Origin: Albidovulum inexpectatum
GTDB lineage: Bacteria > Pseudomonadota > Alphaproteobacteria > Rhodobacterales > Rhodobacteraceae
Length of the DNA: 64,000 nucleotides
NCBI RefSeq assembly: GCF_002927635.1
Contig: NZ_PRDS01000001.1
Location: 558,001-622,000, forward strand
Reading direction: 5' to 3'
Below, piece by piece: positions 1-64,000 of this stretch. The notes beneath the pieces are model-generated. The model did not search any database. It saw nothing but the letters and a program-made list of their open reading frames with translations, and was not told the DNA's origin. Position 1 is the stretch's first letter; each line of letters begins with the position of its first letter. Position numbers and translations under genes: made by a program.

Positions 1-285
1 CTGAGCTGCAAGCGCCGCGCGCACGACATCGGCCTTCCATTGCGCCACGAAACCGTCATCGGCATGCATCAGCGCGCAGCCGCCACAGGCGCGGTAATGC
101 GGACAGTCCGGGCGGACGCGGTGCGGCGACGGGCGCAGGATCTTCGGCGCCTCGATCCGCCCGTCGCGACATTCGCCTTCGATCTCTTCGCCGGGCAGTG
201 TCATCGGCACGAAGACCGGAGCGCCATCGGGGCCGCGTGCGATGCCCTCGCCGCGGTGCCCAAGACGTTCGATCGTGACCTTCAT
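1..285 (-). CDS. TrmA/RlmD-type RNA uracil-5 methyltransferase (3' end off window)
   Basis: The first 95 codons of a class I SAM-dependent RNA methyltransferase; the rest runs off the left edge. The N-terminus looks like a TRAM-type RNA-binding domain (about residues 1-50). It is followed by Cys61, Cys67 and Cys70 in a C-x5-C-x2-C arrangement (CPHYRACGGC), the iron-sulfur cluster motif of RumA/RlmD enzymes that make 5-methyluridine in 23S rRNA. The catalytic part is outside the window, so the exact target is not decided. The ATG overlaps the stop of the upstream ABC exporter (ATGA), which suggests translational coupling. Confidence 0.85.
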   Translation of the reverse strand, partial: MKVTIERLGHRGEGIARGPDGAPVFVPMTLPGEEIEGECRDGRIEAPKILRPSPHRVRPDCPHYRACGGCALMHADDGFVAQWKADVVRAALAAQ

Positions 286-2114
286 TCCGCCGCCTCGTCC
301 ATGCAGATGAACCCGCCCGATTGCCGCGCCCAATAGCGGGCGTACAGCCCGCCGCGCGCCAGCAATTCGGCATGTGTCCCTTCCTCGACGATCCGGCCGG
401 CGTCAAGGACGACGATGCGGTCCATCTCGGCGATGGTGGACAGGCGGTGGGCGATGGCCAGCACGGTCTTGCCCTGCATCACGCGATGTAGCGCCTCCTG
501 CACCTGGGCCTCGACCTCGGAATCCAGCGCCGAGGTCGCCTCGTCCAGCACCAGGATCGGCGCGTTCTTCAGAAAGGCGCGAGCAAGCGCGATGCGCTGG
601 CGCTGACCTCCCGACAGCTTGACCCCGCGATCGCCCAGATGCGCGTCATAGCCCACCCGGCCCTTGTGGTCGCGCAGGGCGCGGATGAAGTCGTCCGCCT
701 CGGCCGCGCGTGCGGCGGCGATCACCTCATCCTCGGTCGCGTCGGGCCGGCCATACAGGATGTTGTCGCGGGCCGAGCGGTTGAACATCGCGGTTTCCTG
801 CGTGACCATCGCGATCTGACGGCGCAGGCTTTCCTGCGTCACGTCGCGCACATCGTGCCCGTCGATCAGGATGCGGCCTTCCTCGGCGTCATAGAGCCGC
901 AGAAGCAGCGCGACCAGCGTCGATTTCCCCGCCCCCGAGGCGCCGACGATTCCGATCTTCTCGCCCGGGGCGACGTGCAGCGTGACATGCGACAGCCCGC
1001 CCGAGGCGCGTCCATAGGCAAAGCTGACATCCTCGAAACGGATATCGCCGCGCACGCGCTCCAGCGTGATCGCATCGGGCGCATCGGTCAGCTGGTGCGG
1101 CGGCGTCAGGGTGCGCATCCCGTCCTCGACCTCGCCGATCGAGGAATAGATGGACATCAGCGTGAAGCTGACCCAGCCGGTCATCTGGGCGATGCGGATC
1201 GACACCGCCCCGGCCGCGGCGATATCGCCCGGGCTGGCCGCGCCGCGGGTCCACAGCCACAGCGTTCCGCCGATCAGGGCAACCGGCAGCAGGCCCGAAA
1301 GCGTCATCAGCGAATAGCGGAACATCGCCGAAAGCACGCCGAAATCGACCGCCCGTTCGCGAAAGCCCGCCATGGCCCGCAGGGCGGCCTTGTCCTCGTG
1401 CTCGGCATGGGCAAACAGCTTGACGGTCTTGATGTTGGTGATCGTGTCCACGACCTGCCCCGTGACCAGCGCCCGCGCGCCCGCGCGCTCGGCCGAGCGC
1501 GCGCGGATTCGGGGCAGGAAGGCGCGGATCAGCAGGACATACAGCACCACCCAGACCGCCATGACCGCCGCCATGCGCGCGTCAATCGCGATCAGGAATG
1601 CCACCGAGCCGATCAGCGACGCCAGCGCGAATGAAATGGTATTGATCGTTTCGCTGGCCACATCCGTCACCGCGCGGGCGGTCTGCATCTGCTTTTGCGC
1701 GATCCGGCCGGCAAAGTCGTTGTCGAAGAAGGTCACCGCCTGGCCCATCGTCCAGCGATGCAGTCGCGACAGGACCAGCGGCAGGACATTGGGTTGCACG
1801 ACGATCGAGTTCGATGCCGAGGACAGGCCGAACGCGACCGGCCGCACCAGCATCATGAACAGCACAAAGCCCAGAAGGAACGGCCAGTGATCGGTCACGA
1901 TCCGCTCGGGCTGGTTCAGGCCCGCCAGATCGACGACCGCGCCCAGATACCAGGCCGTGACGACCTCCATGACACCGGCCAGGGCCGACAGAGCCGCCGC
2001 GCCGATCAGCGGCGCCCATGCCCCGGACAGGCACCACATGAAGAACGCGCCAAGGCTGCGCGGCGGCGGCCCATCGGCCGGGCGGAAGGCGTCGATCAGG
2101 TCGGCGATGCGCAT
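282..2114 (-). CDS. ABC exporter, fused permease and ATPase
   Basis: A 610-residue half-transporter. An N-terminal six-helix ABC type-1 membrane domain (about residues 25-330) is fused to an ATPase. The ATPase shows Walker A GASGAGKST near residue 390, the signature LSGGQRQR near 500 and Walker B ILVLDEATSALD near 522. It would work as a homodimer or heterodimer in the inner membrane, pumping lipids, peptides or drugs outward; the substrate cannot be read from sequence. I chose the internal ATG giving MRIADLID because the 20 residues upstream are Arg/Pro-rich and unlike the family. The stop overlaps the downstream methyltransferase start. Confidence 0.88.
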   Translation of the reverse strand: MRIADLIDAFRPADGPPPRSLGAFFMWCLSGAWAPLIGAAALSALAGVMEVVTAWYLGAVVDLAGLNQPERIVTDHWPFLLGFVLFMMLVRPVAFGLSSASNSIVVQPNVLPLVLSRLHRWTMGQAVTFFDNDFAGRIAQKQMQTARAVTDVASETINTISFALASLIGSVAFLIAIDARMAAVMAVWVVLYVLLIRAFLPRIRARSAERAGARALVTGQVVDTITNIKTVKLFAHAEHEDKAALRAMAGFRERAVDFGVLSAMFRYSLMTLSGLLPVALIGGTLWLWTRGAASPGDIAAAGAVSIRIAQMTGWVSFTLMSIYSSIGEVEDGMRTLTPPHQLTDAPDAITLERVRGDIRFEDVSFAYGRASGGLSHVTLHVAPGEKIGIVGASGAGKSTLVALLLRLYDAEEGRILIDGHDVRDVTQESLRRQIAMVTQETAMFNRSARDNILYGRPDATEDEVIAAARAAEADDFIRALRDHKGRVGYDAHLGDRGVKLSGGQRQRIALARAFLKNAPILVLDEATSALDSEVEAQVQEALHRVMQGKTVLAIAHRLSTIAEMDRIVVLDAGRIVEEGTHAELLARGGLYARYWARQSGGFICMDEAAE

Positions 2115-2211
2115 GGGCAGGTCTCCGGGACGGGCGGTCGTGACACGCGCGCGGCGCGGGGGCCGCCCCAACAAGGTAACGCGTGTCGCCGGGGCGGCAA
2201 GGGCACGCCGA

Positions 2212-2808
2212 TCAGTGGCGCAGGATCTCGACCACCGACAGGACGATCAGCAGGGCCATGACGATGTTGAACGCGCGCAGGCGGCGTTCGCTGGTCAGCC
2301 AGCGCGCGATGGCCTGGCCCGCCAGCGTCCAGACGGTTGCCGAACAGAAGCCAAGGCCCAGGAACACGACCGCCACGGTCACCGCCGACAGGACCGGCGC
2401 CTGGGGCAGCACGAATTGCGACGTCGCCGCGACCGCCATCGACCATGCCTTGGGATTGATCCATTGAAAGCCCAGCGCCTCGACCAGGCGCATCGGGCGC
2501 GCCGGCCCCTGCCCCGACCCCAGTCCGCCCGATGTCGCGATCTTCCACGCGATCCACAGCAACAGCGCCGCACCGCCCCAGCGCAGACCTTCGCGCAGCA
2601 GCACCGATGTCTGGAACAGCCCGGCCAGCGTCAGCCCGACGACCAGCATCATCAGCGGAAATCCGGCCGCAACCCCCACCAGATGCGGCAGCGTTCGGCG
2701 CAGGCCGAAATTCGCCCCGGAAGCGGCCAGCATGGCGTTGTTCGGCCCCGGCGTGAACAGGGTCGCAACGGCAAGCGCGAACAAGGCGGGCAGCATCTGG
2801 GCGGGCAT
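2212..2808 (-). CDS. LysE/RhtB family amino-acid exporter
   Basis: A 198-residue, strongly hydrophobic protein with about six predicted membrane helices and the family signature near the N-terminus (FTPGPNNAMLAASG, about residues 18-31). LysE/RhtB proteins export amino acids or related metabolites across the inner membrane. The length matches the family. It stands alone, about 50 bases downstream of the CCA-adding enzyme on the same strand. The substrate is not predictable. Confidence 0.88.
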   Translation of the reverse strand: MPAQMLPALFALAVATLFTPGPNNAMLAASGANFGLRRTLPHLVGVAAGFPLMMLVVGLTLAGLFQTSVLLREGLRWGGAALLLWIAWKIATSGGLGSGQGPARPMRLVEALGFQWINPKAWSMAVAATSQFVLPQAPVLSAVTVAVVFLGLGFCSATVWTLAGQAIARWLTSERRLRAFNIVMALLIVLSVVEILRH

Positions 2809-2858
2809 GGTGGCGATATCCTCTCAGGCGCGCAGCAAAGCGGTTTGGCGCGCCGGAC

Positions 2859-4001
2859 TCAAGGCAGCAATTGTTCCCGCGACAATGAAAATCCCGAACG
2901 GATCCAGCGTTCCTCGGCCTCTTTCAGCCGCGCGCCAAGTTCGGCGCCCTGATAGCGCGGCATCAGGTCCGCGGCGCGCAGTGGAAAGACCGCGGCCGCC
3001 CCGCGTGCGATCTCGTCTTCCCAGCCGGGGGGCAAGGGCGCACCCGTCATCGCCGATCGCAACAGAATGGCGTCGCGCGCGATCTGCGCCCCGTGACGAT
3101 AGGCCAGCTCGGCCGGTCCGGCGCCGCTTTCGACGGCGGATTTCAGGCTGTGCAGGTGGCGCGCCTCGGCGCGCGAAAGGCGCAGGGCTTCCTCCTCGTC
3201 CGATCCGCCCAGGGCGGCCAGGCGGCGACGCCAGTCCGGCGCATAGGGTGGTTCGAGATGCACAAGCGGCGCAACGAAGCGGCTGGTCGCGCCGGGCAGG
3301 ATGCGATGAAGAACGCCCGCACTCTCCATCCCGGCCAGGGCGGGGGCCGGGTCGGGCGCGTCCAGAAGCCGGCGCATCTCGTGCCCGATCCGTTCGCGCG
3401 ACAGGCGCGTGATTCCGTCGGCATTGGCGGCACAGGCGGCCAGCGCATCGGGGTCCATGCCGGCCTGCGGGTCGCCATAATGGGCGTGAAAGCGAAAGAA
3501 GCGCAGGATGCGCAGGTAATCCTCGCGAATCCGCGCTTCGGGGTCACCGACGAACCGCACCCTTCGGGCCAGAAGGTCGGGCAGGCCGCCCAGCGGGTCG
3601 ATCACCTGCCCGTCGGCATCGGCATAAAGCGCGTTCATCGTGAAATCGCGCCGCGCGGCGTCGTCCTCGATCCGGTACGAGAAAGCCACGACCGCGCGGC
3701 GGCCATCGGTGGTCACGTCGCGCCGAAAGGTCGTGACCTCGTGCGGGATGCCGTTGTGGATCACCGTCACGGTGCCGTGGTCGAGCCCCGTCGGCACCAC
3801 CTTGAATCCCGCATCGCGGGCAAGCTCGGCCACGCGCTGGGGGCGGGCGTCGGTCGCGATGTCCACATCGGCGATGGGGACGCCCAGGATCGCGTTGCGC
3901 ACGCATCCCCCGACGACATAGGCCTGATGCCCGGCGCCATTCAGCAGGCGCAGGATCCGCTGGGTGCCTTCTTCCTCGATCCAGTCGCCCGAAAGCTTCA
4001 T
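2859..4001 (-). CDS. cca: CCA tRNA nucleotidyltransferase
   Basis: Adds or repairs the 3' CCA end of tRNAs. The 380-residue protein has the class II nucleotidyltransferase core at its N-terminus: GGCVRN at 31-36 and the metal-binding DVD at 45-47. A second basic motif (RRDFTMNAL) lies near residue 120 and a poly(A) polymerase-type RNA-binding region follows (RILRFFRFHA, about 170). The C-terminal half is the helical tRNA-binding part. The ATG overlaps the upstream Nudix stop by four bases (ATGA), so the two are probably co-translated; a Nudix-cca pairing is common in this order. Confidence 0.93.
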   Translation of the reverse strand: MKLSGDWIEEEGTQRILRLLNGAGHQAYVVGGCVRNAILGVPIADVDIATDARPQRVAELARDAGFKVVPTGLDHGTVTVIHNGIPHEVTTFRRDVTTDGRRAVVAFSYRIEDDAARRDFTMNALYADADGQVIDPLGGLPDLLARRVRFVGDPEARIREDYLRILRFFRFHAHYGDPQAGMDPDALAACAANADGITRLSRERIGHEMRRLLDAPDPAPALAGMESAGVLHRILPGATSRFVAPLVHLEPPYAPDWRRRLAALGGSDEEEALRLSRAEARHLHSLKSAVESGAGPAELAYRHGAQIARDAILLRSAMTGAPLPPGWEDEIARGAAAVFPLRAADLMPRYQGAELGARLKEAEERWIRSGFSLSREQLLP

Positions 4002-4627
4002 CGCGTCCCCTGCCCGTCGACCATCGCCTCGGCCAATGCGCGCAGCATACGCGCGGTTGCGCCCCAGATGTAATAGGGCCCCCAGGGCACGACCCAGTAA
4101 TGCCGCCGTTGCCCGCGCCAGCGCCTGCCCTCGACGCGATAACGCGCGGGATCGGCCAGGTGGGCCAGCGGGACAAGAAAGACCTCGTCAACCTCGCCGG
4201 CCTCGGGGACCGGGTCGAAGGGCCGCAGGACGCGCCCGAAGACGGGTGTCACGGCATAGCCGGTCACGGTCTCGTGCGCGGGCCATGTGCCCAGGATCTC
4301 GACCGCGTCTGCAGGCAGGCCGATTTCCTCGCGCGCCTCGCGCAGGGCGGCGGCGGCCGGACCGGCATCGCCCGCATCGATCTTGCCGCCCGGAAAGGCG
4401 ATCTGGCCCGGGTGATGCTTCAGCCGCGATGACCGCTTGGTCAGCACGATCGCGGGCCCCCGCGCGGTGTCGGCCAGCGCGACCAGAACGGCCGCCGGCC
4501 GCAGCCGGCGGTTTTCGGGCAGGACGAAGCCCGGGTTCAGGTCATGGTCCGAAGTCGGCCCCGCAGGGCGGCCGACAGCCCGCAGAAAGGCCGCGACCAG
4601 GGCCTTGTCCGCGGTGTCATTCGCCAT
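3998..4627 (-). CDS. Nudix hydrolase, CoA pyrophosphatase type
   Basis: A 209-residue Nudix protein. The Nudix box is GGKIDAG...LREAREEIGL, preceded by HHPGQIAFPGG, the extra motif typical of coenzyme A diphosphatases (NudL/UPF0035 group). It would hydrolyse CoA or its derivatives to 4'-phosphopantetheine and 3',5'-ADP. The position usually held by Glu in G-x5-E is Asp here, a small departure. I use the ATG giving MANDTADK; an upstream in-frame extension is Arg-rich and lies inside hslO. It overlaps hslO upstream by 11 bases and cca downstream by 4. Confidence 0.85.
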   Translation of the reverse strand: MANDTADKALVAAFLRAVGRPAGPTSDHDLNPGFVLPENRRLRPAAVLVALADTARGPAIVLTKRSSRLKHHPGQIAFPGGKIDAGDAGPAAAALREAREEIGLPADAVEILGTWPAHETVTGYAVTPVFGRVLRPFDPVPEAGEVDEVFLVPLAHLADPARYRVEGRRWRGQRRHYWVVPWGPYYIWGATARMLRALAEAMVDGQGTR

Positions 4628-5615
4628 CGTCCGGCGTCCGCGTCGCCTCGAACCCCAGGGTCGCCGGGTCGAATTCGTAATGCGCGCCGCAGAATTGGCA
4701 ATCCGCCGTGACGATGCCCTCATCGGTCGTCATGTGCGAGATGTCCTTGGCCGAATAGATCGACAGGCTGGTGCGCACCTTCTCGGGCGAACACGAGCAG
4801 CCAAAGCGCACGGACTGGGCGTCGAAGACGCGCGGGCCTTCCTCGTGGAACAGGCGCACCAGAAGATCGGTGGGCGAAACCTTCGGCCCGATCAGTTCGT
4901 CCTCCTGGATGGTGGACAGCAGGATGTTGGTGCGGTTCCAGTTCTCGCTCTCTTCGCCCTTGAGAATGTCGTTGGCGGTCATCAGACCCTGCTCGCCGCT
5001 GGCACCGCCGGACGCGCCCGACCCGGAGGACGCGGGCATCACCTGCAACATGACGCCACCCGCGCGCCAGATGTCGCGCCCCTCGGCCCTTTCGCGCCGC
5101 CAGGCCAGCATGAAGCGTGTCGGGAGCTGCTCGGACTGGGCGAAATAGCTTTCGGCGCAGGCCGCCAGAGAGCCGCCCGACAGCGGCGTGATCCCCTGAT
5201 AGGGCAGCGTGCCCGCGCCCTGGTCGATCAGCACCGCGAAATAGCCCTGACCGATCTGATCGAAGGCCGGACCTTCGGGATCCAGCCGATCGGGGTCGTA
5301 CGAGGCCCAGGCGCGAATCCGCGCCGGCTCGCCTTCGGCTGATGGCGCGTAATAATCCGTTGCGATGATGCGGATCGGCCCGTCGCCACGCACCTGCAGC
5401 GACAGCTTCCAGCGCAGCTTGATCGCCTGACCGATCAGCGCGGTCAGCAGCGCGGCTTCGGCCACCAGCGCCTCGACGGGGGCGGGATAGTCATGCTGGG
5501 ACAGGATCTGGTCCAGTGTGCCGTCAAGCCGCGCGACGCGGCCGCGAATGTCCGAGCGGTCCAGCTGGAACGGCAATATCGTGTCGTCCCACGCGATCTG
5601 AGAAAGGGTCGTCAT
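4617..5615 (-). CDS. hslO: Redox-regulated chaperone Hsp33
   Basis: A 332-residue heat-shock holdase activated by oxidation in the cytoplasm. The C-terminal zinc/redox switch is visible as CSC (Cys273, Cys275) and CQFC (Cys306, Cys309); these four cysteines bind zinc when reduced and form disulfides on oxidation. The N-terminal part reads as the Hsp33 substrate-binding domain. I chose the ATG giving MTTLSQIAWDD; the long in-frame upstream extension crosses the divergent Nudix gene and is not plausible. First gene of the hslO-nudix-cca run. Confidence 0.93.
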   Translation of the reverse strand: MTTLSQIAWDDTILPFQLDRSDIRGRVARLDGTLDQILSQHDYPAPVEALVAEAALLTALIGQAIKLRWKLSLQVRGDGPIRIIATDYYAPSAEGEPARIRAWASYDPDRLDPEGPAFDQIGQGYFAVLIDQGAGTLPYQGITPLSGGSLAACAESYFAQSEQLPTRFMLAWRRERAEGRDIWRAGGVMLQVMPASSGSGASGGASGEQGLMTANDILKGEESENWNRTNILLSTIQEDELIGPKVSPTDLLVRLFHEEGPRVFDAQSVRFGCSCSPEKVRTSLSIYSAKDISHMTTDEGIVTADCQFCGAHYEFDPATLGFEATRTPDDGE

Positions 5616-5717
5616 CGGGGTCTTCCTTTGCGGGCCTTGCCCTGCCATACAGGGCAAATATGGGAACGACAACCGACGGGCCAAGCCCCCGGCGGCAGAT
5701 CGGGCGGGAATGACGGC

Positions 5718-6176
5718 GTGATACCCAGATTTGGCGAGCCAATCCGCCGCGACCGGCGCTATCGCATCCGGCACGGCGCCTATGCCGTCATCCTGCGTGG
5801 CCCGGAGGTTCTGCTGACCCGCCAGGACGGCCCAAGGCCCGAGTTCCAGCTGCCGGGCGGAGGACTGGACCCGGGCGAGCCGCCCCTGCGGGCGCTGCAT
5901 CGCGAAGTCGCCGAGGAAACGGGCTGGCGCATCGCGGCGCCGCGGCGCCTGGGGGCGTTCCGACGCTTCGTCTACATGCCCGAATATGAAAGATGGGCCG
6001 AAAAGCTGTGTACGGTCTATCTGGCGCGTCCGCTGGCGCGTCTGGGCCCCCCTACCGAGGCGGGTCATGACGCGTTCTGGCTTCCCGCCCCGGTCGCGGT
6101 CGATCTTCTGGGCAATGACGGCGACCAGTTCTACCTGCGCCTGGCCATGCGTCAGCTGGGGCTGGGCCCACGATAA
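5718..6176 (+). CDS. Nudix hydrolase (small, substrate unknown)
   Basis: About 152 residues from a GTG start, with a complete Nudix box (GGGLDPGEPPLRALHREVAEETGW, residues about 47-70), so it cleaves some nucleoside diphosphate-X compound with Mg2+. Nothing indicates the substrate. The start is a GTG after a GGGCGGGA stretch because no ATG lies between it and the divergent hslO gene; an earlier in-frame ATG lies within hslO. The 3' end overlaps the convergent phosphatase gene by 25 bases. Confidence 0.78.
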   Translation: MIPRFGEPIRRDRRYRIRHGAYAVILRGPEVLLTRQDGPRPEFQLPGGGLDPGEPPLRALHREVAEETGWRIAAPRRLGAFRRFVYMPEYERWAEKLCTVYLARPLARLGPPTEAGHDAFWLPAPVAVDLLGNDGDQFYLRLAMRQLGLGPR

Positions 6177-7396
6177 TCGAACAGGATTGCCGAAACGTCG
6201 TCGGCGGGCTCGGCGCCGGCATGGCGCACCACGCCCCGCATCAGGGCGTCCAGCATGGCCTGCCCCTTCAGGCCGCGCGTATCCCGCATCAGCGCCGCAA
6301 GCCCATCATCGCTCAGCTGGACGTGTGACCGGTTCTCGGCCTCGGTGATCCCGTCGGACACGATCAAGAGACGATCATCGGGCTGCATCTGCAGTTCCAC
6401 GTCCTGCCAGGCGCCATCCGGTATCAGCCCGATCGGCAGGCCGCCGGCCCCGATCGGGCGGACCGAGCCGTCCGGCCGCTGGATCATCGGATGCGGATGC
6501 CCCGCCTGCACAAGGCGGACCCGACCGCGTGACAGATCCACGATCGCATAGACCATCGTGAAATAGATGTCGGTGCGGATTTCCTCCAGCAGGATGGCGT
6601 TCAGCCGCGCGGCGACCTCGGCCGGAGGCCGGGGCTGGATCGTTCCATCCGGCATGCGGGTCATGGCGACATTCCCGTCCGACGCCACGCCGTGGAAAAA
6701 CCCCGCCAGCCGCGCGGTCATCAGGGCCGAGGTAATGCCGTGCCCCGACACGTCGATCGAGAACAATCCGACCCGGTCTCTGTCGATCGTGAAAAAGCCG
6801 ACCAGATCGCCCCCCACATGCCCCGCGGGCCGCAGCATCAGCGTCACCTCGCCCGCGTCGAAGTCGCGATGCGTTTCGCGCAGCAGGCTTTGCTGCAGCT
6901 TGCGTGCCTCGGCCAGGTCGCGGTTGATCATGTCGTGCATGCGGCGCAGCTCATCGAATGCCCTGGATACCAGGCGGTTCTTTTCGGTCAGCTCGCGTTC
7001 CATGCGCAGGATGCGATCACCGGCAAGGATACGGGCACGCAGCTCATCCCCGGTGATGGGCTTGATCAGGAAATCGTCGGCGCCTTTTTCGAGCCCCAGG
7101 ACGATCTCTTCCTTTTCGGCCTTCGATGTCAGAAGGATGAAATAGACATAGCGATCGCTGACAAGCCGCCGAATGGCCTGGCACAGTTCGATCCCCGACA
7201 TGCCGTCCATCATCCAGTCCGAGATCACCAGGTCGGGCGGTTCGGATTCGGCCAGCCGCAATGCCTGCTCGGCCGTTTCGGCCTGGATGACATGATGCCC
7301 GGACCGGACGAGCTGCGATTCAAGGATGCGCCGCTGGACGCGGCTGTCATCGACAACCAGAATCCGGCGGCCCTGCGGCTGCGAGGACCGGGCCAT
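6152..7396 (-). CDS. Response regulator fused to PP2C-type (SpoIIE/RsbU) phosphatase
   Basis: 414 residues. The N-terminal receiver (about 10-130) has the acidic pair Asp16/Asp17 and the expected phosphoacceptor Asp60 in ISDWMMDG. A linker predicted to be helical or coiled coil (about 135-185) leads to a PP2C/SpoIIE domain with GHVGGD and DVSGHG metal-binding motifs. Such proteins dephosphorylate anti-sigma-factor antagonists or similar partners when the receiver is phosphorylated. The ATG at MARSSQPQ is preferred over one 29 codons upstream because the receiver starts right after it. It is divergent from an Hpt protein, a likely phosphotransfer partner. Confidence 0.88.
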   Translation of the reverse strand: MARSSQPQGRRILVVDDSRVQRRILESQLVRSGHHVIQAETAEQALRLAESEPPDLVISDWMMDGMSGIELCQAIRRLVSDRYVYFILLTSKAEKEEIVLGLEKGADDFLIKPITGDELRARILAGDRILRMERELTEKNRLVSRAFDELRRMHDMINRDLAEARKLQQSLLRETHRDFDAGEVTLMLRPAGHVGGDLVGFFTIDRDRVGLFSIDVSGHGITSALMTARLAGFFHGVASDGNVAMTRMPDGTIQPRPPAEVAARLNAILLEEIRTDIYFTMVYAIVDLSRGRVRLVQAGHPHPMIQRPDGSVRPIGAGGLPIGLIPDGAWQDVELQMQPDDRLLIVSDGITEAENRSHVQLSDDGLAALMRDTRGLKGQAMLDALMRGVVRHAGAEPADDVSAILFDYRGPSPS

Positions 7397-7591
7397 GGCC
7401 GGGATTTCGGAAATCTTCGAGGCGACCTGCACGACAAAAACCCATACGAAACACGGGCCAGAAAAGCGCAGGGAAATTAACATGTGCTGAATGCACGTCT
7501 TAACCGTTGCGCAAGACCCGCCGGGCTAGGTTTGCCACGAAGCCCCGGGGCGGCAGCAATCAGCCCCCCGAATGCACAACGGAAGGCATCG

Positions 7592-7951
7592 ATGATCGAT
7601 TGGGATCACATAGACCAGCTGCGGCAAGAGCTGGGGCGAAATGAATTCTTGCATGTCGTCACGCTTTTCCTGGACGAAGTGCAAGAGGCGTTCGACCGGC
7701 TGAAACGTGCAACCGATGCCGGACAATTGCGCAGCGACCTGCACTTTCTGAAGGGCGCGGCGCTGAACCTGGGATTTCGCGACCTCGCGGCGAAATGCCG
7801 AACGGACGAAGCCATGCTTGCGGCGGGTCGATCCGACGCGGTCGATCTTGCGTCGATCATCGACTGCTTCACGCGCTCGCGCAGCGCTTTCCTTTCGGGC
7901 CTGGACCAGCGGGGTGAAACGTTGCCGGGCGCGCCCGCGCCGGGCCGATAG
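7592..7951 (+). CDS. Hpt-domain phosphotransfer protein
   Basis: A 119-residue protein made of one Hpt four-helix bundle. His51 in LHFLKGAALNLG matches the phosphorylated histidine context H-x-x-KG. Hpt proteins pass phosphate between hybrid kinases and response regulators. The ATG follows GGAAGG with a five-base spacer, whereas the upstream in-frame extension is not Hpt-like. It diverges from the receiver/PP2C phosphatase, so the simplest inference is that it loads or unloads Asp60 of that neighbour. No histidine kinase is present in the window. Confidence 0.85.
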   Translation: MIDWDHIDQLRQELGRNEFLHVVTLFLDEVQEAFDRLKRATDAGQLRSDLHFLKGAALNLGFRDLAAKCRTDEAMLAAGRSDAVDLASIIDCFTRSRSAFLSGLDQRGETLPGAPAPGR

Positions 7952-7963
7952 CCGCGCCTGTCT

Positions 7964-9211
7964 TCAGATCAGGAACTCGGCCAGGGTCTCGTCCTCGGTG
8001 ATGTCGCGCCAGGCGATGGCGGATTCGTCCAGTCTCTGGCGCAGGGCATCGAAATTGGCCGGATCCTTCGTCTCGATCCCGATCAGGACCGAGCCGAAAT
8101 TGCGCGCCGACTTCTTGAGGTATTCGAATCGCGCGATGTCGTCATCGGGGCCCAGAAGGTTCAGGAATTCCCGCAGCGCGCCCGGCCGCTGCGGCATCCG
8201 CAGAATGAAATACTTCTTCAGCCCTGAATAGCGCTGTGCCCTTTCCTTGACCTCGGGCAGACGCTCGAAATCGAAATTGCCGCCAGAGGTGACGCAGACC
8301 ACCGTCTTGCCCGCGATCTGGCTGGCCAGATCGGGCAGCGCGTCCACGGCAAGGGCGCCAGCAGGTTCCAGCACGATGCCCTCGACATTCAGCATGTCCA
8401 GCATCGTCACGCAGATCCGGTCTTCGGGCGCGGCCAGGACATGGGCGGGATCGACATGGCGCAGGCGCTCGAAAGGACGATCGCCGATGCGCGCAACCGC
8501 CGCCCCATCGACGAAGCTGTTCACGCGCGGCAGGGTCACGGGCTGGCCAGCCCGCAGCGCGGCGGCCAGACTTGCCCCGCCCGCCGGCTCGACATAGCGC
8601 AAGGCCGTCTGCGGCGCGGCCTCGCGCAGATAGGTCGTGACACCGGCGGCCAGCCCCCCGCCGCCCACCGGAACGACCACCATGTCCGGCGCGCGGCCCA
8701 GCTGTTCCAGGATCTCGACCGCGACCGAGGCCTGACCCTCGATCACGTCCGGATCGTCGAAGGGCGACAGGAAATGCGCGCCCGCCTCGGCACAGAAAGC
8801 CTGCGCCGCGGCCAGGGTCTGGTCGAAATAGTCACCGGTCAACCGGATCTCGATACAGTCGCCGCCAAAGATCCGGGTCTTGTCGATCTTCTGCTGAGGC
8901 GTCGTCACGGGCATGAAGATCGTGCCACGCACGCCGAAATGGCGGCAGGCATAGGCCATGCCCTGGGCGTGGTTGCCCGCGCTGGCGCAGACGAAATGGC
9001 CATGGCTGGGATCCTCGGCCAGGATGCGGCGCATGGCCGTGAACGCGCCGCGCAGCTTGTAGCTGCGCACGGGCGTCAGATCCTCGCGCTTCAGCCAGAC
9101 ATCGACGCCCAGACGCGCCGACAGGTGATCGTTGCGTTGCAGAGGCGTTGGCGGAAAGACATCCCGCAGGGCGCGGGTCGTGGCTTCGGCTGCATTTCGA
9201 AAATCGGTCAT
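7964..9211 (-). CDS. ilvA: Threonine ammonia-lyase (threonine dehydratase)
   Basis: 415 residues. A PLP-dependent fold II enzyme converting L-threonine to 2-oxobutanoate, the first committed step of isoleucine synthesis. The Schiff-base lysine is Lys52 in SYKLRGAF, the Gly-rich phosphate-binding loop is VGGGGLAAG (about residues 190-200), and a serine/threonine dehydratase ATP/PLP pattern is intact. The last 85 residues look like a single ACT-like regulatory domain ([17 protein letters not shown]), as in shorter IlvA forms. I start at [10 protein letters not shown]. Convergent with the Hpt gene, 12 bases apart, and divergent from argG. Confidence 0.93.
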
Positions 9212-9370
9212 GTCCCGCTTGATGAACCAGCTTTCCCGCCCTTGCAAGCGTCACGGGGCCGGGCGCGACCGCGCGCCGCGCCGGAACCCGCGCAATCCTT
9301 GCCCAGCGCACGAAAAACGGCTATCGCGCATGGGATTGACCACTGCGTCCTCCATGCACAGGAAGGTTCC

Positions 9371-10597
9371 ATGTCCGCGCCAAAGAAAGTCGTTCTGGCC
9401 TATTCCGGTGGCCTCGATACCTCGATCATCCTGAAATGGCTGCAAACCGAATATGGCTGCGAGGTGGTGACCTTCACCGCCGATCTGGGCCAGGGCGAAG
9501 AGCTGGAGCCCGCCCGCAAGAAGGCCGAGATGCTGGGGATCAAGCCCGAGAACATCTATATCGAGGACCTGCGCGAGGAATTCGTGCGCGACTTCGTCTT
9601 TCCGATGTTCCGCGCCAATGCGGTCTATGAGGGGCTGTATCTGCTGGGCACCTCGATCGCGCGGCCACTGATTTCCAAGAGGCTGGTCGAGATCGCGCAT
9701 GAAACCGGGGCCGATGCCATCGCCCATGGCGCCACGGGCAAGGGCAACGACCAGGTGCGGTTCGAACTCAGCGCCTATGCGCTGGACCCGCATATCAAGG
9801 TCATCGCGCCGTGGCGGGAATGGGACCTGACCAGCCGAACGAAGCTGCTGGAATTTGCCGAGGCGCACCAGATCCCGATCGCCAGGGACAAGCGCGGCGA
9901 GGCGCCCTTCTCGGTCGATGCGAACCTTCTGCATACCTCGTCCGAGGGCAAGGTTCTGGAAAATCCCGCCGAAGAGGCGCCCGATTACGTGCTGCAGCGC
10001 ACCACGCGGCCCGAGGACGCGCCGGATACGCCCGAATATGTCGAGATCACCTTCGAACGTGGCGACGCGGTCGCGATCGATGGCGAACGGATGAGCCCGG
10101 CAACGCTGCTGACTCGCCTGAACGAACTGGGTGGCAAGCATGGCGTCGGCATCCTGGACCTGGTGGAAAACCGCTTTGTCGGGATGAAGTCGCGCGGCGT
10201 CTATGAAACGCCCGGCGGAACCATCCTGCTGGAGGCGCATCGCGGGATCGAGCAGATCACGCTGGATGCGGGCGCGGGCCACCTGAAGGACAGCCTGATG
10301 CCGCGCTATGCGGAACTGATCTACAACGGCTTCTGGTTCAGCCCCGAACGCGAGATGCTGCAGGCCGCGATCGACAAGAGCCAGGAACATGTCACCGGCA
10401 CCGTGCGCGTGAAGCTTTACAAGGGCTCGGCCCGCACCGTGGCACGCTGGTCGGATCATTCGCTGTATTCCGAAAAGCACGTCACCTTCGAGGAAGATGC
10501 CGGCGCCTATGACCAGAAGGATGCCGCGGGCTTCATCCGGCTGAACGCCTTGCGGCTGAAGCTGATCGCCGCGCGGAACGCCCGCGTGAAGGGCTGA
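9371..10597 (+). CDS. argG: Argininosuccinate synthase
   Basis: 408 residues. Condenses citrulline and aspartate with ATP to argininosuccinate in arginine synthesis. The ATP pyrophosphatase loop AYSGGLDTS is at residues 10-18, and the second signature [13 protein letters not shown] is near residue 120. The length is typical. The ATG follows GGAAGG with a short spacer. The gene is monocistronic and followed by a strong intrinsic terminator. Confidence 0.97.
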
Positions 10598-10615
10598 TCG
10601 ACCGCCCGATCATTA

Positions 10616-10641
10616 GGCCGGGCCAGTCCCGGCCCCTTTTT
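10616..10641 (+). terminator. Intrinsic terminator of argG
   Basis: Perfect seven-base-pair stem GGCCGGG / CCCGGCC with a five-base loop (CCAGT), followed by CC and five T residues. It lies 18 bases after the argG stop, the expected place for a Rho-independent terminator. Confidence 0.88.
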
Positions 10642-10743
10642 CTGGCCGCGTCCGGAACGATTTCGTGATCTCACGCGGATGTCGGTTGTCCTTTCGATGC
10701 GTTTGCCCTCGTTCTGGTCGGGAAACCAGCATGAGGATGTCCG

Positions 10744-11370
10744 ATGGTGCGTCTTGTCCTTTCCTGTCTGCTTCTGCTTGCCGCGGGCCCTGTACTGGCC
10801 CGGCAGGACACGGCCATCGTTGCGGGCGGTTGCTTCTGGTGCGTCGAAGCCGATTTCGAATCGGTCCCGGGGGTGATCGAGGTCGTCTCGGGCTATACCG
10901 GCGGGCGCGTCGAGAACCCCAGTTACAAACAGGTCAGCGCCGGCGGCACCGGACATTACGAAGCCGTCGAGATCGTCTTTGACCCCGGACGGATCAGCCT
11001 CGAGACGCTGTTCGACCTGTTCTTCCGCTCGATCGACCCGACGGATGACGGCGGACAATTCTGCGATCGCGGCGAAAGCTATCGTACGGCGATCTTCGTT
11101 CGAAACGAGACGCAGGCGCGGGCCGCGCGGGCCGCGAAGGCACGGGCCGAGGCCGCCCTTGGCCGAAAGGTCGTCACGCCAATCCTGCCCGCCGCGCGCT
11201 TCTGGCCAGCCGAGTCCTATCACCAGGATTACTACAAGGGACGGAATCTTGTCCTGACCCGGCGCGGACCGATGTCACAGGCCAAGGCCTACAAGTTCTA
11301 CCGCGAATCCTGCGGCCGCGACGCACGGGTGCGCGCGCTTTGGGGCGATCAGGCGGTCTTCGCGCAGTAG
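10744..11370 (+). CDS. msrA: Peptide methionine-S-sulfoxide reductase, exported
   Basis: 208 residues. Reduces methionine-S-sulfoxide in oxidised proteins. The MsrA signature GCFWCVE has catalytic Cys30, and the GYTGG motif follows. Unlike the cytoplasmic form, the first 19 residues form a signal peptide (hydrophobic core LSCLLLLAAGP, cleavage after VLA), so the enzyme probably acts in the periplasm. No MsrB domain is fused. The start has GAGGA six bases upstream. Convergent with maeB. Confidence 0.9.
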   Translation: MVRLVLSCLLLLAAGPVLARQDTAIVAGGCFWCVEADFESVPGVIEVVSGYTGGRVENPSYKQVSAGGTGHYEAVEIVFDPGRISLETLFDLFFRSIDPTDDGGQFCDRGESYRTAIFVRNETQARAARAAKARAEAALGRKVVTPILPAARFWPAESYHQDYYKGRNLVLTRRGPMSQAKAYKFYRESCGRDARVRALWGDQAVFAQ

Positions 11371-11401
11371 GCCCGGAAAACCGCCCACCCGTCTGACCCG
11401 G

Positions 11402-13663
11402 TCACTGCCCCAGGCGACAGGCCGCGATTGCGGCCATGTTGACGATGTCGTTCACCGTCGATCCGGTCGAACAGATCTGGATCGGGCGATCGACGCCGGT
11501 CAGGATCGGGCCGATGATCGTGGCGCCCGCCATTTCCTGCAGCAGCTTGACCGAGATCGAGGCCGAATGCCGCGCCGGCACGACCAGAACATTGGCCGGG
11601 CCGGTCAGGCGGCAGAACGGATAATGCGCCATCTGATCCATGTTCAGCGCGACATCCACGGTCATCTCGCCGTCATACTCGAAATCGACGCCGCGCGCGT
11701 CCAGCACCTGCGGCGCGCGGTGCATCTTGGTCGCGCGTTCGGACACCGGATAGCCGAAGGTCGAAAACGACAGGAAGGCCACCCGTGGCTCGATCCCCAT
11801 GCCGCGCGCCACGGCCGCGCCGCGTTCGGCGATATCGGCCAGATCCTCTTCGTCGGGCCATTCATGCACCAGCGTATCGCCTATGAAGACGATCCGCCCG
11901 CGCAGCAGGACCGCGGTAATGCCCACCGCGCCATCCTCGGCCGTGACGTCAAAGACATGGTTGATGAGGCTCAGAACATGGGCCGATTTGCGCGTCGCCC
12001 CCGTCACCATGGCATCGCCATGGCCATGGGCCAGCATCAGGGCCGAAAAGACATGCCGGTCACGCGCGGCCAGTCGGTGGATGTCGGCGCGGTCAAAGCC
12101 CTTGCGCTGCAGGCGGGCATAGAGAAAGTCCTTGTAGGTGGCCAGATGCGGGGTATTGGCCGCGTTGACGACTTCCAGTTCGTCCACCGCATCGGCCAGA
12201 CCCTCGGCGGCCAGCTTCTCGGCCACGTCCGGCTCGCGCCCCACGACGATCGCGCGTCCCATGCCCGAACGCTGATAGGCAACGGCCGCGCGCAGGACGC
12301 GCGGATCGTCGCCTTCGGCAAAGATCATCGTGGCCTGTGCGGCGCGCGCCCGCGCATGGATGCCCTGCAGGATGGAAGCCGTCGGATCCATCCGCGACTT
12401 CAGGCTCAGCTCATAGGCCTCCATGTCGATGATGGGTCGACGCGCCACGCCGGTTTCCATTCCGGCGCGCGCTACTGCGGGCGGCACGACGTGGATCAGG
12501 CGCGGATCAAAGGGCGTGGGGATGATGTAGTCACGGCCAAAGGTCAGCTTGCGCCCATAGGCCAAAGCGACTTCCTCGGGCACGGGCTGGCGCGCAAGGC
12601 TGGCCAGGGCCTCGGCGCAGGCGATCTTCATTTCGTCATTGATGGCGCGCGCGTGAATGTCCAGCGCTCCGCGAAACAGATAGGGAAAGCCCAGGACATT
12701 GTTGACCTGGTTCGGATAGTCCGACCGCCCGGTCGCCACGATCGCGTCGGGGCGGATGGCATGGGCCTCTTCGGGCGTGATCTCGGGATCGGGATTGGCC
12801 ATGGCGAAGATGATCGGATCGGGCGCCATGCTGGCGACCATTTCGGGCGTCACCGCCCCCTTGACCGAAACGCCAAGAAAGACGTCGGCACCGCGCATCG
12901 CCTCTTCCAGCGTGCGCAGGTCGGTCCTGACCGCATGGGCGGATTTCCACTGGTTCATGCCCTCGGACCGGCCCTGCCAGATCACGCCCTTGGTATCGCA
13001 GACGATGCAATTGTCGTGCCGCGCGCCCATCGCCTTGAGAAGCTCGATACAGGCGATGCCGGCCGCGCCCGCGCCGTTCAGGACGATCCGGACGTCCTCG
13101 ATCTTCTTGCCCGTCAGGTGCAGGGCGTTGATCAGACCGGCCGCGCAGATCACCGCCGTGCCGTGCTGGTCGTCATGGAACACCGGGATGTCCATGATCT
13201 CCTTCAGGCGGCTTTCGATGATGAAGCATTCGGGGGCCTTGATGTCCTCGAGATTGATGCCGCCGAAGCTGGGCCCCATCAGGCGCACGGCATTGATGAA
13301 TTCCTCGGGGTCTTCGGTGTCCAGCTCGATATCGATGGCATTGACGTCGGCAAAGCGCTTGAACAGCACCGCCTTGCCTTCCATCACGGGTTTCGATGCC
13401 AGCGCGCCGAGATTTCCCATGCCAAGGATCGCCGTGCCGTTCGACACGACGGCGACCATGTTGCCCTTGACCGTGTAGTCATAGGCCGTGCCGGGATCCT
13501 GCGCGATCGCCTCGACCGGAACCGCAACGCCGGGGCTGTAGGCCAGCGACAGGTCGCGCTGGGTGACCATCGGCTTGCTGGCGTTGATCTCGTATTTGCC
13601 GGGCGTGGGGCTGTGGTGATAGGCCAGCGCCTCTTCCCGGGTGATGCGGTTCCTGTTGGACAT
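11402..13663 (-). CDS. maeB: NADP-dependent malic enzyme, MaeB type
   Basis: 753 residues. Oxidative decarboxylation of malate to pyruvate with NADP+. An N-terminal malic domain (YSPGVAVP near residue 40), a Rossmann NAD(P)-binding domain (about 160-400, GAGAAGIA) and a C-terminal phosphotransacetylase-like domain (about 430-753) form the three-part MaeB architecture; in this family the last domain is thought to sense acetyl-CoA rather than catalyse. The ATG at MSNRNRIT is preceded by GGGGAAAG; the 60-residue in-frame extension crosses the mutS promoter and start. Divergent from mutS. Confidence 0.94.
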   Translation of the reverse strand: MSNRNRITREEALAYHHSPTPGKYEINASKPMVTQRDLSLAYSPGVAVPVEAIAQDPGTAYDYTVKGNMVAVVSNGTAILGMGNLGALASKPVMEGKAVLFKRFADVNAIDIELDTEDPEEFINAVRLMGPSFGGINLEDIKAPECFIIESRLKEIMDIPVFHDDQHGTAVICAAGLINALHLTGKKIEDVRIVLNGAGAAGIACIELLKAMGARHDNCIVCDTKGVIWQGRSEGMNQWKSAHAVRTDLRTLEEAMRGADVFLGVSVKGAVTPEMVASMAPDPIIFAMANPDPEITPEEAHAIRPDAIVATGRSDYPNQVNNVLGFPYLFRGALDIHARAINDEMKIACAEALASLARQPVPEEVALAYGRKLTFGRDYIIPTPFDPRLIHVVPPAVARAGMETGVARRPIIDMEAYELSLKSRMDPTASILQGIHARARAAQATMIFAEGDDPRVLRAAVAYQRSGMGRAIVVGREPDVAEKLAAEGLADAVDELEVVNAANTPHLATYKDFLYARLQRKGFDRADIHRLAARDRHVFSALMLAHGHGDAMVTGATRKSAHVLSLINHVFDVTAEDGAVGITAVLLRGRIVFIGDTLVHEWPDEEDLADIAERGAAVARGMGIEPRVAFLSFSTFGYPVSERATKMHRAPQVLDARGVDFEYDGEMTVDVALNMDQMAHYPFCRLTGPANVLVVPARHSASISVKLLQEMAGATIIGPILTGVDRPIQICSTGSTVNDIVNMAAIAACRLGQ

Positions 13664-13775
13664 CGTCTTTCCCCTGTCTTTTCCGCCGTCATAGCGCCCC
13701 CCTTGCATCGTGCCAATCAAAAGGATTGCCCCCTTTTTCGCCGCGCCCCGCATTGCTAGGGTCCGCGCGCAGCCA

Positions 13776-16430
13776 ATGGGGGAAAACGTGGGCGAAAAGG
13801 ACGCAGGCGTCACGCCGATGATGGCGCAATATCTGGAGATCAAGGGGCGCTATCCGGATGCGCTTCTGTTCTACCGGATGGGCGACTTCTACGAGATGTT
13901 CTTCGAGGATGCCGAGCAGGCGGCCGTCGCGCTGGACATCGCGCTGACGAAGCGTGGCCAGCATATGGGGCGCGACATCCCGATGTGCGGCGTGCCCGTC
14001 CATTCGGCCGAGGGCTATCTGCTGACGCTGATCCGCAAGGGCTTTCGCGTGGCGATCGCCGAGCAGATGGAAGACCCCGCCGAGGCGAAGAAGCGCGGCT
14101 CGAAGGCCGTGGTGCGGCGCGACGTGGTGCGGCTGGTCACGCCCGGAACGCTGACCGAGGACTCCCTGCTGGAGGCGCGGCGCAACAACTTCCTGGCGGC
14201 CTGGGCGGAAATACGCGACTCGGGCGCGCTGGCCATCGCCGACATCTCGACCGGGGAATTTCACGTGATGCCCTGCCCGCGCGTGCGGCTCTTGCCGGAA
14301 CTGGCGCGCCTCGCCCCGCGCGAGCTGCTGGTCAGCGAAAGCCACGAGGCCGAGATCGCGCCCCTGGCCGAGGAAATCGGCGCGGCGCTGACGCCGCTGG
14401 CGCGCGCCTCGTTCGACAGCACGGGGGCCGAACGGCGATTGTGCGACCTTTACGGCATAGCCACGCTTGACGCCTTTGGCAGCTTCGCGCGCGCCGAGAT
14501 TTCGGCGATGGGCGCGATCGTCGAGTATCTGGACCTGACCCAGAGGGGCAAGCTGCCCCTGTTGCGGCAGCCCACGCGGGAAACGCCCGGGGGCGTGGTG
14601 CAGATCGACGCGGCGACGCGGCGGAACCTCGAAATCACCCAGGCCCTGTCGGGTGGGCGAGAAGGGTCGCTGGTGGCCGCCATCGACCGGACCGTCACGG
14701 CCGCGGGCGGGCGGCTTCTGGAACGGCGGCTGGCCGCGCCGTCGCGCGACCTGGACGAGATCCACGCGCGGCTGGCAGCGGTCCGGCACCTGGTCGAGGA
14801 TCCGGGCCTGTGCGATGCGCTGCGCGAGGAGCTGCGCAAGGCCCCGGACATGGACCGGGCGCTGTCCCGGCTGGCGCTGGAACGCGGCGGCCCGCGCGAT
14901 CTGGCGGCGATCCGCGCCGGGCTGGAGCGTGCGCGGGCGGTGGCCGATCTGTTGACGGGCGATGTGCCCGAACGGCTGTCCCTGGCCGCGCGGGATCTGG
15001 CCGGACATGACGCGCTGGTCGCGCGCCTGCGCGCCGCCCTGGTCGAGGAGCCGCCGCTTTCGGCCCGCGACGGCGGTTTCATCGCGCCGGGACTGGATGC
15101 CGAGCTGGACGAGGTTCGCCAGCTTCGCGACGAGGGCCGGGGCGTGATCGCCCGCCTTCAGGCGCGCTATGTCGAACAGACCGGCATCCAGAGCCTGAAG
15201 ATCCGCCACAACAACGTTCTGGGCTATTTCGTCGAGACCACGGCAACCCATGCCGACAGGATGCTGGCTCCGCCGCTCAGCGAAACCTTCATTCACCGCC
15301 AGACGACCGCGAACCAGCTGCGCTTCACCACGCTGGAACTGTCCGAGCTGGAAACGCGCATCCTGAATGCCGGCAACCGCGCGATCGAGATCGAGCGTCG
15401 CCTGTTCGAGGATCTGCGTCAGGTTGTCCTGGACAATGCGGCAGCGATCTCGCAGGCGGCGCGGGCGCTGGCCGAGATCGACCTGTTCGCGGCCTTCGCG
15501 GACCTGGCGCGCGGCGAGGATTGGTGCGAGCCCAGGGTGGATGACAGCCGCGCCTTCGATGTCGAGGGCGGACGCCACCCGGTCGTCGAACGCGCCCTGC
15601 GACGCGCGGGCGAAAGCTTCGTGGCCAATGATTGCGCCCTCTCGCAGGGCGAGACACCCGCGATCTGGCTGATCACCGGGCCGAACATGGCGGGCAAGTC
15701 CACGTTTCTGCGGCAGAACGCGCTGATCGCGCTTCTGGCGCAGGCGGGCAGTTTCGTTCCGGCCCGGCGCGCGCATCTGGGGCTGGTCAGCCAGCTGTTC
15801 AGCCGGGTGGGCGCGGCCGATGACCTTGCCCGCGGGCGATCGACCTTCATGGTCGAGATGGTCGAGACCGCCGCCATCCTGAACCAGGCCGATGATCGCG
15901 CGCTGGTCATCCTGGACGAGATCGGACGGGGGACGGCGACCTGGGACGGATTGTCGATCGCATGGGCCGTCCTGGAGCACCTGCACGACGTGAATCGCTG
16001 CCGCGCATTGTTCGCGACGCATTACCACGAACTGACCTCGCTGGCGCACAAGCTGGAAGGGGTCGAGAACGCCACGGTCGCCGTGCGCGAATGGGAAGGC
16101 GAGGTCGTCTTCCTGCACGAGGTCGTGAAAGGCGCGGCGGACCGGTCCTATGGCGTGCAGGTCGCGCGGCTGGCGGGTCTGCCGCCGGCGGTCGTCGAGC
16201 GGGCCCGGGTCGTTCTGGAGGCGCTGGAGAAGGGCGAACGCGAAGGCGGGGCCCGGCGCACGGCGCTGATCGACGACCTGCCCCTGTTCAGCGCGGCCCC
16301 GGCCGCTTCGCCCCCCGCGCGCGGCCCGTCCGCCGTCGAGGCAAGACTTGCCGAACTGCATCCCGACGAGATGACGCCCCTGCAGGCGCTGACGGCGCTG
16401 TACGAGCTGAAGGCGCTCGTCCGGAAATGA
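13776..16430 (+). CDS. mutS: DNA mismatch repair ATPase MutS
   Basis: About 884 residues. Recognises mismatches and recruits MutL. The N-terminal mismatch-binding motif FYRMGDFYEMFFEDA contains the intercalating Phe-x-Glu; the ATPase has Walker A GPNMAGKST near residue 638 and Walker B DEIGRGT near 714, ending with the dimerising helix-turn-helix. The start is ambiguous. The ATG at 13776 lacks a good ribosome site, while GTG at 13788, four codons later, has GGGGGA five bases upstream. The ATG at 13710 overlaps the maeB leader. The gene ends in a terminator merged with a parS-like palindrome. Confidence 0.95.
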   Translation: MGENVGEKDAGVTPMMAQYLEIKGRYPDALLFYRMGDFYEMFFEDAEQAAVALDIALTKRGQHMGRDIPMCGVPVHSAEGYLLTLIRKGFRVAIAEQMEDPAEAKKRGSKAVVRRDVVRLVTPGTLTEDSLLEARRNNFLAAWAEIRDSGALAIADISTGEFHVMPCPRVRLLPELARLAPRELLVSESHEAEIAPLAEEIGAALTPLARASFDSTGAERRLCDLYGIATLDAFGSFARAEISAMGAIVEYLDLTQRGKLPLLRQPTRETPGGVVQIDAATRRNLEITQALSGGREGSLVAAIDRTVTAAGGRLLERRLAAPSRDLDEIHARLAAVRHLVEDPGLCDALREELRKAPDMDRALSRLALERGGPRDLAAIRAGLERARAVADLLTGDVPERLSLAARDLAGHDALVARLRAALVEEPPLSARDGGFIAPGLDAELDEVRQLRDEGRGVIARLQARYVEQTGIQSLKIRHNNVLGYFVETTATHADRMLAPPLSETFIHRQTTANQLRFTTLELSELETRILNAGNRAIEIERRLFEDLRQVVLDNAAAISQAARALAEIDLFAAFADLARGEDWCEPRVDDSRAFDVEGGRHPVVERALRRAGESFVANDCALSQGETPAIWLITGPNMAGKSTFLRQNALIALLAQAGSFVPARRAHLGLVSQLFSRVGAADDLARGRSTFMVEMVETAAILNQADDRALVILDEIGRGTATWDGLSIAWAVLEHLHDVNRCRALFATHYHELTSLAHKLEGVENATVAVREWEGEVVFLHEVVKGAADRSYGVQVARLAGLPPAVVERARVVLEALEKGEREGGARRTALIDDLPLFSAAPAASPPARGPSAVEARLAELHPDEMTPLQALTALYELKALVRK

Positions 16431-16432
16431 CG

Positions 16433-16455
16433 CGGGGGCCCGCGGGCCCCCGTTT
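16433..16455 (+). terminator. Terminator-like perfect inverted repeat after mutS
   Basis: The 20-base perfect palindrome CGGGGGCCCGCGGGCCCCCG begins three bases after the mutS stop and is followed by TTT. The T run is short, so termination may be partial. The right arm overlaps the parS-like palindrome by two bases. Confidence 0.7.
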
Positions 16456-16466
16456 CACGTGAAACG
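16451..16466. promoter_or_regulatory. parS: Variant parS centromere site
   Basis: CGTTTCACGTGAAACG is a perfect 16-base palindrome that matches the standard chromosomal parS consensus TGTTTCACGTGAAACA at the inner 14 positions; only the outermost pair differs (C/G for T/A). It lies between the convergent mutS and grpE genes, about 12.5 kb from oriC, on the same side as the two perfect sites. Confidence 0.75.
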
Positions 16467-16475
16467 CTGTTCGGA

Positions 16476-17063
16476 TTAGCCCTGATCCGGCTGGCCCTTC
16501 TGATCGGCCTGCTGGCCGTTCGCCGGGGTCGAGCTGACGCCCACCTGCGCCGGTCGCAACAGACGTTCGTGCATCACGAAGCCTTCGGTCATGACCTGGA
16601 TGATCTCTCCGGCCCGGGTGCCGGGCACGGGCGCCTCGAACATGGCCTGGTGGACCTGCGGGTCGAACATGTCGCCCACCTGCGGCGTGATCCGTTCAAT
16701 CCCGTGACGGCCAAGCACCGAGGCCAGCTCCTTCAGCGTCAGCTCGACTCCTTCGATCAGCGCCCGGGCCTGTTCGCGCACGCTGTCATCGGCCGCGTCA
16801 AGCGCCCGCTTGAGATTGTCATAGACCGGCAGGATGTCGCGGGCCAGCTTGGCACCGCCATACTGCTCGGCTTCGCGCCGGTCGCGTTCGCCGCGCTTGC
16901 GGATATTCTCGGCCTCGGCCAGCGCGCGCATGTAGCGGTCGCGGAATTCGTCGCGCTCGGCCCGCAATGCCTCGATCTCGTCGGCGACGGTTTCGGTCTC
17001 GATCGCCTCTTCGCCGATCTGTGCCTGATCTTCTGCCAATTCGTCTTTCTTCATCTCGCTCAT
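16476..17063 (-). CDS. grpE: Nucleotide exchange factor GrpE
   Basis: 195 residues. Releases ADP from DnaK. An acidic N-terminal tail and a long helix (about 25-85, with ALAEAENIRKR) drive dimerisation, and the C-terminal beta domain carries the family pattern (GFVMHERLLRPAQVGVS, about residues 160-176). A Gln/Gly-rich tail ends the protein. Its ATG overlaps the hrcA stop (ATGA), giving an hrcA-grpE operon; dnaK/dnaJ are elsewhere. Convergent with mutS across the variant parS site. Confidence 0.95.
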   Translation of the reverse strand: MSEMKKDELAEDQAQIGEEAIETETVADEIEALRAERDEFRDRYMRALAEAENIRKRGERDRREAEQYGGAKLARDILPVYDNLKRALDAADDSVREQARALIEGVELTLKELASVLGRHGIERITPQVGDMFDPQVHQAMFEAPVPGTRAGEIIQVMTEGFVMHERLLRPAQVGVSSTPANGQQADQKGQPDQG

Positions 17064-18133
17064 GTCTGGTCCTTCCGCTCGCCGGACAATAGTCGCCCGA
17101 CCAGCTGCGCCGTATAGTCAACGATGGGCACGATACGGCCATAGTTCAGCCGCGTCGGGCCAATGACGCCGACGGCGCCAATGATCTTCCGATCCGCGTT
17201 CATATATGGAGAAACGACCAAAGAGGAACCCGAAAGTGAGAACAACTTGTTCTCGCTGCCGATGAAGATGCGCACGCCTTCGCCTTGCTCGGCATGTTCA
17301 AGGAACTCGGCAATGTCGCGCTTGCGCTCCAGATCGTCGAACAGGGCGCGGATACGGTCCAGGTCGGCCTCGTCGGCATGATCCAGCAGGTTCGACTGAC
17401 CGCGCACGATCAGACGCTCGCGGGTATCGCCGGCCCCCTCCCACATGGCGATTCCTGCCTCGATCAGGCCCTGCGCCGCCTGGTCGATCTCCTGCCGGCG
17501 GCGCGCGATCTCCTTGCGCATGTGATCGCGCAATTCCGACAGGGTGCGGCCCTCGGCCAGCGCATTGACGAAATTCGCAGCCTCGCGCATCGCCGACGGG
17601 GTCAGGCCGGGCGGTGGCGTGAAGATGCGGTTCTCGACATGCCCATCGGAAAAGACAAGGACGACCAGCGCCCGGTCGTGCGCCAGGCTGACGAAATCGA
17701 TATGGCGCACCTCGGCGTCATGCTTTGGCGCCAGGACAAGGCTGGCGGAATGGGTGATACCCGACAGCGCCTGTCCCACGCGGTCAAGCAGGGAGTTCAC
17801 GCCCGGTTCGTTGCCGCCGGTGGTCGCGTCGATCGCCTGCCGGTCCTCGACCGCAAGCGTCGAGACCTCCATCAAGCCGTCGACGAACATCCGCAGGCCC
17901 AGTTGCGTCGGCACCCGACCGGCCGAGGTATGCGGACTGTCCAGCAGCCCCAACATCTCGAGATCCTGCATGACATTACGGATCGTCGCGGGCGAGATCT
18001 TTTCGCTCATCGTACGCGAGACCGTGCGCGAGCCGACCGGATCGCCGGTGTCGAGATAGGTCTCGACCACGCGGCGAAAGACCTCGCGCGAACGGTCGTT
18101 CATTTCGGCCAGAATTCGTGCGGTGTCTTCCAT
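17060..18133 (-). CDS. hrcA: Heat-inducible transcription repressor HrcA
   Basis: 357 residues. A winged helix-turn-helix domain (about residues 15-85, with [12 protein letters not shown] and [13 protein letters not shown]) is followed by an inserted dimerisation domain and a GAF-like C-terminal domain ending [23 protein letters not shown], the characteristic HrcA tail. HrcA represses groESL and related operons at CIRCE elements. I start at [10 protein letters not shown]; the long in-frame upstream stretch lies over the divergent rph promoter and gene. I see no CIRCE inverted repeat upstream, so this operon may not be self-regulated. Confidence 0.94.
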
Positions 18134-18251
18134 GGCTCTGCCTCTCAGGGTCATGACAGATATGGAGCCCCGCGCGGAAACGTCAATCGGGCTTGCCCTA
18201 TGGGGCTGCGCGACTGTAACTGACGTGGAACAATTCAAGCGAGGAAAAACA

Positions 18252-18962
18252 ATGCGTCCTTCTGGCCGGAAACTGGACGAAATGCGTCCGATCTCGATCG
18301 AAACCGGGGTGACGAAACATGCCGAGGGTTCGTGCCTGATCAAGGTCGGCGATACGCATGTCCTGTGCACCGCGACGATCGAGGAAAAGGCGCCATCGTT
18401 CCTGAAGGGCTCGGGACTGGGCTGGGTCACGGCGGAATACGGGATGCTGCCCCGCGCCACGAATACGCGCAACCGGCGCGAGGCGGCGGCTGGGAAGCAA
18501 TCGGGCCGCACGCAGGAGATCCAGCGCCTGATCGGTCGTGCCTTGCGCGCCGGTGTCGATCGGGTCGCGCTCGGCGAACGTCAGATCGTGGTCGATTGCG
18601 ACGTGATCCAGGCCGATGGCGGAACGCGCTGTGCTGCGATTACCGGGGGCTGGGTTGCCCTGCGGCTGGCGGTGAACAAGCTGTTGAAGACCGGCGCGGT
18701 CACGTCGGACCCGATCGTCGATCACGTCGCAGCGGTGTCCTGCGGGATCTATGCCGGTCAGCCGATCCTGGATCTGGATTATGCCGAGGACAGCGAAGCT
18801 GGCACTGATGGCAATTTCGTTCTGACGGGCGCAAAGCGCCTGATCGAGGTGCAGATGTCGGCGGAAGGCGCGACCTTTTCGCGCGACGAGATGGGCCAGC
18901 TTCTGGACCTTGCCGAGGCGGGAATCGCGCAGCTCGTCGAGGCGCAGAAGGCAGCGATCTGA
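18252..18962 (+). CDS. rph: Ribonuclease PH
   Basis: 236 residues. Phosphorolytic 3'-5' exoribonuclease that trims tRNA 3' ends. The family N-terminus [13 protein letters not shown] is present and the phosphate/RNA-binding region includes [20 protein letters not shown] (Arg-rich, about residues 75-94). The ATG has AGGAAAAACA upstream. It starts a tight five-gene operon (rph-rdgB-Rid-hemW-ybaN) in which each stop overlaps the next start. Confidence 0.95.
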
Positions 18963-19579
18963 TGCGACGCTTCACCGAAGACCGGTTGCTGATCGCGACG
19001 CACAATGCGGGCAAGCTGGAAGAGTTTCGTGCCCTTCTGGCGCCCTTTGGCATCACTTGCATCGGTGCGGCAGAGCTGAATCTGCCGGTCCCGGAGGAAA
19101 CCGAGGACACGTTCGTCGGAAATGCCCGCATCAAGGCGCATGCGGCCGCTCGCGCGACTGGGATGCCGGCGCTTGCCGATGACAGCGGAATCGAGGTCGA
19201 CGCCCTTGGCGGCGCCCCGGGCGTGCACACGGCGGACTGGGCGGAAACGCCGCATGGGCGCGATTTCATGATGGCGATGACCCGGACATGGCAGGAGCTG
19301 GAGAAGATCGGCGCCCCCTTCCCCCGGCGCGCGCGCTTTCGTGCCACCCTCGTCCTGGCTTGGCCGGACGGGCATGAGGAGATCTTTGAAGGCAAGGTCG
19401 AGGGGCAGCTTGTCTGGCCCGTTCGCGGCCGCCTGGGCCATGGCTATGACCCGATGTTCCAGCCCGACGGCCATGAGCAGACCTTTGCCGAGATGGTGCC
19501 CGAGGAGAAGAACCGGATCAGCCACCGCGCCGATGCACTGGGCAAGCTTGTCCGCATCTTCGAAAGCCCAAGGCGATGA
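18962..19579 (+). CDS. rdgB: dITP/XTP pyrophosphatase (RdgB/HAM1)
   Basis: 205 residues. House-cleaning enzyme removing non-canonical purine nucleotides such as ITP and XTP from the pool. The substrate loop THNAGKLEEF is at residues 13-22, the catalytic region ADDSGIEVDAL is near residue 70, and GYDPMFQPDG and the terminal SHRADAL motif are intact. The start shares one base with the rph stop (TGATG). Confidence 0.95.
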   Translation: MRRFTEDRLLIATHNAGKLEEFRALLAPFGITCIGAAELNLPVPEETEDTFVGNARIKAHAAARATGMPALADDSGIEVDALGGAPGVHTADWAETPHGRDFMMAMTRTWQELEKIGAPFPRRARFRATLVLAWPDGHEEIFEGKVEGQLVWPVRGRLGHGYDPMFQPDGHEQTFAEMVPEEKNRISHRADALGKLVRIFESPRR

Positions 19580-19956
19580 TCCGCAATCGGATCGCCGGTG
19601 GTTCGCCCTTCGAGGACCGTTTGGGATATTCCCGTGCGGTCGTGCAGGGCGATTGGTGTTTCGTTGCCGGGACGACGGGTGCGGACCCAGAGAGCGGGGA
19701 TTTTCCCGCATCCGCGCGCGTGCAGGCACGCAACGCACTGGACCGGATTGCCAAGGCACTGACCGAGGCCGGTTTTGCGATGCAGGACGTGGTTCGAGCA
19801 ACATATATCCTGTCCGATCGGTCCCATATTGACGACGTCGCGCCTGAACTTCGCGCAACATTCGGCGCGATCAGGCCCGCGGCAACGATGATCGTCGCGG
19901 GACTGATCGATCCGGCCATGAAGATCGAGATCGAGGTGACGGCATTTCAGGGATGA
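19576..19956 (+). CDS. Rid-family (YjgF-like) protein lacking the key arginine
   Basis: 126 residues with the chorismate mutase-like Rid fold: VAGTTGAD, the QARNALDRI helix and the terminal KIEIEVTAF strand. Canonical RidA deaminates reactive enamines using an Arg in the penultimate loop (VARLPKD in E. coli, from memory). Here the aligned segment is VAGLIDPAM, without Arg, so it belongs to a Rid subgroup of unknown activity rather than RidA proper. It overlaps rdgB by four bases and hemW by four, in the middle of a housekeeping operon. Confidence 0.85.
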   Translation: MIRNRIAGGSPFEDRLGYSRAVVQGDWCFVAGTTGADPESGDFPASARVQARNALDRIAKALTEAGFAMQDVVRATYILSDRSHIDDVAPELRATFGAIRPAATMIVAGLIDPAMKIEIEVTAFQG

Positions 19957-21110
19957 ACGAAGATTGGCGTCACGGCGGTTTCGGTCTGTACCTGCACTGG
20001 CCGTTCTGCGCCTCGAAATGTCCGTATTGCGATTTCAACAGCCACGTCGCGGCGCACATCGATCAGTCGCGCTGGAAGGCGGCGTATCTTTCCGAGATCG
20101 ATCGTCTTGCCGAGGAAACCGGACCGCGGGTTCTGAACACGGTGTTCCTTGGCGGTGGTACGCCGTCACTGATGGATCCGGAACTGGTTGATGCGATCCT
20201 TGGGCGCATTCGGGCGCGATGGCCCGTGGCGAACGATCTGGAAGTGACTCTGGAGGCCAATCCGGGATCGGTCGAAGCGGGGCGGTTCCGGGCCTATGCG
20301 CAGGCGGGCGTGAATCGGGTTTCGTTGGGAATCCAGGCGCTCAACGACGAGGATCTGCGGCGACTGGGCCGGCTTCACAGCGCAAGCGAGGCGCGCGGGG
20401 CGTTCGAGATCGCGAGGTCGGCCTTCGCGCGTGTGAGTTTCGATCTGATCTATGCGCGGCAATACCAGGATCTGGCCGCATGGGAGCAGGAACTGAGAGA
20501 AGCGGCCTTGATGGCGGTCGATCATCTGTCGGTCTATCAGCTGACGATCGAAGAGGGTACAGCCTTTGGGGCGCGTCATGCGGCCGGAGGGTTGAAAGGC
20601 TTGCCGGATGACGAGCTTTCGGCAGATATGTATCTGAAAACAAACGAACTTCTTGAAGAACTTGGCATGCCGGCCTACGAGATATCAAACCATGCCCGAC
20701 CGGGCGCAGAGAGCCGGCACAACCTGATATACTGGCGCTATGGGGATTATGGCGGCATCGGCCCCGGGGCGCATGGGCGGTTGACGATCGATGGCACGCG
20801 GTATGGAACGGACACGCCGTTGCAGCCGGATCGATGGCTGAACCAGGTCGAGACGACCGGATCGGGTGAACGTTCCAGGCAGCCAATCCCGGATTTGGAT
20901 CAGGCGGGCGAATATCTGATGATGGGCCTTCGCCTGATCGAGGGGATCGACATGGACCGCTTTGCGCGTCTTTCCGGACAGCCATTGTCCGGGTCCAAAA
21001 TCGATCGTCTGGTCGATCTGGGCATGGTCGAAGTCGAAGGGTCGCGCCTGCGCGCAACCCGAAGTGGCAGGCCGGTTCTGAATGCATTGATACGGGAATT
21101 GCTGCCGTGA
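19953..21110 (+). CDS. hemW: Radical SAM heme chaperone HemW
   Basis: 385 residues. Related to HemN but thought to deliver heme to target proteins rather than oxidise coproporphyrinogen. The radical SAM cluster cysteines are Cys19, Cys23 and Cys26 (C-x3-C-x2-C in FCASKCPYCDF), and the GGGTPS SAM-binding motif follows near residue 67. The HemN-type C-terminal domain is present. The ATGA overlap with the Rid gene places it in the rph operon. Confidence 0.92.
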   Translation: MNEDWRHGGFGLYLHWPFCASKCPYCDFNSHVAAHIDQSRWKAAYLSEIDRLAEETGPRVLNTVFLGGGTPSLMDPELVDAILGRIRARWPVANDLEVTLEANPGSVEAGRFRAYAQAGVNRVSLGIQALNDEDLRRLGRLHSASEARGAFEIARSAFARVSFDLIYARQYQDLAAWEQELREAALMAVDHLSVYQLTIEEGTAFGARHAAGGLKGLPDDELSADMYLKTNELLEELGMPAYEISNHARPGAESRHNLIYWRYGDYGGIGPGAHGRLTIDGTRYGTDTPLQPDRWLNQVETTGSGERSRQPIPDLDQAGEYLMMGLRLIEGIDMDRFARLSGQPLSGSKIDRLVDLGMVEVEGSRLRATRSGRPVLNALIRELLP

Positions 21111-21463
21111 TGCGCCCGGTCTGGACGGTCGGCGGCCTTGTGGCGCTCGCACTGGGTCTGGCCGGGATCGCCCTGCCCCTGCTGCCGACCGTGCCCTTCC
21201 TGCTGCTGGCGGCCCTTTGCTTTGCGCGGGGGTCAGAATATCTGCATGACTGGCTGCTGACGCACCCCCGTCTGGGCCCGCCGATCCACGACTGGCAAGA
21301 ACGCGGGGCCGTTTCGCGGCGCGCCAAATGGGCTGCGACGCTGTTCATGTTGATCGCCATTGCAGTGCCCGCGGCGATTGGCGTCGCGCTGTGGATCACG
21401 ATCGTGCAAGGCGCCACGCTTGGCGCCGTCGCGCTGTTTCTGTGGTCCCGGCCAGAGCCCTAG
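21110..21463 (+). CDS. YbaN/DUF454 family membrane protein
   Basis: 117 residues with an N-terminal helix pair (GLVALALGLAGIALPLLPTVPF), the conserved ARGSEYLHDWLLTHPRLGPPIHDW segment and two further helices at the C-terminus: an inner-membrane protein of the DUF454 family, function unknown. The ATG shares one base with the hemW stop; a GTG one codon earlier is an alternative. The last gene of the rph operon, it ends tail-to-tail with parB, the two stops overlapping. Confidence 0.85.
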   Translation: MRPVWTVGGLVALALGLAGIALPLLPTVPFLLLAALCFARGSEYLHDWLLTHPRLGPPIHDWQERGAVSRRAKWAATLFMLIAIAVPAAIGVALWITIVQGATLGAVALFLWSRPEP

Positions 21464-22344
21464 CGCGTCTGGCCCAGGATCTGGCAAAGCTGGTCCAGCT
21501 CATCCAGTGTGCGATAGGTGATCGTGACCTGTCCGCCCTGCTCTCCCTTGTGGTCGATGACGACCTTCATCCGGAGATTGGCCGAAAGATCCTGCTCGAG
21601 CATTCGGGTATCGGCATCTTTCTCGGGCCTGGGTCGAGCCGAACGATCGGGCGCGGGGCGTGTCTTGGCCAGCCGCTCGGTCTCGCGCACGGAAAGACCC
21701 TTGGCGATGACCTGACGCGCCAGGCCGACGGGATCGTCCGCGGTGATCAGGGCACGCGCATGACCCGCGGAGAGTTTGCCCTCTTTCAGCCAAGCCTGGA
21801 CCTCTTCGGGAAGGTTCAGAAGGCGCAGAAGGTTGGCAATGTGGCTGCGGCTCTTCGACAGGGCTTCGGCCAGCTTTTCCTGCGTGTGACCAAAGCGATC
21901 CATCAGCTGCCGATACCCCAGAGCCTCTTCGATCGGGTTCAGGTCGGCCCGCTGGATGTTTTCGATGATCGCGACTTCCAGCACTTCGGTATCGCTGAAG
22001 TCGCGCACGATCGCGGGAACTTCGTGCAGCTGTGCCATCTGGGCGGCCCGCCACCGCCGCTCGCCCGCGACGATTTCGTAATTGTCCGGATTTCTGGGGC
22101 TCTTGCGAACGATCAGTGGCTGGATGATCCCCTTTTCACGGATCGACGCGGCCAATTCCTCAAGCGATTCAGGCGAAAAATGTCGCCGCGGCTGATCCGG
22201 GTTCGGCTCGAGCCGTTCGATCGGAATGCGCAGGTCGGCGCGACGGGAAGCGGATTTTCCCAAATCGTCGTCCCGATCGAGATTCACATCCGCCATCAGC
22301 GCCGACAGACCACGGCCCAATCCCCTGCGTTCGTTCTTTGCCAT
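21460..22344 (-). CDS. parB: Chromosome partitioning protein ParB
   Basis: 294 residues. A CTP-dependent DNA clamp that loads at parS and spreads to segregate the origin. The N-terminal basic motif RGLGRGLSALM is present. The ParB/Srx domain includes GERRWRAA (about residue 95), the helix-turn-helix SRSHIANLLRLL binds parS, and a C-terminal dimerisation domain closes the protein. I start at MAKNERRG. It follows parA by 11 bases on the same strand, and two perfect parS sites lie 1.4-3.3 kb upstream. Confidence 0.96.
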   Translation of the reverse strand: MAKNERRGLGRGLSALMADVNLDRDDDLGKSASRRADLRIPIERLEPNPDQPRRHFSPESLEELAASIREKGIIQPLIVRKSPRNPDNYEIVAGERRWRAAQMAQLHEVPAIVRDFSDTEVLEVAIIENIQRADLNPIEEALGYRQLMDRFGHTQEKLAEALSKSRSHIANLLRLLNLPEEVQAWLKEGKLSAGHARALITADDPVGLARQVIAKGLSVRETERLAKTRPAPDRSARPRPEKDADTRMLEQDLSANLRMKVVIDHKGEQGGQVTITYRTLDELDQLCQILGQTR

Positions 22345-22355
22345 GTCGTCCCCAA

Positions 22356-23169
<814 letters not shown>

Positions 23170-23177
<8 letters not shown>

Positions 23178-23793
23178 GAGAAATACCTCCGATTTTCAGA
23201 ATGGTGGCGTCCGGTTCGGTGACGCTGGGCTGGTTCTGATATGAAAACCGCCATTTTTCAAGCGCCTGCCTCAGCTCTTCCTGCCAGCGTGCGCCCTTGG
23301 GAAAAACAGCGACCCCGTCAGGTGCCATATGGCGTTGGGCAAATTCAAGTAGCTTGGGAAGAGGCGCCAGGGCCCGGGCGCTGAGCACGTCGGCCCCAAG
23401 GGGCGCGATATTCTCAATCCGCTGCGCTTCGATTCGCAGGTCCAGCCCAAGTTCGCGCGCCACTGTCGCGAGGAATGCTGACTTTCTGAGATCAGCCTCG
23501 ACCAACGTCACTTTGAGATCAGGACGTTCGTCCACGGCCAGAATTGCAACGATCATGCCAGGCAATCCCGCGCCACTGCCCAGATCGACCCAGTTTCCGG
23601 TCGCGTCGGGAACACTATCGAAGACCTGAATCGAATCGCGAATGTGGCGCTCTTGAATCTCGGTGATGGTCGAACGGCCGATCAGGTTTATCCGAGAGGT
23701 CCACTTGCGCAAAAGATCTTCGTAACGACGAAGGCGTTCGAATGTTTCACGTGAAACATCCCGTCCCCTGATCTGACAATGGATCGCGGTCAT
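23170..23793 (-). CDS. rsmG: 16S rRNA m7G527 methyltransferase (GidB)
   Basis: 207 residues. SAM-dependent methylation of G527 in 16S rRNA; its loss classically gives low-level streptomycin resistance. The SAM loop [10 protein letters not shown] lies near residue 70. The sequence [10 protein letters not shown] near the N-terminus is encoded by a perfect parS palindrome, so this stretch of protein is constrained by centromere function. It overlaps mnmG by four bases (ATGA) and parA by eight. Confidence 0.94.
23743..23758. promoter_or_regulatory. parS: Perfect parS site inside rsmG
   Basis: TGTTTCACGTGAAACA, a perfect 16-base palindrome identical to the conserved bacterial chromosomal parS sequence. 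It is read in frame by rsmG as VSRETF. About 5.1 kb from oriC and 0.6 kb from parA. Confidence 0.93.
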
Positions 23794-25655
23794 CCCGCTG
23801 CCTGTCGTCTTTCAGCCTTGCGCAAGGCGGCAAGGATCAGCGTCAGTGCCGCCGGCGTCATGCCCTCGACCCGAGCCGCCTGGGCCAGGGTTTCGGGTCG
23901 AGCGCGTCCAAGCTTTTCTTTCAGCTCGTTTGAAAGCCCCGACAATGCGCCATAATCGAAATCGGCGGGAATTTCGTGGGATTCATCCCGCTGAAGAGCC
24001 TCGATATCCGCCCGCTGGCGCTCGATATAGGTTGCATAAGTCGCGTCGCGCTTCAGTTGAGCGGCAATCTGGGGGTCAATTTCCGAAAGTTCCGCCTTGG
24101 CTTGTTGCAATTGGACCATGTCGACATCCGGGAATCCAAGCAAAACATAGCCATTCCGACGCTGGCCATCCTGTGAGACGTTGATGCCGATCTGTGCAGC
24201 CTCGCGTGGCGTCAGGTTGAAACTCTCAAGCAGTTCGCGCCCGCGCTCCAGCGCCTCCATCTTTTGTTCGAAACGGCGTTTGCGTTCGTCCGATACGCCG
24301 CCAAGCGAGATCGCGATCGGGGTCAATCGCTGATCTGCATTATCCGCACGCAGCGAGAGCCGAAATTCCGCGCGCGAGGTAAACATGCGGTACGGCTCTG
24401 ATACACCCCGTGTCACGAGATCGTCGATCATTACGCCGATATAGCTGTCCGATCTGGAGAAAATGACGGGCGCGCGTTCCAGCGCAGACAGTGCCGCGTT
24501 CATTCCCGCAACAAGGCCCTGTGCTGCGGCCTCTTCATATCCTGTGGTGCCATTGACCTGACCCGCAAGATACAGACCCGACTGGGCGCGCAACTCCAGC
24601 GTGGACCTCAGCGAACGGGGATCAACATAATCATATTCGATCGCATAACCAGGCTGCAGGATCCGCACGTCCTCCAGCCCCACGATCGAGCGGACGTAAG
24701 ACTCCTGCACCTCCACGGGCAGCGAAGTGGAAATTCCGTTGGGATACACGGTGTCGTCGTCCAGGCCTTCGGGTTCAAGAAAGACCTGGTGCGATGTCTT
24801 GTCGGCGAACCGGACGATCTTGTCTTCTATGGATGGACAATATCGTGGGCCGACGCCTTCGATATGTCCCCCATACATCGCTGACCGCGAAAGGTTGGCG
24901 CGGATGATTTCGTGGGTTCTTTCATTCGTGTAGGTAATTCCGCAGGAAATCTGACGCTGAAACGGTCGGTCATGCAGAAACGAAAAAAGGACCGGGTCAT
25001 CGTCCGCTGGCTGAAATTCCAGCCGATCCCAGTCGATCGTCCGCCCGTCCAGGCGCGGCGGCGTCCCCGTCTTCAGCCGACCCAATGTCAGCCCCATATC
25101 CGAGATACGCTCTGCCAGCCTGACCGACGGCTTGTCGCCCATCCGGCCTCCGGGACGCTTCTCGTCGCCAATATGAATGATGCCACGCAGGAAAGTGCCC
25201 GTGGTCAGGATAACCGCATGGGATTCAATTTCTGAACCATCCTGCAGGATGACGCCAGAAACGCGGCCCTCCCGGAACAGAAGGTCCGTGGTTTCGCCCT
25301 CGATGATCGTCAGATTGGGTTGTGCTTCGCTTATCGCAAGCATGGTTTCACGGTAAATCCGGCGGTCAGCCTGGGTCCGCGGCCCCTGAACTGCCGGCCC
25401 CTTTCGCCTGTTCAACAGACGGAACTGAATGCCAGCATGGTCAGCGACGCGGCCCATGACACCATCCATGGCGTCGATCTCGCGCACCAGGTGGCCCTTT
25501 CCCAGGCCACCGATAGCCGGATTGCAGGACATCACACCAATCGTGTCACGCCGTAGCGTCACAAGCGCAGTGCGCGCACCCAGACGCGCCGCAGCATGCG
25601 CCGCTTCGGTTCCGGCATGTCCGCCTCCGACGACGACGACATCGAAATGTTTCAC
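23790..25655 (-). CDS. mnmG: tRNA U34 carboxymethylaminomethyl synthesis enzyme MnmG (GidA)
   Basis: 621 residues. An FAD protein that, with MnmE, modifies wobble uridine U34 of tRNAs. The FAD-binding motif [13 protein letters not shown] is at the extreme N-terminus, and the GidA signature [11 protein letters not shown] is near residue 270. There is no ATG start. AAGGAG precedes two in-frame GTGs, at 25664 (overlapping the ribosome site) and 25655 (eight-base spacer), and I choose the latter. Relatives often begin MFHVKH, which would match the first GTG. The start region is built from a parS palindrome. Confidence 0.94.
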
Positions 25656-25663
25656 GTGAAACA
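25648..25663. promoter_or_regulatory. parS: Perfect parS site at the mnmG start
   Basis: TGTTTCACGTGAAACA, the second exact copy of the 16-base consensus. It spans the translation start of mnmG and touches its ribosome-binding site. About 3.2 kb from oriC. Confidence 0.93.
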
Positions 25664-25670
25664 CTCCTTA
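25664..25670 (-). promoter_or_regulatory. Ribosome-binding site deciding the mnmG start
   Basis: On the minus strand TAAGGAG: the TAA is the mnmE stop and AAGGAG is the Shine-Dalgarno. The spacer is eight bases to the GTG at 25655 but the motif overlaps the GTG at 25664, favouring the downstream start. Seven bases thus serve as stop codon and ribosome site next to parS. Confidence 0.7.
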
Positions 25671-26957
25671 CTTCCCTATGCAAAAGCTGGAGAAAATCTC
25701 ATCCAGCAGATGCTCGACATCCACACGCCCGACAAGCGAATCCAACGCCCGTATTGCGCGACGCAATTCGTCTGCAGCCAGCTCTATCCGCTCAGAGCCC
25801 CTCACTACCTCAAATCGCGCCGATTCCATAGCCCCCAAAGCGGTCACGATTGCGCTTCTGTGACGTTCGCGCACAACAACACCGGCGCCGGCAATTCTCC
25901 GCCCAAGGCGCGCGGCAATCAGATCGACGAGTTCCGCAATACCCTGTCCGGTCTTGCCCGAAATCGCCAGATGCCCCTCGGGCGCAATGCCCAGATCCGC
26001 CTTTCCATAGGCCACGATGTCATCTGTAAGCGGCTCCAGCATCGGAAGATCGTCGCTATCAAGCAGGAAAACCCGCAGATCCGCCGCGCGCGCCCTCTGC
26101 AGGGCACGTTCGATACCGATGCCTTCAACTGCGTCGTCGGTTTCGCGCAATCCCGCCGTGTCCAGCAATGTGACCGCAAGCCCGCCGATTTCCATACGGA
26201 CCTCGATCACGTCCCGTGTAGTGCCTGCGATCTCAGACGTAATTGCCGCCTCGCGGCCCGCCAACGCATTGAGAAGAGTAGATTTTCCGGAATTCGGCCG
26301 CCCAACGATCGCCACCTCGAAACCTTCGCGAATCCGCTCGGCGGCGCCGTAACCCGACAATTCCCGCCGAAGGTCCGTTTCGACGCGATCGATGAGCGCC
26401 AGAACCTCCGGCGTCACATCCTCGGGAACGTCCTCGTCGGCAAAATCGATCGTTGCTTCCAGCAACGCCGCCGCCCGCACCAGATCCCGGCGCCAGGCTT
26501 CCGCCCGCTCCCCCGTCGCGCCTGACAGAACCCGCAAGGCCTGCTTTCTCTGCGCTTCGGTTTCCGCATCGATCAGATCGGCAAGGCCTTCGACCTGGGC
26601 CAGATCAAGCCGCCCGTTTTCCAGCGCCCGCCGCGTGAACTCACCCGGTTCCGCCATGCGCAGGCCGGGAATTTCCGACAAGACCCGCAGAACGGCCGAC
26701 ACGGTCGCAACCGCGCCGTGCAGATGCAGCTCAGCCGCCTGTTCCCCGGTAAAGCTCTTGCCCTTCTCGAAGGTCAGAACCAACGCCTCATCCAGAACGT
26801 CGCCCTGCCATGTCAGACGCCGCAGGCTGGCACGGCGCGGCATTGGCACCGACCCCGCCAACCGTTCGACCGCCTGCCACGACGCGGGACCGGACAGACG
26901 AACTACGGCAACGCCTGCTCGTCCCCTGGCAGATGCCAGGGCAAAGATCGTGTCCAT
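25668..26957 (-). CDS. mnmE: tRNA modification GTPase MnmE (TrmE)
   Basis: 429 residues. Partner of MnmG in wobble-uridine modification. The N-terminal tetrahydrofolate-binding domain, a central helical domain and an inserted G domain are visible: [14 protein letters not shown] (G1, near residue 220), [10 protein letters not shown] (G3) and the C-terminal FCIGK, whose Cys is the family hallmark. The stop codon overlaps the mnmG ribosome site. It lies 28 bases after rho. Confidence 0.95.
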
Positions 26958-26985
26958 CCGCCTCTCCTCCGTCCCGGAAAGGATA

Positions 26986-28257
26986 TCAGGTATTCATGGA
27001 GTCGAAGAACTCGGCGTTCGTCTTCGTCTGCTTCAGCTTCGACAGCAGGAACTCGATCGCATCCGTGGTGCCCATCGGGTTCAGGATACGACGCAGGACA
27101 TACATCTTCTGCAGGTCGCCCTTCGGCACCAGCAGCTCTTCCTTGCGCGTGCCCGACTTCAGAATGTCGATCGCCGGGAAGACGCGCTTGTCGGCGACCT
27201 TGCGGTCAAGAACGATTTCGCTGTTACCCGTGCCCTTGAATTCCTCGAAGATGACCTCGTCCATCCGCGAGCCCGTGTCGATCAGCGCCGTCGCGATGAT
27301 CGTCAGCGACCCGCCCTCTTCGATATTTCGCGCCGCGCCGAAGAACCGCTTTGGTCTTTGCAGCGCATTCGCATCGACACCACCGGTCAGAACCTTGCCT
27401 GAAGAGGGCACAACGGTGTTGTAGGCACGCCCAAGTCTTGTGATCGAATCAAGAAGAATCACAACATCTCGTTTATGCTCGACCAGGCGCTTTGCCTTTT
27501 CGATCACCATCTCGGCCACGGCAACGTGTCGGGTCGCAGGTTCGTCGAAGGTCGAGGAAATGACCTCGCCTTTCACGCTGCGCTGCATGTCGGTCACTTC
27601 TTCCGGACGCTCGTCGATCAGCAGGACGATCAGGTAGCATTCCGGATGATTGATCTCGATCGACCGCGCGATGTTCTGCAACAGCACGGTCTTGCCCGTC
27701 CGCGGTGGCGCCACGATCAGCGCCCGCTGCCCCTTGCCGATCGGAGCCACCAGGTCGATGATCCGGCCCGAGCGGTCCTTCAGCGTCGGATCCTCGATCT
27801 CCATGCGCAGCCGCTCATCGGGATATAGCGGCGTCAGGTTATCGAAGGCCACCTTGTGGCGCGCCTTGTCGGGATCCTCGAAGTTGATCTTGTTGACCTT
27901 GGTCAGCGCGAAATAGCGTTCGTTGTCGTCCGGCGCCCGGATCACGCCCTCGACCGTGTCCCCGGTGCGCAGAGAGTACTGCCGGATCATGTCCGGGCTG
28001 ACATAAATGTCGTCCGGCCCTGGCAGATAGTTCGCCTCGGGCGAACGCAGGAAGCCGAACCCGTCCTGCAGGACTTCCAGCACGCCGTCTCCGCTGATCT
28101 CCCAGCCCTCCTCGGCGCGTTCCCGCAGGATCTGGAACATCATCTCGCCCTTGCGCATGGTCGAGGCGTTCTCGATCTCCAGCTCCTCGGCCATGGCCAG
28201 CAGGTCGGCGGGGCTCTTCGCCTTCAGTTCCGAAAGGTTCAGGCGTTCTTGGGTCAT
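26986..28257 (-). CDS. rho: Transcription termination factor Rho
   Basis: 423 residues. Hexameric RNA helicase that ends transcription. The N-terminal Rho domain begins [15 protein letters not shown], the cold-shock RNA-binding domain follows ([22 protein letters not shown], about 60-80), and the ATPase has Walker A APPRTGKT near residue 180 and Walker [12 protein letters not shown] start at MTQERL, four codons after an in-frame alternative. A leader of about 120 bases without a clear hairpin separates it from hemJ. Confidence 0.96.
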
Positions 28258-28381
28258 CGGGTCAACCACGGTCTATGCGCCCGAAGGCGGGTGTCAGATC
28301 TCGATCGGGGAGAAACCCTTGGCCGGACGGCCAGGATCAGAACCTCAATAAACCGCGCTCCGTGCCGAGTCAATTCGGCGG

Positions 28382-28831
28382 TCAGAACTTCACGATGACT
28401 GAGAACACGATCACCAGCAGGAAAAGCGTCGGCAATTCGTTCATGATGCGATAGGTCCGACCGCTGCGCGTGTTCGCGCCGCTTGCGAACTCCTTGCGCC
28501 GGTATCCCAGCCAGTGATGGAACCAGGTCATGCCCAGCACCCCGGCGGCCTTTGTCCATGGCCAGACCTCGGACCAGTCCACAATCCCCGGCGTAAAGAC
28601 CAGCATCAGGCCAAAGACCCATGTGGCGATCATTGCCGGGTTCATGATCAGCCGCAGCAGCTTGCGTTCCATTTCCTGGAACAGCTTGTCTCCTTCCGAC
28701 CCGACCGCGACCCGCTCGGCATGATAGACAAACAGCCGTGGCAGATAGAACAGCCCGGCCATCCAGGCGATCACCGACACGACATGCATCGCCTTTGTCC
28801 ACGGATAAAGATTCGCCAGCAGATCGCCCAT
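28382..28831 (-). CDS. hemJ: Protoporphyrinogen oxidase HemJ
   Basis: 149 residues with four membrane helices, of the HemJ (COG1981) family that oxidises protoporphyrinogen IX to protoporphyrin IX in heme synthesis. The conserved His16 in WTKAMHVVSVIAW and the WTKAAGVLGMTWFHHWLG segment are present. GAGGT lies upstream of the ATG. In related genomes hemE sits between hemJ and oriC (recalled); here hemJ directly abuts the origin region. Confidence 0.9.
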   Translation of the reverse strand: MGDLLANLYPWTKAMHVVSVIAWMAGLFYLPRLFVYHAERVAVGSEGDKLFQEMERKLLRLIMNPAMIATWVFGLMLVFTPGIVDWSEVWPWTKAAGVLGMTWFHHWLGYRRKEFASGANTRSGRTYRIMNELPTLFLLVIVFSVIVKF

Positions 28832-28905
28832 GCAGGTACCTCACATCACGGCCTCATCTAATTCAAATCCTTATAGAGAAAGAAGGATCTTGATGCAGTA
28901 GGCCC

Positions 28906-28969
28906 TGTGGGCAATGTGGATAACACATTTCCCCACATCCTTGTCCACAAGGGATCGATCTGTGGAAAA
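28906..28969. promoter_or_regulatory. Left DnaA-box cluster
   Basis: Boxes relative to TTATCCACA: 28906-28914 (TTGCCCACA, minus), 28915-28923 (perfect, minus), 28929-28937 (TTCCCCACA, plus), 28941-28949 (TTGTCCACA, plus) and 28961-28969 (TTTTCCACA, minus). The first two are directly adjacent. Confidence 0.85.
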
Positions 28970-28999
28970 GTCTGGGGAAAGAGTCGCGAAAATACCCTG

Positions 29000-29042
29000 A
29001 AATCTTATTTTTATTATTTACTATCAATATCTTAACAAATAA
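29000..29042. other. AT-rich DNA unwinding element
   Basis: Forty-three bases with five C and no G on the plus strand, flanked on both sides by DnaA boxes. This is the probable initial melting site. The strand asymmetry (no G) is marked. Confidence 0.82.
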
Positions 29043-29085
29043 CGCGAATGTGGGTATTTGTTGATACTGAACCGCAGACACGTCC

Positions 29086-29255
29086 TGTGGATCAGCGAAT
29101 TATCCACAGGACGGTGATTTCGGAATTCACAGAGGTACGAATCGTCCTGGAACTTTCCCGAAAGGCCCGACTTGCCCACAGCGCCCCGATCTGCGCATGT
29201 TTTGCACCGCATCAGACACAGGTTTCCGCCCCTTTTGTCCACAGGGCTATCCACA
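29086..29255. promoter_or_regulatory. Right DnaA-box cluster, running into maf
   Basis: Boxes at 29086-29094 (TGATCCACA, minus), 29100-29108 (perfect TTATCCACA, plus), 29172-29180 (TTGCCCACA, plus), 29235-29243 (TTGTCCACA, plus) and 29247-29255 (CTATCCACA, plus). The last ends on the first base of the maf start codon, so DnaA could occlude maf translation or transcription signals. Confidence 0.82.
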
Positions 29256-29863
29256 TGACCGATACGAATGCTCAGCTGGTCCTTGCGTCGGGTTCGGCCA
29301 TCCGTGCCCAGCTTCTGCGCAATGCCGGGCTTGCCATCGAAACGCATCCCGCCCACATCGACGAAGAGGCCATCCGCGCCGCGCTTCAGCATGAAAACGC
29401 CACGCCGCGCGACATCGCCGACGCCCTGGCGGAACTGAAGGCCCGCAAGATTTCGGACAAGTTTCCTGGCGCACTGGTTCTCGGCTGCGACCAGGTCCTG
29501 GATCTGGATGGACAGGTGCTGTCCAAGCCCGAAGATCCGGAAGATGCGCGGGCTCAACTGCTGGCCCTGCGCGGGCGCACCCATCGCCTGCTGTCGGCCG
29601 CCGTTGTCGCGCGCGACGGAACGCCGATATGGCGCCATGTCGGTCAGGTCCGACTGACGATGCGCGACTTCTCGGATGCCTATCTTGACGATTACCTGGC
29701 CCGCAACTGGCAAAGCATCCGCGACAGCGTCGGTTGCTACAAGCTCGAGGAAGAGGGAGTGCGGCTTTTTTCCCGCATTGACGGAGATTACTTCACCGTC
29801 CTTGGCCTGCCCTTGATCGAACTCTTGACCTGGCTGTCCGTTCGCGGCGACATCGCCTCATGA
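29255..29863 (+). CDS. maf: Maf-like nucleotide pyrophosphatase
   Basis: 202 residues. Nucleoside triphosphate pyrophosphatase of the Maf/YhdE/YceF group, hydrolysing dTTP/UTP or modified nucleotides. The N-terminal signature LASGSAIRAQLL (residues 10-21), LGCDQVLDLDGQVLSKP and the late EGVRLFSRIDGDYFTVLGLPL segment are present. The motif has Ala-Ile where Maf proteins usually have Pro-Arg. The ATG is preceded by a DnaA box. First of four overlapping genes maf-aroE-coaE-dnaQ leading right from oriC. Confidence 0.9.
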   Translation: MTDTNAQLVLASGSAIRAQLLRNAGLAIETHPAHIDEEAIRAALQHENATPRDIADALAELKARKISDKFPGALVLGCDQVLDLDGQVLSKPEDPEDARAQLLALRGRTHRLLSAAVVARDGTPIWRHVGQVRLTMRDFSDAYLDDYLARNWQSIRDSVGCYKLEEEGVRLFSRIDGDYFTVLGLPLIELLTWLSVRGDIAS

Positions 29864-30699
29864 CCGAGATCGATCGTATTCCCCTTGCTGGCGTCATCGG
29901 GTCCCCGATTGCCCATTCGCGTTCGCCCCGGCTGCATGCGCATTGGCTCAAACGCCTTGGCCTGCCCGGATATTATATTCCCATGGATGTCGCGCAGGCC
30001 GACCTGCGCCAGGTCATCCAGACGCTTCCCAAGGCCGGCTTCGTCGGTGCGAATGTCACCATTCCGCACAAGGAAAGCGTTCTGGCGCTTGCAGATTTCG
30101 TGACCGACCGCGCAGCGCTGATTGGCGCGGCGAACACCCTGATCTTCCGTCCCGACGGCAAGATCCATGCCGACAACACCGACGGCTACGGCTTCCTTGC
30201 CAATCTTCGTCAGAACGCCCCGAATTGGGATCCGGCATCGGGCCCTGCGGCGGTCTTTGGCGCGGGGGGTGCGGCGCGCGCGGTGATCGTTTCCTTGATC
30301 GAGGCTGGCGCGCCCGAGATCCGTATAGCAAACCGCACGCGGACGCGCGCCGAAACCCTGCGCCAGGAATTCGGCGCCAAGATCGTGATCGAGGATTGGG
30401 TCCGCGCGGGCGACATTCTGGAAGACGCCGTGACGGTGGTAAACACCACCGCCCTGGGGATGGCGGGCAAGCCCGACCTTTCGATACCGCTTGACGCGCT
30501 TTCTCCAAAGGCCGTGGTAAACGATCTGGTCTACACGCCGCTGAAGACCACGTTCCTGAAACAGGCCGAAGAGCGTGGCTGTACCGTGGTCGATGGCCTC
30601 GGCATGCTGCTGCACCAGGCCGTCCCGGGCTTTGAACGCTGGTTCGGCGAACGCCCCGAAGTGGACGAGGCCGCGCGCGCCGCCGTGCTGGAGGAGTGA
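29860..30699 (+). CDS. aroE: Shikimate dehydrogenase
   Basis: 279 residues. NADPH-dependent reduction of 3-dehydroshikimate in aromatic amino-acid synthesis. The shikimate-binding SPIAHSRSP is at residues 15-23, catalytic Lys71 is in NVTIPHK, the nucleotide-binding GAGGAARAV lies near residue 130, and NRTRTRAE marks the NADP preference. ATGA overlap with maf; the coaE start overlaps its stop. Confidence 0.95.
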
Positions 30700-31301
30700 T
30701 GCCCCGCCCTTTCCTTCTGGGCCTGACGGGGTCCATCGGCATGGGCAAATCCACCACGGCACGCATGTTTGCCCAGATGGGCGTGCCGGTATGGGACGCC
30801 GACGCCGCGGTACATCGCCTGTATGCACGGGGCGGTGCGGCTGTCCCGGCAATTGCGGAAATCTGTCCCCAGGCCATCGTTGACGGCGCGGTCGATCGCA
30901 ATATCCTGCGCGACTGGATCATGTCCCACCCCCATGGATTGGCCCGGATCGAGGCTGCCGTTCACCCGCTTGTCGCCCAGGACCGCAAGGAATTCATCGA
31001 CCGTGCAGCGCGCGAAGGCGCCGATCTGGTGGTTCTGGATATTCCCCTTCTGTTTGAAACCGGCGCGGATGCCATGATGGATGCCACGCTTGTCGTGACA
31101 GCCCCGGCGGAGGAACAGCGCCGCCGCGTTCTGGCACGGCCCGGCATGACCCCAGAAAGGCTGGAAGCGATCCTTTCCCGGCAGATGCCCGATGCCGAGA
31201 AACGCGCCCGTGCAACCCATGTCATCGAGACGCGCAGCCTTGATCAGACCCGCGCTGCCGTGCAAGAGCTTGTCGAAAGCATCAGGGCCCGACATGCGTG
31301 A
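30699..31301 (+). CDS. coaE: Dephospho-CoA kinase
   Basis: 200 residues. Last step of coenzyme A synthesis, ATP-dependent phosphorylation of dephospho-CoA. P-loop GSIGMGKST at residues 11-19; DADAAVH follows near residue 34. The ATG at 30699 shares a base with the aroE stop and has GGAGG four bases upstream; GTG at 30696 is a weaker alternative. Its end overlaps dnaQ by eight bases. Confidence 0.94.
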
Positions 31302-31998
31302 GATCGTTCTGGATACCGAAACCACCGGTTTCGAACCCGAGGAAGGTCATCGGATCGTCGAGATCGGCGCGATAGAGCTGCTCAACCACCTGCCCACCGG
31401 CCGGTTCTATCACCAGTACATCAACCCCGAACGTCCGATGCCGAAAGAGGCGTTCGAGGTTCACGGCCTTGGCGACGATTTCCTGCGCGACAAGCCGCGC
31501 TTTGCCGAGATCGCTCAGGATTTCCTGGACTTTATCGGCCCCGATTCCCGGCTGGTCATTCACAATGCCAGCTTCGACATGAAATTCATCAATGCCGAAC
31601 TGTCCTGGGTCAATCTGCCGCCGATTCCGATGGATCGCGCGATCGATACCCTGACGATGGCCCGACGCAAGTTTCCCGGCGCGCCGGCCACGCTGGATGC
31701 CCTGTGCCGGCGCTTCGGGATCGACAACTCGGCGCGGGAAAAGCACGGCGCCCTGCTCGACTCCGAACTTCTTGCCGAAGTCTATCTGGAACTGATCGGC
31801 GGCCGGCAGCCCGATCTGGTCCTGGGCGTCGGGGTCCAGGCCGACGCCGGTCCGGTGCGGCAGGACACCTGGCGCCCGCGTCCGCGACCCAGACCCTTGC
31901 CCGAACGCCTGACCGAAGCCGAACGCCAGGCCCATCAGGCCTTTGTCGAAAGCCTTGGCGAAAACGCGATCTGGCGACGCTTTACTACGGCTTCATAG
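31294..31998 (+). CDS. dnaQ: DNA polymerase III epsilon subunit (3'-5' proofreading exonuclease)
   Basis: 234 residues. Exonuclease motifs are intact: Exo[12 protein letters not shown] with Asp7 and Glu9, Exo[12 protein letters not shown] near residue 90, and the ExoIII-epsilon segment [17 protein letters not shown] near 150. A Pro/Arg-rich linker near the C-terminus should hold the beta-clamp and alpha-subunit contacts. Last of the maf-aroE-coaE-dnaQ operon. Its stop overlaps the stop of the opposite-strand sugar transferase, which marks the junction with the accessory block. Confidence 0.94.
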
Positions 31999-32682
31999 CC
32001 CTGTCGCGCGCAGAACGGCGAGGATCGTGCGCCAGATGATCCCCAGGTCGGTTCGCAGACTGACCCTGTCGGCATAAAGGCGATCCGCCCGGACACGCTT
32101 GGCAAAGATCGTGTCGTTGCGCGGTCCAACCTGCCACAGGCCCGTCAGGCCGGGCCGCATTGCATAATAGGCGGCGGCACCCGGCTGCGCATCATAAAGG
32201 TCGCGTTGTTCGGGCAGAAAGGGACGCGGTCCCACAAGGCTCATCTGCCCCAGCGCCACGTTCAGCAGCTGTGGAAGTTCATCCAGGCTGGTCCGCCGCA
32301 ACAGGCCGCCGATCCGGGTGACACGCGGGTCATTGCGCAGCTTCTGATTGCGCTTCCATTCATCCGCCAAAACCGGATCGTCCTGCAATATGCGGGTCAA
32401 CGAACGGTCCGCATCCCGGCGCATGGTCCGGATCTTCCACATCCTGAACAATCGGCCATTCTGACCGACACGCATCTGTCCATAGATGGGGTTGCCGACC
32501 GACAGGGCCGCAAGGCCAAGGCACAGCAGCATGACCGGCAGCGCCACCGGCAGCATTGCAAGGACCAACACCAGATCCAGCGCCCTCTTGCCCCATCTTT
32601 CATATTGCCCGCGGGGCGAATGGCTGCGGGATGCAAGACGGTCGGAAAATTCGAAGTACGGGGCAGCCATCTCAGACTCCAT
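31993..32682 (-). CDS. Bacterial sugar transferase (polyisoprenyl-phosphate sugar-1-phosphate transferase)
   Basis: 229 residues. One N-terminal membrane helix pair ([20 protein letters not shown]), then the WbaP/PglC-type catalytic domain with [27 protein letters not shown] and [10 protein letters not shown]. It transfers a sugar phosphate to undecaprenyl phosphate to start exopolysaccharide or O-antigen synthesis. I start at MESEMAAPY; the in-frame upstream extension runs through the xylA terminator. It is an orphan: no other glycan gene is nearby. Confidence 0.9.
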
Positions 32683-32805
32683 GCCGGTTGTGCCGGGCCC
32701 ACCCCTTCCCGGATCACCGTCAAGCTGGCCAAGTTTGGTTACCGATTGGTTAAGCGTGACAGCGCGTAACAGTCTTTTCACCAAACCGAAACGATCGCAC
32801 GGCAT

Positions 32806-32836
32806 AAAAAAGGACGCCCGGGCCGACACCCGGGCG
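32806..32836 (-). terminator. Intrinsic terminator of the xylose operon
   Basis: On the minus strand CGCCCGGG-TGTCGG-CCCGGGCG forms a perfect eight-pair stem followed by TCC and six T residues. It lies 25 bases after the xylA stop and closes the operon before the sugar transferase. Confidence 0.9.
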
Positions 32837-32861
32837 CTCCATCCTCGGCCTGCCGGATCGC

Positions 32862-34163
32862 TCAGACGAAGCGGTTCCACAGGTTCTCCAGCCGCTCCTG
32901 GCGGCCAGACCGCGGCTGCGGATCGATCCCTTCGGATTCCACCCGTGCGGCAATCTCGTCCAGCGAGGACTTCAGCATCGCCTGCGCTTCGGGCCGGTCC
33001 CAGCCGGCATAGCGATCGGCCCGCGCCCGTTCCAGCGACCCGTCCTCCAGCAGCGCAGCCGCCGCCTTCAGCGCCCGCGCGCAGACATCCATCGCGCCCA
33101 CATGCGCCAGGATCAGGTCCTCGGGGTCCAGGCTTTGCCGCCGCAGCTTGGCGTCGAAATTCGTACCCCCGGTCGTGAACCCGCCTGCCTTCAGGATCTC
33201 GTAATAGGCGCGCGCCATTTCCGGAACGTTGTCGGGAAACTGATCGGTGTCCCAGCCCGACTGGTAATCATTGCGGTTCATGTCGATCGACCCGAAGATC
33301 CCCAGACTTGCCGCCGTGGCGATCTCGTGTTCGAAGGAATGGCCGGCCAGGATCGCGTGGCCCTGCTCGATATTCACCTTGACCTCGTTCTCGAGCCCGA
33401 ATTCCTTGAGAAATCCATAGACCGTGGCGACGTCGTAATCGTACTGGTGCTTGCTGGGCTCCTGCGGCTTGGGCTCGATCAGGATCGTGCCCTTGAAGCC
33501 GATCCTGTGCTTGTATTCGACCACCATCGACAGGAAGCGGCCGTAATGCTGCCGTTCGCGCGCAAGATCGGTGTTCAGCAGGGTCTCATAGCCTTCGCGA
33601 CCGCCCCAAAGGACATAGTTTTCACCACCCAATTTGTGGGTTGCGTCCATGCAGGTCTTCACCGTGGCCGCGGCATAGGCAAAGAGATCCGGATCGGGGT
33701 TCGTCGCCGCGCCGGCCATGAACCTGCGATGCGAGAACAGGTTCGCCGTTCCCCACAACAGCCGCGTGCGGCTGGTTTCCATCTTGCGGGCGAAGTAATC
33801 GACGATTTCTTCCAGATTCCGCCGGCTTTCGGCAAAGCTCGCCCCTTCGGGCCGCACATCCGCATCGTGGAAACAGAAGAACGGCACGTTCAGGATGTCG
33901 AACATCTCGAAGGCAACGTCCGCTTTCAGACGCGCCAGATCCATGCTGTCGCCGAACCATGGCCGTTCAAAGGTCTGGCCGCCGAACGGGTCATTGCCCG
34001 GCCACGCAAACGAATGCCAATAGGCCACGGCAAAGCGCAGATGGTCCTCCATCCGCTTGCCCAGGACGATTTCGTCCGGGTTGTAATGGCGAAAGGCGAA
34101 TTCGTTGTCGCTGTCGGGCCCCTCGTGGCGGATGGCCGGGATACCCTTGAAAAAGTCGGTCAT
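32862..34163 (-). CDS. xylA: Xylose isomerase
   Basis: 433 residues. Interconverts D-xylose and D-xylulose with two divalent metals. [12 protein letters not shown] carries the catalytic His, WGGREGYE and [13 protein letters not shown] the metal-binding Glu region, and [17 protein letters not shown] and [12 protein letters not shown] the remaining active-site strands. The length matches class II enzymes. Its ATG overlaps the xylB stop (ATGA). Last gene of the operon, before a terminator. Confidence 0.97.
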
Positions 34164-35596
34164 GTCAGTCCCCTGATGGCATCACGGGCCGCGCGGTAAC
34201 GCGCATGGCCCTCGTCGAAAGCGGCTGAAAGGCTGGAGTTCGGCTCGATCACGCGCGCGATCCGGGGTGGTGTCGCGATTTCGGCCCCCGCGCCGGTCGC
34301 GGCCATGATGGCCAGCCGGGCTGCGCCGAAGGCGCCGCCATAATCACCCGCCACAGGAACCGAGACAGGCGTATCCAGCGCCGTCGCGATCGCAGCCAGC
34401 CAGTAGTCGGACCGCGACCCGCCACCGACCGCGATCAGCCGGTCGATGCGCGTGCCGGTTGCCGCCAGCGCGTCGCGGCAATCGCGCAGCGCAAAGGCCA
34501 CGCCTTCCAGGACCGCGCGCGTCGCGGCCCTGCGGTCGGTGGCATGTTCCAGCCCGATGAAGGCGCCCCGGATCGCGGCGTCGTTCAGCGGGGTGCGCTC
34601 TCCGCCCAGATAGGGCAGGAAACGCGTCTTGCCCGGCGGCTGAAGCTCGCCCAGACCGGCGGTCAGTTCGGCCGCGTCCCTACCCGCCAGCCGCGCGAAC
34701 CAGTTGAGCGCATCCGTCGCCGCAAGGATCACGCCCATCTGGTGCCAGGTCCCCGGAACGGCGTGACAGAAGGTATGCACCGCGGTTTCCGGTGCCGGGC
34801 GGTAGCCGTCATTTGCGGCAAACAGCACGCCCGAGGTGCCAAGGCTGACGAATGCCTGCCCCGCCCCCACCACGCCCACGCCGATGCCCGAGGCCGCGTT
34901 GTCCCCGGCCCCGCCAGCCACGATCACGTCGGGCCGCAGGCCAAAGCGATCGGCCAGTTCCCGGCGGATCTGGCCCGATGGCTCGGACCCTTCGACCAGC
35001 CGCGGCATCGCGGATCTGTCCAGACCCGTTTCGCGCAGCAACGTGTCCGACCAGTCGCGCGCGCCGGTATCCAGCCAGCTTGTCCCGGCCGCATCCGACA
35101 TCTCGGCCACGTGGTCCCCCGTCAGCCACAGGCGCAGGTAATCCTTGGGCAACAGAACCTTCGCGACGCGGGCAAAGATGTCGGGTTCGTTTTCCCGGAC
35201 CCAGACCAGTTTCGGCGCGGTGAAGCCGGGAAAGACGATATTGCCGGTGATCGCACGAAAGCGCGGATCCGCGTCCAGCCGCGCAGCCTGTTCATGGGCG
35301 CGGGTGTCGTTCCACAGGATGCAGGGCCGCAGAACATTGTCCGCGCCATCCAGCAAGGTGGCCCCGTGCATCTGGCCCGACAGGCCGATGGCGCGCAAAG
35401 CCGCGCGGATCGGGGCAGGGATTTCCCGGATGACCTGCTCGGCCGCGGCGATCCAGTCGGCCGGGGATTGCTCTGACCAGCCGTCATGGGGGCGCGAGAC
35501 CGTCAGCGCGGCCGTGGCCTCGGCCTGGATCTGCTGATCCTCGTCGATGACCACGGCCTTCAGGCCCGAAGTACCCAGATCGAGCCCCAGAAACAT
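34160..35596 (-). CDS. xylB: Xylulokinase
   Basis: 478 residues. Phosphorylates D-xylulose for the pentose phosphate pathway. FGGY-kinase architecture: [15 protein letters not shown] at residues 4-18, the [11 protein letters not shown] substrate motif near residue 75, and the [13 protein letters not shown] motif near 400. I start at MFLGLDLG; the long in-frame upstream stretch lies antiframe to the ATPase gene and is not protein-like. It overlaps the ATPase stop by one base and xylA by four. Confidence 0.95.
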
Positions 35597-36357
35597 CAGG
35601 CAACCTTTTCGGGCTTCTTGCCCAGGATGATCATACCCAGGATGTCTTCGTCGGTGACCTCGTTCACGTTCACCGTTCCGACAAGCTGGCCGTTCTTCAT
35701 CACGCTGGCGCGGTCGCACAGATGCATCACGTTGTGGATGTCGTGCTCGATCAGGAAGATGCCCAGCCCCTGGGCCTTCAGTTCCTGGATCAGCTCGGCC
35801 ACCATCTGCGTCTCGTGCGGGCCAAGCGCGGCGGTCGGTTCGTCCATGATCAGTATGCGCGCGTTGAAATAGACCGCCCGCGCGATCGCGACGGATTGCC
35901 TCTGACCGCCCGACAGGGCCGAAACCGGCACGTTGAACTTGCGGAAGTTCGGGTTCAGCCGTGCCATGATCTTGCGGGTCTCGGCCTCCATCCGGGCGTC
36001 GTCCAGCAGACCCGAAGGCGTCAGCAGCTCGCGACCCAGGAAGAGGTTCGCGGCCGCGTCCAGATTGTCGGCCAGGGCCAGCGTCTGATAGATCGTCTCG
36101 ATATTGTAGCGCCGCGCGTCGCGGGGATTCTCGATCGTGGCCTTTTCGCCGTTGATCCAGATCTCGCCCGAATCCGGCTGGTAGGCGCCCGAAAGGCACT
36201 TGATCAGCGTGGACTTGCCGGCGCCGTTGTGGCCCAGAAGCCCGACGACCTCGCCCGGATACAGATCGACGGTCACATGATCGACGGCCTTGATGCCGCC
36301 GAAAGACACCGAGATGTCGCGCATCTCGACCAGCGGGGTTCCCCTGTTCGTCGTCAT
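35596..36357 (-). CDS. Sugar ABC transporter ATPase (single domain)
   Basis: 253 residues. Energises the adjacent permease. Walker [10 protein letters not shown] is at residues 42-50, the signature is LSGGQRQS near 145, and Walker B is [12 protein letters not shown]. Unlike classical XylG, which has two tandem ATPase halves of about 500 residues, this is one half, resembling FrcA-type proteins. Alanine rather than serine follows Thr-Ala in the D-loop region. The complex would need two copies. Start at MTTNRGTPL, 11 bases after the permease stop. Confidence 0.92.
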
Positions 36358-36368
36358 CTCTGCCCCCC

Positions 36369-37688
36369 TCATTTCGACTTGCTGCGATAGACCTTGTCCA
36401 GCCACACGGCCAGGACCAGGACAGAGCCCACGACGACCTGCTGAATCGCGGCATCAAAGCCGATCAGCACCATCCCCGTCTGCAGCGACTGCATGACCAG
36501 CGCGCCGATGATCGCGCCATAGATCGTGCCGACACCGCCGCCCAGCGAGGTGCCGCCGATGACCGCCGCGGCAATGACGTAAAGTTCGTCCAGCGTGCCC
36601 AGGGCGTTCGTCGCCGAATTCAGTCGCGCCGAGGCGACCGCCGCCGACAGGCCACACAGGAAGCCCATCAGCGCAAAGATCTTGACCGTCATCCATCGGG
36701 TGTTGATGCCCGCAAGCTCGGCCGCTTCGGGATTGCCACCGATGGCAAAGACATAGCGGCCAAAGCGGGTGCGCGTCATCAGGAAGGTCATCACGATGCC
36801 CACCGCGATCAGGATCAGCACCGGAATCGCGAAACCGTGGCTGATGAACAGGCCCTCGGCCGGGATCTCGATCCCGTTGCGTTCGGCATATTGCCGGACG
36901 ATGCCGCGCGGCCAGGGATAGGCATTGACCAGCAACACCGCGCCGATGACCAGCGCGCAGCCCAGTGCGGCCAGGAACAGCTCGGCCCAGACCGGGCGCA
37001 GCGGAAATTCGAACTTGCGACGCTGGGCGCGGCCGTGAAGGATCAGCCAGATGATGCCGGCACAGGCCAGAAGGCCCACGATCCAGCTGCCCGTGGCGCC
37101 GATCGCGCCATAGGGTCCGCCACCCAGCAGCGCAAAGGTCGAATCGACCGGCGAGATCGTCTCGCCCCGCGCCACGAGGAACGCGGCGCCGCGCCACACC
37201 AGAAGGCCGCCCAGCGTCACGATGAAGGCCGGAATGCCGCCATAGGCGATCAGGAACCCATGCAGCGCGCCGATCGCGGTGCCGACGGCCATGCCGCACA
37301 GAACGGCGATGATCCAGATCGCGGGATGTCCCAGCCCCAGATATTTCGGCAGGAAATAGACCTGCACGACGCCCATCACGATGGCGCAGAAGCCCAGGAT
37401 CGACCCGACCGACAGATCGATATGCCGTGTCACGATGACCAGGACCATGCCGCAGGCCATGATGCCCACGCTTGCGGTCTGCACCGAAAGGTTCCACAGG
37501 TTGCGCGGAGTCAGGAACGCGCCATAGCCGTTCACCAGCTGACCATAGAGGTGAAAGCCCACCCAGATCAGCACCAGGGCACCGACCATCCCCAGAAGCC
37601 GGGTGTCAAGCTCGGTCGCGCGTAGAAAGCGGGTCACCGGCCCCTCGGTCGCTTCGGGGCTGCGTTTCGTTGTCGTCGATTGGGTCAT
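36369..37688 (-). CDS. Sugar ABC transporter permease (XylH-like)
   Basis: 439 residues with ten or more membrane helices and the branched-chain/ribose permease fold. The motifs [17 protein letters not shown] and [23 protein letters not shown] are typical of XylH and FrcC. A longer hydrophilic insertion in the middle (about 205-270, with [20 protein letters not shown]) is XylH-like. I start at MTQSTTTKR. It sits between the binding protein and the single ATPase, consistent with xylose import. Confidence 0.92.
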
Positions 37689-37752
37689 GTCCTCATCCAC
37701 AAGGGCAGAGAGCGTGACGCGCCGCGCGCGTCTCACCATCGGGATTGAAGAG

Positions 37753-37809
37753 GGTCAGGGTCCGTCCCTGACCGGTTCGGTCGGGGCACCGCCCGAAAGG
37801 CGGCGCCCC
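37753..37809 (-). other. Two tandem hairpins between binding-protein and permease genes
   Basis: Hairpin one, 37753-37773, has an eight-pair stem GGTCAGGG/CCCTGACC. Hairpin two, 37783-37809, has an 11-pair stem with one G-U pair on the transcribed strand. Neither has a T run. They directly follow the binding-protein stop, where such structures typically stabilise its mRNA or partially terminate, raising binding-protein output over membrane subunits (inference). Confidence 0.7.
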
Positions 37810-37829
37810 TTGCCAGTGTCACGTGCCGA

Positions 37830-38852
37830 TCAGCAGCCGTCGACGCCTTCCATCGCGCCTTCGCAGGCCTGCTCTTTCGAGATATGGCCGGCCTCGATGA
37901 CGACGCTCAGGTTGTCCTTGGTGATCGGGGTCGGCGCAAGGAAGATGGCGTTCATCTCGACGCCCTTCTCGCCACCCGACCATTTCACGGCGCCTTCGAT
38001 CTGGTCCATGGGCGTGCCCTTGGCCAGTTCCAGCGCGATCTCGGCCGCCTTCTTGCCCAGCTGACGCGAATCCTTCCAGACCGAAACGGTCTGCAGGCCG
38101 CGCGCCACGCGGTTCAGCGCGGCAAGGTCGCCATCCTGACCGCCCACCGGGACCGTGCCCGCCAGACCCTGCGCCTGCAGCGCGGCGATCACGCCGCCGG
38201 CCATGCCGTCGTTCTCGGCCAGGACCGCGTCGATCTGGTTGTTGTTGGCGGTCAGACACTGCTCCATGTTCTTCTGGGCATTGTCCGGCTTCCAGCCATC
38301 GGTGAAGGTTTCGCAGACGACCTTGATCTTGCCCGCCTCGACATCGGGACCGATCACCTCCATCATGCCTTCCAGCAGGAACAGGGCGTTCGGGTCACCC
38401 TTGTCGCCCTTGATGATGGCATAGTTGCCCTCGGGCTGGGCTTCCTTGACCTTCTCGGCGATGATCCGGCCCACGCCCTTGTTGTCGAAGGTCAGATAGA
38501 AGGCACGCGGATCCTCGATCAGGCGGTCGTAACCGATGACGGGAATGCCTTCGTTGGCGGCCATCTCGATGGCGGGCGCGATCGCGTCCTTGTCCATCGC
38601 CAGGATGATCAGCGCATCGGCACCCTGGGCGACCAGGGCCTCGATATCGGTCAGCTGCTTGGCGGCCGAGGCCTGGGCGTCAGCCGAGATATAGGTCGCG
38701 CCGGCCGCTTCCAGCGCCTCCTTGATGGCCTTTTCGTCGGTCTTCCAGCGCTCTTCCTGGAAGTTCGACCAGCTCACGCCCACGGTCTGGGCCATGACGG
38801 ATGTGCTGAAACCGACCGTCAGGGCGACGGCCGCGAGAATGGATTTATGCAT
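37830..38852 (-). CDS. xylF: Periplasmic xylose/sugar-binding protein (XylF-like)
   Basis: 340 residues. A signal peptide (cleavage after VMA, residue 21) and a type I periplasmic binding fold (VGVSWSNFQEERWKTDEKAI, then PVIGYDRLIEDP and a hinge region) of the XylF/RbsB group. Context gives the substrate: it leads an operon with a permease, ATPase, xylulokinase and xylose isomerase, and faces a ROK regulator. GGGAGGTGAAC precedes the ATG. The only two mature cysteines at the end (QACEGAMEGVDGC) could form a disulfide. Confidence 0.92.
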   Translation of the reverse strand: MHKSILAAVALTVGFSTSVMAQTVGVSWSNFQEERWKTDEKAIKEALEAAGATYISADAQASAAKQLTDIEALVAQGADALIILAMDKDAIAPAIEMAANEGIPVIGYDRLIEDPRAFYLTFDNKGVGRIIAEKVKEAQPEGNYAIIKGDKGDPNALFLLEGMMEVIGPDVEAGKIKVVCETFTDGWKPDNAQKNMEQCLTANNNQIDAVLAENDGMAGGVIAALQAQGLAGTVPVGGQDGDLAALNRVARGLQTVSVWKDSRQLGKKAAEIALELAKGTPMDQIEGAVKWSGGEKGVEMNAIFLAPTPITKDNLSVVIEAGHISKEQACEGAMEGVDGC

Positions 38853-38921
38853 GTTCACCTCCCAAAGTCGGGCATGATGCCCGGCCGGCACTTTTGCCGA
38901 ACGTCGAACAGGCTGGCGCGA

Positions 38922-38943
38922 TTAATTTCACTTGTCAAATTAA
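38922..38943. promoter_or_regulatory. Inverted repeat, probable operator of the ROK regulator
   Basis: TTAATTT-N8-AAATTAA, perfect seven-base arms, in the 217-base divergent region between xylF and the ROK gene. It lies 70 bases before xylF. On the minus strand a TTGCCA and a TAATTT spaced by 17 bases overlap its left part, so a bound repressor would cover that possible promoter. A/T-rich against GC-rich flanks. Confidence 0.68.
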
Positions 38944-39069
38944 AAAATGCCTTCCACACTGGCAAGAACACAAATTTCCTTCGCTGCAAAGCAGCAAATG
39001 GGAATGAACTGCACCGTCCACAGTCAATTTCGTACGTGACTACAGTGGTTTTGTTAGGCGGGCTAAATA

Positions 39070-40350
39070 ATGGCGACGATCGAGAGCAGGTCGAACCTGA
39101 AGACGCGCATGGTCCAGCCGGGCTGCGGCCCGCTGATACCCCCCTTGACGATCGGCGCCCGTCCGCTGCGTCAGCAGGTATTCGAACGCGTGCGCGCGGC
39201 TGGCTCGATCCCCCGCGTCCAGGTGGCCAAGGAGCTGGGCATCAGCCCGGCGACGGTGACAACCCTGACATCCGAGCTGATCGAAATGGGGCTTTTGGAA
39301 GAGGTGGACGTGCCCCGCGAAAGCGATTCCGGCCGCGGCCGCCCCGCCGTGGCCCTGGGGGTGCGGCCGGGAACACGGCCGGTGGCCGGGCTGAAACTCT
39401 CGGACCGGGAAAACACCGCGGTCATTGTCGATTTCGCCGGTAACCTGATCGCCGACCTGGCGATTCCGCGCCGTCCGGGCGCATTGGGGATCGAAGACAT
39501 CCTGCGAGACACGCGCCTGCTGCTCGAAGGTGTCTGCGCGCGCGCGGGAATATCGGTCCATGAGCTGCAGGCCGTCGGGCTGGGCGTTCCCGGCTTTGTC
39601 GATGCGACAGATGGCATTGTCTATTGGTCACCGATCCTTGCCGCGCGCCATGTTCCCCTGGCGCGACTGCTGAGCGATCACCTGAATGTCGCGGTGCATG
39701 TCGACAACGACGCCAACCTGGTGACGCTGGCCGAGCTGTGGTTCGGCGCGGGGCGGGCGCTTTCGGACTTCGCGGTGGTGACCATCGAACACGGCGTTGG
39801 CATGGGCTATGTCCTGAACCACCGCATCTATCGCGGCGCGCGGGGTCTGGGCATGGAGCTGGGCCATACCAAGGTGCAGATCGATGGCGCGCTGTGCCGC
39901 TGTGGCCAGCGCGGCTGTCTTGAGGCCTATGTCGCCGACTACGCGCTGGTGCGCGAGGCGACGACCGCGCTGAATTGGACCGATACCCAGATGCAGTCGG
40001 TGACCGTGCTGCTGGAAACGCTTTACGACCATGCCAAGGCCGGCAATGGCGCCGCGCGGTCGATCTTCCGGCGCGCCGGGCGGTTCCTTGCGCTGGGCCT
40101 TGCCAATGTCGTCAACCTGTTCGATCCCGAACTGATCATCCTGTCAGGCGAACGGATGCGCTACGATTATCTTTACGCAAAGGACACCCTGGCCGAGATC
40201 GAGGCATTGTCGCTGGACACAGGCCGCCCCGCCCCGCGGATCGAGATCCATGCCTGGGGCGATCTTCTCTGGGCGCATGGGGCCGCGGCGCTGGCCCTGT
40301 CGGCGGTCACCGATGCCCTGCTGGGCCCCGCGCGCGAGGCCGCGGCATGA
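39070..40350 (+). CDS. xylR: ROK-family transcriptional repressor, XylR-type
   Basis: 426 residues. An N-terminal winged helix (AKELGISPATVTTLTSELIEMG, about residues 54-75) is joined to a ROK sugar-sensing domain with GLGVPG, DNDANL and the zinc-binding CRCGQRGC near residue 276. ROK regulators of this kind repress xylose operons and release DNA on binding the sugar. It is divergent from xylF with a palindrome between them. The ATG follows no strong ribosome site. Its stop overlaps the next gene (ATGA), oddly joining it to an unrelated product. Confidence 0.88.
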   Translation: MATIESRSNLKTRMVQPGCGPLIPPLTIGARPLRQQVFERVRAAGSIPRVQVAKELGISPATVTTLTSELIEMGLLEEVDVPRESDSGRGRPAVALGVRPGTRPVAGLKLSDRENTAVIVDFAGNLIADLAIPRRPGALGIEDILRDTRLLLEGVCARAGISVHELQAVGLGVPGFVDATDGIVYWSPILAARHVPLARLLSDHLNVAVHVDNDANLVTLAELWFGAGRALSDFAVVTIEHGVGMGYVLNHRIYRGARGLGMELGHTKVQIDGALCRCGQRGCLEAYVADYALVREATTALNWTDTQMQSVTVLLETLYDHAKAGNGAARSIFRRAGRFLALGLANVVNLFDPELIILSGERMRYDYLYAKDTLAEIEALSLDTGRPAPRIEIHAWGDLLWAHGAAALALSAVTDALLGPAREAAA

Positions 40351-41876
40351 TCCGGGCCCTGCTTGTCCTCGCCGCCCTGTCCGGCGCCGCCCCGGCCCTT
40401 GCGGCCGATCCGGTGTTCATCGACCGGGCCGACGGCCTGCCGGTGCGCCATGTCTATGGCGGCGGTTGGGAACATTTCGTCGGCGGCGGCGTGGCGGTGC
40501 TTGACTGCAACCGAGACGCCCGTCCCGATCTTTTCGTCGCCGGGGGCGAAAACCCCGCGCGGCTGCTCATCAATGAAACCGATGGCCCCGGCGCGCCGAT
40601 CCGCTTTCGCGACGGCCCGATCGCGGCCGTGACCGGCGTGACCGGCGCCTATCCTCTGGACATCGACTCGGACGGCTGGCTGGACCTGGCCGTCCTGCGA
40701 GTCGGCCCGGACCGATTGCTGCGCGGCGGGCCCGATTGCACCTTTTCCGACGCGACGGCCGAATGGGGCTTGGCCCCGCGCGACGCGTGGACGACGGCCT
40801 TTGCCGCAACCTGGGAGCGCGGACAGGACTGGCCCACGCTGGTCTTCGGCCATTACGTCGACCGCGCCAATCCCGAAGGCCCCTTCGGAGCTTGCGACAG
40901 CCATGACCTGTATCGCCCGCAAGGCCGCCGCTATGGCACGGCCCGGGAAATCCGTCCCGGATACTGCACCTTGTCGATGCTGATTTCGGACTGGCGCCGC
41001 GTGGGCGAGCCGGAGCTGCGGATCTCGAATGACCGTCACTACTATATACGCGGCGGTTACGAGCAGATGTTCCGGCTGAACCCCCTGGCCGAGCGGACCG
41101 AGGACTGGCCGCACATCTCGCTGTGGGGCATGGGGATTGCCAGCCAGGACATCACGGGCGATGGCCTGCCCGAGGTCATGATGACCTCGATGGGCGATCA
41201 GCTGTTGCAGATCAATACCGGCGCGGGCTTTGTCAATGCGCCCTATTCGATCGGGACCTATGCCTCGATCCCCTTCGTCGGCGACGACGGACGCCCCTCG
41301 ACCGGCTGGCATGCCGAATTCGGCGATATCGACAATGACGGGCGGGCCGACCTGTTCATCGCCAAGGGCAATGTCGATCAGATGCCGTCCAATGCGATCC
41401 ACGATCCCAACAACCTGCTGATGCAGAATGCCGATGGCACGTTCCGCGAGACCGCGCATCTTGCGGGCATCGCCACGGGCGAACGGTCGCGCGGGGCGGC
41501 GCTGACGGATCTTGACGGGGATGGACGGCTGGACATCGTGGTGGTCAATCGCCGCGCCCCGATGGAGATCTGGCAGAACGCGACGCCCGATACCGGCCAC
41601 TGGCTGGCGGTCGCACCGGAATTCGGGGCCAATACCCATGCCGTGGGCGCCTGGATCGAGCTGCGGGCGAATGGCCGCGTGCAGACGCGCGAGGTGACCG
41701 TCGGCGGGGGCCATGCGGGCGGCCAGGCCGGGCCCGTTCATTTCGGTATTGGCCCCGCGACCGAGGCAGAGATCCGCGTCGTCTGGCCCGATGGCAGCGT
41801 CCTGGACTGGACCCGGGTGCCGGCCGACCGCGTCATTCGGGTCACGCCCGGCGGCGTGCGTCCCGATCCGGCCTGA
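40347..41876 (+). CDS. CRTAC1-like exported FG-GAP/ASPIC-UnbV protein
   Basis: 509 residues. A signal peptide (cleavage after ALA, about residue 20) and at least five calcium-binding FG-GAP/VCBS loops (DCNRDARPD, DIDSDGWLD, DITGDGLPE, DIDNDGRAD, DLDGDGRLD) predict a beta-propeller. An ASPIC/UnbV domain closes the C-terminus (GAWIELRANGRVQTREV and IRVVWPDGSVLDWTRV). The biological role of the family in bacteria is unknown; it is periplasmic or secreted. It is coupled to xylR by ATGA overlap and convergent with a di-heme cytochrome, its more plausible partner. Confidence 0.85.
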   Translation: MIRALLVLAALSGAAPALAADPVFIDRADGLPVRHVYGGGWEHFVGGGVAVLDCNRDARPDLFVAGGENPARLLINETDGPGAPIRFRDGPIAAVTGVTGAYPLDIDSDGWLDLAVLRVGPDRLLRGGPDCTFSDATAEWGLAPRDAWTTAFAATWERGQDWPTLVFGHYVDRANPEGPFGACDSHDLYRPQGRRYGTAREIRPGYCTLSMLISDWRRVGEPELRISNDRHYYIRGGYEQMFRLNPLAERTEDWPHISLWGMGIASQDITGDGLPEVMMTSMGDQLLQINTGAGFVNAPYSIGTYASIPFVGDDGRPSTGWHAEFGDIDNDGRADLFIAKGNVDQMPSNAIHDPNNLLMQNADGTFRETAHLAGIATGERSRGAALTDLDGDGRLDIVVVNRRAPMEIWQNATPDTGHWLAVAPEFGANTHAVGAWIELRANGRVQTREVTVGGGHAGGQAGPVHFGIGPATEAEIRVVWPDGSVLDWTRVPADRVIRVTPGGVRPDPA

Positions 41877-41885
41877 ACCGGGGCT

Positions 41886-43232
41886 TCAGCGTTCGACCGG
41901 CAACCCGCTTGGCACCGAGTCCGGCACGCCCAGCCGACCCTTCAGGGCGGTTTCGTCGCTCAGCGCGTCCAGAAAGGCGATCAGGTCGTCGATCTCGGCT
42001 TGCGACAGGCGCACCCCCGGACGTGCCGCCGCCTCGATCGCCGCGACCTCGGCGGGATCGTCCAGGATCGCCCAGTCGTCCTTTTCGCTTTGCATCGCGG
42101 GCAGGACCGCCTGGGCCCGGTCATAGCCGCCCAGACCCTGCGCGGGATCGGCGTGATGGGCCAGAAACTTGCGCATGTCCGACCATGCGCCCGCATGGCC
42201 CCATGGCCCGGTATGCATCACGTTGCGCAATGACGGCGTGCGGAAGGCATAGGCATCCTCGGGCCGGTTCGAAACCCGCATCCGGCCGATATCGCGTGAA
42301 TGCCGTTCGAACCGTTCCGCCTTGCCGGGGCCAAGCTGCGGCTCGCCCATCGCGTGGAAGCCGTGATCGGTCTGGAACGGCCCCGCGTGGCAGGTGGCGC
42401 ATCCCCCCCGGCCGTAGAACAGCTCCATCCCGCGCCGGGCCGCCTTGGGCAGGTCGCCTTGCCCGCGCAGATAGCGGTCAAAGGCGGAATCGTCGCTGCG
42501 CCATTCAAGGGCCATGAAGGCCGCGATCGCGTTCGAGATGTCGGTGAAGGCGATCGGCCGGCCTTCGCCGATGTCGGGATAGACCCGTGCGAACATCGCG
42601 GCATAGGCCGGGATCGAAGCGACCCGGGCCGAGATCAGGTCCCATGCGCCGCCCTTGCCGGTGATGCGCCCGCTGCGCACGGCCTTGGCGATCTCGTTTT
42701 CCTGGTAGTGTCCCGCCATCTCGTCCGGCGAAAGGACCGGGAACATCGTCTGGGCCGACAGCACGCTGTCGAAACCTGTCACCATCTCGTCTTCCAGCGG
42801 CGTGCGCAGGCCCGACGGCCGCATGGGATCCGCTTCGATCCGGCCGTCATGGAACAGGCGGGTAAATTCGCGTGCTCCCAGATTGAACAGGGCCGGCGCG
42901 TTGCGCGGGATGCGCAGCTCGGGCGGGTTCGCGGGATCGACATGCCGGTCGGGGCCAAGTCCGATGCCACCTTCGCCCATGCCCAGCGACAGCCCGTCCG
43001 ACGTGCCGAATTTCGGGTGGTGGCAGGTCGCGCAAGAGATGTTGCGGTTGCCAGACAGGATCGGATCATAGAACAAGAGCTGACCCAGCCGTGCCTCGTC
43101 GGGATCGACGGGCACGTAATCGGCATCGGTTACCGGGCGCGGCAGGTTGCCTGGGTCGGCCATCACCGGCGTCAGGTGCAGCGCGGCAGCCAGGGTCGCG
43201 GCAAAGGGAACGTAACGCAGGGCATTCGCCAT
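41886..43232 (-). CDS. Di-heme cytochrome c peroxidase/MauG-family protein
   Basis: 448 residues. A signal peptide (cleavage after VMA, residue 25) is followed by two c-type heme sites, CATCH at 67-71 and a second CATCH near residue 278, in the CcpA/MauG architecture. Members either reduce H2O2 or oxidise protein side chains; the sequence alone does not say which. It is periplasmic. The start at MANALRYV is near the divergent YihY gene, 55 bases away. Its 3' end faces the CRTAC1-like gene nine bases apart. Confidence 0.88.
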   Translation of the reverse strand: MANALRYVPFAATLAAALHLTPVMADPGNLPRPVTDADYVPVDPDEARLGQLLFYDPILSGNRNISCATCHHPKFGTSDGLSLGMGEGGIGLGPDRHVDPANPPELRIPRNAPALFNLGAREFTRLFHDGRIEADPMRPSGLRTPLEDEMVTGFDSVLSAQTMFPVLSPDEMAGHYQENEIAKAVRSGRITGKGGAWDLISARVASIPAYAAMFARVYPDIGEGRPIAFTDISNAIAAFMALEWRSDDSAFDRYLRGQGDLPKAARRGMELFYGRGGCATCHAGPFQTDHGFHAMGEPQLGPGKAERFERHSRDIGRMRVSNRPEDAYAFRTPSLRNVMHTGPWGHAGAWSDMRKFLAHHADPAQGLGGYDRAQAVLPAMQSEKDDWAILDDPAEVAAIEAAARPGVRLSQAEIDDLIAFLDALSDETALKGRLGVPDSVPSGLPVER

Positions 43233-43287
43233 GAAGGAACCCGTATCAGGAAATTCGGCCCGCACAGCTAAGCCGATCCGGCCGGCC

Positions 43288-44139
43288 ATGAAAAGCCGTC
43301 TTGGCCTTGCATTCGCGTGGCGAGTTGCCTGCGCCGTGATGCGCCTGTCGGACGAACGGCATCTGGGCCTGATCGCGGCCGGGGTGGCCTTCTACGCGAT
43401 CCTTGCGCTGTTTCCGGCCATGGCCGCGACGATCTCGATCTGGTCGCTGTTTGCCGATCCGCTGATCGTGCGCGACACGGTCGATGCCGTTCACGAACTG
43501 ATTCCCGACGAAGCCTATCGCATCATTCAGACACAGCTGAACACGCTGCTGGCCACGACGGGCACCAGCCTGACATGGACGACGGTGATCTCTCTTTCGA
43601 TCGCGCTCTATTCGGTCCAGTCGGGCGTTTCGGCCCTGATCACCGGGCTGAACGCGATCCGCGGCACCAGGCGCCGGGCCGGGATTGCGCGCTATCTGGT
43701 TTCGATCGTGCTGACGGCCAGCGTCATCGCGATGTCCGTGATGGCGCTGGCGATGATCGTCGCGGTGCCGATCGCGCTGAACTTCCTGCCGCTGGGACCG
43801 ATCATGGCGGTCATCCTGTCGATCCTGCCCTGGGCGGTCATGTTCGCGCTGCTCGTCCTGGTTCTGGGGTTGTTCTATCGCTGGGGGCCGAACGTGCCCG
43901 ACCGGCACGGATGGTTCACGCCCGGCGCGATTCTCGCGGCATTCCTCTGGGCGGTCGCCTCGGTCGCATTCTCGGCCTACCTGGCCAATTTCGGTGCCTA
44001 TAACCGGATCTATGGGTCGATCGGGGCGGTCGTGGCAATGATGATGTGGCTGTATATCTCGGCCTATATCGTGCTGCTTGGCGCGGCGGTGAATGCCGAA
44101 ATCCGGCTGTTGCGCCGGCGGGACCGGGAAGGTCAGTAA
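43288..44139 (+). CDS. YihY/BrkB family membrane protein
   Basis: 283 residues with about six membrane helices and the family pattern GLIAAGVAFYAILALFPAMAA near the N-terminus and RWGPNVPDRHGWFTPGA around residue 200. The function is not established (BrkB was linked to serum resistance, but the family is general). I start at MKSRLGLAF because the extra in-frame residues overlap the divergent peroxidase start. Its stop overlaps the tamB stop by seven bases. Confidence 0.87.
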   Translation: MKSRLGLAFAWRVACAVMRLSDERHLGLIAAGVAFYAILALFPAMAATISIWSLFADPLIVRDTVDAVHELIPDEAYRIIQTQLNTLLATTGTSLTWTTVISLSIALYSVQSGVSALITGLNAIRGTRRRAGIARYLVSIVLTASVIAMSVMALAMIVAVPIALNFLPLGPIMAVILSILPWAVMFALLVLVLGLFYRWGPNVPDRHGWFTPGAILAAFLWAVASVAFSAYLANFGAYNRIYGSIGAVVAMMMWLYISAYIVLLGAAVNAEIRLLRRRDREGQ

Positions 44140-47100
44140 TCCCGTTCCCAGAAGACGCCGATACCGGTATTGCCTTCGGAATCCAGCCGCCCGCGCATCT
44201 TGACCCCGGGACGCACGTCCAGGTTCAGGTTGATCTCGGCCTTGCCGTCCGATCCGACCGAGACATCGGAATAGACACGGTCGGTCAGATACTTGCCCGC
44301 GCGCACCGATGCCGACCCGTCCTGGGCCGTCGTGATGTCAAGATCGTCCAGGCCCACGCTTTCCCGCAGGCGCGCGACGATCCCGCCGCCGCCGCGCCCC
44401 GCCAGTTCGGCCACCGCCGAGGCAAGCTGTGCGGCCTGCAGCGGCGAAAGATTCGTCAAACCGCGTCCGAACAGGATCTGAGAGACGACCTCTTCCTCGG
44501 GCAATTCGGGCGAGGACAGGAAGCTGATCTCGGGCGATGAGGCCGGCCCCTCGATCAGGATCGTGGCGGTGATCTCGTCGGTCTGCGTGGTCGCGGCAAA
44601 CCGGATCCAGGGCTCCAGCGCGCCCTGCAGCTGGACCAGCCCTTCGTCGATGGTGAAGCGCTTGCCCAGAAGGTCCAGCCGTCCACGGATCAGGTTGAAT
44701 TGTCCCGACGGAACGATATCGGCCGTGGTGCCCGAAACGCGCAGCGATCCGCCCAGCTCGGCATCCAGACCTCTGCCGCGCACGAAGATGCGGTCGGGGG
44801 CGGAAATGGCCAGGTCCAGGCCATAGGACACGCGGTTGCGCTCTTCGCCGTTGTCGCGGATCAGCCGCGCGCGCCTGCGCGTCTGCCGGACCTCGGGCGG
44901 TTCCGAGACATGAGCAATGCCGCGCAGGACCGGGTCCGTCGCGACCCCGGCCGAAGCGATCAGGATCTCGGTCCTTCCCAGCCGGACCTGACCGCCGATC
45001 GAGGCCCCGCCACGGAACGGCCCGGTGATCGAGACATCGCCCGTCACGGTGGTTTCATACAGGTCGGGATCGGCCAGGCGGGCATCGCGCAGGCTGATGG
45101 TCAGATCGCCCACGAACGGAGAGGTCAGCGCGATCGGACCGGTGATCGCCACCTCGCCCCCGCCGCGCACCTTCGCATTGCCCGCGATCCGCGCCTGCGC
45201 ATCGGCCAGATCGGCGGTTGCCGACAATTGCCGCAATTCGATCCCGAACAGGGGCGCGACAAGGCGTGCATCGTTCAGCGCGACGCGACCGGTCAGCGCA
45301 GACAGGCTTGGCGCCCCGGACAGGCGCAGATCGAAGGACAGCGGCCCCTCGATGTTGCGCGGCTGGATGAAGGGATTCAGCATCGCCGATTGTGCCCCGC
45401 CCGCGATGGCCAGATCGGCGGTGCTGCCGTCTTCGGCAACCGTTCCCGAGATGCGCGCATCGGTTCCGCCCGGACCGGTTGCCGCGATATCCACGTCGTA
45501 TCCGTCGCCCGGCAGGGCAGCCACGCGCCCCTCGGCGGTGACGGGCCCCGGAAAGCCCGGGGCGAACAGCGCAAGATCGGAAAGACGCGCAGACAGATCC
45601 AGGCTGCGCTGATCGCCCTCGCCCCGACCGGCCGCCTGCAGCCGGATCTGCGGGTTCGTCACGTCTAGGCGTTCGGGCCAGATCACCCGTCCCTCTTGCA
45701 GCACCGCGATGTCGAGTTCGGTTCGCCCGCGCAACAGCTTGTCGATCGCCTGCCGGCCCGCGGCCAGGTCCTGGGCCTGACCGTTCAGCGTGATCCGCCG
45801 TTTCGCGCCCGTCTCTGTCAGGCGTGCCGAGACCTGCATGGCCCCGCCATATTGCGGCCCCAGAACCGACAGGTCGCTGAACTCCATCCGGGCGGTCAGG
45901 TCGCTGGCGCCGGTGCGGATGACGCCCGAGCCCTGCATCGCGAGGCTGCCGGCAACGACATCCAGCGCCTTGACGGTGATCCCGGTTTCATCGCGCGACA
46001 TGTCGGTTTCGATCACCGACTGGCCGGCCAGCAGCCGGTCGGCCTCGGGGATGCCGATGGTCAGGTCGCGTCCCTCGACCCGGGCCGTGGCGTCGAAGCT
46101 GCCCGCCAGAACGGCCGTGCGCCCCTGAAGGCTGACCTTCGCAGCCCCACCAAGTTCGCGCCCGGCAATGCCCGACAGACGTGCCATGTCGGCAAGATCG
46201 GCCGCGATGCGACCGGACAGTTCGGGCCCCGTTTCGGTCGCCGCGATCGAAACCCCGCCTGCGGCCGACAGGCCGTCGCCCGTGATCTCGATCACCGGGA
46301 TGCGCAGTGGCGTACCCTTCAGCCAGTGGAACACGGCCTTGCCCGCGACCGCTTGGCCCAGCGCGCGGGCAAGGGCGGGATCCGTGGGCGCAACCCCGGT
46401 CGCGGCAAAGCGGATCGTCCCGCCCATGCGGGTCAGGCGCACGCCTTCGGTCCCGGCGGGGGCAATACGGCCCGACCCTGCCAGACGGATCTCGTCGATC
46501 GCGATTTCGGGGCGGCGCAGGCCCAGCATCTCGCCCTGCAGGCTCCAGCCGTCATCACGGCGCGCGGCATAGCGCACCACAAGATCGGCACCTTTCAGCC
46601 AGGTCCGGGGGCCCGAGATCGGCAACAGGATCTCGCCCCCTTCTGGCCGGCCCATGCGCAGGGTCAGAACCGCGCGTTCGGGTGCGCCGCCCGGTGCCAG
46701 GGCCAGGCTGCCCGTGACGTCGATCCCGCGCGAATCCAGAACCAGTCTGGACAGTTCGAAACGGCCCGTGTCTTCTCTCTTGCCTTCGGCCTCCAGCGTG
46801 ATCTCGTTTCCGAAGAAGTCGCGATAATCCGGCAGGAACAGCGGCGCGATATCGCCCGACAGGCTGGCGGCAAAGGCCTGGGCGTGCCGTCCCTTTTCGT
46901 CTTCCTGACCGCGCAGGGTGATCGTTCCCGCCAGCCTTGGCTGGTTGTCCGACGACAGGCTGAGATCGGCCCGGAAATCGTCCGTGGGTCCCGTCCCGTG
47001 CAGGGCAAGTTCAAGGGCCGGCGCGCCGGGCAGACCAAGGGTCGTCGAGACAATGCCGCCCGCTCCCTCGCGCAGCAGAAGGTCGATCATCGCACGGCGG

Positions 47101-47663
47101 GTTTCGTTGGCATAAGAGGCATTCAGCGCCAGACGACCGGTTTCCCCGTCGATCCGTTCGACGACAAGTCTGGTCTCGCCCTCGCCGCCGCCCAGTTGCA
47201 TCGACCCTTCGAGCCGCGCCACGACCCTGCGGCCAAGGATCGGTTCGCCCAGCGCGACCCGTTCGGCGCGCAAGGTTCCGATCTTCACGGAAACCGGAAG
47301 TTCGGGCAGGCTGAAGCCTTGGGCCTCGGGTGCCGGGCCGTCCGAAACCGGCTTGCGTGGCAGCAGGATCTCGGCCGCCGTCATTTCCTCGACCTCGATA
47401 CGGCCGGAAAGAAGGGCGCTGCGATTCCACGAAATTGCGCCATCGCGAATCGTCAGCCATACGCCCTGGGCGTCGGCGATCGTCATTTCGCTGAACGTCG
47501 CGCGCGAGGACAGGGCGCCGGCAAAGCCCTCGATGCGGACCTGCCGGCCCGCGCCCGACAGATTGTCCTCGATCAGTCCGGTCAGGAAGCCGCGGTCGTC
47601 CTCTTGCGCCGCCAGCGCCAGCGGCGTCAGGACAAGGATCAGAAGTGCCACCAGCAGCCGCAT
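44133..47663 (-). CDS. tamB: TamB-type translocation and assembly module protein
   Basis: 1176 residues. A signal/anchor segment (MRLLVALLILVLTPLALAAQ), then a very long beta-rich region of AsmA/TamB repeats, ending in the conserved TamB (DUF490) domain (SILFGRG-type segment SQILFGRGLTNLSPLQAAQLA and terminal TGIGVFWERDY). TamB spans the periplasm and, with TamA, supports outer-membrane protein or lipid transport. ATG overlaps the tamA stop by one base. Start chosen at the signal; a 51-residue Arg-rich extension inside tamA is rejected. Confidence 0.92.
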   Translation of the reverse strand: MRLLVALLILVLTPLALAAQEDDRGFLTGLIEDNLSGAGRQVRIEGFAGALSSRATFSEMTIADAQGVWLTIRDGAISWNRSALLSGRIEVEEMTAAEILLPRKPVSDGPAPEAQGFSLPELPVSVKIGTLRAERVALGEPILGRRVVARLEGSMQLGGGEGETRLVVERIDGETGRLALNASYANETRRAMIDLLLREGAGGIVSTTLGLPGAPALELALHGTGPTDDFRADLSLSSDNQPRLAGTITLRGQEDEKGRHAQAFAASLSGDIAPLFLPDYRDFFGNEITLEAEGKREDTGRFELSRLVLDSRGIDVTGSLALAPGGAPERAVLTLRMGRPEGGEILLPISGPRTWLKGADLVVRYAARRDDGWSLQGEMLGLRRPEIAIDEIRLAGSGRIAPAGTEGVRLTRMGGTIRFAATGVAPTDPALARALGQAVAGKAVFHWLKGTPLRIPVIEITGDGLSAAGGVSIAATETGPELSGRIAADLADMARLSGIAGRELGGAAKVSLQGRTAVLAGSFDATARVEGRDLTIGIPEADRLLAGQSVIETDMSRDETGITVKALDVVAGSLAMQGSGVIRTGASDLTARMEFSDLSVLGPQYGGAMQVSARLTETGAKRRITLNGQAQDLAAGRQAIDKLLRGRTELDIAVLQEGRVIWPERLDVTNPQIRLQAAGRGEGDQRSLDLSARLSDLALFAPGFPGPVTAEGRVAALPGDGYDVDIAATGPGGTDARISGTVAEDGSTADLAIAGGAQSAMLNPFIQPRNIEGPLSFDLRLSGAPSLSALTGRVALNDARLVAPLFGIELRQLSATADLADAQARIAGNAKVRGGGEVAITGPIALTSPFVGDLTISLRDARLADPDLYETTVTGDVSITGPFRGGASIGGQVRLGRTEILIASAGVATDPVLRGIAHVSEPPEVRQTRRRARLIRDNGEERNRVSYGLDLAISAPDRIFVRGRGLDAELGGSLRVSGTTADIVPSGQFNLIRGRLDLLGKRFTIDEGLVQLQGALEPWIRFAATTQTDEITATILIEGPASSPEISFLSSPELPEEEVVSQILFGRGLTNLSPLQAAQLASAVAELAGRGGGGIVARLRESVGLDDLDITTAQDGSASVRAGKYLTDRVYSDVSVGSDGKAEINLNLDVRPGVKMRGRLDSEGNTGIGVFWERDY

Positions 47664-49480
47664 CAGAATGCCTGCCCTATGCCGACATAGATCTGGACGC
47701 CATCGCCGGTATCGCCCGAAACCGGCAGACCCAGGTCCAGCCGGATCGGCCCGATCCCGGTATCGTAGCGCAGGCCAAGCCCGGCGCCGGCATGCCAGTC
47801 GCTGTTGCCGCCCCAAAGCGTGTCATCGCTGATCAGCCCCGCATCGTAGAAGGCGACCGCCCCGATACGCTCGGTCAGCCTGGCGCGCATCTCGCCCGAG
47901 ATCCCGGCAAAGCTGAGTCCGCCCGACTGGATCGTGACGCTGGCCGACCGCTGACGCGTCACGCCAAGCGATTGATAGGGCTGGCCCCGGACCGTGCCGC
48001 CGCCGCCCGAAAAGAACAGGTAATCGGGCAGGGTATCGTCCAGCCCCGATCCAAGAATCGTGCCCAGCTGCAGCCGGGCGGCCAGCACGAAGCGATCCTC
48101 CTCGCCAAAGCCGCGATAGGCGCGCCCGTCGAGCATCATCTGCGCGCCCGAGCCCGTCGTCTGAAGCCCCAGATAGGGCGTGAGCCTGCCTGCAAGGTAG
48201 AAGCCCGTGGCAGGATCGGTGACGCTGTCGCGCCGATCCCATGTCAGCGACATGGGCAGCGCGACAAGGCTGTAATCGGTCGTGCCGGCTGCGTCGGTCG
48301 CGCGCGAGCGGATATAGGACAGCCCGGCCTCGGCCGACAGCGTGTCGGACAGCGGGCGCGTCAGCCCCAGCCCCAGCTCGAACGTATCCACGCGCTGATC
48401 GACGATATCGGTCCGTTCGGCGCGGGCCAGCGCAAAGGCACCGGCATCGGTCACGGGCGTCGCGGGCCGGTCGATGCGCGCCGAGACGCTGTATCCCGGA
48501 TCGACCCCTTGCGTGCCGATCTGGTCGATCGCCGCTTCGATGCGCAGCCGTTCCGCCCCGCCCAGCAGGTTGCGATGCAGCCAGTATCCCGACAACGACA
48601 CGCCATCCGAGGTCGAGGCTTCGGCCCCGATGCCGAACCGGCGCGGGGCTTCCTCGACCAGCGTCAGGCGAAAATCCAGCGTGCCGTCGGGATCGGGCTG
48701 TTCGGCCTCGGCCAGCGCAACCGAGCGGAACACGCCCGTCCGCCGCAGCCGCGCGGCGACCTTGTCGGCCTTTTCGGGGTCGAACACCTCTCCGGCCGGG
48801 AAACCGGCGATCTTGCGGATCCGGTCGATCCGCATCCGTTCCTGCCCCTCGATCGTCAACTGGCCAAAGCGCAGCCTTGGTCCGGGATCAAGGATGATGG
48901 TCGAGGCCAGCGTCCTGTCGCGGTGATCGGCAATGATCTTCTGATCGGCGACGCGGGCCTTGGCATGGCCCAGGTTGCGCCAGCCTTTGACACCGGCATC
49001 GGCGGCCTCGACGATCGCGGTGGAATAGGCCGGCAGCGTGTCGCGATAGGCGGGCGGCAGATCGGTGCCGGGCGCATAGGGTCGCATCCGCGCGGCCGAG
49101 AAGGTGAACAACGGCCCCGGCCGGACCGTGATCTCGATGCGGTCGATCCGATCAGGCGCCTCGAGCGGTGGAATGTCGGCCGCTTCGCGCCCGTCGATCA
49201 GGATCGAGATGACACCGCCGTAATGCCCGGCCGCATAGAGCACACCCAGAAGCCGGCCGTAATCGGCGCGTGTCGCGGCGATCAGGCTTTGGGCGTCGGT
49301 GCGCTTTTCGTTGACCATCTGCAACGTGACAGAGGCCGCGCGCAGCCTTTCGGCCAGCGCATCCTCGGCCCCCGGCGCCACCAGTTTCGCCGATTGCAGC
49401 GCGCGCAGGGGCGTGGGCGCGACCATGGCCGCACCGATGCCCAATGCCAGTCCAAGTGCAATTCCTGCCGTCCTGCGCAT
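47663..49480 (-). CDS. tamA: TamA-type Omp85 outer-membrane protein
   Basis: 605 residues. A signal peptide (GIALGLALGIGAAMVAP, about 1-28), POTRA-like domains (about 40-275) and a C-terminal beta-barrel of the bacterial surface antigen family ending in phenylalanine (YVGIGQAF), as outer-membrane barrels do. The Omp85 strand motif GGGGTVRGQPYQSLG is near residue 495. Together with tamB it forms the TAM. The start lies 272 bases from tctC in a region of palindromes. Confidence 0.92.
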   Translation of the reverse strand: MRRTAGIALGLALGIGAAMVAPTPLRALQSAKLVAPGAEDALAERLRAASVTLQMVNEKRTDAQSLIAATRADYGRLLGVLYAAGHYGGVISILIDGREAADIPPLEAPDRIDRIEITVRPGPLFTFSAARMRPYAPGTDLPPAYRDTLPAYSTAIVEAADAGVKGWRNLGHAKARVADQKIIADHRDRTLASTIILDPGPRLRFGQLTIEGQERMRIDRIRKIAGFPAGEVFDPEKADKVAARLRRTGVFRSVALAEAEQPDPDGTLDFRLTLVEEAPRRFGIGAEASTSDGVSLSGYWLHRNLLGGAERLRIEAAIDQIGTQGVDPGYSVSARIDRPATPVTDAGAFALARAERTDIVDQRVDTFELGLGLTRPLSDTLSAEAGLSYIRSRATDAAGTTDYSLVALPMSLTWDRRDSVTDPATGFYLAGRLTPYLGLQTTGSGAQMMLDGRAYRGFGEEDRFVLAARLQLGTILGSGLDDTLPDYLFFSGGGGTVRGQPYQSLGVTRQRSASVTIQSGGLSFAGISGEMRARLTERIGAVAFYDAGLISDDTLWGGNSDWHAGAGLGLRYDTGIGPIRLDLGLPVSGDTGDGVQIYVGIGQAF

Positions 49481-49510
49481 TCCCGTCCCCGTCGGTTGCG
49501 ATCACAATGC

Positions 49511-49540
49511 AACTTTCCCCGGAAAGTTCCAGCACTGGAA
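49511..49540. promoter_or_regulatory. Two adjacent palindromes upstream of tamA
   Basis: AACTTTCC-CC-GGAAAGTT (49511-49528) followed by TTCCAG-CA-CTGGAA (49527-49540), sharing two bases. They lie 30-60 bases upstream of the tamA start. Perfect arms of eight and six bases; probably regulator sites or an RNA structure in the tamAB leader. Confidence 0.6.
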
Positions 49541-49578
49541 TTGGCCACAGGCATCAGCTTGCCGGTGAATGGCACAAT

Positions 49579-49593
49579 CGTGATCGGATCACG
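49579..49593. promoter_or_regulatory. Perfect palindrome CGTGATC-G-GATCACG between tamA and tctC
   Basis: A 15-base palindrome with seven-base arms, about 160 bases before tctC. The core TGATCGGATCA resembles the compact palindromes bound by GntR-type regulators (inference). No regulator gene is adjacent. Confidence 0.58.
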
Positions 49594-49752
49594 GCGCGAA
49601 AGGCCCGCCCGGCCATGCCGCGCAAGGCGGGGACAAACATCTTGCACGGATGATCGCTTGCGTGACAGGCTCGGCAGGCCCCGACCGCGAATCGCGGCGG
49701 GTCGAAGAAGGGCTGTCTGGAACGCCCCGCAACATCGTCTGGGAGGACATAC

Positions 49753-50721
49753 ATGACTTTCGCATTTCCGAAGGTGCTGGTTGCCAGTGCCGTCATCGCC
49801 CTGGGGATCGGGACCCAGGCCATGGCCACCGAGTGCATCGCGCCGGCCAATCCGGGCGGTGGATGGGACTTCACCTGCCGTCAGGTCGGCAAGATCCTGT
49901 ATGACCTGAAGCTGGTCGATCAGCCGGTGCAGGTGACCAACATGGCCGGTGGCGGCGGCGGGCTGGCGTTCAACTATGTCGTCAACGAACGTAACACCGA
50001 CCCTGACCTGATCGTGGCGGCCTCGTCGGCCACGACCACGCGGCTTGCGCAAAAGGCCTATGGCGATGCACGGGCCGATCAGGTGCGTTTCGTCGGCGCG
50101 ATCGGCGCCGATCCGGGGGTGATCGTGGTTGCCGCCGACAGCCCCTATCAGACGCTGACCGACCTGGTCGAGGCGATCAAGGCCGATCCCGGTTCGGTCG
50201 CCTTTGCGGGCGGCTCGGCCGCGGGCGGGTTCGACCACATGAAGCCCTTGCAGATCCTCAAGGCTGCCGGCTTCACCGACATTACCAAGGTGAAATATAT
50301 CGGTGTCGATGGCGGGGCCGATGCCATCACCCAGACGGTCGGCGGCTTTACCCAGGCCATGACGGGCGACATGTCCGAGGTCGTGGGCTTCCTGAAATCG
50401 GGCGATATCCGCGTGCTTGCCGTTCTCAGCGAAGAGCGCGTCCCCGGCTTCGAGGACATCCCCACCGCCCGGGAACAGGGCTATGACGTCGTCGCGGTCA
50501 ACTGGCGCGGCTTCTACGTGCCCGGCGGGATCACCGACGAGCAGTTCAACACCTGGGCGGACCGGCTGCGCGCCGTGGCCGACAGCGACGAATGGAAGAA
50601 GGCCATGGCCGACAACGGGCTGGCGCCCTTCACCAAGGTCGGACCCGACTTCCAGAACTGGGTGAACGACGTCATCGCCCAAACCGAGGAACTGTCCCGC
50701 GAGATCGGGGTGATCCAGTGA
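49753..50721 (+). CDS. tctC: Tripartite tricarboxylate transporter substrate-binding protein TctC
   Basis: 322 residues. A signal peptide (cleavage after AMA, residue 25), then the TctC/Bug fold: PANPGGGWDFTCRQVGKIL, VTNMAGGGGGLAFNYV and the carboxylate-binding GADAITQTVGGFTQAM. It binds a di- or tricarboxylate or similar acid in the periplasm and hands it to TctAB. GGGAGGACATAC precedes the ATG. It heads tctC-tctB-tctA-atuA-DUF4387. Confidence 0.93.
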   Translation: MTFAFPKVLVASAVIALGIGTQAMATECIAPANPGGGWDFTCRQVGKILYDLKLVDQPVQVTNMAGGGGGLAFNYVVNERNTDPDLIVAASSATTTRLAQKAYGDARADQVRFVGAIGADPGVIVVAADSPYQTLTDLVEAIKADPGSVAFAGGSAAGGFDHMKPLQILKAAGFTDITKVKYIGVDGGADAITQTVGGFTQAMTGDMSEVVGFLKSGDIRVLAVLSEERVPGFEDIPTAREQGYDVVAVNWRGFYVPGGITDEQFNTWADRLRAVADSDEWKKAMADNGLAPFTKVGPDFQNWVNDVIAQTEELSREIGVIQ

Positions 50722-51161
50722 TCCGAAGCGACCGGCTTTTCGGGCTGGTCGCGGTTCTGGCGGCGCTCGCGTATATCGCGAGCGCCTGGAACCTGCCCCC
50801 CGGCAACATGTTCGACGCGTTGGGGCCGCGCGCCTTTCCGATCATCGTCGGCTGCGGCGTGCTGATCTCGGCGCTGGCCATGATCCTGCGCCCCGATCCC
50901 GAGCCCGACTGGCCCGGCCTGCCGACGCTGGCCTCGCTGGCGCTGGCGACGGTCGTGCTTGTCGGCTATGCCTATGCGCTGAAGCCGCTGGGCTTCCTGC
51001 TGCCCACGGCGATCGCCGCCGGTATCCTCAGCTGGCAGATCTCGGGCCGGCCCGGCCTTGCCGCGGCGACCGGCATCGGCCTGTCGGTGGGGCTGTTCGT
51101 CATCTTCAGATACGCGCTGGGCCTGGGCCTGTTCGCCCTGCCGCGCGCGCTTGCGGGATAG
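50718..51161 (+). CDS. tctB: Tripartite tricarboxylate transporter small membrane subunit TctB
   Basis: 147 residues with four membrane helices (for example GLVAVLAALAYIASAWNL and LPTAIAAGILSWQ) and the TctB pattern GPRAFPIIVG. The start is GTG overlapping the tctC stop (GTGA); a longer in-frame reading lies within tctC. Partner of TctA. Confidence 0.9.
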   Translation: MIRSDRLFGLVAVLAALAYIASAWNLPPGNMFDALGPRAFPIIVGCGVLISALAMILRPDPEPDWPGLPTLASLALATVVLVGYAYALKPLGFLLPTAIAAGILSWQISGRPGLAAATGIGLSVGLFVIFRYALGLGLFALPRALAG

Positions 51162-51173
51162 GGGCGGACCTGA

Positions 51174-52694
51174 ATGGACATCCTGTCGAACCTTGCTCTG
51201 GGCTTTTCCGTCGCGCTGTCGCCGTGGACGCTGTTCCTGGCGGTGATCGGCTGCTTTCTGGGCACGATCATCGGCGCCCTGCCGGGGCTTGGCCCGTCGA
51301 ACGGCGTGGCGATCCTGATTCCGATCACCTTCTCGCTGGGCCTTGATGCGACGGCGGCGCTGGTGCTGCTGACCTCGGTCTATTACGGGGCGATGTATGG
51401 CGGGCGGATCAGCTCGATCCTGCTGAACATCCCCGGCGACGAGCCGGCGATGATGACCACGCTGGACGGCTATCCGATGGCCAGGGCCGGCCGCGCGGGC
51501 GAGGCGCTGGTGATCTCGGGCGTGGCCTCGTTCGTCGGCGCGTTTCTTGCCACGGTGGCGCTGGCGCTGGTGGCGCCCTATCTGGCGCGCATCGCCTATC
51601 GTTTCGGCCCGGCCGAGTATTTCGCGCTCTACGCTCTGGCCTTCGCGACGCTGGGGGGCATGACGTCGAACAACCAGGCCAAGGCGGCGCTGGCCTCGTT
51701 CATCGGGCTTGCGCTGGCGCTGATCGGGCTGGACAACAATTCGGGCTTCACCCGCTTCACCGGCGGCAACCTGCATCTGGCCGATGGGATCGACTTTCTG
51801 GTGGCGATCGTCGGCCTGTTTGCCGTGTCCGAGGTGTTCTTCTTCATCGAAAGCCACGGCCGCGAAAGCGCGCTGGGCGTGCGGCTGGGCAAGCTGGTGA
51901 TCCCGTGGGGCGAGATCTGGTCCACCCGCTGGACGATGCTGCGATCCTCGGTGGTGGGTTTCATCGCCGGCGTGCTGCCCGGCGCGGGGGCGTCGCTGGG
52001 GTCGTTCATGACCTACATGATGGAAAAGGGCATCGCAGGCGAAAAGGGCGGCTTCGGCACGGGCGTGGCCAAGGGTGTGGCCGCGCCGGAAGCGGGCAAC
52101 AATGCCGCGGCGGGCGGCGCGCTGGTTCCGATGCTGACGCTGGGCGTGCCGGGATCGGGCACGACGGCGGTGCTGCTGGCGGTGCTGATGACGCTGAACA
52201 TCACCCCCGGTCCGACGCTGTTTGCCGACCGGCCCGAGGTCGTCTGGGGCCTGATCGCGGCGCTTCTGATCGCCAATTTCGTGCTGCTGTTGATGAACGT
52301 GCCCATGGTGCGGATCTTCGTGCGCGTGCTGACCGTGCCGCCGGCGATCCTGCTGCCGGGGGTGACGATGATTTCTTTCGTCGGGATCTATTCGCTGTCG
52401 GGCAGTTATTTCGACCTGCTGCTGATGGTCGGCTTTGGCGTGATGGGCTATGTCTTTCGCAAGATGGACATTCCCACCGTGCCGGTGATCCTGGGCATCC
52501 TTCTGGGCTATCAGATGGAAAACAACCTGCGTCATGCCATGACCCTGTCGGGCGGCGACTGGACCTATCTGTTCTCGTCCCCCATCGCCATCGGCCTGTG
52601 GGTGGCGGCGATCCTGGGCTTTGTCGCGCCGATGTTCCTGCGTCGCTTCCTGCGCCGTCCCAGCGTGGCCGAGGCCGACCGGATCGTGGACTGA
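51174..52694 (+). CDS. tctA: Tripartite tricarboxylate transporter large membrane subunit TctA
   Basis: 506 residues, about 11-12 membrane helices. The family blocks GTIIGALPGLGPSNGVAIL (about 25-43), YYGAMYGGRISSILLNIPGD and the second-half repeat GFIAGVLPGAGASLGSFMTY are intact, with PEAGNNAAAGGALVPMLTLG near residue 310. Proton- or sodium-coupled uptake of organic acids. The start follows tctB by 12 bases. Confidence 0.94.
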   Translation: MDILSNLALGFSVALSPWTLFLAVIGCFLGTIIGALPGLGPSNGVAILIPITFSLGLDATAALVLLTSVYYGAMYGGRISSILLNIPGDEPAMMTTLDGYPMARAGRAGEALVISGVASFVGAFLATVALALVAPYLARIAYRFGPAEYFALYALAFATLGGMTSNNQAKAALASFIGLALALIGLDNNSGFTRFTGGNLHLADGIDFLVAIVGLFAVSEVFFFIESHGRESALGVRLGKLVIPWGEIWSTRWTMLRSSVVGFIAGVLPGAGASLGSFMTYMMEKGIAGEKGGFGTGVAKGVAAPEAGNNAAAGGALVPMLTLGVPGSGTTAVLLAVLMTLNITPGPTLFADRPEVVWGLIAALLIANFVLLLMNVPMVRIFVRVLTVPPAILLPGVTMISFVGIYSLSGSYFDLLLMVGFGVMGYVFRKMDIPTVPVILGILLGYQMENNLRHAMTLSGGDWTYLFSSPIAIGLWVAAILGFVAPMFLRRFLRRPSVAEADRIVD

Positions 52695-52697
52695 CAC

Positions 52698-54062
52698 ATG
52701 GCCCATGTCCGCGTCCTGATCCCGACCGGAGCGCTGGGCCTCGGCTATGACCGCGCGGCGCTGGCGCGCGGGGTCGCGGCCCGGCCCGACATCATTGCCG
52801 TCGATGGCGGTTCGACCGATTCCGGCCCGGCCTATCTGGGCCGGGGCGTGTCGAAATATTCCCGCGCCACGACGCGTGCCGAGTGGCGCGAACTGATGCT
52901 GGCGCGGGCCGAGGCCGGCGTGCCGCTGGTCATTGGCACGGCGGGCACTTGCGGGACGGACTCGACGGTGGATTGGCTCTTCGACATCACCGCGGAACTG
53001 GCCGCCGAGCTGGGCCAGAAGCTGAAGGTCGCGCGGCTCTATTCCGGCCAAGACCCCGCGCAGGTCGCCCGCGCCCTTGGCGCGGGGCGCGTGACCGCCC
53101 TGCCCGGCGCGCCCGAAATCGATACGGCGCTGATCGAATCCTGCACCAATATCGTCGCGCTGGCCGGGGTCGAGCAGATCGGCGCCGCGCTGCAAACCGG
53201 CGCCGATATCGTCATCGCGGGCCGGACGACGGATACCGCGATCATCGCGGCCCTGCCCATCCTGCGCGGCTGCCATGCCGGTGCGGCCTGGCATGGGGCC
53301 AAGATCGGCGAATGCGGGGCGCTGGCGACGACGCATCCGGCCTCGGGGTCGATCCTGGTCGATTTCGACGAGAGCGGCTTTACCATCACGCCCCTTGGGG
53401 CCGAGGCCCGGGCCACGCCGCAGACCGTGTCGGCCCACATGCTGTATGAGAATTCCGATCCATTCCTTCTGCACGAGCCGGGCGGCGTTCTGGACGTGCG
53501 CGATGCGCGCTATGCCGCGCTGGACGACCGGCGGGTGCGGGTCGAAGGCTCGGTCTGGCGTCCCGGCCCCTATACGGTCAAGCTCGAGGGCGCGCGGATC
53601 GCAGGACACCAGACGATCAGCCTGACCCTGTTGCGCGACCGCCGCTATGTCACCCATGCGCGCGAATGGGCTGCCGATATCGCCGCGCGCGCCAGCGACG
53701 ATACCGAACAGCGGCTGGGCCTTGCCCGCGACGAATTCGACATCCAGATGCGTCTGATCGGGCTGGATGCCACGCTGGGCGAGCTGGAGCACCGCATCGG
53801 CGACCCGGTCGAGATCGGCGTGCTGGCCATCGTCACCGCGCCCGCGCCCGAACAGGCCGCCGAGATCGCCAAGATCCTGAACCCTTATCTGCTGCACCAT
53901 GCGCTGAGCGCCGAAGAACCGATGCCGACCTTCGCCTTTCCCTTCTCTCCGGCCGAAGTGCCGCGCGGCCCGTTGTACGAGTTCTGCCTGCACCATGTCC
54001 TGGCGCTGGACGACCCGATGGCCGCCTTCCGGCTATGCATTGACGAGGTGGGACATGGCTGA
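52698..54062 (+). CDS. AtuA-like (DUF1446) protein
   Basis: 454 residues, soluble. The family core starts VLIPTGALGLGYD and contains VDGGSTDSGPAYLG and IGTAGTCGTDSTVDWL. The name comes from the Pseudomonas acyclic terpene utilisation locus, but the reaction is not established. It begins four bases after tctA and overlaps the DUF4387 gene by eight, so it is part of the transport operon. The likely role is first-step processing of the imported acid (inference). Confidence 0.85.
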   Translation: MAHVRVLIPTGALGLGYDRAALARGVAARPDIIAVDGGSTDSGPAYLGRGVSKYSRATTRAEWRELMLARAEAGVPLVIGTAGTCGTDSTVDWLFDITAELAAELGQKLKVARLYSGQDPAQVARALGAGRVTALPGAPEIDTALIESCTNIVALAGVEQIGAALQTGADIVIAGRTTDTAIIAALPILRGCHAGAAWHGAKIGECGALATTHPASGSILVDFDESGFTITPLGAEARATPQTVSAHMLYENSDPFLLHEPGGVLDVRDARYAALDDRRVRVEGSVWRPGPYTVKLEGARIAGHQTISLTLLRDRRYVTHAREWAADIAARASDDTEQRLGLARDEFDIQMRLIGLDATLGELEHRIGDPVEIGVLAIVTAPAPEQAAEIAKILNPYLLHHALSAEEPMPTFAFPFSPAEVPRGPLYEFCLHHVLALDDPMAAFRLCIDEVGHG

Positions 54063-54357
54063 AATCGGACAGATCGCCCGAAAGGTCCGGTCGAAGAATG
54101 CCGGCCCCTTCTGGCTGACGATCGACATCTTCTGTGGCGATCGTGCCGCCTATGACCGGATCCGGCTGGGGCTGGCGACCGAGGCCGTCGCGCGGGCCTT
54201 TCACATGCCGCACGACATGATCAAGCGGTTCGAGATCGCGGACCTGAATGTCGTCAAGTTTTCGCTGCCGCGCCCGTCGGTTCAGGGAACGCGCGCGGAC
54301 CGCGACATGCACGGCGCCGCATGGGCGGTGCTGGTCGAGGAAATGGACATTCCTTGA
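54055..54357 (+). CDS. DUF4387 protein, AtuA partner
   Basis: 100 residues, soluble. The family signature RSKNAGPFWLTIDIF lies at residues 12-26. DUF4387 proteins usually follow AtuA-like proteins and may be their small subunit; no function is known. The ATG overlaps the AtuA gene by eight bases. Its stop is three bases from the convergent idi gene. Confidence 0.83.
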   Translation: MAEIGQIARKVRSKNAGPFWLTIDIFCGDRAAYDRIRLGLATEAVARAFHMPHDMIKRFEIADLNVVKFSLPRPSVQGTRADRDMHGAAWAVLVEEMDIP

Positions 54358-54360
54358 CGC

Positions 54361-54882
54361 TCAGCCCGCGATCACGTCGCGGTGGCGCGCCATGTAGATG
54401 CGCAGCCAGGGCGTGAAACGTTCGGGATTGGCGGCGATTTCGGCCTCGAGCTGATCCAGCGTCAGCCAGCGCAGCTCCATCACCTCGTCCGGGTCCGGCC
54501 TTGGCATGGCGCGCGGCGGAAGATCGGCGCGGAAGATCTCGACAACCTCGTGCTCGATCATGTCCGGGCCCACCTCGGCGCGATACTCGACCCGGCCAAG
54601 ATGCTGTGGCGACAGACCGGCCAGGCCCAGTTCCTGGCCCATGCGGCGAATGGCGCAATCGCGGGGGTCTTCGCCCCAAAGCGGATGGGTGCAGCAGCTG
54701 TTCGCCCATAGGCCGGGCGTGTGGTACTTGGACATGGCGCGACGCTGGATCAGCGTGCGCGGCCCATCCATCACGAAGACCGAAACCGCCGGGTGCCGCA
54801 GGCCCCGGCGGTGGGCTTCCAGCTTGTCCACCGGGTGCAGACGCCCGTCGATCCAGGCGGGGATCGTCTGCGCCGGTGTCAC
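54361..54882 (-). CDS. idi: Isopentenyl-diphosphate delta-isomerase, type 1
   Basis: 173 residues. Interconverts IPP and DMAPP. The Nudix-like fold carries NSCCTHP with catalytic Cys64 (compare NSVCGHP in E. coli), the metal-binding HEVVEIFRADL, and EVMELRWL. The start is GTG, and its first bases overlap the secB stop (GTGA), so it is read from a secB transcript. Its stop is three bases from the DUF4387 stop. Confidence 0.92.
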   Translation of the reverse strand: MTPAQTIPAWIDGRLHPVDKLEAHRRGLRHPAVSVFVMDGPRTLIQRRAMSKYHTPGLWANSCCTHPLWGEDPRDCAIRRMGQELGLAGLSPQHLGRVEYRAEVGPDMIEHEVVEIFRADLPPRAMPRPDPDEVMELRWLTLDQLEAEIAANPERFTPWLRIYMARHRDVIAG

Positions 54883-55418
54883 GACGGCTGCTGACCCGGG
54901 GTCTGGCCGCCCTGGCCGGATTGCTGCGCCTGCGCGCGCCGCGCCAGTTCCTGACGGTACAGGGCCAGGAAATCGACGGTATCAATGTTCAGCGGCGCAA
55001 AGCCGCCATCGCGCGTGACGTCCGACACGATGCGGCGGATGAAGGGGAACAGCATCCGCGGGCATTCGATCAGCAGGAAGGGATGCAGCTGCGCCTCGGG
55101 CACGCCCTCGATATGGAAGACCCCGCCATATTCCAGCTCGAGCAGGAAGAGCGGCGAATTGTCGGTCTTGTTGTTCGAGGTGATCTTGAACTTCGTGATG
55201 ACCTCGTACTGGTGCTCGGCCGCGCGCTTGCGGGCATCCAGGCTGACCTGAACCTTGACGTCGGGCTGGATCTCGGGGCTGGACGCGCCCTTTTGCGCCA
55301 GGATGTTTTCAAAGGACATGTCGCGGATGAACTGCGCCAGCACGTTCATCTTGACCTGGGGCGCCTGTTGTCCGCCCTGATCCTGCGGCGTTGCCGCGCC
55401 ATTGCCGTTCTCGGCCAT
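54879..55418 (-). CDS. secB: Protein-export chaperone SecB
   Basis: 179 residues. Tetrameric cytosolic chaperone delivering preproteins to SecA. The core contains VLAQFIRDMSFENILAQKG, the SecA-contact acidic strands and APLNIDTVDFLALYRQEL. The C-terminal tail is Gln/Gly-rich (QQSGQGGQTPGQQ), longer than usual. GGGAGAGAAGAA precedes the ATG. It continues into idi by a four-base overlap. Confidence 0.95.
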   Translation of the reverse strand: MAENGNGAATPQDQGGQQAPQVKMNVLAQFIRDMSFENILAQKGASSPEIQPDVKVQVSLDARKRAAEHQYEVITKFKITSNNKTDNSPLFLLELEYGGVFHIEGVPEAQLHPFLLIECPRMLFPFIRRIVSDVTRDGGFAPLNIDTVDFLALYRQELARRAQAQQSGQGGQTPGQQPS

Positions 55419-55501
55419 TTCTTCTCTCCCAAAAGTCGTTCTTGCCGGGTCTTAGCACCGCGCGGCCATGGCCTCAATGCCGCGCGGGGCCGCCATGGCG
55501 C

Positions 55502-55996
55502 TTAGCGCGGCCTGGTGGGGGCGCCGGGATGCCCGCCGGACCGGCCGTTGCCAGGGTCGATTTCCGTGAAATCGCCGTCGATCACGTCGGGACCGCCCGG
55601 ATGGCGAAACGGATCGCGCGCGGCGCCCCCGCCCAGGGTGAAGCTTTCGACCTGCACATGGCGCGCAAGATAGCGCAGCACGGCGGTCCGCACCGCCGGG
55701 ATCAGGAGCGCAAGCCCGACCGCGTCGGTGAAGAAGCCCGGTGTCAGCAGCAGCGCGCCCGCAAGCAGGATCAGCGCGCCATGCGCGATCGGCCGCGTCG
55801 GATCGTCCAGCTCGTTCAGCGACCGGCGCAGCTCGGCCAGCGCGATGCGGCCCTGCATCCGGACCAGGATGCTGCCCGCGATCGCCGTCAGCAGCACGAT
55901 CGCCAGCGTCGGCCACAGCCCGATGAAGCCGCCCACCTTGATGAACAGGGCGATCTCGATCAACGGTACCGCGATGAAGGCGACAAGAAGCCACAT
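55502..55996 (-). CDS. fxsA: FxsA family membrane protein
   Basis: 164 residues. Two or three membrane helices at the N-terminus (MWLLVAFIAVPLIEIALFIKVGG, then PTLAIVLLTAIAGSIL), the conserved GALLLTPGFFTDAVGLALLIP and a polar tail. Overproduced FxsA relieves phage T7 exclusion by F in E. coli; its normal role is unknown. The start is taken at MWLL because the upstream reading is Gly/Pro-rich. Divergent from the Tim44-like gene. Confidence 0.9.
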   Translation of the reverse strand: MWLLVAFIAVPLIEIALFIKVGGFIGLWPTLAIVLLTAIAGSILVRMQGRIALAELRRSLNELDDPTRPIAHGALILLAGALLLTPGFFTDAVGLALLIPAVRTAVLRYLARHVQVESFTLGGGAARDPFRHPGGPDVIDGDFTEIDPGNGRSGGHPGAPTRPR

Positions 55997-56159
55997 GGTT
56001 CGTCCTTTCCTGGCCCAGCCTGCACGGCCCAGTCTGCACGGGCCCGGCCCGTGTGGACTTGACCCCGTCGCTGGCATACATAAGTGGGGAGATACGAATT
56101 ACCAACCCGAAGACCCCAATTGCACGCGCGCAGCGCGCTGATCGGAAAGGCCCGACCGG

Positions 56160-56816
56160 ATGAACAACAACGTGATCTCGATACTCGTTCTGGCCGGAAT
56201 CGCGATCTTTCTGATCCTGAAGCTGCGTTCGGTGCTGGGGTCGCGCGAAGGGTTCGAAAAGCCCCCGCTGCCGCCTTCGGCCAATCCGGGCCGTCGCGCC
56301 CAGCTGGAGGTGATCGAGGGCGGCGTCGATCGCGATATCGTCGATCACGTGCCCGAAGGCAGCGATTCGGCACGCGCATTGGCGGCGATGAAGAAGGTCG
56401 AGCCGTCCTTTACCGTCGCCGAGTTCCTCTCGGGCGCGCGCGCGGCCTATGAAATGATCCTGATGGCCTTCGAACGCGGCACGCTGGAGGAAGTGCGCCC
56501 CTTCATGTCGCCCGAGGTTTACGAGGTGCTCGAAGAGGTCGTGGCCGCCCGCAACGCGCGCGGCCTGACGGTGACGGCCGAGTTTCTGGGCATCCGCGAG
56601 GTGACGTTGCTGCGGGCCGAGTTCGATCCCCAGACCCGGGATGCCGAGCTGACCGTGCGCTTTACCGCCGAGCTGATCTCGGCCGCCCGCAATGCGGCGG
56701 GCGAAGTGATCGAGGGCGACCCGAAGAAGCCGCGCCGCCAGCGCGATGTCTGGACCTTCGCGCGCAAGATGGGATCGCCCGATCCCAACTGGCTGCTGGT
56801 CGCCACCGGCGAGTGA
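56160..56816 (+). CDS. Tim44/TimA-like protein
   Basis: 218 residues. An N-terminal membrane anchor (ISILVLAGIAIFLILKL, residues 6-22) and a Tim44-like C-terminal domain (about 95-218) with SARAAYEMI-type helices and the final strand WTFARKMGSPDPNWLLVAT. In mitochondria Tim44 holds Hsp70 at the import pore; the bacterial protein is an inner-membrane-linked factor of unclear role. The stop overlaps a 21-codon reading frame by one base. Confidence 0.88.
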   Translation: MNNNVISILVLAGIAIFLILKLRSVLGSREGFEKPPLPPSANPGRRAQLEVIEGGVDRDIVDHVPEGSDSARALAAMKKVEPSFTVAEFLSGARAAYEMILMAFERGTLEEVRPFMSPEVYEVLEEVVAARNARGLTVTAEFLGIREVTLLRAEFDPQTRDAELTVRFTAELISAARNAAGEVIEGDPKKPRRQRDVWTFARKMGSPDPNWLLVATGE

Positions 56817-56881
56817 TGCGGCGGCGGGCGGTTCCTGCATTCCGCGCGCTGGCCGCTTCGGTCCAGGGAGGCAGGGTATGA
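56816..56881 (+). other. Mini-ORF of 21 codons between Tim44-like and smr (possible gene relic)
   Basis: ATG overlaps the Tim44-like stop (TGATG) and the TGA overlaps the smr start (ATGA). It encodes MRRRAVPAFRALAASVQGGRV, close in look to the Arg-rich start of a signal peptide but without a hydrophobic core. In relatives a murein transglycosylase (mltA) usually lies here (recalled), so this may be the scar of its deletion. It may simply be a spacer. Confidence 0.35.
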
Positions 56882-57501
56882 GCCGCCGCCGCGGATTGAC
56901 GCCAGAGGAACGTGAATTGTGGTCGCGCGTGGCCGCAAGCACGCGTCCGATGCCGCGCAAGCCCGGCTCGAAACCGGCCCCCGAAGTCAAGCCGAAGCGT
57001 CCCGCCGCGCGGTTCGACACGCCGGATGCGACCCGTCCGGCAGTCGAATTGCCGCCCGACTTCCGCATCGGCGGGCGCGCAGCGGAAAAGGGATGGAACG
57101 CCGATCCCGCGCCGGCCCTGACAGATCACCTGGCCGCCCAGCCCGTGCGCATGGATCGCCGTCTGCATCGCCAGATGACGCGCGGCAAGTTGCGCCCCGA
57201 GGCACGCATCGACCTGCACGGCATGACGGTGGCCGAGGCCCAGGCGGAACTGACCCGCTTTGTGCTGAATGCCCACGGGGCGGGCCGGCGCATGGTCCTG
57301 GTGATCACCGGCAAGGGCAAGATGCGCGACGAAGGCGGCCCGATTCCGCAACGCCTGGGCATTCTGCGCCATCACCTGCCGATGTGGTTGCACCGCCCGC
57401 CGCTGGCTTCGGTCGTGTTGCAGGTCAGCACCGCCCATGCCCGTCATGGCGGGACCGGGGCGTTCTATGTCTATCTGCGCAGACCTCAGGGTGGCGACTG
57501 A
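56878..57501 (+). CDS. Smr-domain DNA/RNA endonuclease-like protein
   Basis: 207 residues. A basic, Pro-rich N-terminal half and a C-terminal Smr domain (about 115-207) with IDLHGMTVAEAQ and VITGKGKMRDEGGPIP, the two hallmarks. Smr proteins nick branched DNA or cleave mRNA in stalled ribosomes; this small form lacks MutS domains. GGGAGG seven bases upstream of the ATG. Its end overlaps the convergent lipoprotein gene by 16 bases. Confidence 0.9.
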   Translation: MSRRRGLTPEERELWSRVAASTRPMPRKPGSKPAPEVKPKRPAARFDTPDATRPAVELPPDFRIGGRAAEKGWNADPAPALTDHLAAQPVRMDRRLHRQMTRGKLRPEARIDLHGMTVAEAQAELTRFVLNAHGAGRRMVLVITGKGKMRDEGGPIPQRLGILRHHLPMWLHRPPLASVVLQVSTAHARHGGTGAFYVYLRRPQGGD

Positions 57502-58601
57502 GCCGCGATCGGCGTCAGGATCACCGCGGTGGCGTTCTGGACCGTCAGGACCACGCCCGGCAGAAGTCCCGTGCGGCCGGACCTTTCCCGCGCAAGGGCC
57601 GCATTTATGTCGCCGATCCGCGACAGGATGCCGATCAGCGCGGGCGATTCCCCCAGCGCGAAGTGGCCGAGGCCTCTGGAAAAGGCCGTGATGTCCAGGA
57701 TGGTGACCTTCAGGTCGGCAAGCGCATCGACATCGGTCAGGTTGCCCAGACGCATCGACTCGCCCGTCAGGCGGGCCGACAGGGCCAGTGCCCGGTCGCG
57801 TTGCGATGTGAAGATCAGGAATGGCTGCGGCAGTTCTCCGATCCGCCGGGCCTGGGCGCGGAACAGATCGACATCCAGGTCGGGCGAGATCAGTACCACC
57901 CCGCCGATCCGGGCCATGAGTGCCCGCTTGTCCTGCAGCGCAATCTGGCGCAGCGTTTCCATGGTCAGCAGCGAACCCATGGAATGCGCAACGATCAGGA
58001 TGCGGCCCGCGCCCGCCGCGGCGACCTGTTCGATCAGCTCTTCCAGCCCGTCGCGGGCGTAAAGCGCGCTGTCGCGGTCATAGGCATAGGCCAGCGGATA
58101 GCCGCGCGATGGCCATGCGTAATGCACCAGGACGCCGGGCGAGCCAAGATCATGCGCAAGCTGGGCCAGCCGATAGGCGCCCTCGGCAAAGGTCGTGTTG
58201 AAGCCGTGAACGAAGATGACCGCTTCGCGCTGTCCGCGCGGCCGCCTGGCCAGCCGCGCGGACAGATCGCGGCGAAAGGATGCGGCGGAGGCATAGGGGA
58301 TTTCGGCGGTCGTGACGAATTCGCGCCGCGGATCGGGTCTGGCGCCGACCGGGGTCCAGCGGATTTCGCCCGGCTGACGTTCGGGCGGAACCGAGATGTC
58401 CAGCCGGACATACCGCGTCCTGGGGCTGCGCAGGCGCGAATAGGGTTCATTCGATTGTGGGTCCGGCGCGCGCGTCGTGCCGACGAGCACGGTTTCGACC
58501 TTGCCGATGCTGGCGGCCTGGGGGTCGATGACGATTCGCCCGCGCTGGGCGCAGCCCGACGCCACCAGCATCATCAGGATCAGGATCGTGATGCGCGCCA
58601 T
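57486..58601 (-). CDS. Alpha/beta hydrolase lipoprotein (DUF900)
   Basis: 371 residues. Signal peptide II with lipobox VASGC (Cys17), so the protein is anchored in a membrane facing the periplasm. The alpha/beta hydrolase fold shows the oxyanion turn VHGFNTTF, the nucleophile elbow AHSMGS (Ser near residue 206) and a late catalytic His. DUF900 enzymes are esterase-like; the substrate is unknown. It precedes hslU by 63 bases on the same strand. Confidence 0.85.
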   Translation of the reverse strand: MARITILILMMLVASGCAQRGRIVIDPQAASIGKVETVLVGTTRAPDPQSNEPYSRLRSPRTRYVRLDISVPPERQPGEIRWTPVGARPDPRREFVTTAEIPYASAASFRRDLSARLARRPRGQREAVIFVHGFNTTFAEGAYRLAQLAHDLGSPGVLVHYAWPSRGYPLAYAYDRDSALYARDGLEELIEQVAAAGAGRILIVAHSMGSLLTMETLRQIALQDKRALMARIGGVVLISPDLDVDLFRAQARRIGELPQPFLIFTSQRDRALALSARLTGESMRLGNLTDVDALADLKVTILDITAFSRGLGHFALGESPALIGILSRIGDINAALARERSGRTGLLPGVVLTVQNATAVILTPIAAQSPP

Positions 58602-58664
58602 GGGCCCCGCCCCGGACAGGTTTCGCGACAGGATTACACCGCGAACCGTCCCTGCGCCAAGCCG

Positions 58665-59963
58665 TTACAGGACATAGCGGCTGAGATCGGCCGAACGCGA
58701 CAGATCGCCGATGTTGCGTTCCACGAATTCGGCATCCACCGTCACGGAATCGCCCGACCGGTCCGGCGCGGAGTAGGAAAGTTCCTCGAAGACCCGTTCC
58801 ATGATCGTGTAAAGCCGCCGCGCGCCGATATTCTCGATGCTGCGGTTGACCTCGGCGGCGATCCGGGCGATCGCGGCGATGCCGTCCGGGGCAAAGGTGA
58901 CATTCACCTGCTCGGTCGCCATCAGCGCGGCATATTGCCGTGTCAGCGCATTGTCCGTTTCGGTCAGGATGCGCACGAAATCCTCTTCGGTCAGGGCGCG
59001 CAGTTCCACCCGGATCGGCAGACGGCCCTGCAGCTCGGGCAGAAGGTCCGAGGGCTTGGCGATGTGGAAGGCGCCCGAGGCGATGAACAGGATATGGTCG
59101 GTCCTGACCGGCCCGTATTTCGTCGAGACGGTCGTGCCCTCGATCAGCGGCAGCAGGTCGCGCTGCACACCCTCGCGGCTGACATCGGCGCCGCGCGTCT
59201 CTGCCCGGGCACAGACCTTGTCGATCTCGTCGATGAAGACGATCCCGTTTTCCTGCACGGCCTCCAGCGCGGCCTGCCGGACCTGTTCGTCGTCCAGCAG
59301 CTTGTCGGCCTCTTCCTCGATCAAGAGATCGTGGCTCTGGGCCACGGTCATCTTCTTGCGTACGCGGCGGCCGCCGAAGGCGCGGCCCAGGATGTCGCCC
59401 AGGTTCAGGACGCCCATTCCCGGCTGGCCGGGCAGTTCCAGCGGCATGGCGGGCGCGCTGTCGGCGACCTCGATCTCGATCACCGTGTCGTCCAGTTCGC
59501 CATTGCGCAGCCGCGATCTGAACATCTCGCGCGTCTGTTCGCGGGCGTCGGTTCCGGCCAGCGCCTCGATCACGCGATCCTCGGCGGCGCGATGGGCGCG
59601 GGCCTTGACCTGTTCGCGCATCCGCGCGCGCGTCTCGATCATCGCGGTTTCCATCAGGTCGCGGATGATCTGTTCGACATCGCGGCCGACATAGCCGACC
59701 TCGGTGAACTTGGTCGCCTCGACCTTGATGAAGGGCGCGCGGGCCAGCTTTGCCAGCCGCCGCGAGATCTCGGTCTTGCCGACGCCGGTCGGCCCGATCA
59801 TCAGGATGTTCTTGGGATAGACCTCTTCGCGCAGTTCCGGCGGCAATTGCTTGCGCCGCCAGCGGTTGCGCAGCGCGACCGCCACGGCGCGCTTGGCATC
59901 CTTCTGGCCGATGATGAAACGGTCCAGCTCGCTGACGATTTCACGGGGGGTAAGGTCGGTCAT
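58665..59963 (-). CDS. hslU: HslUV protease ATPase subunit HslU
   Basis: 432 residues. AAA+ unfoldase feeding HslV. P-loop GPTGVGKT at residues 57-64, the pore loop segment [10 protein letters not shown] near 90, Walker B FIDEIDKV, the large I domain (about 110-240) and the C-terminal DLSRYVL tail that docks into HslV. I start at MTDLTPREI. The ATG overlaps the DUF2157 stop by four bases. Confidence 0.95.
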
Positions 59964-61042
59964 GGGGTCTCCGCAAAGGGGGGCAGGCGGTCCTTGCCCG
60001 GAAAGTCGGGCAGCGCGCGCATCAGCGCGGCGCGCAGCTGCACCCACCACGTTCCAAGGACGGTAAAGAACAGGCCAAGCATGATCAGGACGACGGCGAA
60101 TTCGGAGGCACTGCCCGTGCCATCGCCGGCCACCGTCCACCAAATCAATGCGCCGATATACACGATTCCCGCGGTCAGGATCGATCGGCGATCGACGATC
60201 AGCGCCACCATCGCGAAGAAGGCCAAGGCCAGCGCGGTGGCCAGCAGGCTGCCCGCGCCGCCGTCATAAAGCCCGCCCGCGATCGCATTGACCAGCGTGG
60301 TGCCGGCCAGAAGGTGCAGCCAGAAGGCGGTCGCCGAATGCCTGCCCTGGCGATAGGGGTCCTTCATGTCGAACCACATCGCGGCGGCAAAGGCGATGAC
60401 ACCGAAGATCACGGCCGCCAGCGTCATGTCGGCGCGCGGCAGCAATGCCCGGGCCCAGTCCGTGATCGAGGACGGATCGTTCACCGGTCCCGTCCCGATG
60501 GTCAGCGCACTGATCGCGCCAAAGCCCGCAAGGCCAAGAATGAACATCGCGAATGGCAGGCGGAATTGCGCGAACCACAGCCCCACGGCCCCGGCGGTCA
60601 GCGCCGAAGACAGGAAGGCCACCGCGCGCCAGCTCAGCCCCAGATCGGCCAGCACCATGAGAGACGAGACATGCACACCCGCGGCATAAGCCGTGACCAG
60701 CACCATCGAGGGCAGGTTCATGCGGCGCCGAAGCGTGAAATACCGTGCCATCCACCACGAGGCGGCGGCCAGAATCGCCGGGATCACGATCAGCATGATC
60801 CCGCCGCCGATCGCGATCAGCAATATCGCAATACCCGCCAGCAGGATCGTCAGGCCCAGCGCCACGAAGATCTCGGCAAAGCCGCGGAAGAATTCAAAGG
60901 GTTCGTCCTCGGCGGGCATGGCGGCGCGCTGGCCGTGACGGCGCGCCGCCAGTGCGGTCAGATGCGCGGCCTGCGCCTCGGTCAGGATGCCGGCGGCCAC
61001 GGCGGCGCGCAGGTCTTCGGGGGCGATGTTCGGCTCAGCCAT
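59960..61042 (-). CDS. DUF2157 membrane protein between hslV and hslU
   Basis: 360 residues. An N-terminal soluble DUF2157 domain (about 1-55, beginning with [20 protein letters not shown]) and eight or more membrane helices. The function is unknown. It lies inside the hslV-hslU operon, overlapping hslV by eight bases and hslU by four, so it is co-translated with the protease subunits. Confidence 0.84.
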
Positions 61043-61592
61043 GGATGGTTTCCACCGTCAGGTTGCCGTTCGTGTAGACACAGATATCGGCCGCGATCGC
61101 CATTGCCTTGCGGGCGATCTCTTCGGCGTCCATGTCGGTTTCCATCAATCCGCGCGCCGCGGCCAGGGCGAAATTCCCGCCCGATCCGATCGCGGCCACG
61201 TCATGTTCGGGCTCCAGCACGTCGCCCGCCCCGGTCACGACCAGGAGCTCGCGCCCATCGGTCACGATCAGCATCGCCTCGAGCTTTTGAAGATACTTGT
61301 CGGTGCGCCAGTCCTTGGCCAGTTCCACGCAGGCCCGCGTCAACTGGCCGGGCGCGGCTTCCAGCTTCTTTTCCAGCCGCTCCAGCAGTGTGAAGGCATC
61401 GGCCGTCGATCCGGCAAATCCCACGACGACCTCGCGCCCGCCGGGGGTCAGGCGCCGCACCTTGCGCGCCGTGCCCTTGATGACGGTCTGGCCCAGGCTG
61501 ACCTGCCCGTCGCCCGCGACGACGACCTTGCCGCCGCGCCTGACTGCCAGGATCGTCGTTCCGTGCCAGCCGGGAAAGCTGTCTTGCGCCAT
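61035..61592 (-). CDS. hslV: HslUV protease peptidase subunit HslV
   Basis: 185 residues. Proteasome-beta-like threonine peptidase. The catalytic residue should be Thr12 in GTTILAVRR, after an 11-residue propeptide [11 protein letters not shown], a form common in alphaproteobacteria rather than the MTT start of E. coli. [14 protein letters not shown] is the second family block. I chose the ATG at MAQDS; the long upstream reading lies across the divergent mtnA. Confidence 0.95.
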
Positions 61593-61736
61593 GCTCGTCC
61601 TCCGCGCCGATGTTCCGTCCCAGATATGGGGCCAAGCCTGCCGTTGCAAGAAGCGGGCCGCAAGACGGGGTGTCGGTTTCTCTTGTCCCGTGCCGCTGGG
61701 ACGGTATCGTTTCGGGGGCAGAGCCGGGGGAACGCG

Positions 61737-62816
61737 ATGAAGGTCAATGGCCGCCATTACCGCACGATCTGGACCGAGGACGACGCCGTCGTGATCCTGG
61801 ACCAGACCCTGTTTCCCCATCGGTTCGAGACACGCCGGCTGACCACGGCCGAGGATGCCGCCGAGGCGATCCGCGTCATGCGCGTGCGCGGCGCGCCGCT
61901 GATCGGCGCGACGGCGGCCTATGGGCTGGCCCTTGCGCTGCGGGCCGATCCGTCGGACATGGGTCTTTTGGCCGCGCGCGAGATGCTGGCCGCGACGCGG
62001 CCGACGGCGATCAACCTTGTCTGGGCGCTCGACCGCGTGATCGCGCGCATCTCTCCGCTGCCCCTGGCCCGGCGCGCCAGCGCCGCGTGGGACGAGGCCG
62101 GGCGCATCTGCGACGAGGATGTCGCGATCAATGCCACGATCGGCGATCACGGTCTGGGCCTGATCCGGGCGGTCGCGGCCCGCAAGCGCGGTGCCCCGGT
62201 CAACATCCTGACCCATTGCAACGCGGGATGGCTGGCAACGGTCGACTGGGGCACGGCGACCGCGCCGATCTACAAGGCGCATGATGCCGGAATCCCGGTC
62301 CATGTCTGGGTCGACGAGACGCGACCGCGCAATCAGGGCGCCTTTCTGACCGCGTGGGAACTGGGCCAGCATGGCGTGCCGCATACGGTGATCGTGGACA
62401 ATGCCGGCGGGCATCTGATGCAGCGCGGGCAGGTGGACATGGTCATCGTCGGGACCGACCGGACCACCGCGCAGGGGGATGTGTGCAACAAGATCGGAAC
62501 CTATCTGAAGGCGCTGGCCGCAGCCGACAATGGCGTGCCCTTTTATGTAGCCCTGCCCACGCCGACGATCGACCATTCGGTGCGCGACGGGCTGGCAGAG
62601 ATACCGATCGAGGAACGCTCGCCGGACGAGGTGCGGCGCATCGCCGGCCGCGCGGGCGATGACGTGATCGAGATCGAGCTGACCCCGCCCGGCACGCCCG
62701 CCGCCAACCCGGCCTTCGATGTGACGCCCGCGCGTCTCGTCTCGGCGCTGATCACCGAACGGGGGATCATGGCGCCTACGGCCGAGGCCATCGCGGCCCT
62801 GCGTATGGCCCCCTGA
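61737..62816 (+). CDS. mtnA: Methylthioribose-1-phosphate isomerase
   Basis: 359 residues. Converts 5-methylthioribose-1-phosphate to the ribulose form in methionine salvage. The eIF2B-like fold shows [13 protein letters not shown] (about residues 50-62), [10 protein letters not shown] with the catalytic Cys, and the Asp in [25 protein letters not shown] precedes the ATG. No other salvage gene is nearby; such genes are often dispersed. Confidence 0.93.
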
Positions 62817-62823
62817 GAAGAAA

Positions 62824-62842
62824 GGCGCCCGCAACGGGCGCC
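62824..62842 (-). terminator. Hairpin terminator between mtnA and trxA
   Basis: GGCGCCCG-CAA-CGGGCGCC, a perfect eight-pair stem. On the minus strand it is followed by TTTCTTCTC, fitting termination of the trxA transcript; on the plus strand only CCTT follows, so mtnA termination would be weak. It begins seven bases after the mtnA stop. Confidence 0.75.
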
Positions 62843-62954
62843 CCTTGGAAGACTTGCCGAAAACTCCGGCATTGGAACGTGTCACGCGGGAATGGTTCCC
62901 AATTCGTGCAAACAGCCGTGCGGGTCGCGTGAACGCAGAAGAATGCGACGCGCT

Positions 62955-63275
62955 TCAAAGCGCCGAGTCGATCCAGCTTTTCAGCGCGGCCTTGGGCGCG
63001 GCGCCGACCTTGTTGGACACGACCTCGCCGTTCTTGAACAGGAACAGCGCCGGAATGCCGCGCACGCCCATCTGGGCCGGGGAGTTCGGGTTTTCGTCCA
63101 CGTTGACCTTCACGATCTTGACGCGGCCGGCATATTCCTCGGACAGCTCTTCCAGGGCCGGGCCGATCTGCTTGCAGGGGCCGCACCATTCGGCCCAGAA
63201 ATCCACCACGACGGGGATGTCGGACTTGCGGACTTCGGCGTCGAAAGTGGCGTCGGTGACGGGAACGGTAGCCAT
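62955..63275 (-). CDS. trxA: Thioredoxin
   Basis: 106 residues, cytoplasmic. Active site WCGPC with Cys31 and Cys34, and the cis-Pro in RGIPALFLF. General disulfide reductant. It lies 57 bases after addA on the same strand; addA-trxA adjacency is usual in this order (recalled). Confidence 0.95.
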
Positions 63276-63332
63276 GTCAGCTCTCCTTGGGTCTTGGGTT
63301 GCGGGCGAAGGTAGGCGCGCGCCCGTGCGGCG

Positions 63333-64000
63333 TCAAGGGATGGGGGTGCCGGCCAGAGCCTGCCTCACGATATCGGGGTCAAGCGGCATCAGCTGCCCGG
63401 TTCGGGTCCACAGGATCGCGGTTTCGACCTGCCGGCCGGGCCAGATCCGTTCCAGCATTGCGGCATAGGCGCCCATCTGGCGCAGGATTCCCTGGGGGAC
63501 CGTATCGGGCCGGTCGGGCACGACGGCGTTGGACTTGAAGTCCACGGCCAGGACCCGCTCGGGCATGACCAGCAGCCGGTCGATCGTTCCATGGAACAGG
63601 CGATTGCCGAATTGCGGAAGCCGCGCGCACAGTTCGACCTCGGCCAGTGCGTCGGACGACAACAGCGGCGCCATCTCGGGCAGGTCCAGGACGCGGCGCG
63701 CTTCGGCGAGGATCTCGGCCGTCTCTTCTTCGGTCAGATCCGGGCCAATCAGGGCCGCGGCGACATCGGGCCAGTCCGCCTCGGGCCAGTCGGGCAGATG
63801 CTCGAGCAGGCGATGCAGAGCGGTGCCGCGCCGCTTCGCCGTCTCCTCGTCCCGTCCGTCCTCGCCCGACAGCGCCTTGGCGCCTTCCAGCGCTGACGGT
63901 GATACCGGCTCCTCTGGCTGAACGGGCGCGGGGGCGGGAGTGCCGGCCCAGTCCGGCAGGGGCGCGCGGGTCGGGCCGTCGGCGGCTGATGCCGCGGGCA
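63333..64000 (-). CDS. addA: Double-strand break repair helicase-nuclease AddA (3' end only)
   Basis: The last 221 codons; the 5' part, including the helicase, is off the right edge. The visible part is the RecB-type PD-(D/E)xK nuclease: GTALHRLLEHL with its conserved His, AEVELCARLP, and VLAVDFKSN with the metal-binding Asp and catalytic Lys. AddAB processes DNA double-strand ends for recombination. The position ahead of trxA supports addA over other RecB-like nucleases. Confidence 0.85.
   Translation of the reverse strand, partial: PAASAADGPTRAPLPDWAGTPAPAPVQPEEPVSPSALEGAKALSGEDGRDEETAKRRGTALHRLLEHLPDWPEADWPDVAAALIGPDLTEEETAEILAEARRVLDLPEMAPLLSSDALAEVELCARLPQFGNRLFHGTIDRLLVMPERVLAVDFKSNAVVPDRPDTVPQGILRQMGAYAAMLERIWPGRQVETAILWTRTGQLMPLDPDIVRQALAGTPIP

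Follow-up and report, generated by a model that had tools for sequence, protein, structure and literature searches.

The intergenic region between hemJ and maf, at positions 28832 to 29254 of the window (the 64,000-nucleotide stretch analyzed here), is almost certainly the chromosomal oriC of a Rhodobacteraceae bacterium. This agrees with the original prediction and is supported by the density of DnaA boxes, the neighboring parS sites and ParAB genes, and the symmetry of GC skew in relatives with a one-contig chromosome (good in two and rough in a third). With moderate confidence, we favor an Escherichia coli-like layout, in which a DNA unwinding element (DUE) at the left edge is followed by an R1-like DnaA box, an IHF site, and further boxes. 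The boxes, their spacing, the conservation of motifs, and the skew of relatives are observed directly in sequence. The region is an ordinary chromosomal oriC, and origins of Rhodobacteraceae have been predicted previously: Ori-Finder origins are available for 101 members of the family, based on boxes, GC disparity, and parAB, and the accessible part of that report contains no description of the box layout, C-free tract, or IHF sites considered below (PMC6699656). The origin itself was expected; the comparison yields a testable map for the family, i.e., the tract predicted to open, the predicted place of IHF binding, and a 12-base spacing identical to that of E. coli.

Sequence and profile matches indicate that the region is intergenic and bounded by two genes that, as originally described, diverge from it: hemJ on the left (28382 to 28831, minus strand; TIGR00701, 9e-42, above the cut-off) and maf on the right (29255 to 29863, plus strand; TIGR00172, 9e-36, above the cut-off). 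The left side also carries rho, mnmE, mnmG, rsmG (RsmG profile match above the cut-off), parA, and parB, while maf is followed by aroE, coaE, and dnaQ. No recognized gene separates the box clusters, which share this single hemJ-maf intergenic region, and the layout is not that of a bipartite oriC.

The predicted cluster of two exact and several near-exact DnaA boxes is real, comprising two exact copies of TTATCCACA, five boxes with one mismatch, and five with two. To the left of the middle A+T-rich tract lie TTGCCCACA (28906 to 28914, minus, two mismatches), the exact, R1-like box (28915 to 28923, minus), TTCCCCACA (28929 to 28937, plus, two mismatches), TTGTCCACA (28941 to 28949, plus, one mismatch), and TTTTCCACA (28961 to 28969, minus, one mismatch). 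To its right lie ATACCCACA (29049 to 29057, minus, two mismatches), in an R5M-like position 27 bases right of the start of the putative IHF site, GTATCAACA (29059 to 29067, minus, two mismatches), TGATCCACA (29086 to 29094, minus, one mismatch), the second exact box (29100 to 29108, plus), a second TTGCCCACA (29172 to 29180, plus, two mismatches), a second TTGTCCACA (29235 to 29243, plus, one mismatch), and CTATCCACA (29247 to 29255, plus, one mismatch). The arrangement had been described as mostly minus on the left and mostly plus on the right. Counting up to two mismatches, that description holds only in part, with three minus and two plus boxes on the left and, on the right, three minus boxes nearest the tract and then four plus boxes. 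The 64 kb window contains 11 matches with no more than one mismatch, against a mean of 3.27 in 100 dinucleotide shuffles (standard deviation, 1.62; largest value, 8; none reached 11); of these 11, the hemJ-maf region has 7. Exact boxes number 12 in the 3.0 Mb draft genome, and their sole close-together pair is the one described here. The region thus holds a dense intergenic DnaA-box cluster, as befits an oriC.

Neighboring loci for comparison were collected through the Maf protein because a direct DNA search with the region in 31 genomes gave only two matches, one of which was the genome itself. Among 61 family genomes, two (G000 and G031) duplicated members of the genus set and three (G052, G084, and G092) had only paralog-level Maf matches; the remaining 56 and the genus set of 16, restricted to genomes at least 95% complete, provided 72 origins. 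A further 80 loci, less one that was too short (L251) and six identical to others, contributed 73, giving 145 distinct family origins, of which 134 were retained after redundancy removal for motif and spacing counts. Mean duplex stability over the 145 origins has two weak zones, left and middle, at ∼400 and ∼270 bases ahead of the LAS codon of maf, and the weakest tract is the left one in 89, the middle one in 54, and elsewhere in 2.

Judged from sequence, a C-free, purine-rich tract at the left edge is the most conserved weak element of the family. C-free runs of at least 30 nt are present in the left zone of 133 of the 145 origins (111 of 2,900 zone shuffles), and GATGATG occurs there in 85 origins and its complement in none. 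De novo motif discovery in the left zone returned AAAAAAAAAAAGGATGATGATGTTGTAGGG (26 bits; estimated share, 0.93 of 134), with a log-likelihood of 1743 versus 177 and 192 for two dinucleotide-shuffled sets, which were given 30 random starts versus 40 for the real set. In the window, the corresponding candidate DUE is a purine-rich tract on the plus strand at 28860 to 28902 (left border approximate) that ends in TAGG (28899 to 28902). Unlike that of most relatives, it is interrupted by C, and the tract of the window species appears to be partly eroded. Of the 12 origins counted without a C-free run, 7, including the window, truly lack one; the run begins one base outside the zone in L244, measures 28 and 29 nt in L214 and L258, and lies ∼1.2 kb up, past a DUF299-like gene, in L222 and L225.

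The junction between this candidate element and the first exact box is TAGG-N12-TGTGGATAA (28899 to 28923, plus), which has the spacing of E. coli R1, and TWGG-N12-TGTGGATWA has only this match in the draft. When the gap in TWGG-Nn-NGTGGAT was varied from 4 to 23 in the left zone, 45 of 134 loci matched at n = 12, 11 at n = 13, 3 at n = 11, and at most 2 at any other value; before the middle box, the N12 junction was found in 0 of 134, with no peak. The window therefore has an E. coli-type junction, in that a weak tract, here C-interrupted, ends in TAG 13 bp from a minus-facing R1-like box.

The oriC of E. coli MG1655 (NC_000913.3) has the same TAGG-N12-TGTGGATAA at its first box, which we take to be the one named R1. 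The likeness extends to the A+T-rich tract outside the R1 box, to the first exact box facing minus and the last facing plus, and to a minus-strand mnmG on the left side, the polarity of the origin being the same. In contrast to E. coli, the present origin is longer (∼420 bp), its middle A+T tract and its edge tract are equally weak, relatives have GA and GATG repeats in a C-free left tract where E. coli has 13-mers, and the flanking genes here are hemJ and maf. An IHF site within the box region of E. coli oriC is reported in the accessible text of PMC13220808; the pattern that we used for IHF has no match in a 701-base E. coli stretch, and for that species the parallel rests on the literature. 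Trio-like KAK motifs beside the E. coli DUE-R have already been published, according to the available portions of PMC12342881 and PMC13220808. Neither a C-free GATGATG element nor the shared N12 spacing was found described in the open literature, as far as its texts were accessible.

The middle tract (29000 to 29043, plus) is A+T rich, is the weakest duplex of the origin, and is a candidate IHF bend region, unwinding site, or both. It does lack G, as originally noted, and its size and C content are 44 nt and 6 C rather than 43 nt and 5 C. No other run on its 661,678-base contig reaches 38 nt without G or without C, and nowhere else on the contig does a 50-mer contain 41 or more A+T, i.e., the A+T-rich, unstable tract of an oriC is present. 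Its duplex stability is −0.98 kcal/mol per step, compared with −1.15 for the left tract, and this middle-minus-left contrast ranks 2nd among the 145 origins.

Inside the tract, the IHF consensus, which we take to be WATCAANNNNTTR, is matched exactly by TATCAATATCTTA (29022 to 29034, plus), a putative IHF site. The looser IHF-like pattern WWWCAANNNNTTR occurs in the middle zone of 41 loci on the plus and of 10 on the minus strand among the 134 (mean, 3.1, and maximum, 9, in 100 shuffle sets) and in the left zone of only one, on the plus strand. The exact consensus is present in the middle zone of 12 loci on the plus and of 3 on the minus strand (0.7 mean and at most 3 by shuffling). By the pattern used, most family origins are without an IHF-like site. 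Where sites could be related to boxes, the distance from R1 was 93 to 96 in 16 and 105 to 107 in 7 of 26 origins, and that from the site to the following minus-facing box with 8 or more of the 9 letters was 26 to 28 in 4 and 35 to 38 in 20 of 27. The corresponding window distances are 107 from R1 to the IHF site, then 27 to the weaker box at 29049 and 64 to the stronger box at 29086. The draft also encodes an IHF alpha-like protein that scores over the himA cut-off. R1-to-next-box spacings peak at 110 to 112, 119 to 124, 129 to 134, and 140 to 147 (R of 0.61 at 11 bp; n = 47), and a helical-phase reading of them is suggestive only because the loci are related.

The original prediction had taken this tract for the melting site. 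Its designation of the locus as oriC stands, and melting in the tract is doubtful, given the exact IHF consensus inside it, the better-conserved left element outside the box cluster, and the rarity of its counterparts: G-free runs of at least 30 nt occupy the middle zone in 14 of 145 origins, above chance (73 of 2,900 zone shuffles) but rare. Even so, that the G-free tract is the true unwinding element of the oriC, opened by DnaA on the minus-facing boxes at 29049 to 29067, is a possibility to be taken seriously, albeit not the one that we expect. It would place opening at the weakest duplex of the region and the highest A+T 50-mer of the contig, in a zone that is weak throughout the family and in which the de novo motif is a conserved minus-facing DnaA box (estimated share, 0.77 of 134; log-likelihood, 327 versus 76 to 85 for three shuffled sets).

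The same boxes also satisfy the rule for a basal unwinding system (BUS), i.e., a box with at most two mismatches, a spacer of 0 to 16 bp, and at least three 3′-NAN-5′ triplets, as given in the available text of PMC8287927. Within the 650 bp examined, only the neighboring boxes at 29049 to 29067, which share the same triplets and point into the G-free tract, do so (ATACCCACA, spacer TTCGCG, TTATTTGTT); the left element of the window has fewer than three consecutive NAN triplets. The rule is loose, however. It does not discriminate among positions, because it is satisfied on the left in 22, in the middle in 21, and at the maf start in 36 of the 72 origins, and this looser NAN rule was dropped as unspecific, with 64 of the 72 matching somewhere. 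Opening within the tract is further opposed by its occupation by the IHF consensus and by a review that, in its accessible part, places DUEs upstream or downstream of box clusters and never amid one (PMC4285127).

Left-edge opening with IHF bending in the middle is favored because of the middle-zone IHF-like sites and their spacings, the IHF alpha-like gene, and the location of DUEs outside box clusters in the available part of that review (PMC4285127). Confidence in the full layout is reduced since the IHF-like pattern is missing from most origins and only a third of them have the N12 spacing exactly. The window species fits a left DUE less well than its relatives do, because its middle tract is the weakest and its contrast with the left tract is nearly the largest of the set; for this species itself, melting in the G-free tract may be the right reading. 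From these observations we infer binding by DnaA and IHF, bending, a place of melting, and helicase loading, as follows. (i) DnaA would bind the box arrays that flank the middle A+T tract. (ii) IHF would probably bend that tract at 29022 to 29034 and bring the two arrays together. (iii) The R1-like box (28915 to 28923), 13 bp from the TAG at 28899 to 28901, would probably guide DnaA onto the left tract (∼28860 to 28902). (iv) The left tract would open, and DnaB would be loaded there. (v) The very weak G-free tract may assist or take over in the window species, because its left tract is partly eroded.

The left tract could also be part of the hemJ promoter or otherwise serve hemJ. That the C-free element is mainly a hemJ promoter or leader, with the unwinding site elsewhere in the origin, seems to us quite unlikely. 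The element does lie just upstream of hemJ in the window and, on reading their sequences, in relatives, and it is absent in L232, the sole origin seen with a hemE-like left neighbor. However, L232 is not alone, since six other origins also lack the tract, among them the window and L227, both with hemJ on the left. The preferred TWGG-N12-NGTGGAT spacing is that of E. coli oriC, whose left neighbor is mnmG, and the low duplex stability of the element likewise speaks for unwinding.

Partition genes and sites adjoin the region on its left. parB (21460 to 22359, minus) matches TIGR00180 parB_part at 1.1e-63, above the cut-off; parA (22356 to 23177, minus) matches NF041546 ParA_partition at 6e-33, below the curated cut-off, and is assigned as the chromosome partition ATPase by its position beside parB. 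The parS motif, presumably TGTTTCACGTGAAACA, occurs exactly at 23743 to 23758 (plus, in the coding sequence of rsmG) and 25648 to 25663 (plus, in the coding start of mnmG). No other site in the 3.0 Mb draft comes within one mismatch of the motif, and these two lie 3 to 5 kb from the origin region. Farther left, a palindrome at 16451 to 16466, CGTTTCACGTGAAACG, differs from parS at two positions.

GC skew in the draft of the window species has no sign switch at 29.0 kb. It is not decisive, because contig C1 stops 75 kb farther right and skew is locally negative on either side. Along the 661,678-base contig, skew has mostly negative values to the left of the region, is negative immediately to its right, and is close to zero beyond 600 kb, with its minimum at 659,549, beside the contig end. 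Skew was therefore read in three relatives with a one-contig chromosome, sampled as 20 kb stretches. In G013, of the same genus (maf at 92 kb of 4.175 Mb; 40 stretches), the change from negative to positive skew falls between 3.91 and 0.2 Mb, an interval with near-zero values, and the return to negative is at ∼2.15 Mb; half a chromosome from maf corresponds to 2.18 Mb. In G080, a family member with maf at 122 kb on a 4.19 Mb contig (20 stretches), skew becomes positive between 4.0 and 0.43 Mb and switches back at ∼2.2 Mb. A third relative, G036, also a family member (20 stretches; maf at 3.478 Mb on a 3.559 Mb contig), agrees only roughly, because the positive arc of its best two-state fit begins at 0.54 Mb, some 0.6 Mb past maf, and the reverse switch is at ∼1.54 Mb versus an expected 1.70 Mb. 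It is highly improbable that the boxes are instead a regulatory cluster through which DnaA acts on the divergent hemJ and maf operons, with the true origin elsewhere: DnaA boxes do abut the maf start codon, the draft's own skew is not decisive, and dnaA lies ∼111 kb away, but parS and ParAB adjoin the region, two relatives have a skew switch near this locus and the third agrees roughly, and the draft has no second close pair of exact boxes.

The original observation that hemE is missing beside the origin is borne out: the gene is on another contig (C5:115298-116305), and hemJ adjoins the region instead. The locus is thus not a hemE-type alphaproteobacterial oriC. In all six family genomes with both genes on one contig (G002, G010, G013, G015, G035, and G036), hemE lies ∼200 to 660 kb from maf, and in the remaining family genomes searched for both, the window genome included, the two are on different contigs. 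Among the seven genomes of the class covered by both searches (maf match at an E value of ≤1e-35), hemE and maf are 1.2 to 3.3 kb apart in five (G019, G027, G030, G038, and G039) and on different contigs in two (G022 and G028). Because hemE is distant in the family genomes measured, its loss from the origin looks like a trait of most of the Rhodobacteraceae; L232, of the family, has kept a hemE-like gene beside the origin, as read from its translation. In L222, L225, L227, and L232, maf and the DnaA boxes are separated by a gene that we take from its motif to be DUF299-like; it lies ∼370 bases before the maf start, and the boxes are ∼0.8 to 1.2 kb further up. This order of maf, DUF299-like gene, and boxes is probably the older one.

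CtrA-type motifs, assumed here to be TTAACCAT or TTAA-N7-TTAA, do not occur in the 650 bp of the window examined, and the region does not match a CtrA-controlled oriC of the Caulobacter type. For the Caulobacter Cori, the accessible part of PMC1914354 describes several DnaA boxes, a 40-bp region rich in A+T, and an IHF site. The present region differs from that origin, and from hemE-adjacent origins generally, in that hemE does not adjoin it.

Comparison with the basal unwinding system of Bacillus subtilis gives one match and three differences. The window's TAG (3′-GAT-5′) is 13 bp from the box, the commonest spacer in the available portion of PMC8287927. In contrast to B. subtilis, the window's left element falls short of three consecutive NAN triplets, a strict trio motif ([CT]T[AT] three times) stands beside a box in only 1 of 72 origins (L013, not the window), and alignment to B. 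subtilis DnaA (8btg) puts Tyr at the position of Asn187 in five of five family proteins (L049, from the draft itself, and L323 to L326). Asn187 of B. subtilis DnaA contacts the trio adenine, according to the accessible text of PMC10721633. In the 59 origins with TWGG-N11-13-NGTGGAT, the commonest triplets are 5′-ATG ATG ATT TTG TAG, each position often carrying a different triplet instead; a central A is found in 86% at TAG, 34% at the next triplet, and 0 to 8% at the following three.

A broader proposal, which we offer tentatively and consider unlikely to hold in full, is that the intergenic region of family origins combines two weak tracts, both conserved, and that on the left a C-free GA/GATG tract, specific to one strand, is connected to an R1-like box at the spacing seen in E. 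coli. A noncanonical single-stranded DNA code (commonest triplets, 5′-ATG-ATG-ATK-WTG-TAG, with T for the central A upstream of TAG) would be read by a DnaA with Tyr at the place of the adenine-reading Asn187 of B. subtilis, the junction would be an ancestral feature common to alpha- and gammaproteobacterial origins, and the melting site of the window species would be shifting from left to middle. The shared 12-base spacing offers a test of whether one DnaA unwinding geometry extends across the Proteobacteria and whether the DnaA-trio rule needs a wider code.

The last box overlaps the maf start codon (29247 to 29257, CTATCCACATG); it extends one base into maf, its final A being the A of the ATG. 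Such a box leaves scant space for the usual ribosome-binding site and may allow control of the maf-aroE-coaE-dnaQ operon by DnaA. TCCACATG stands at the maf start in 69 of the 145 family loci.
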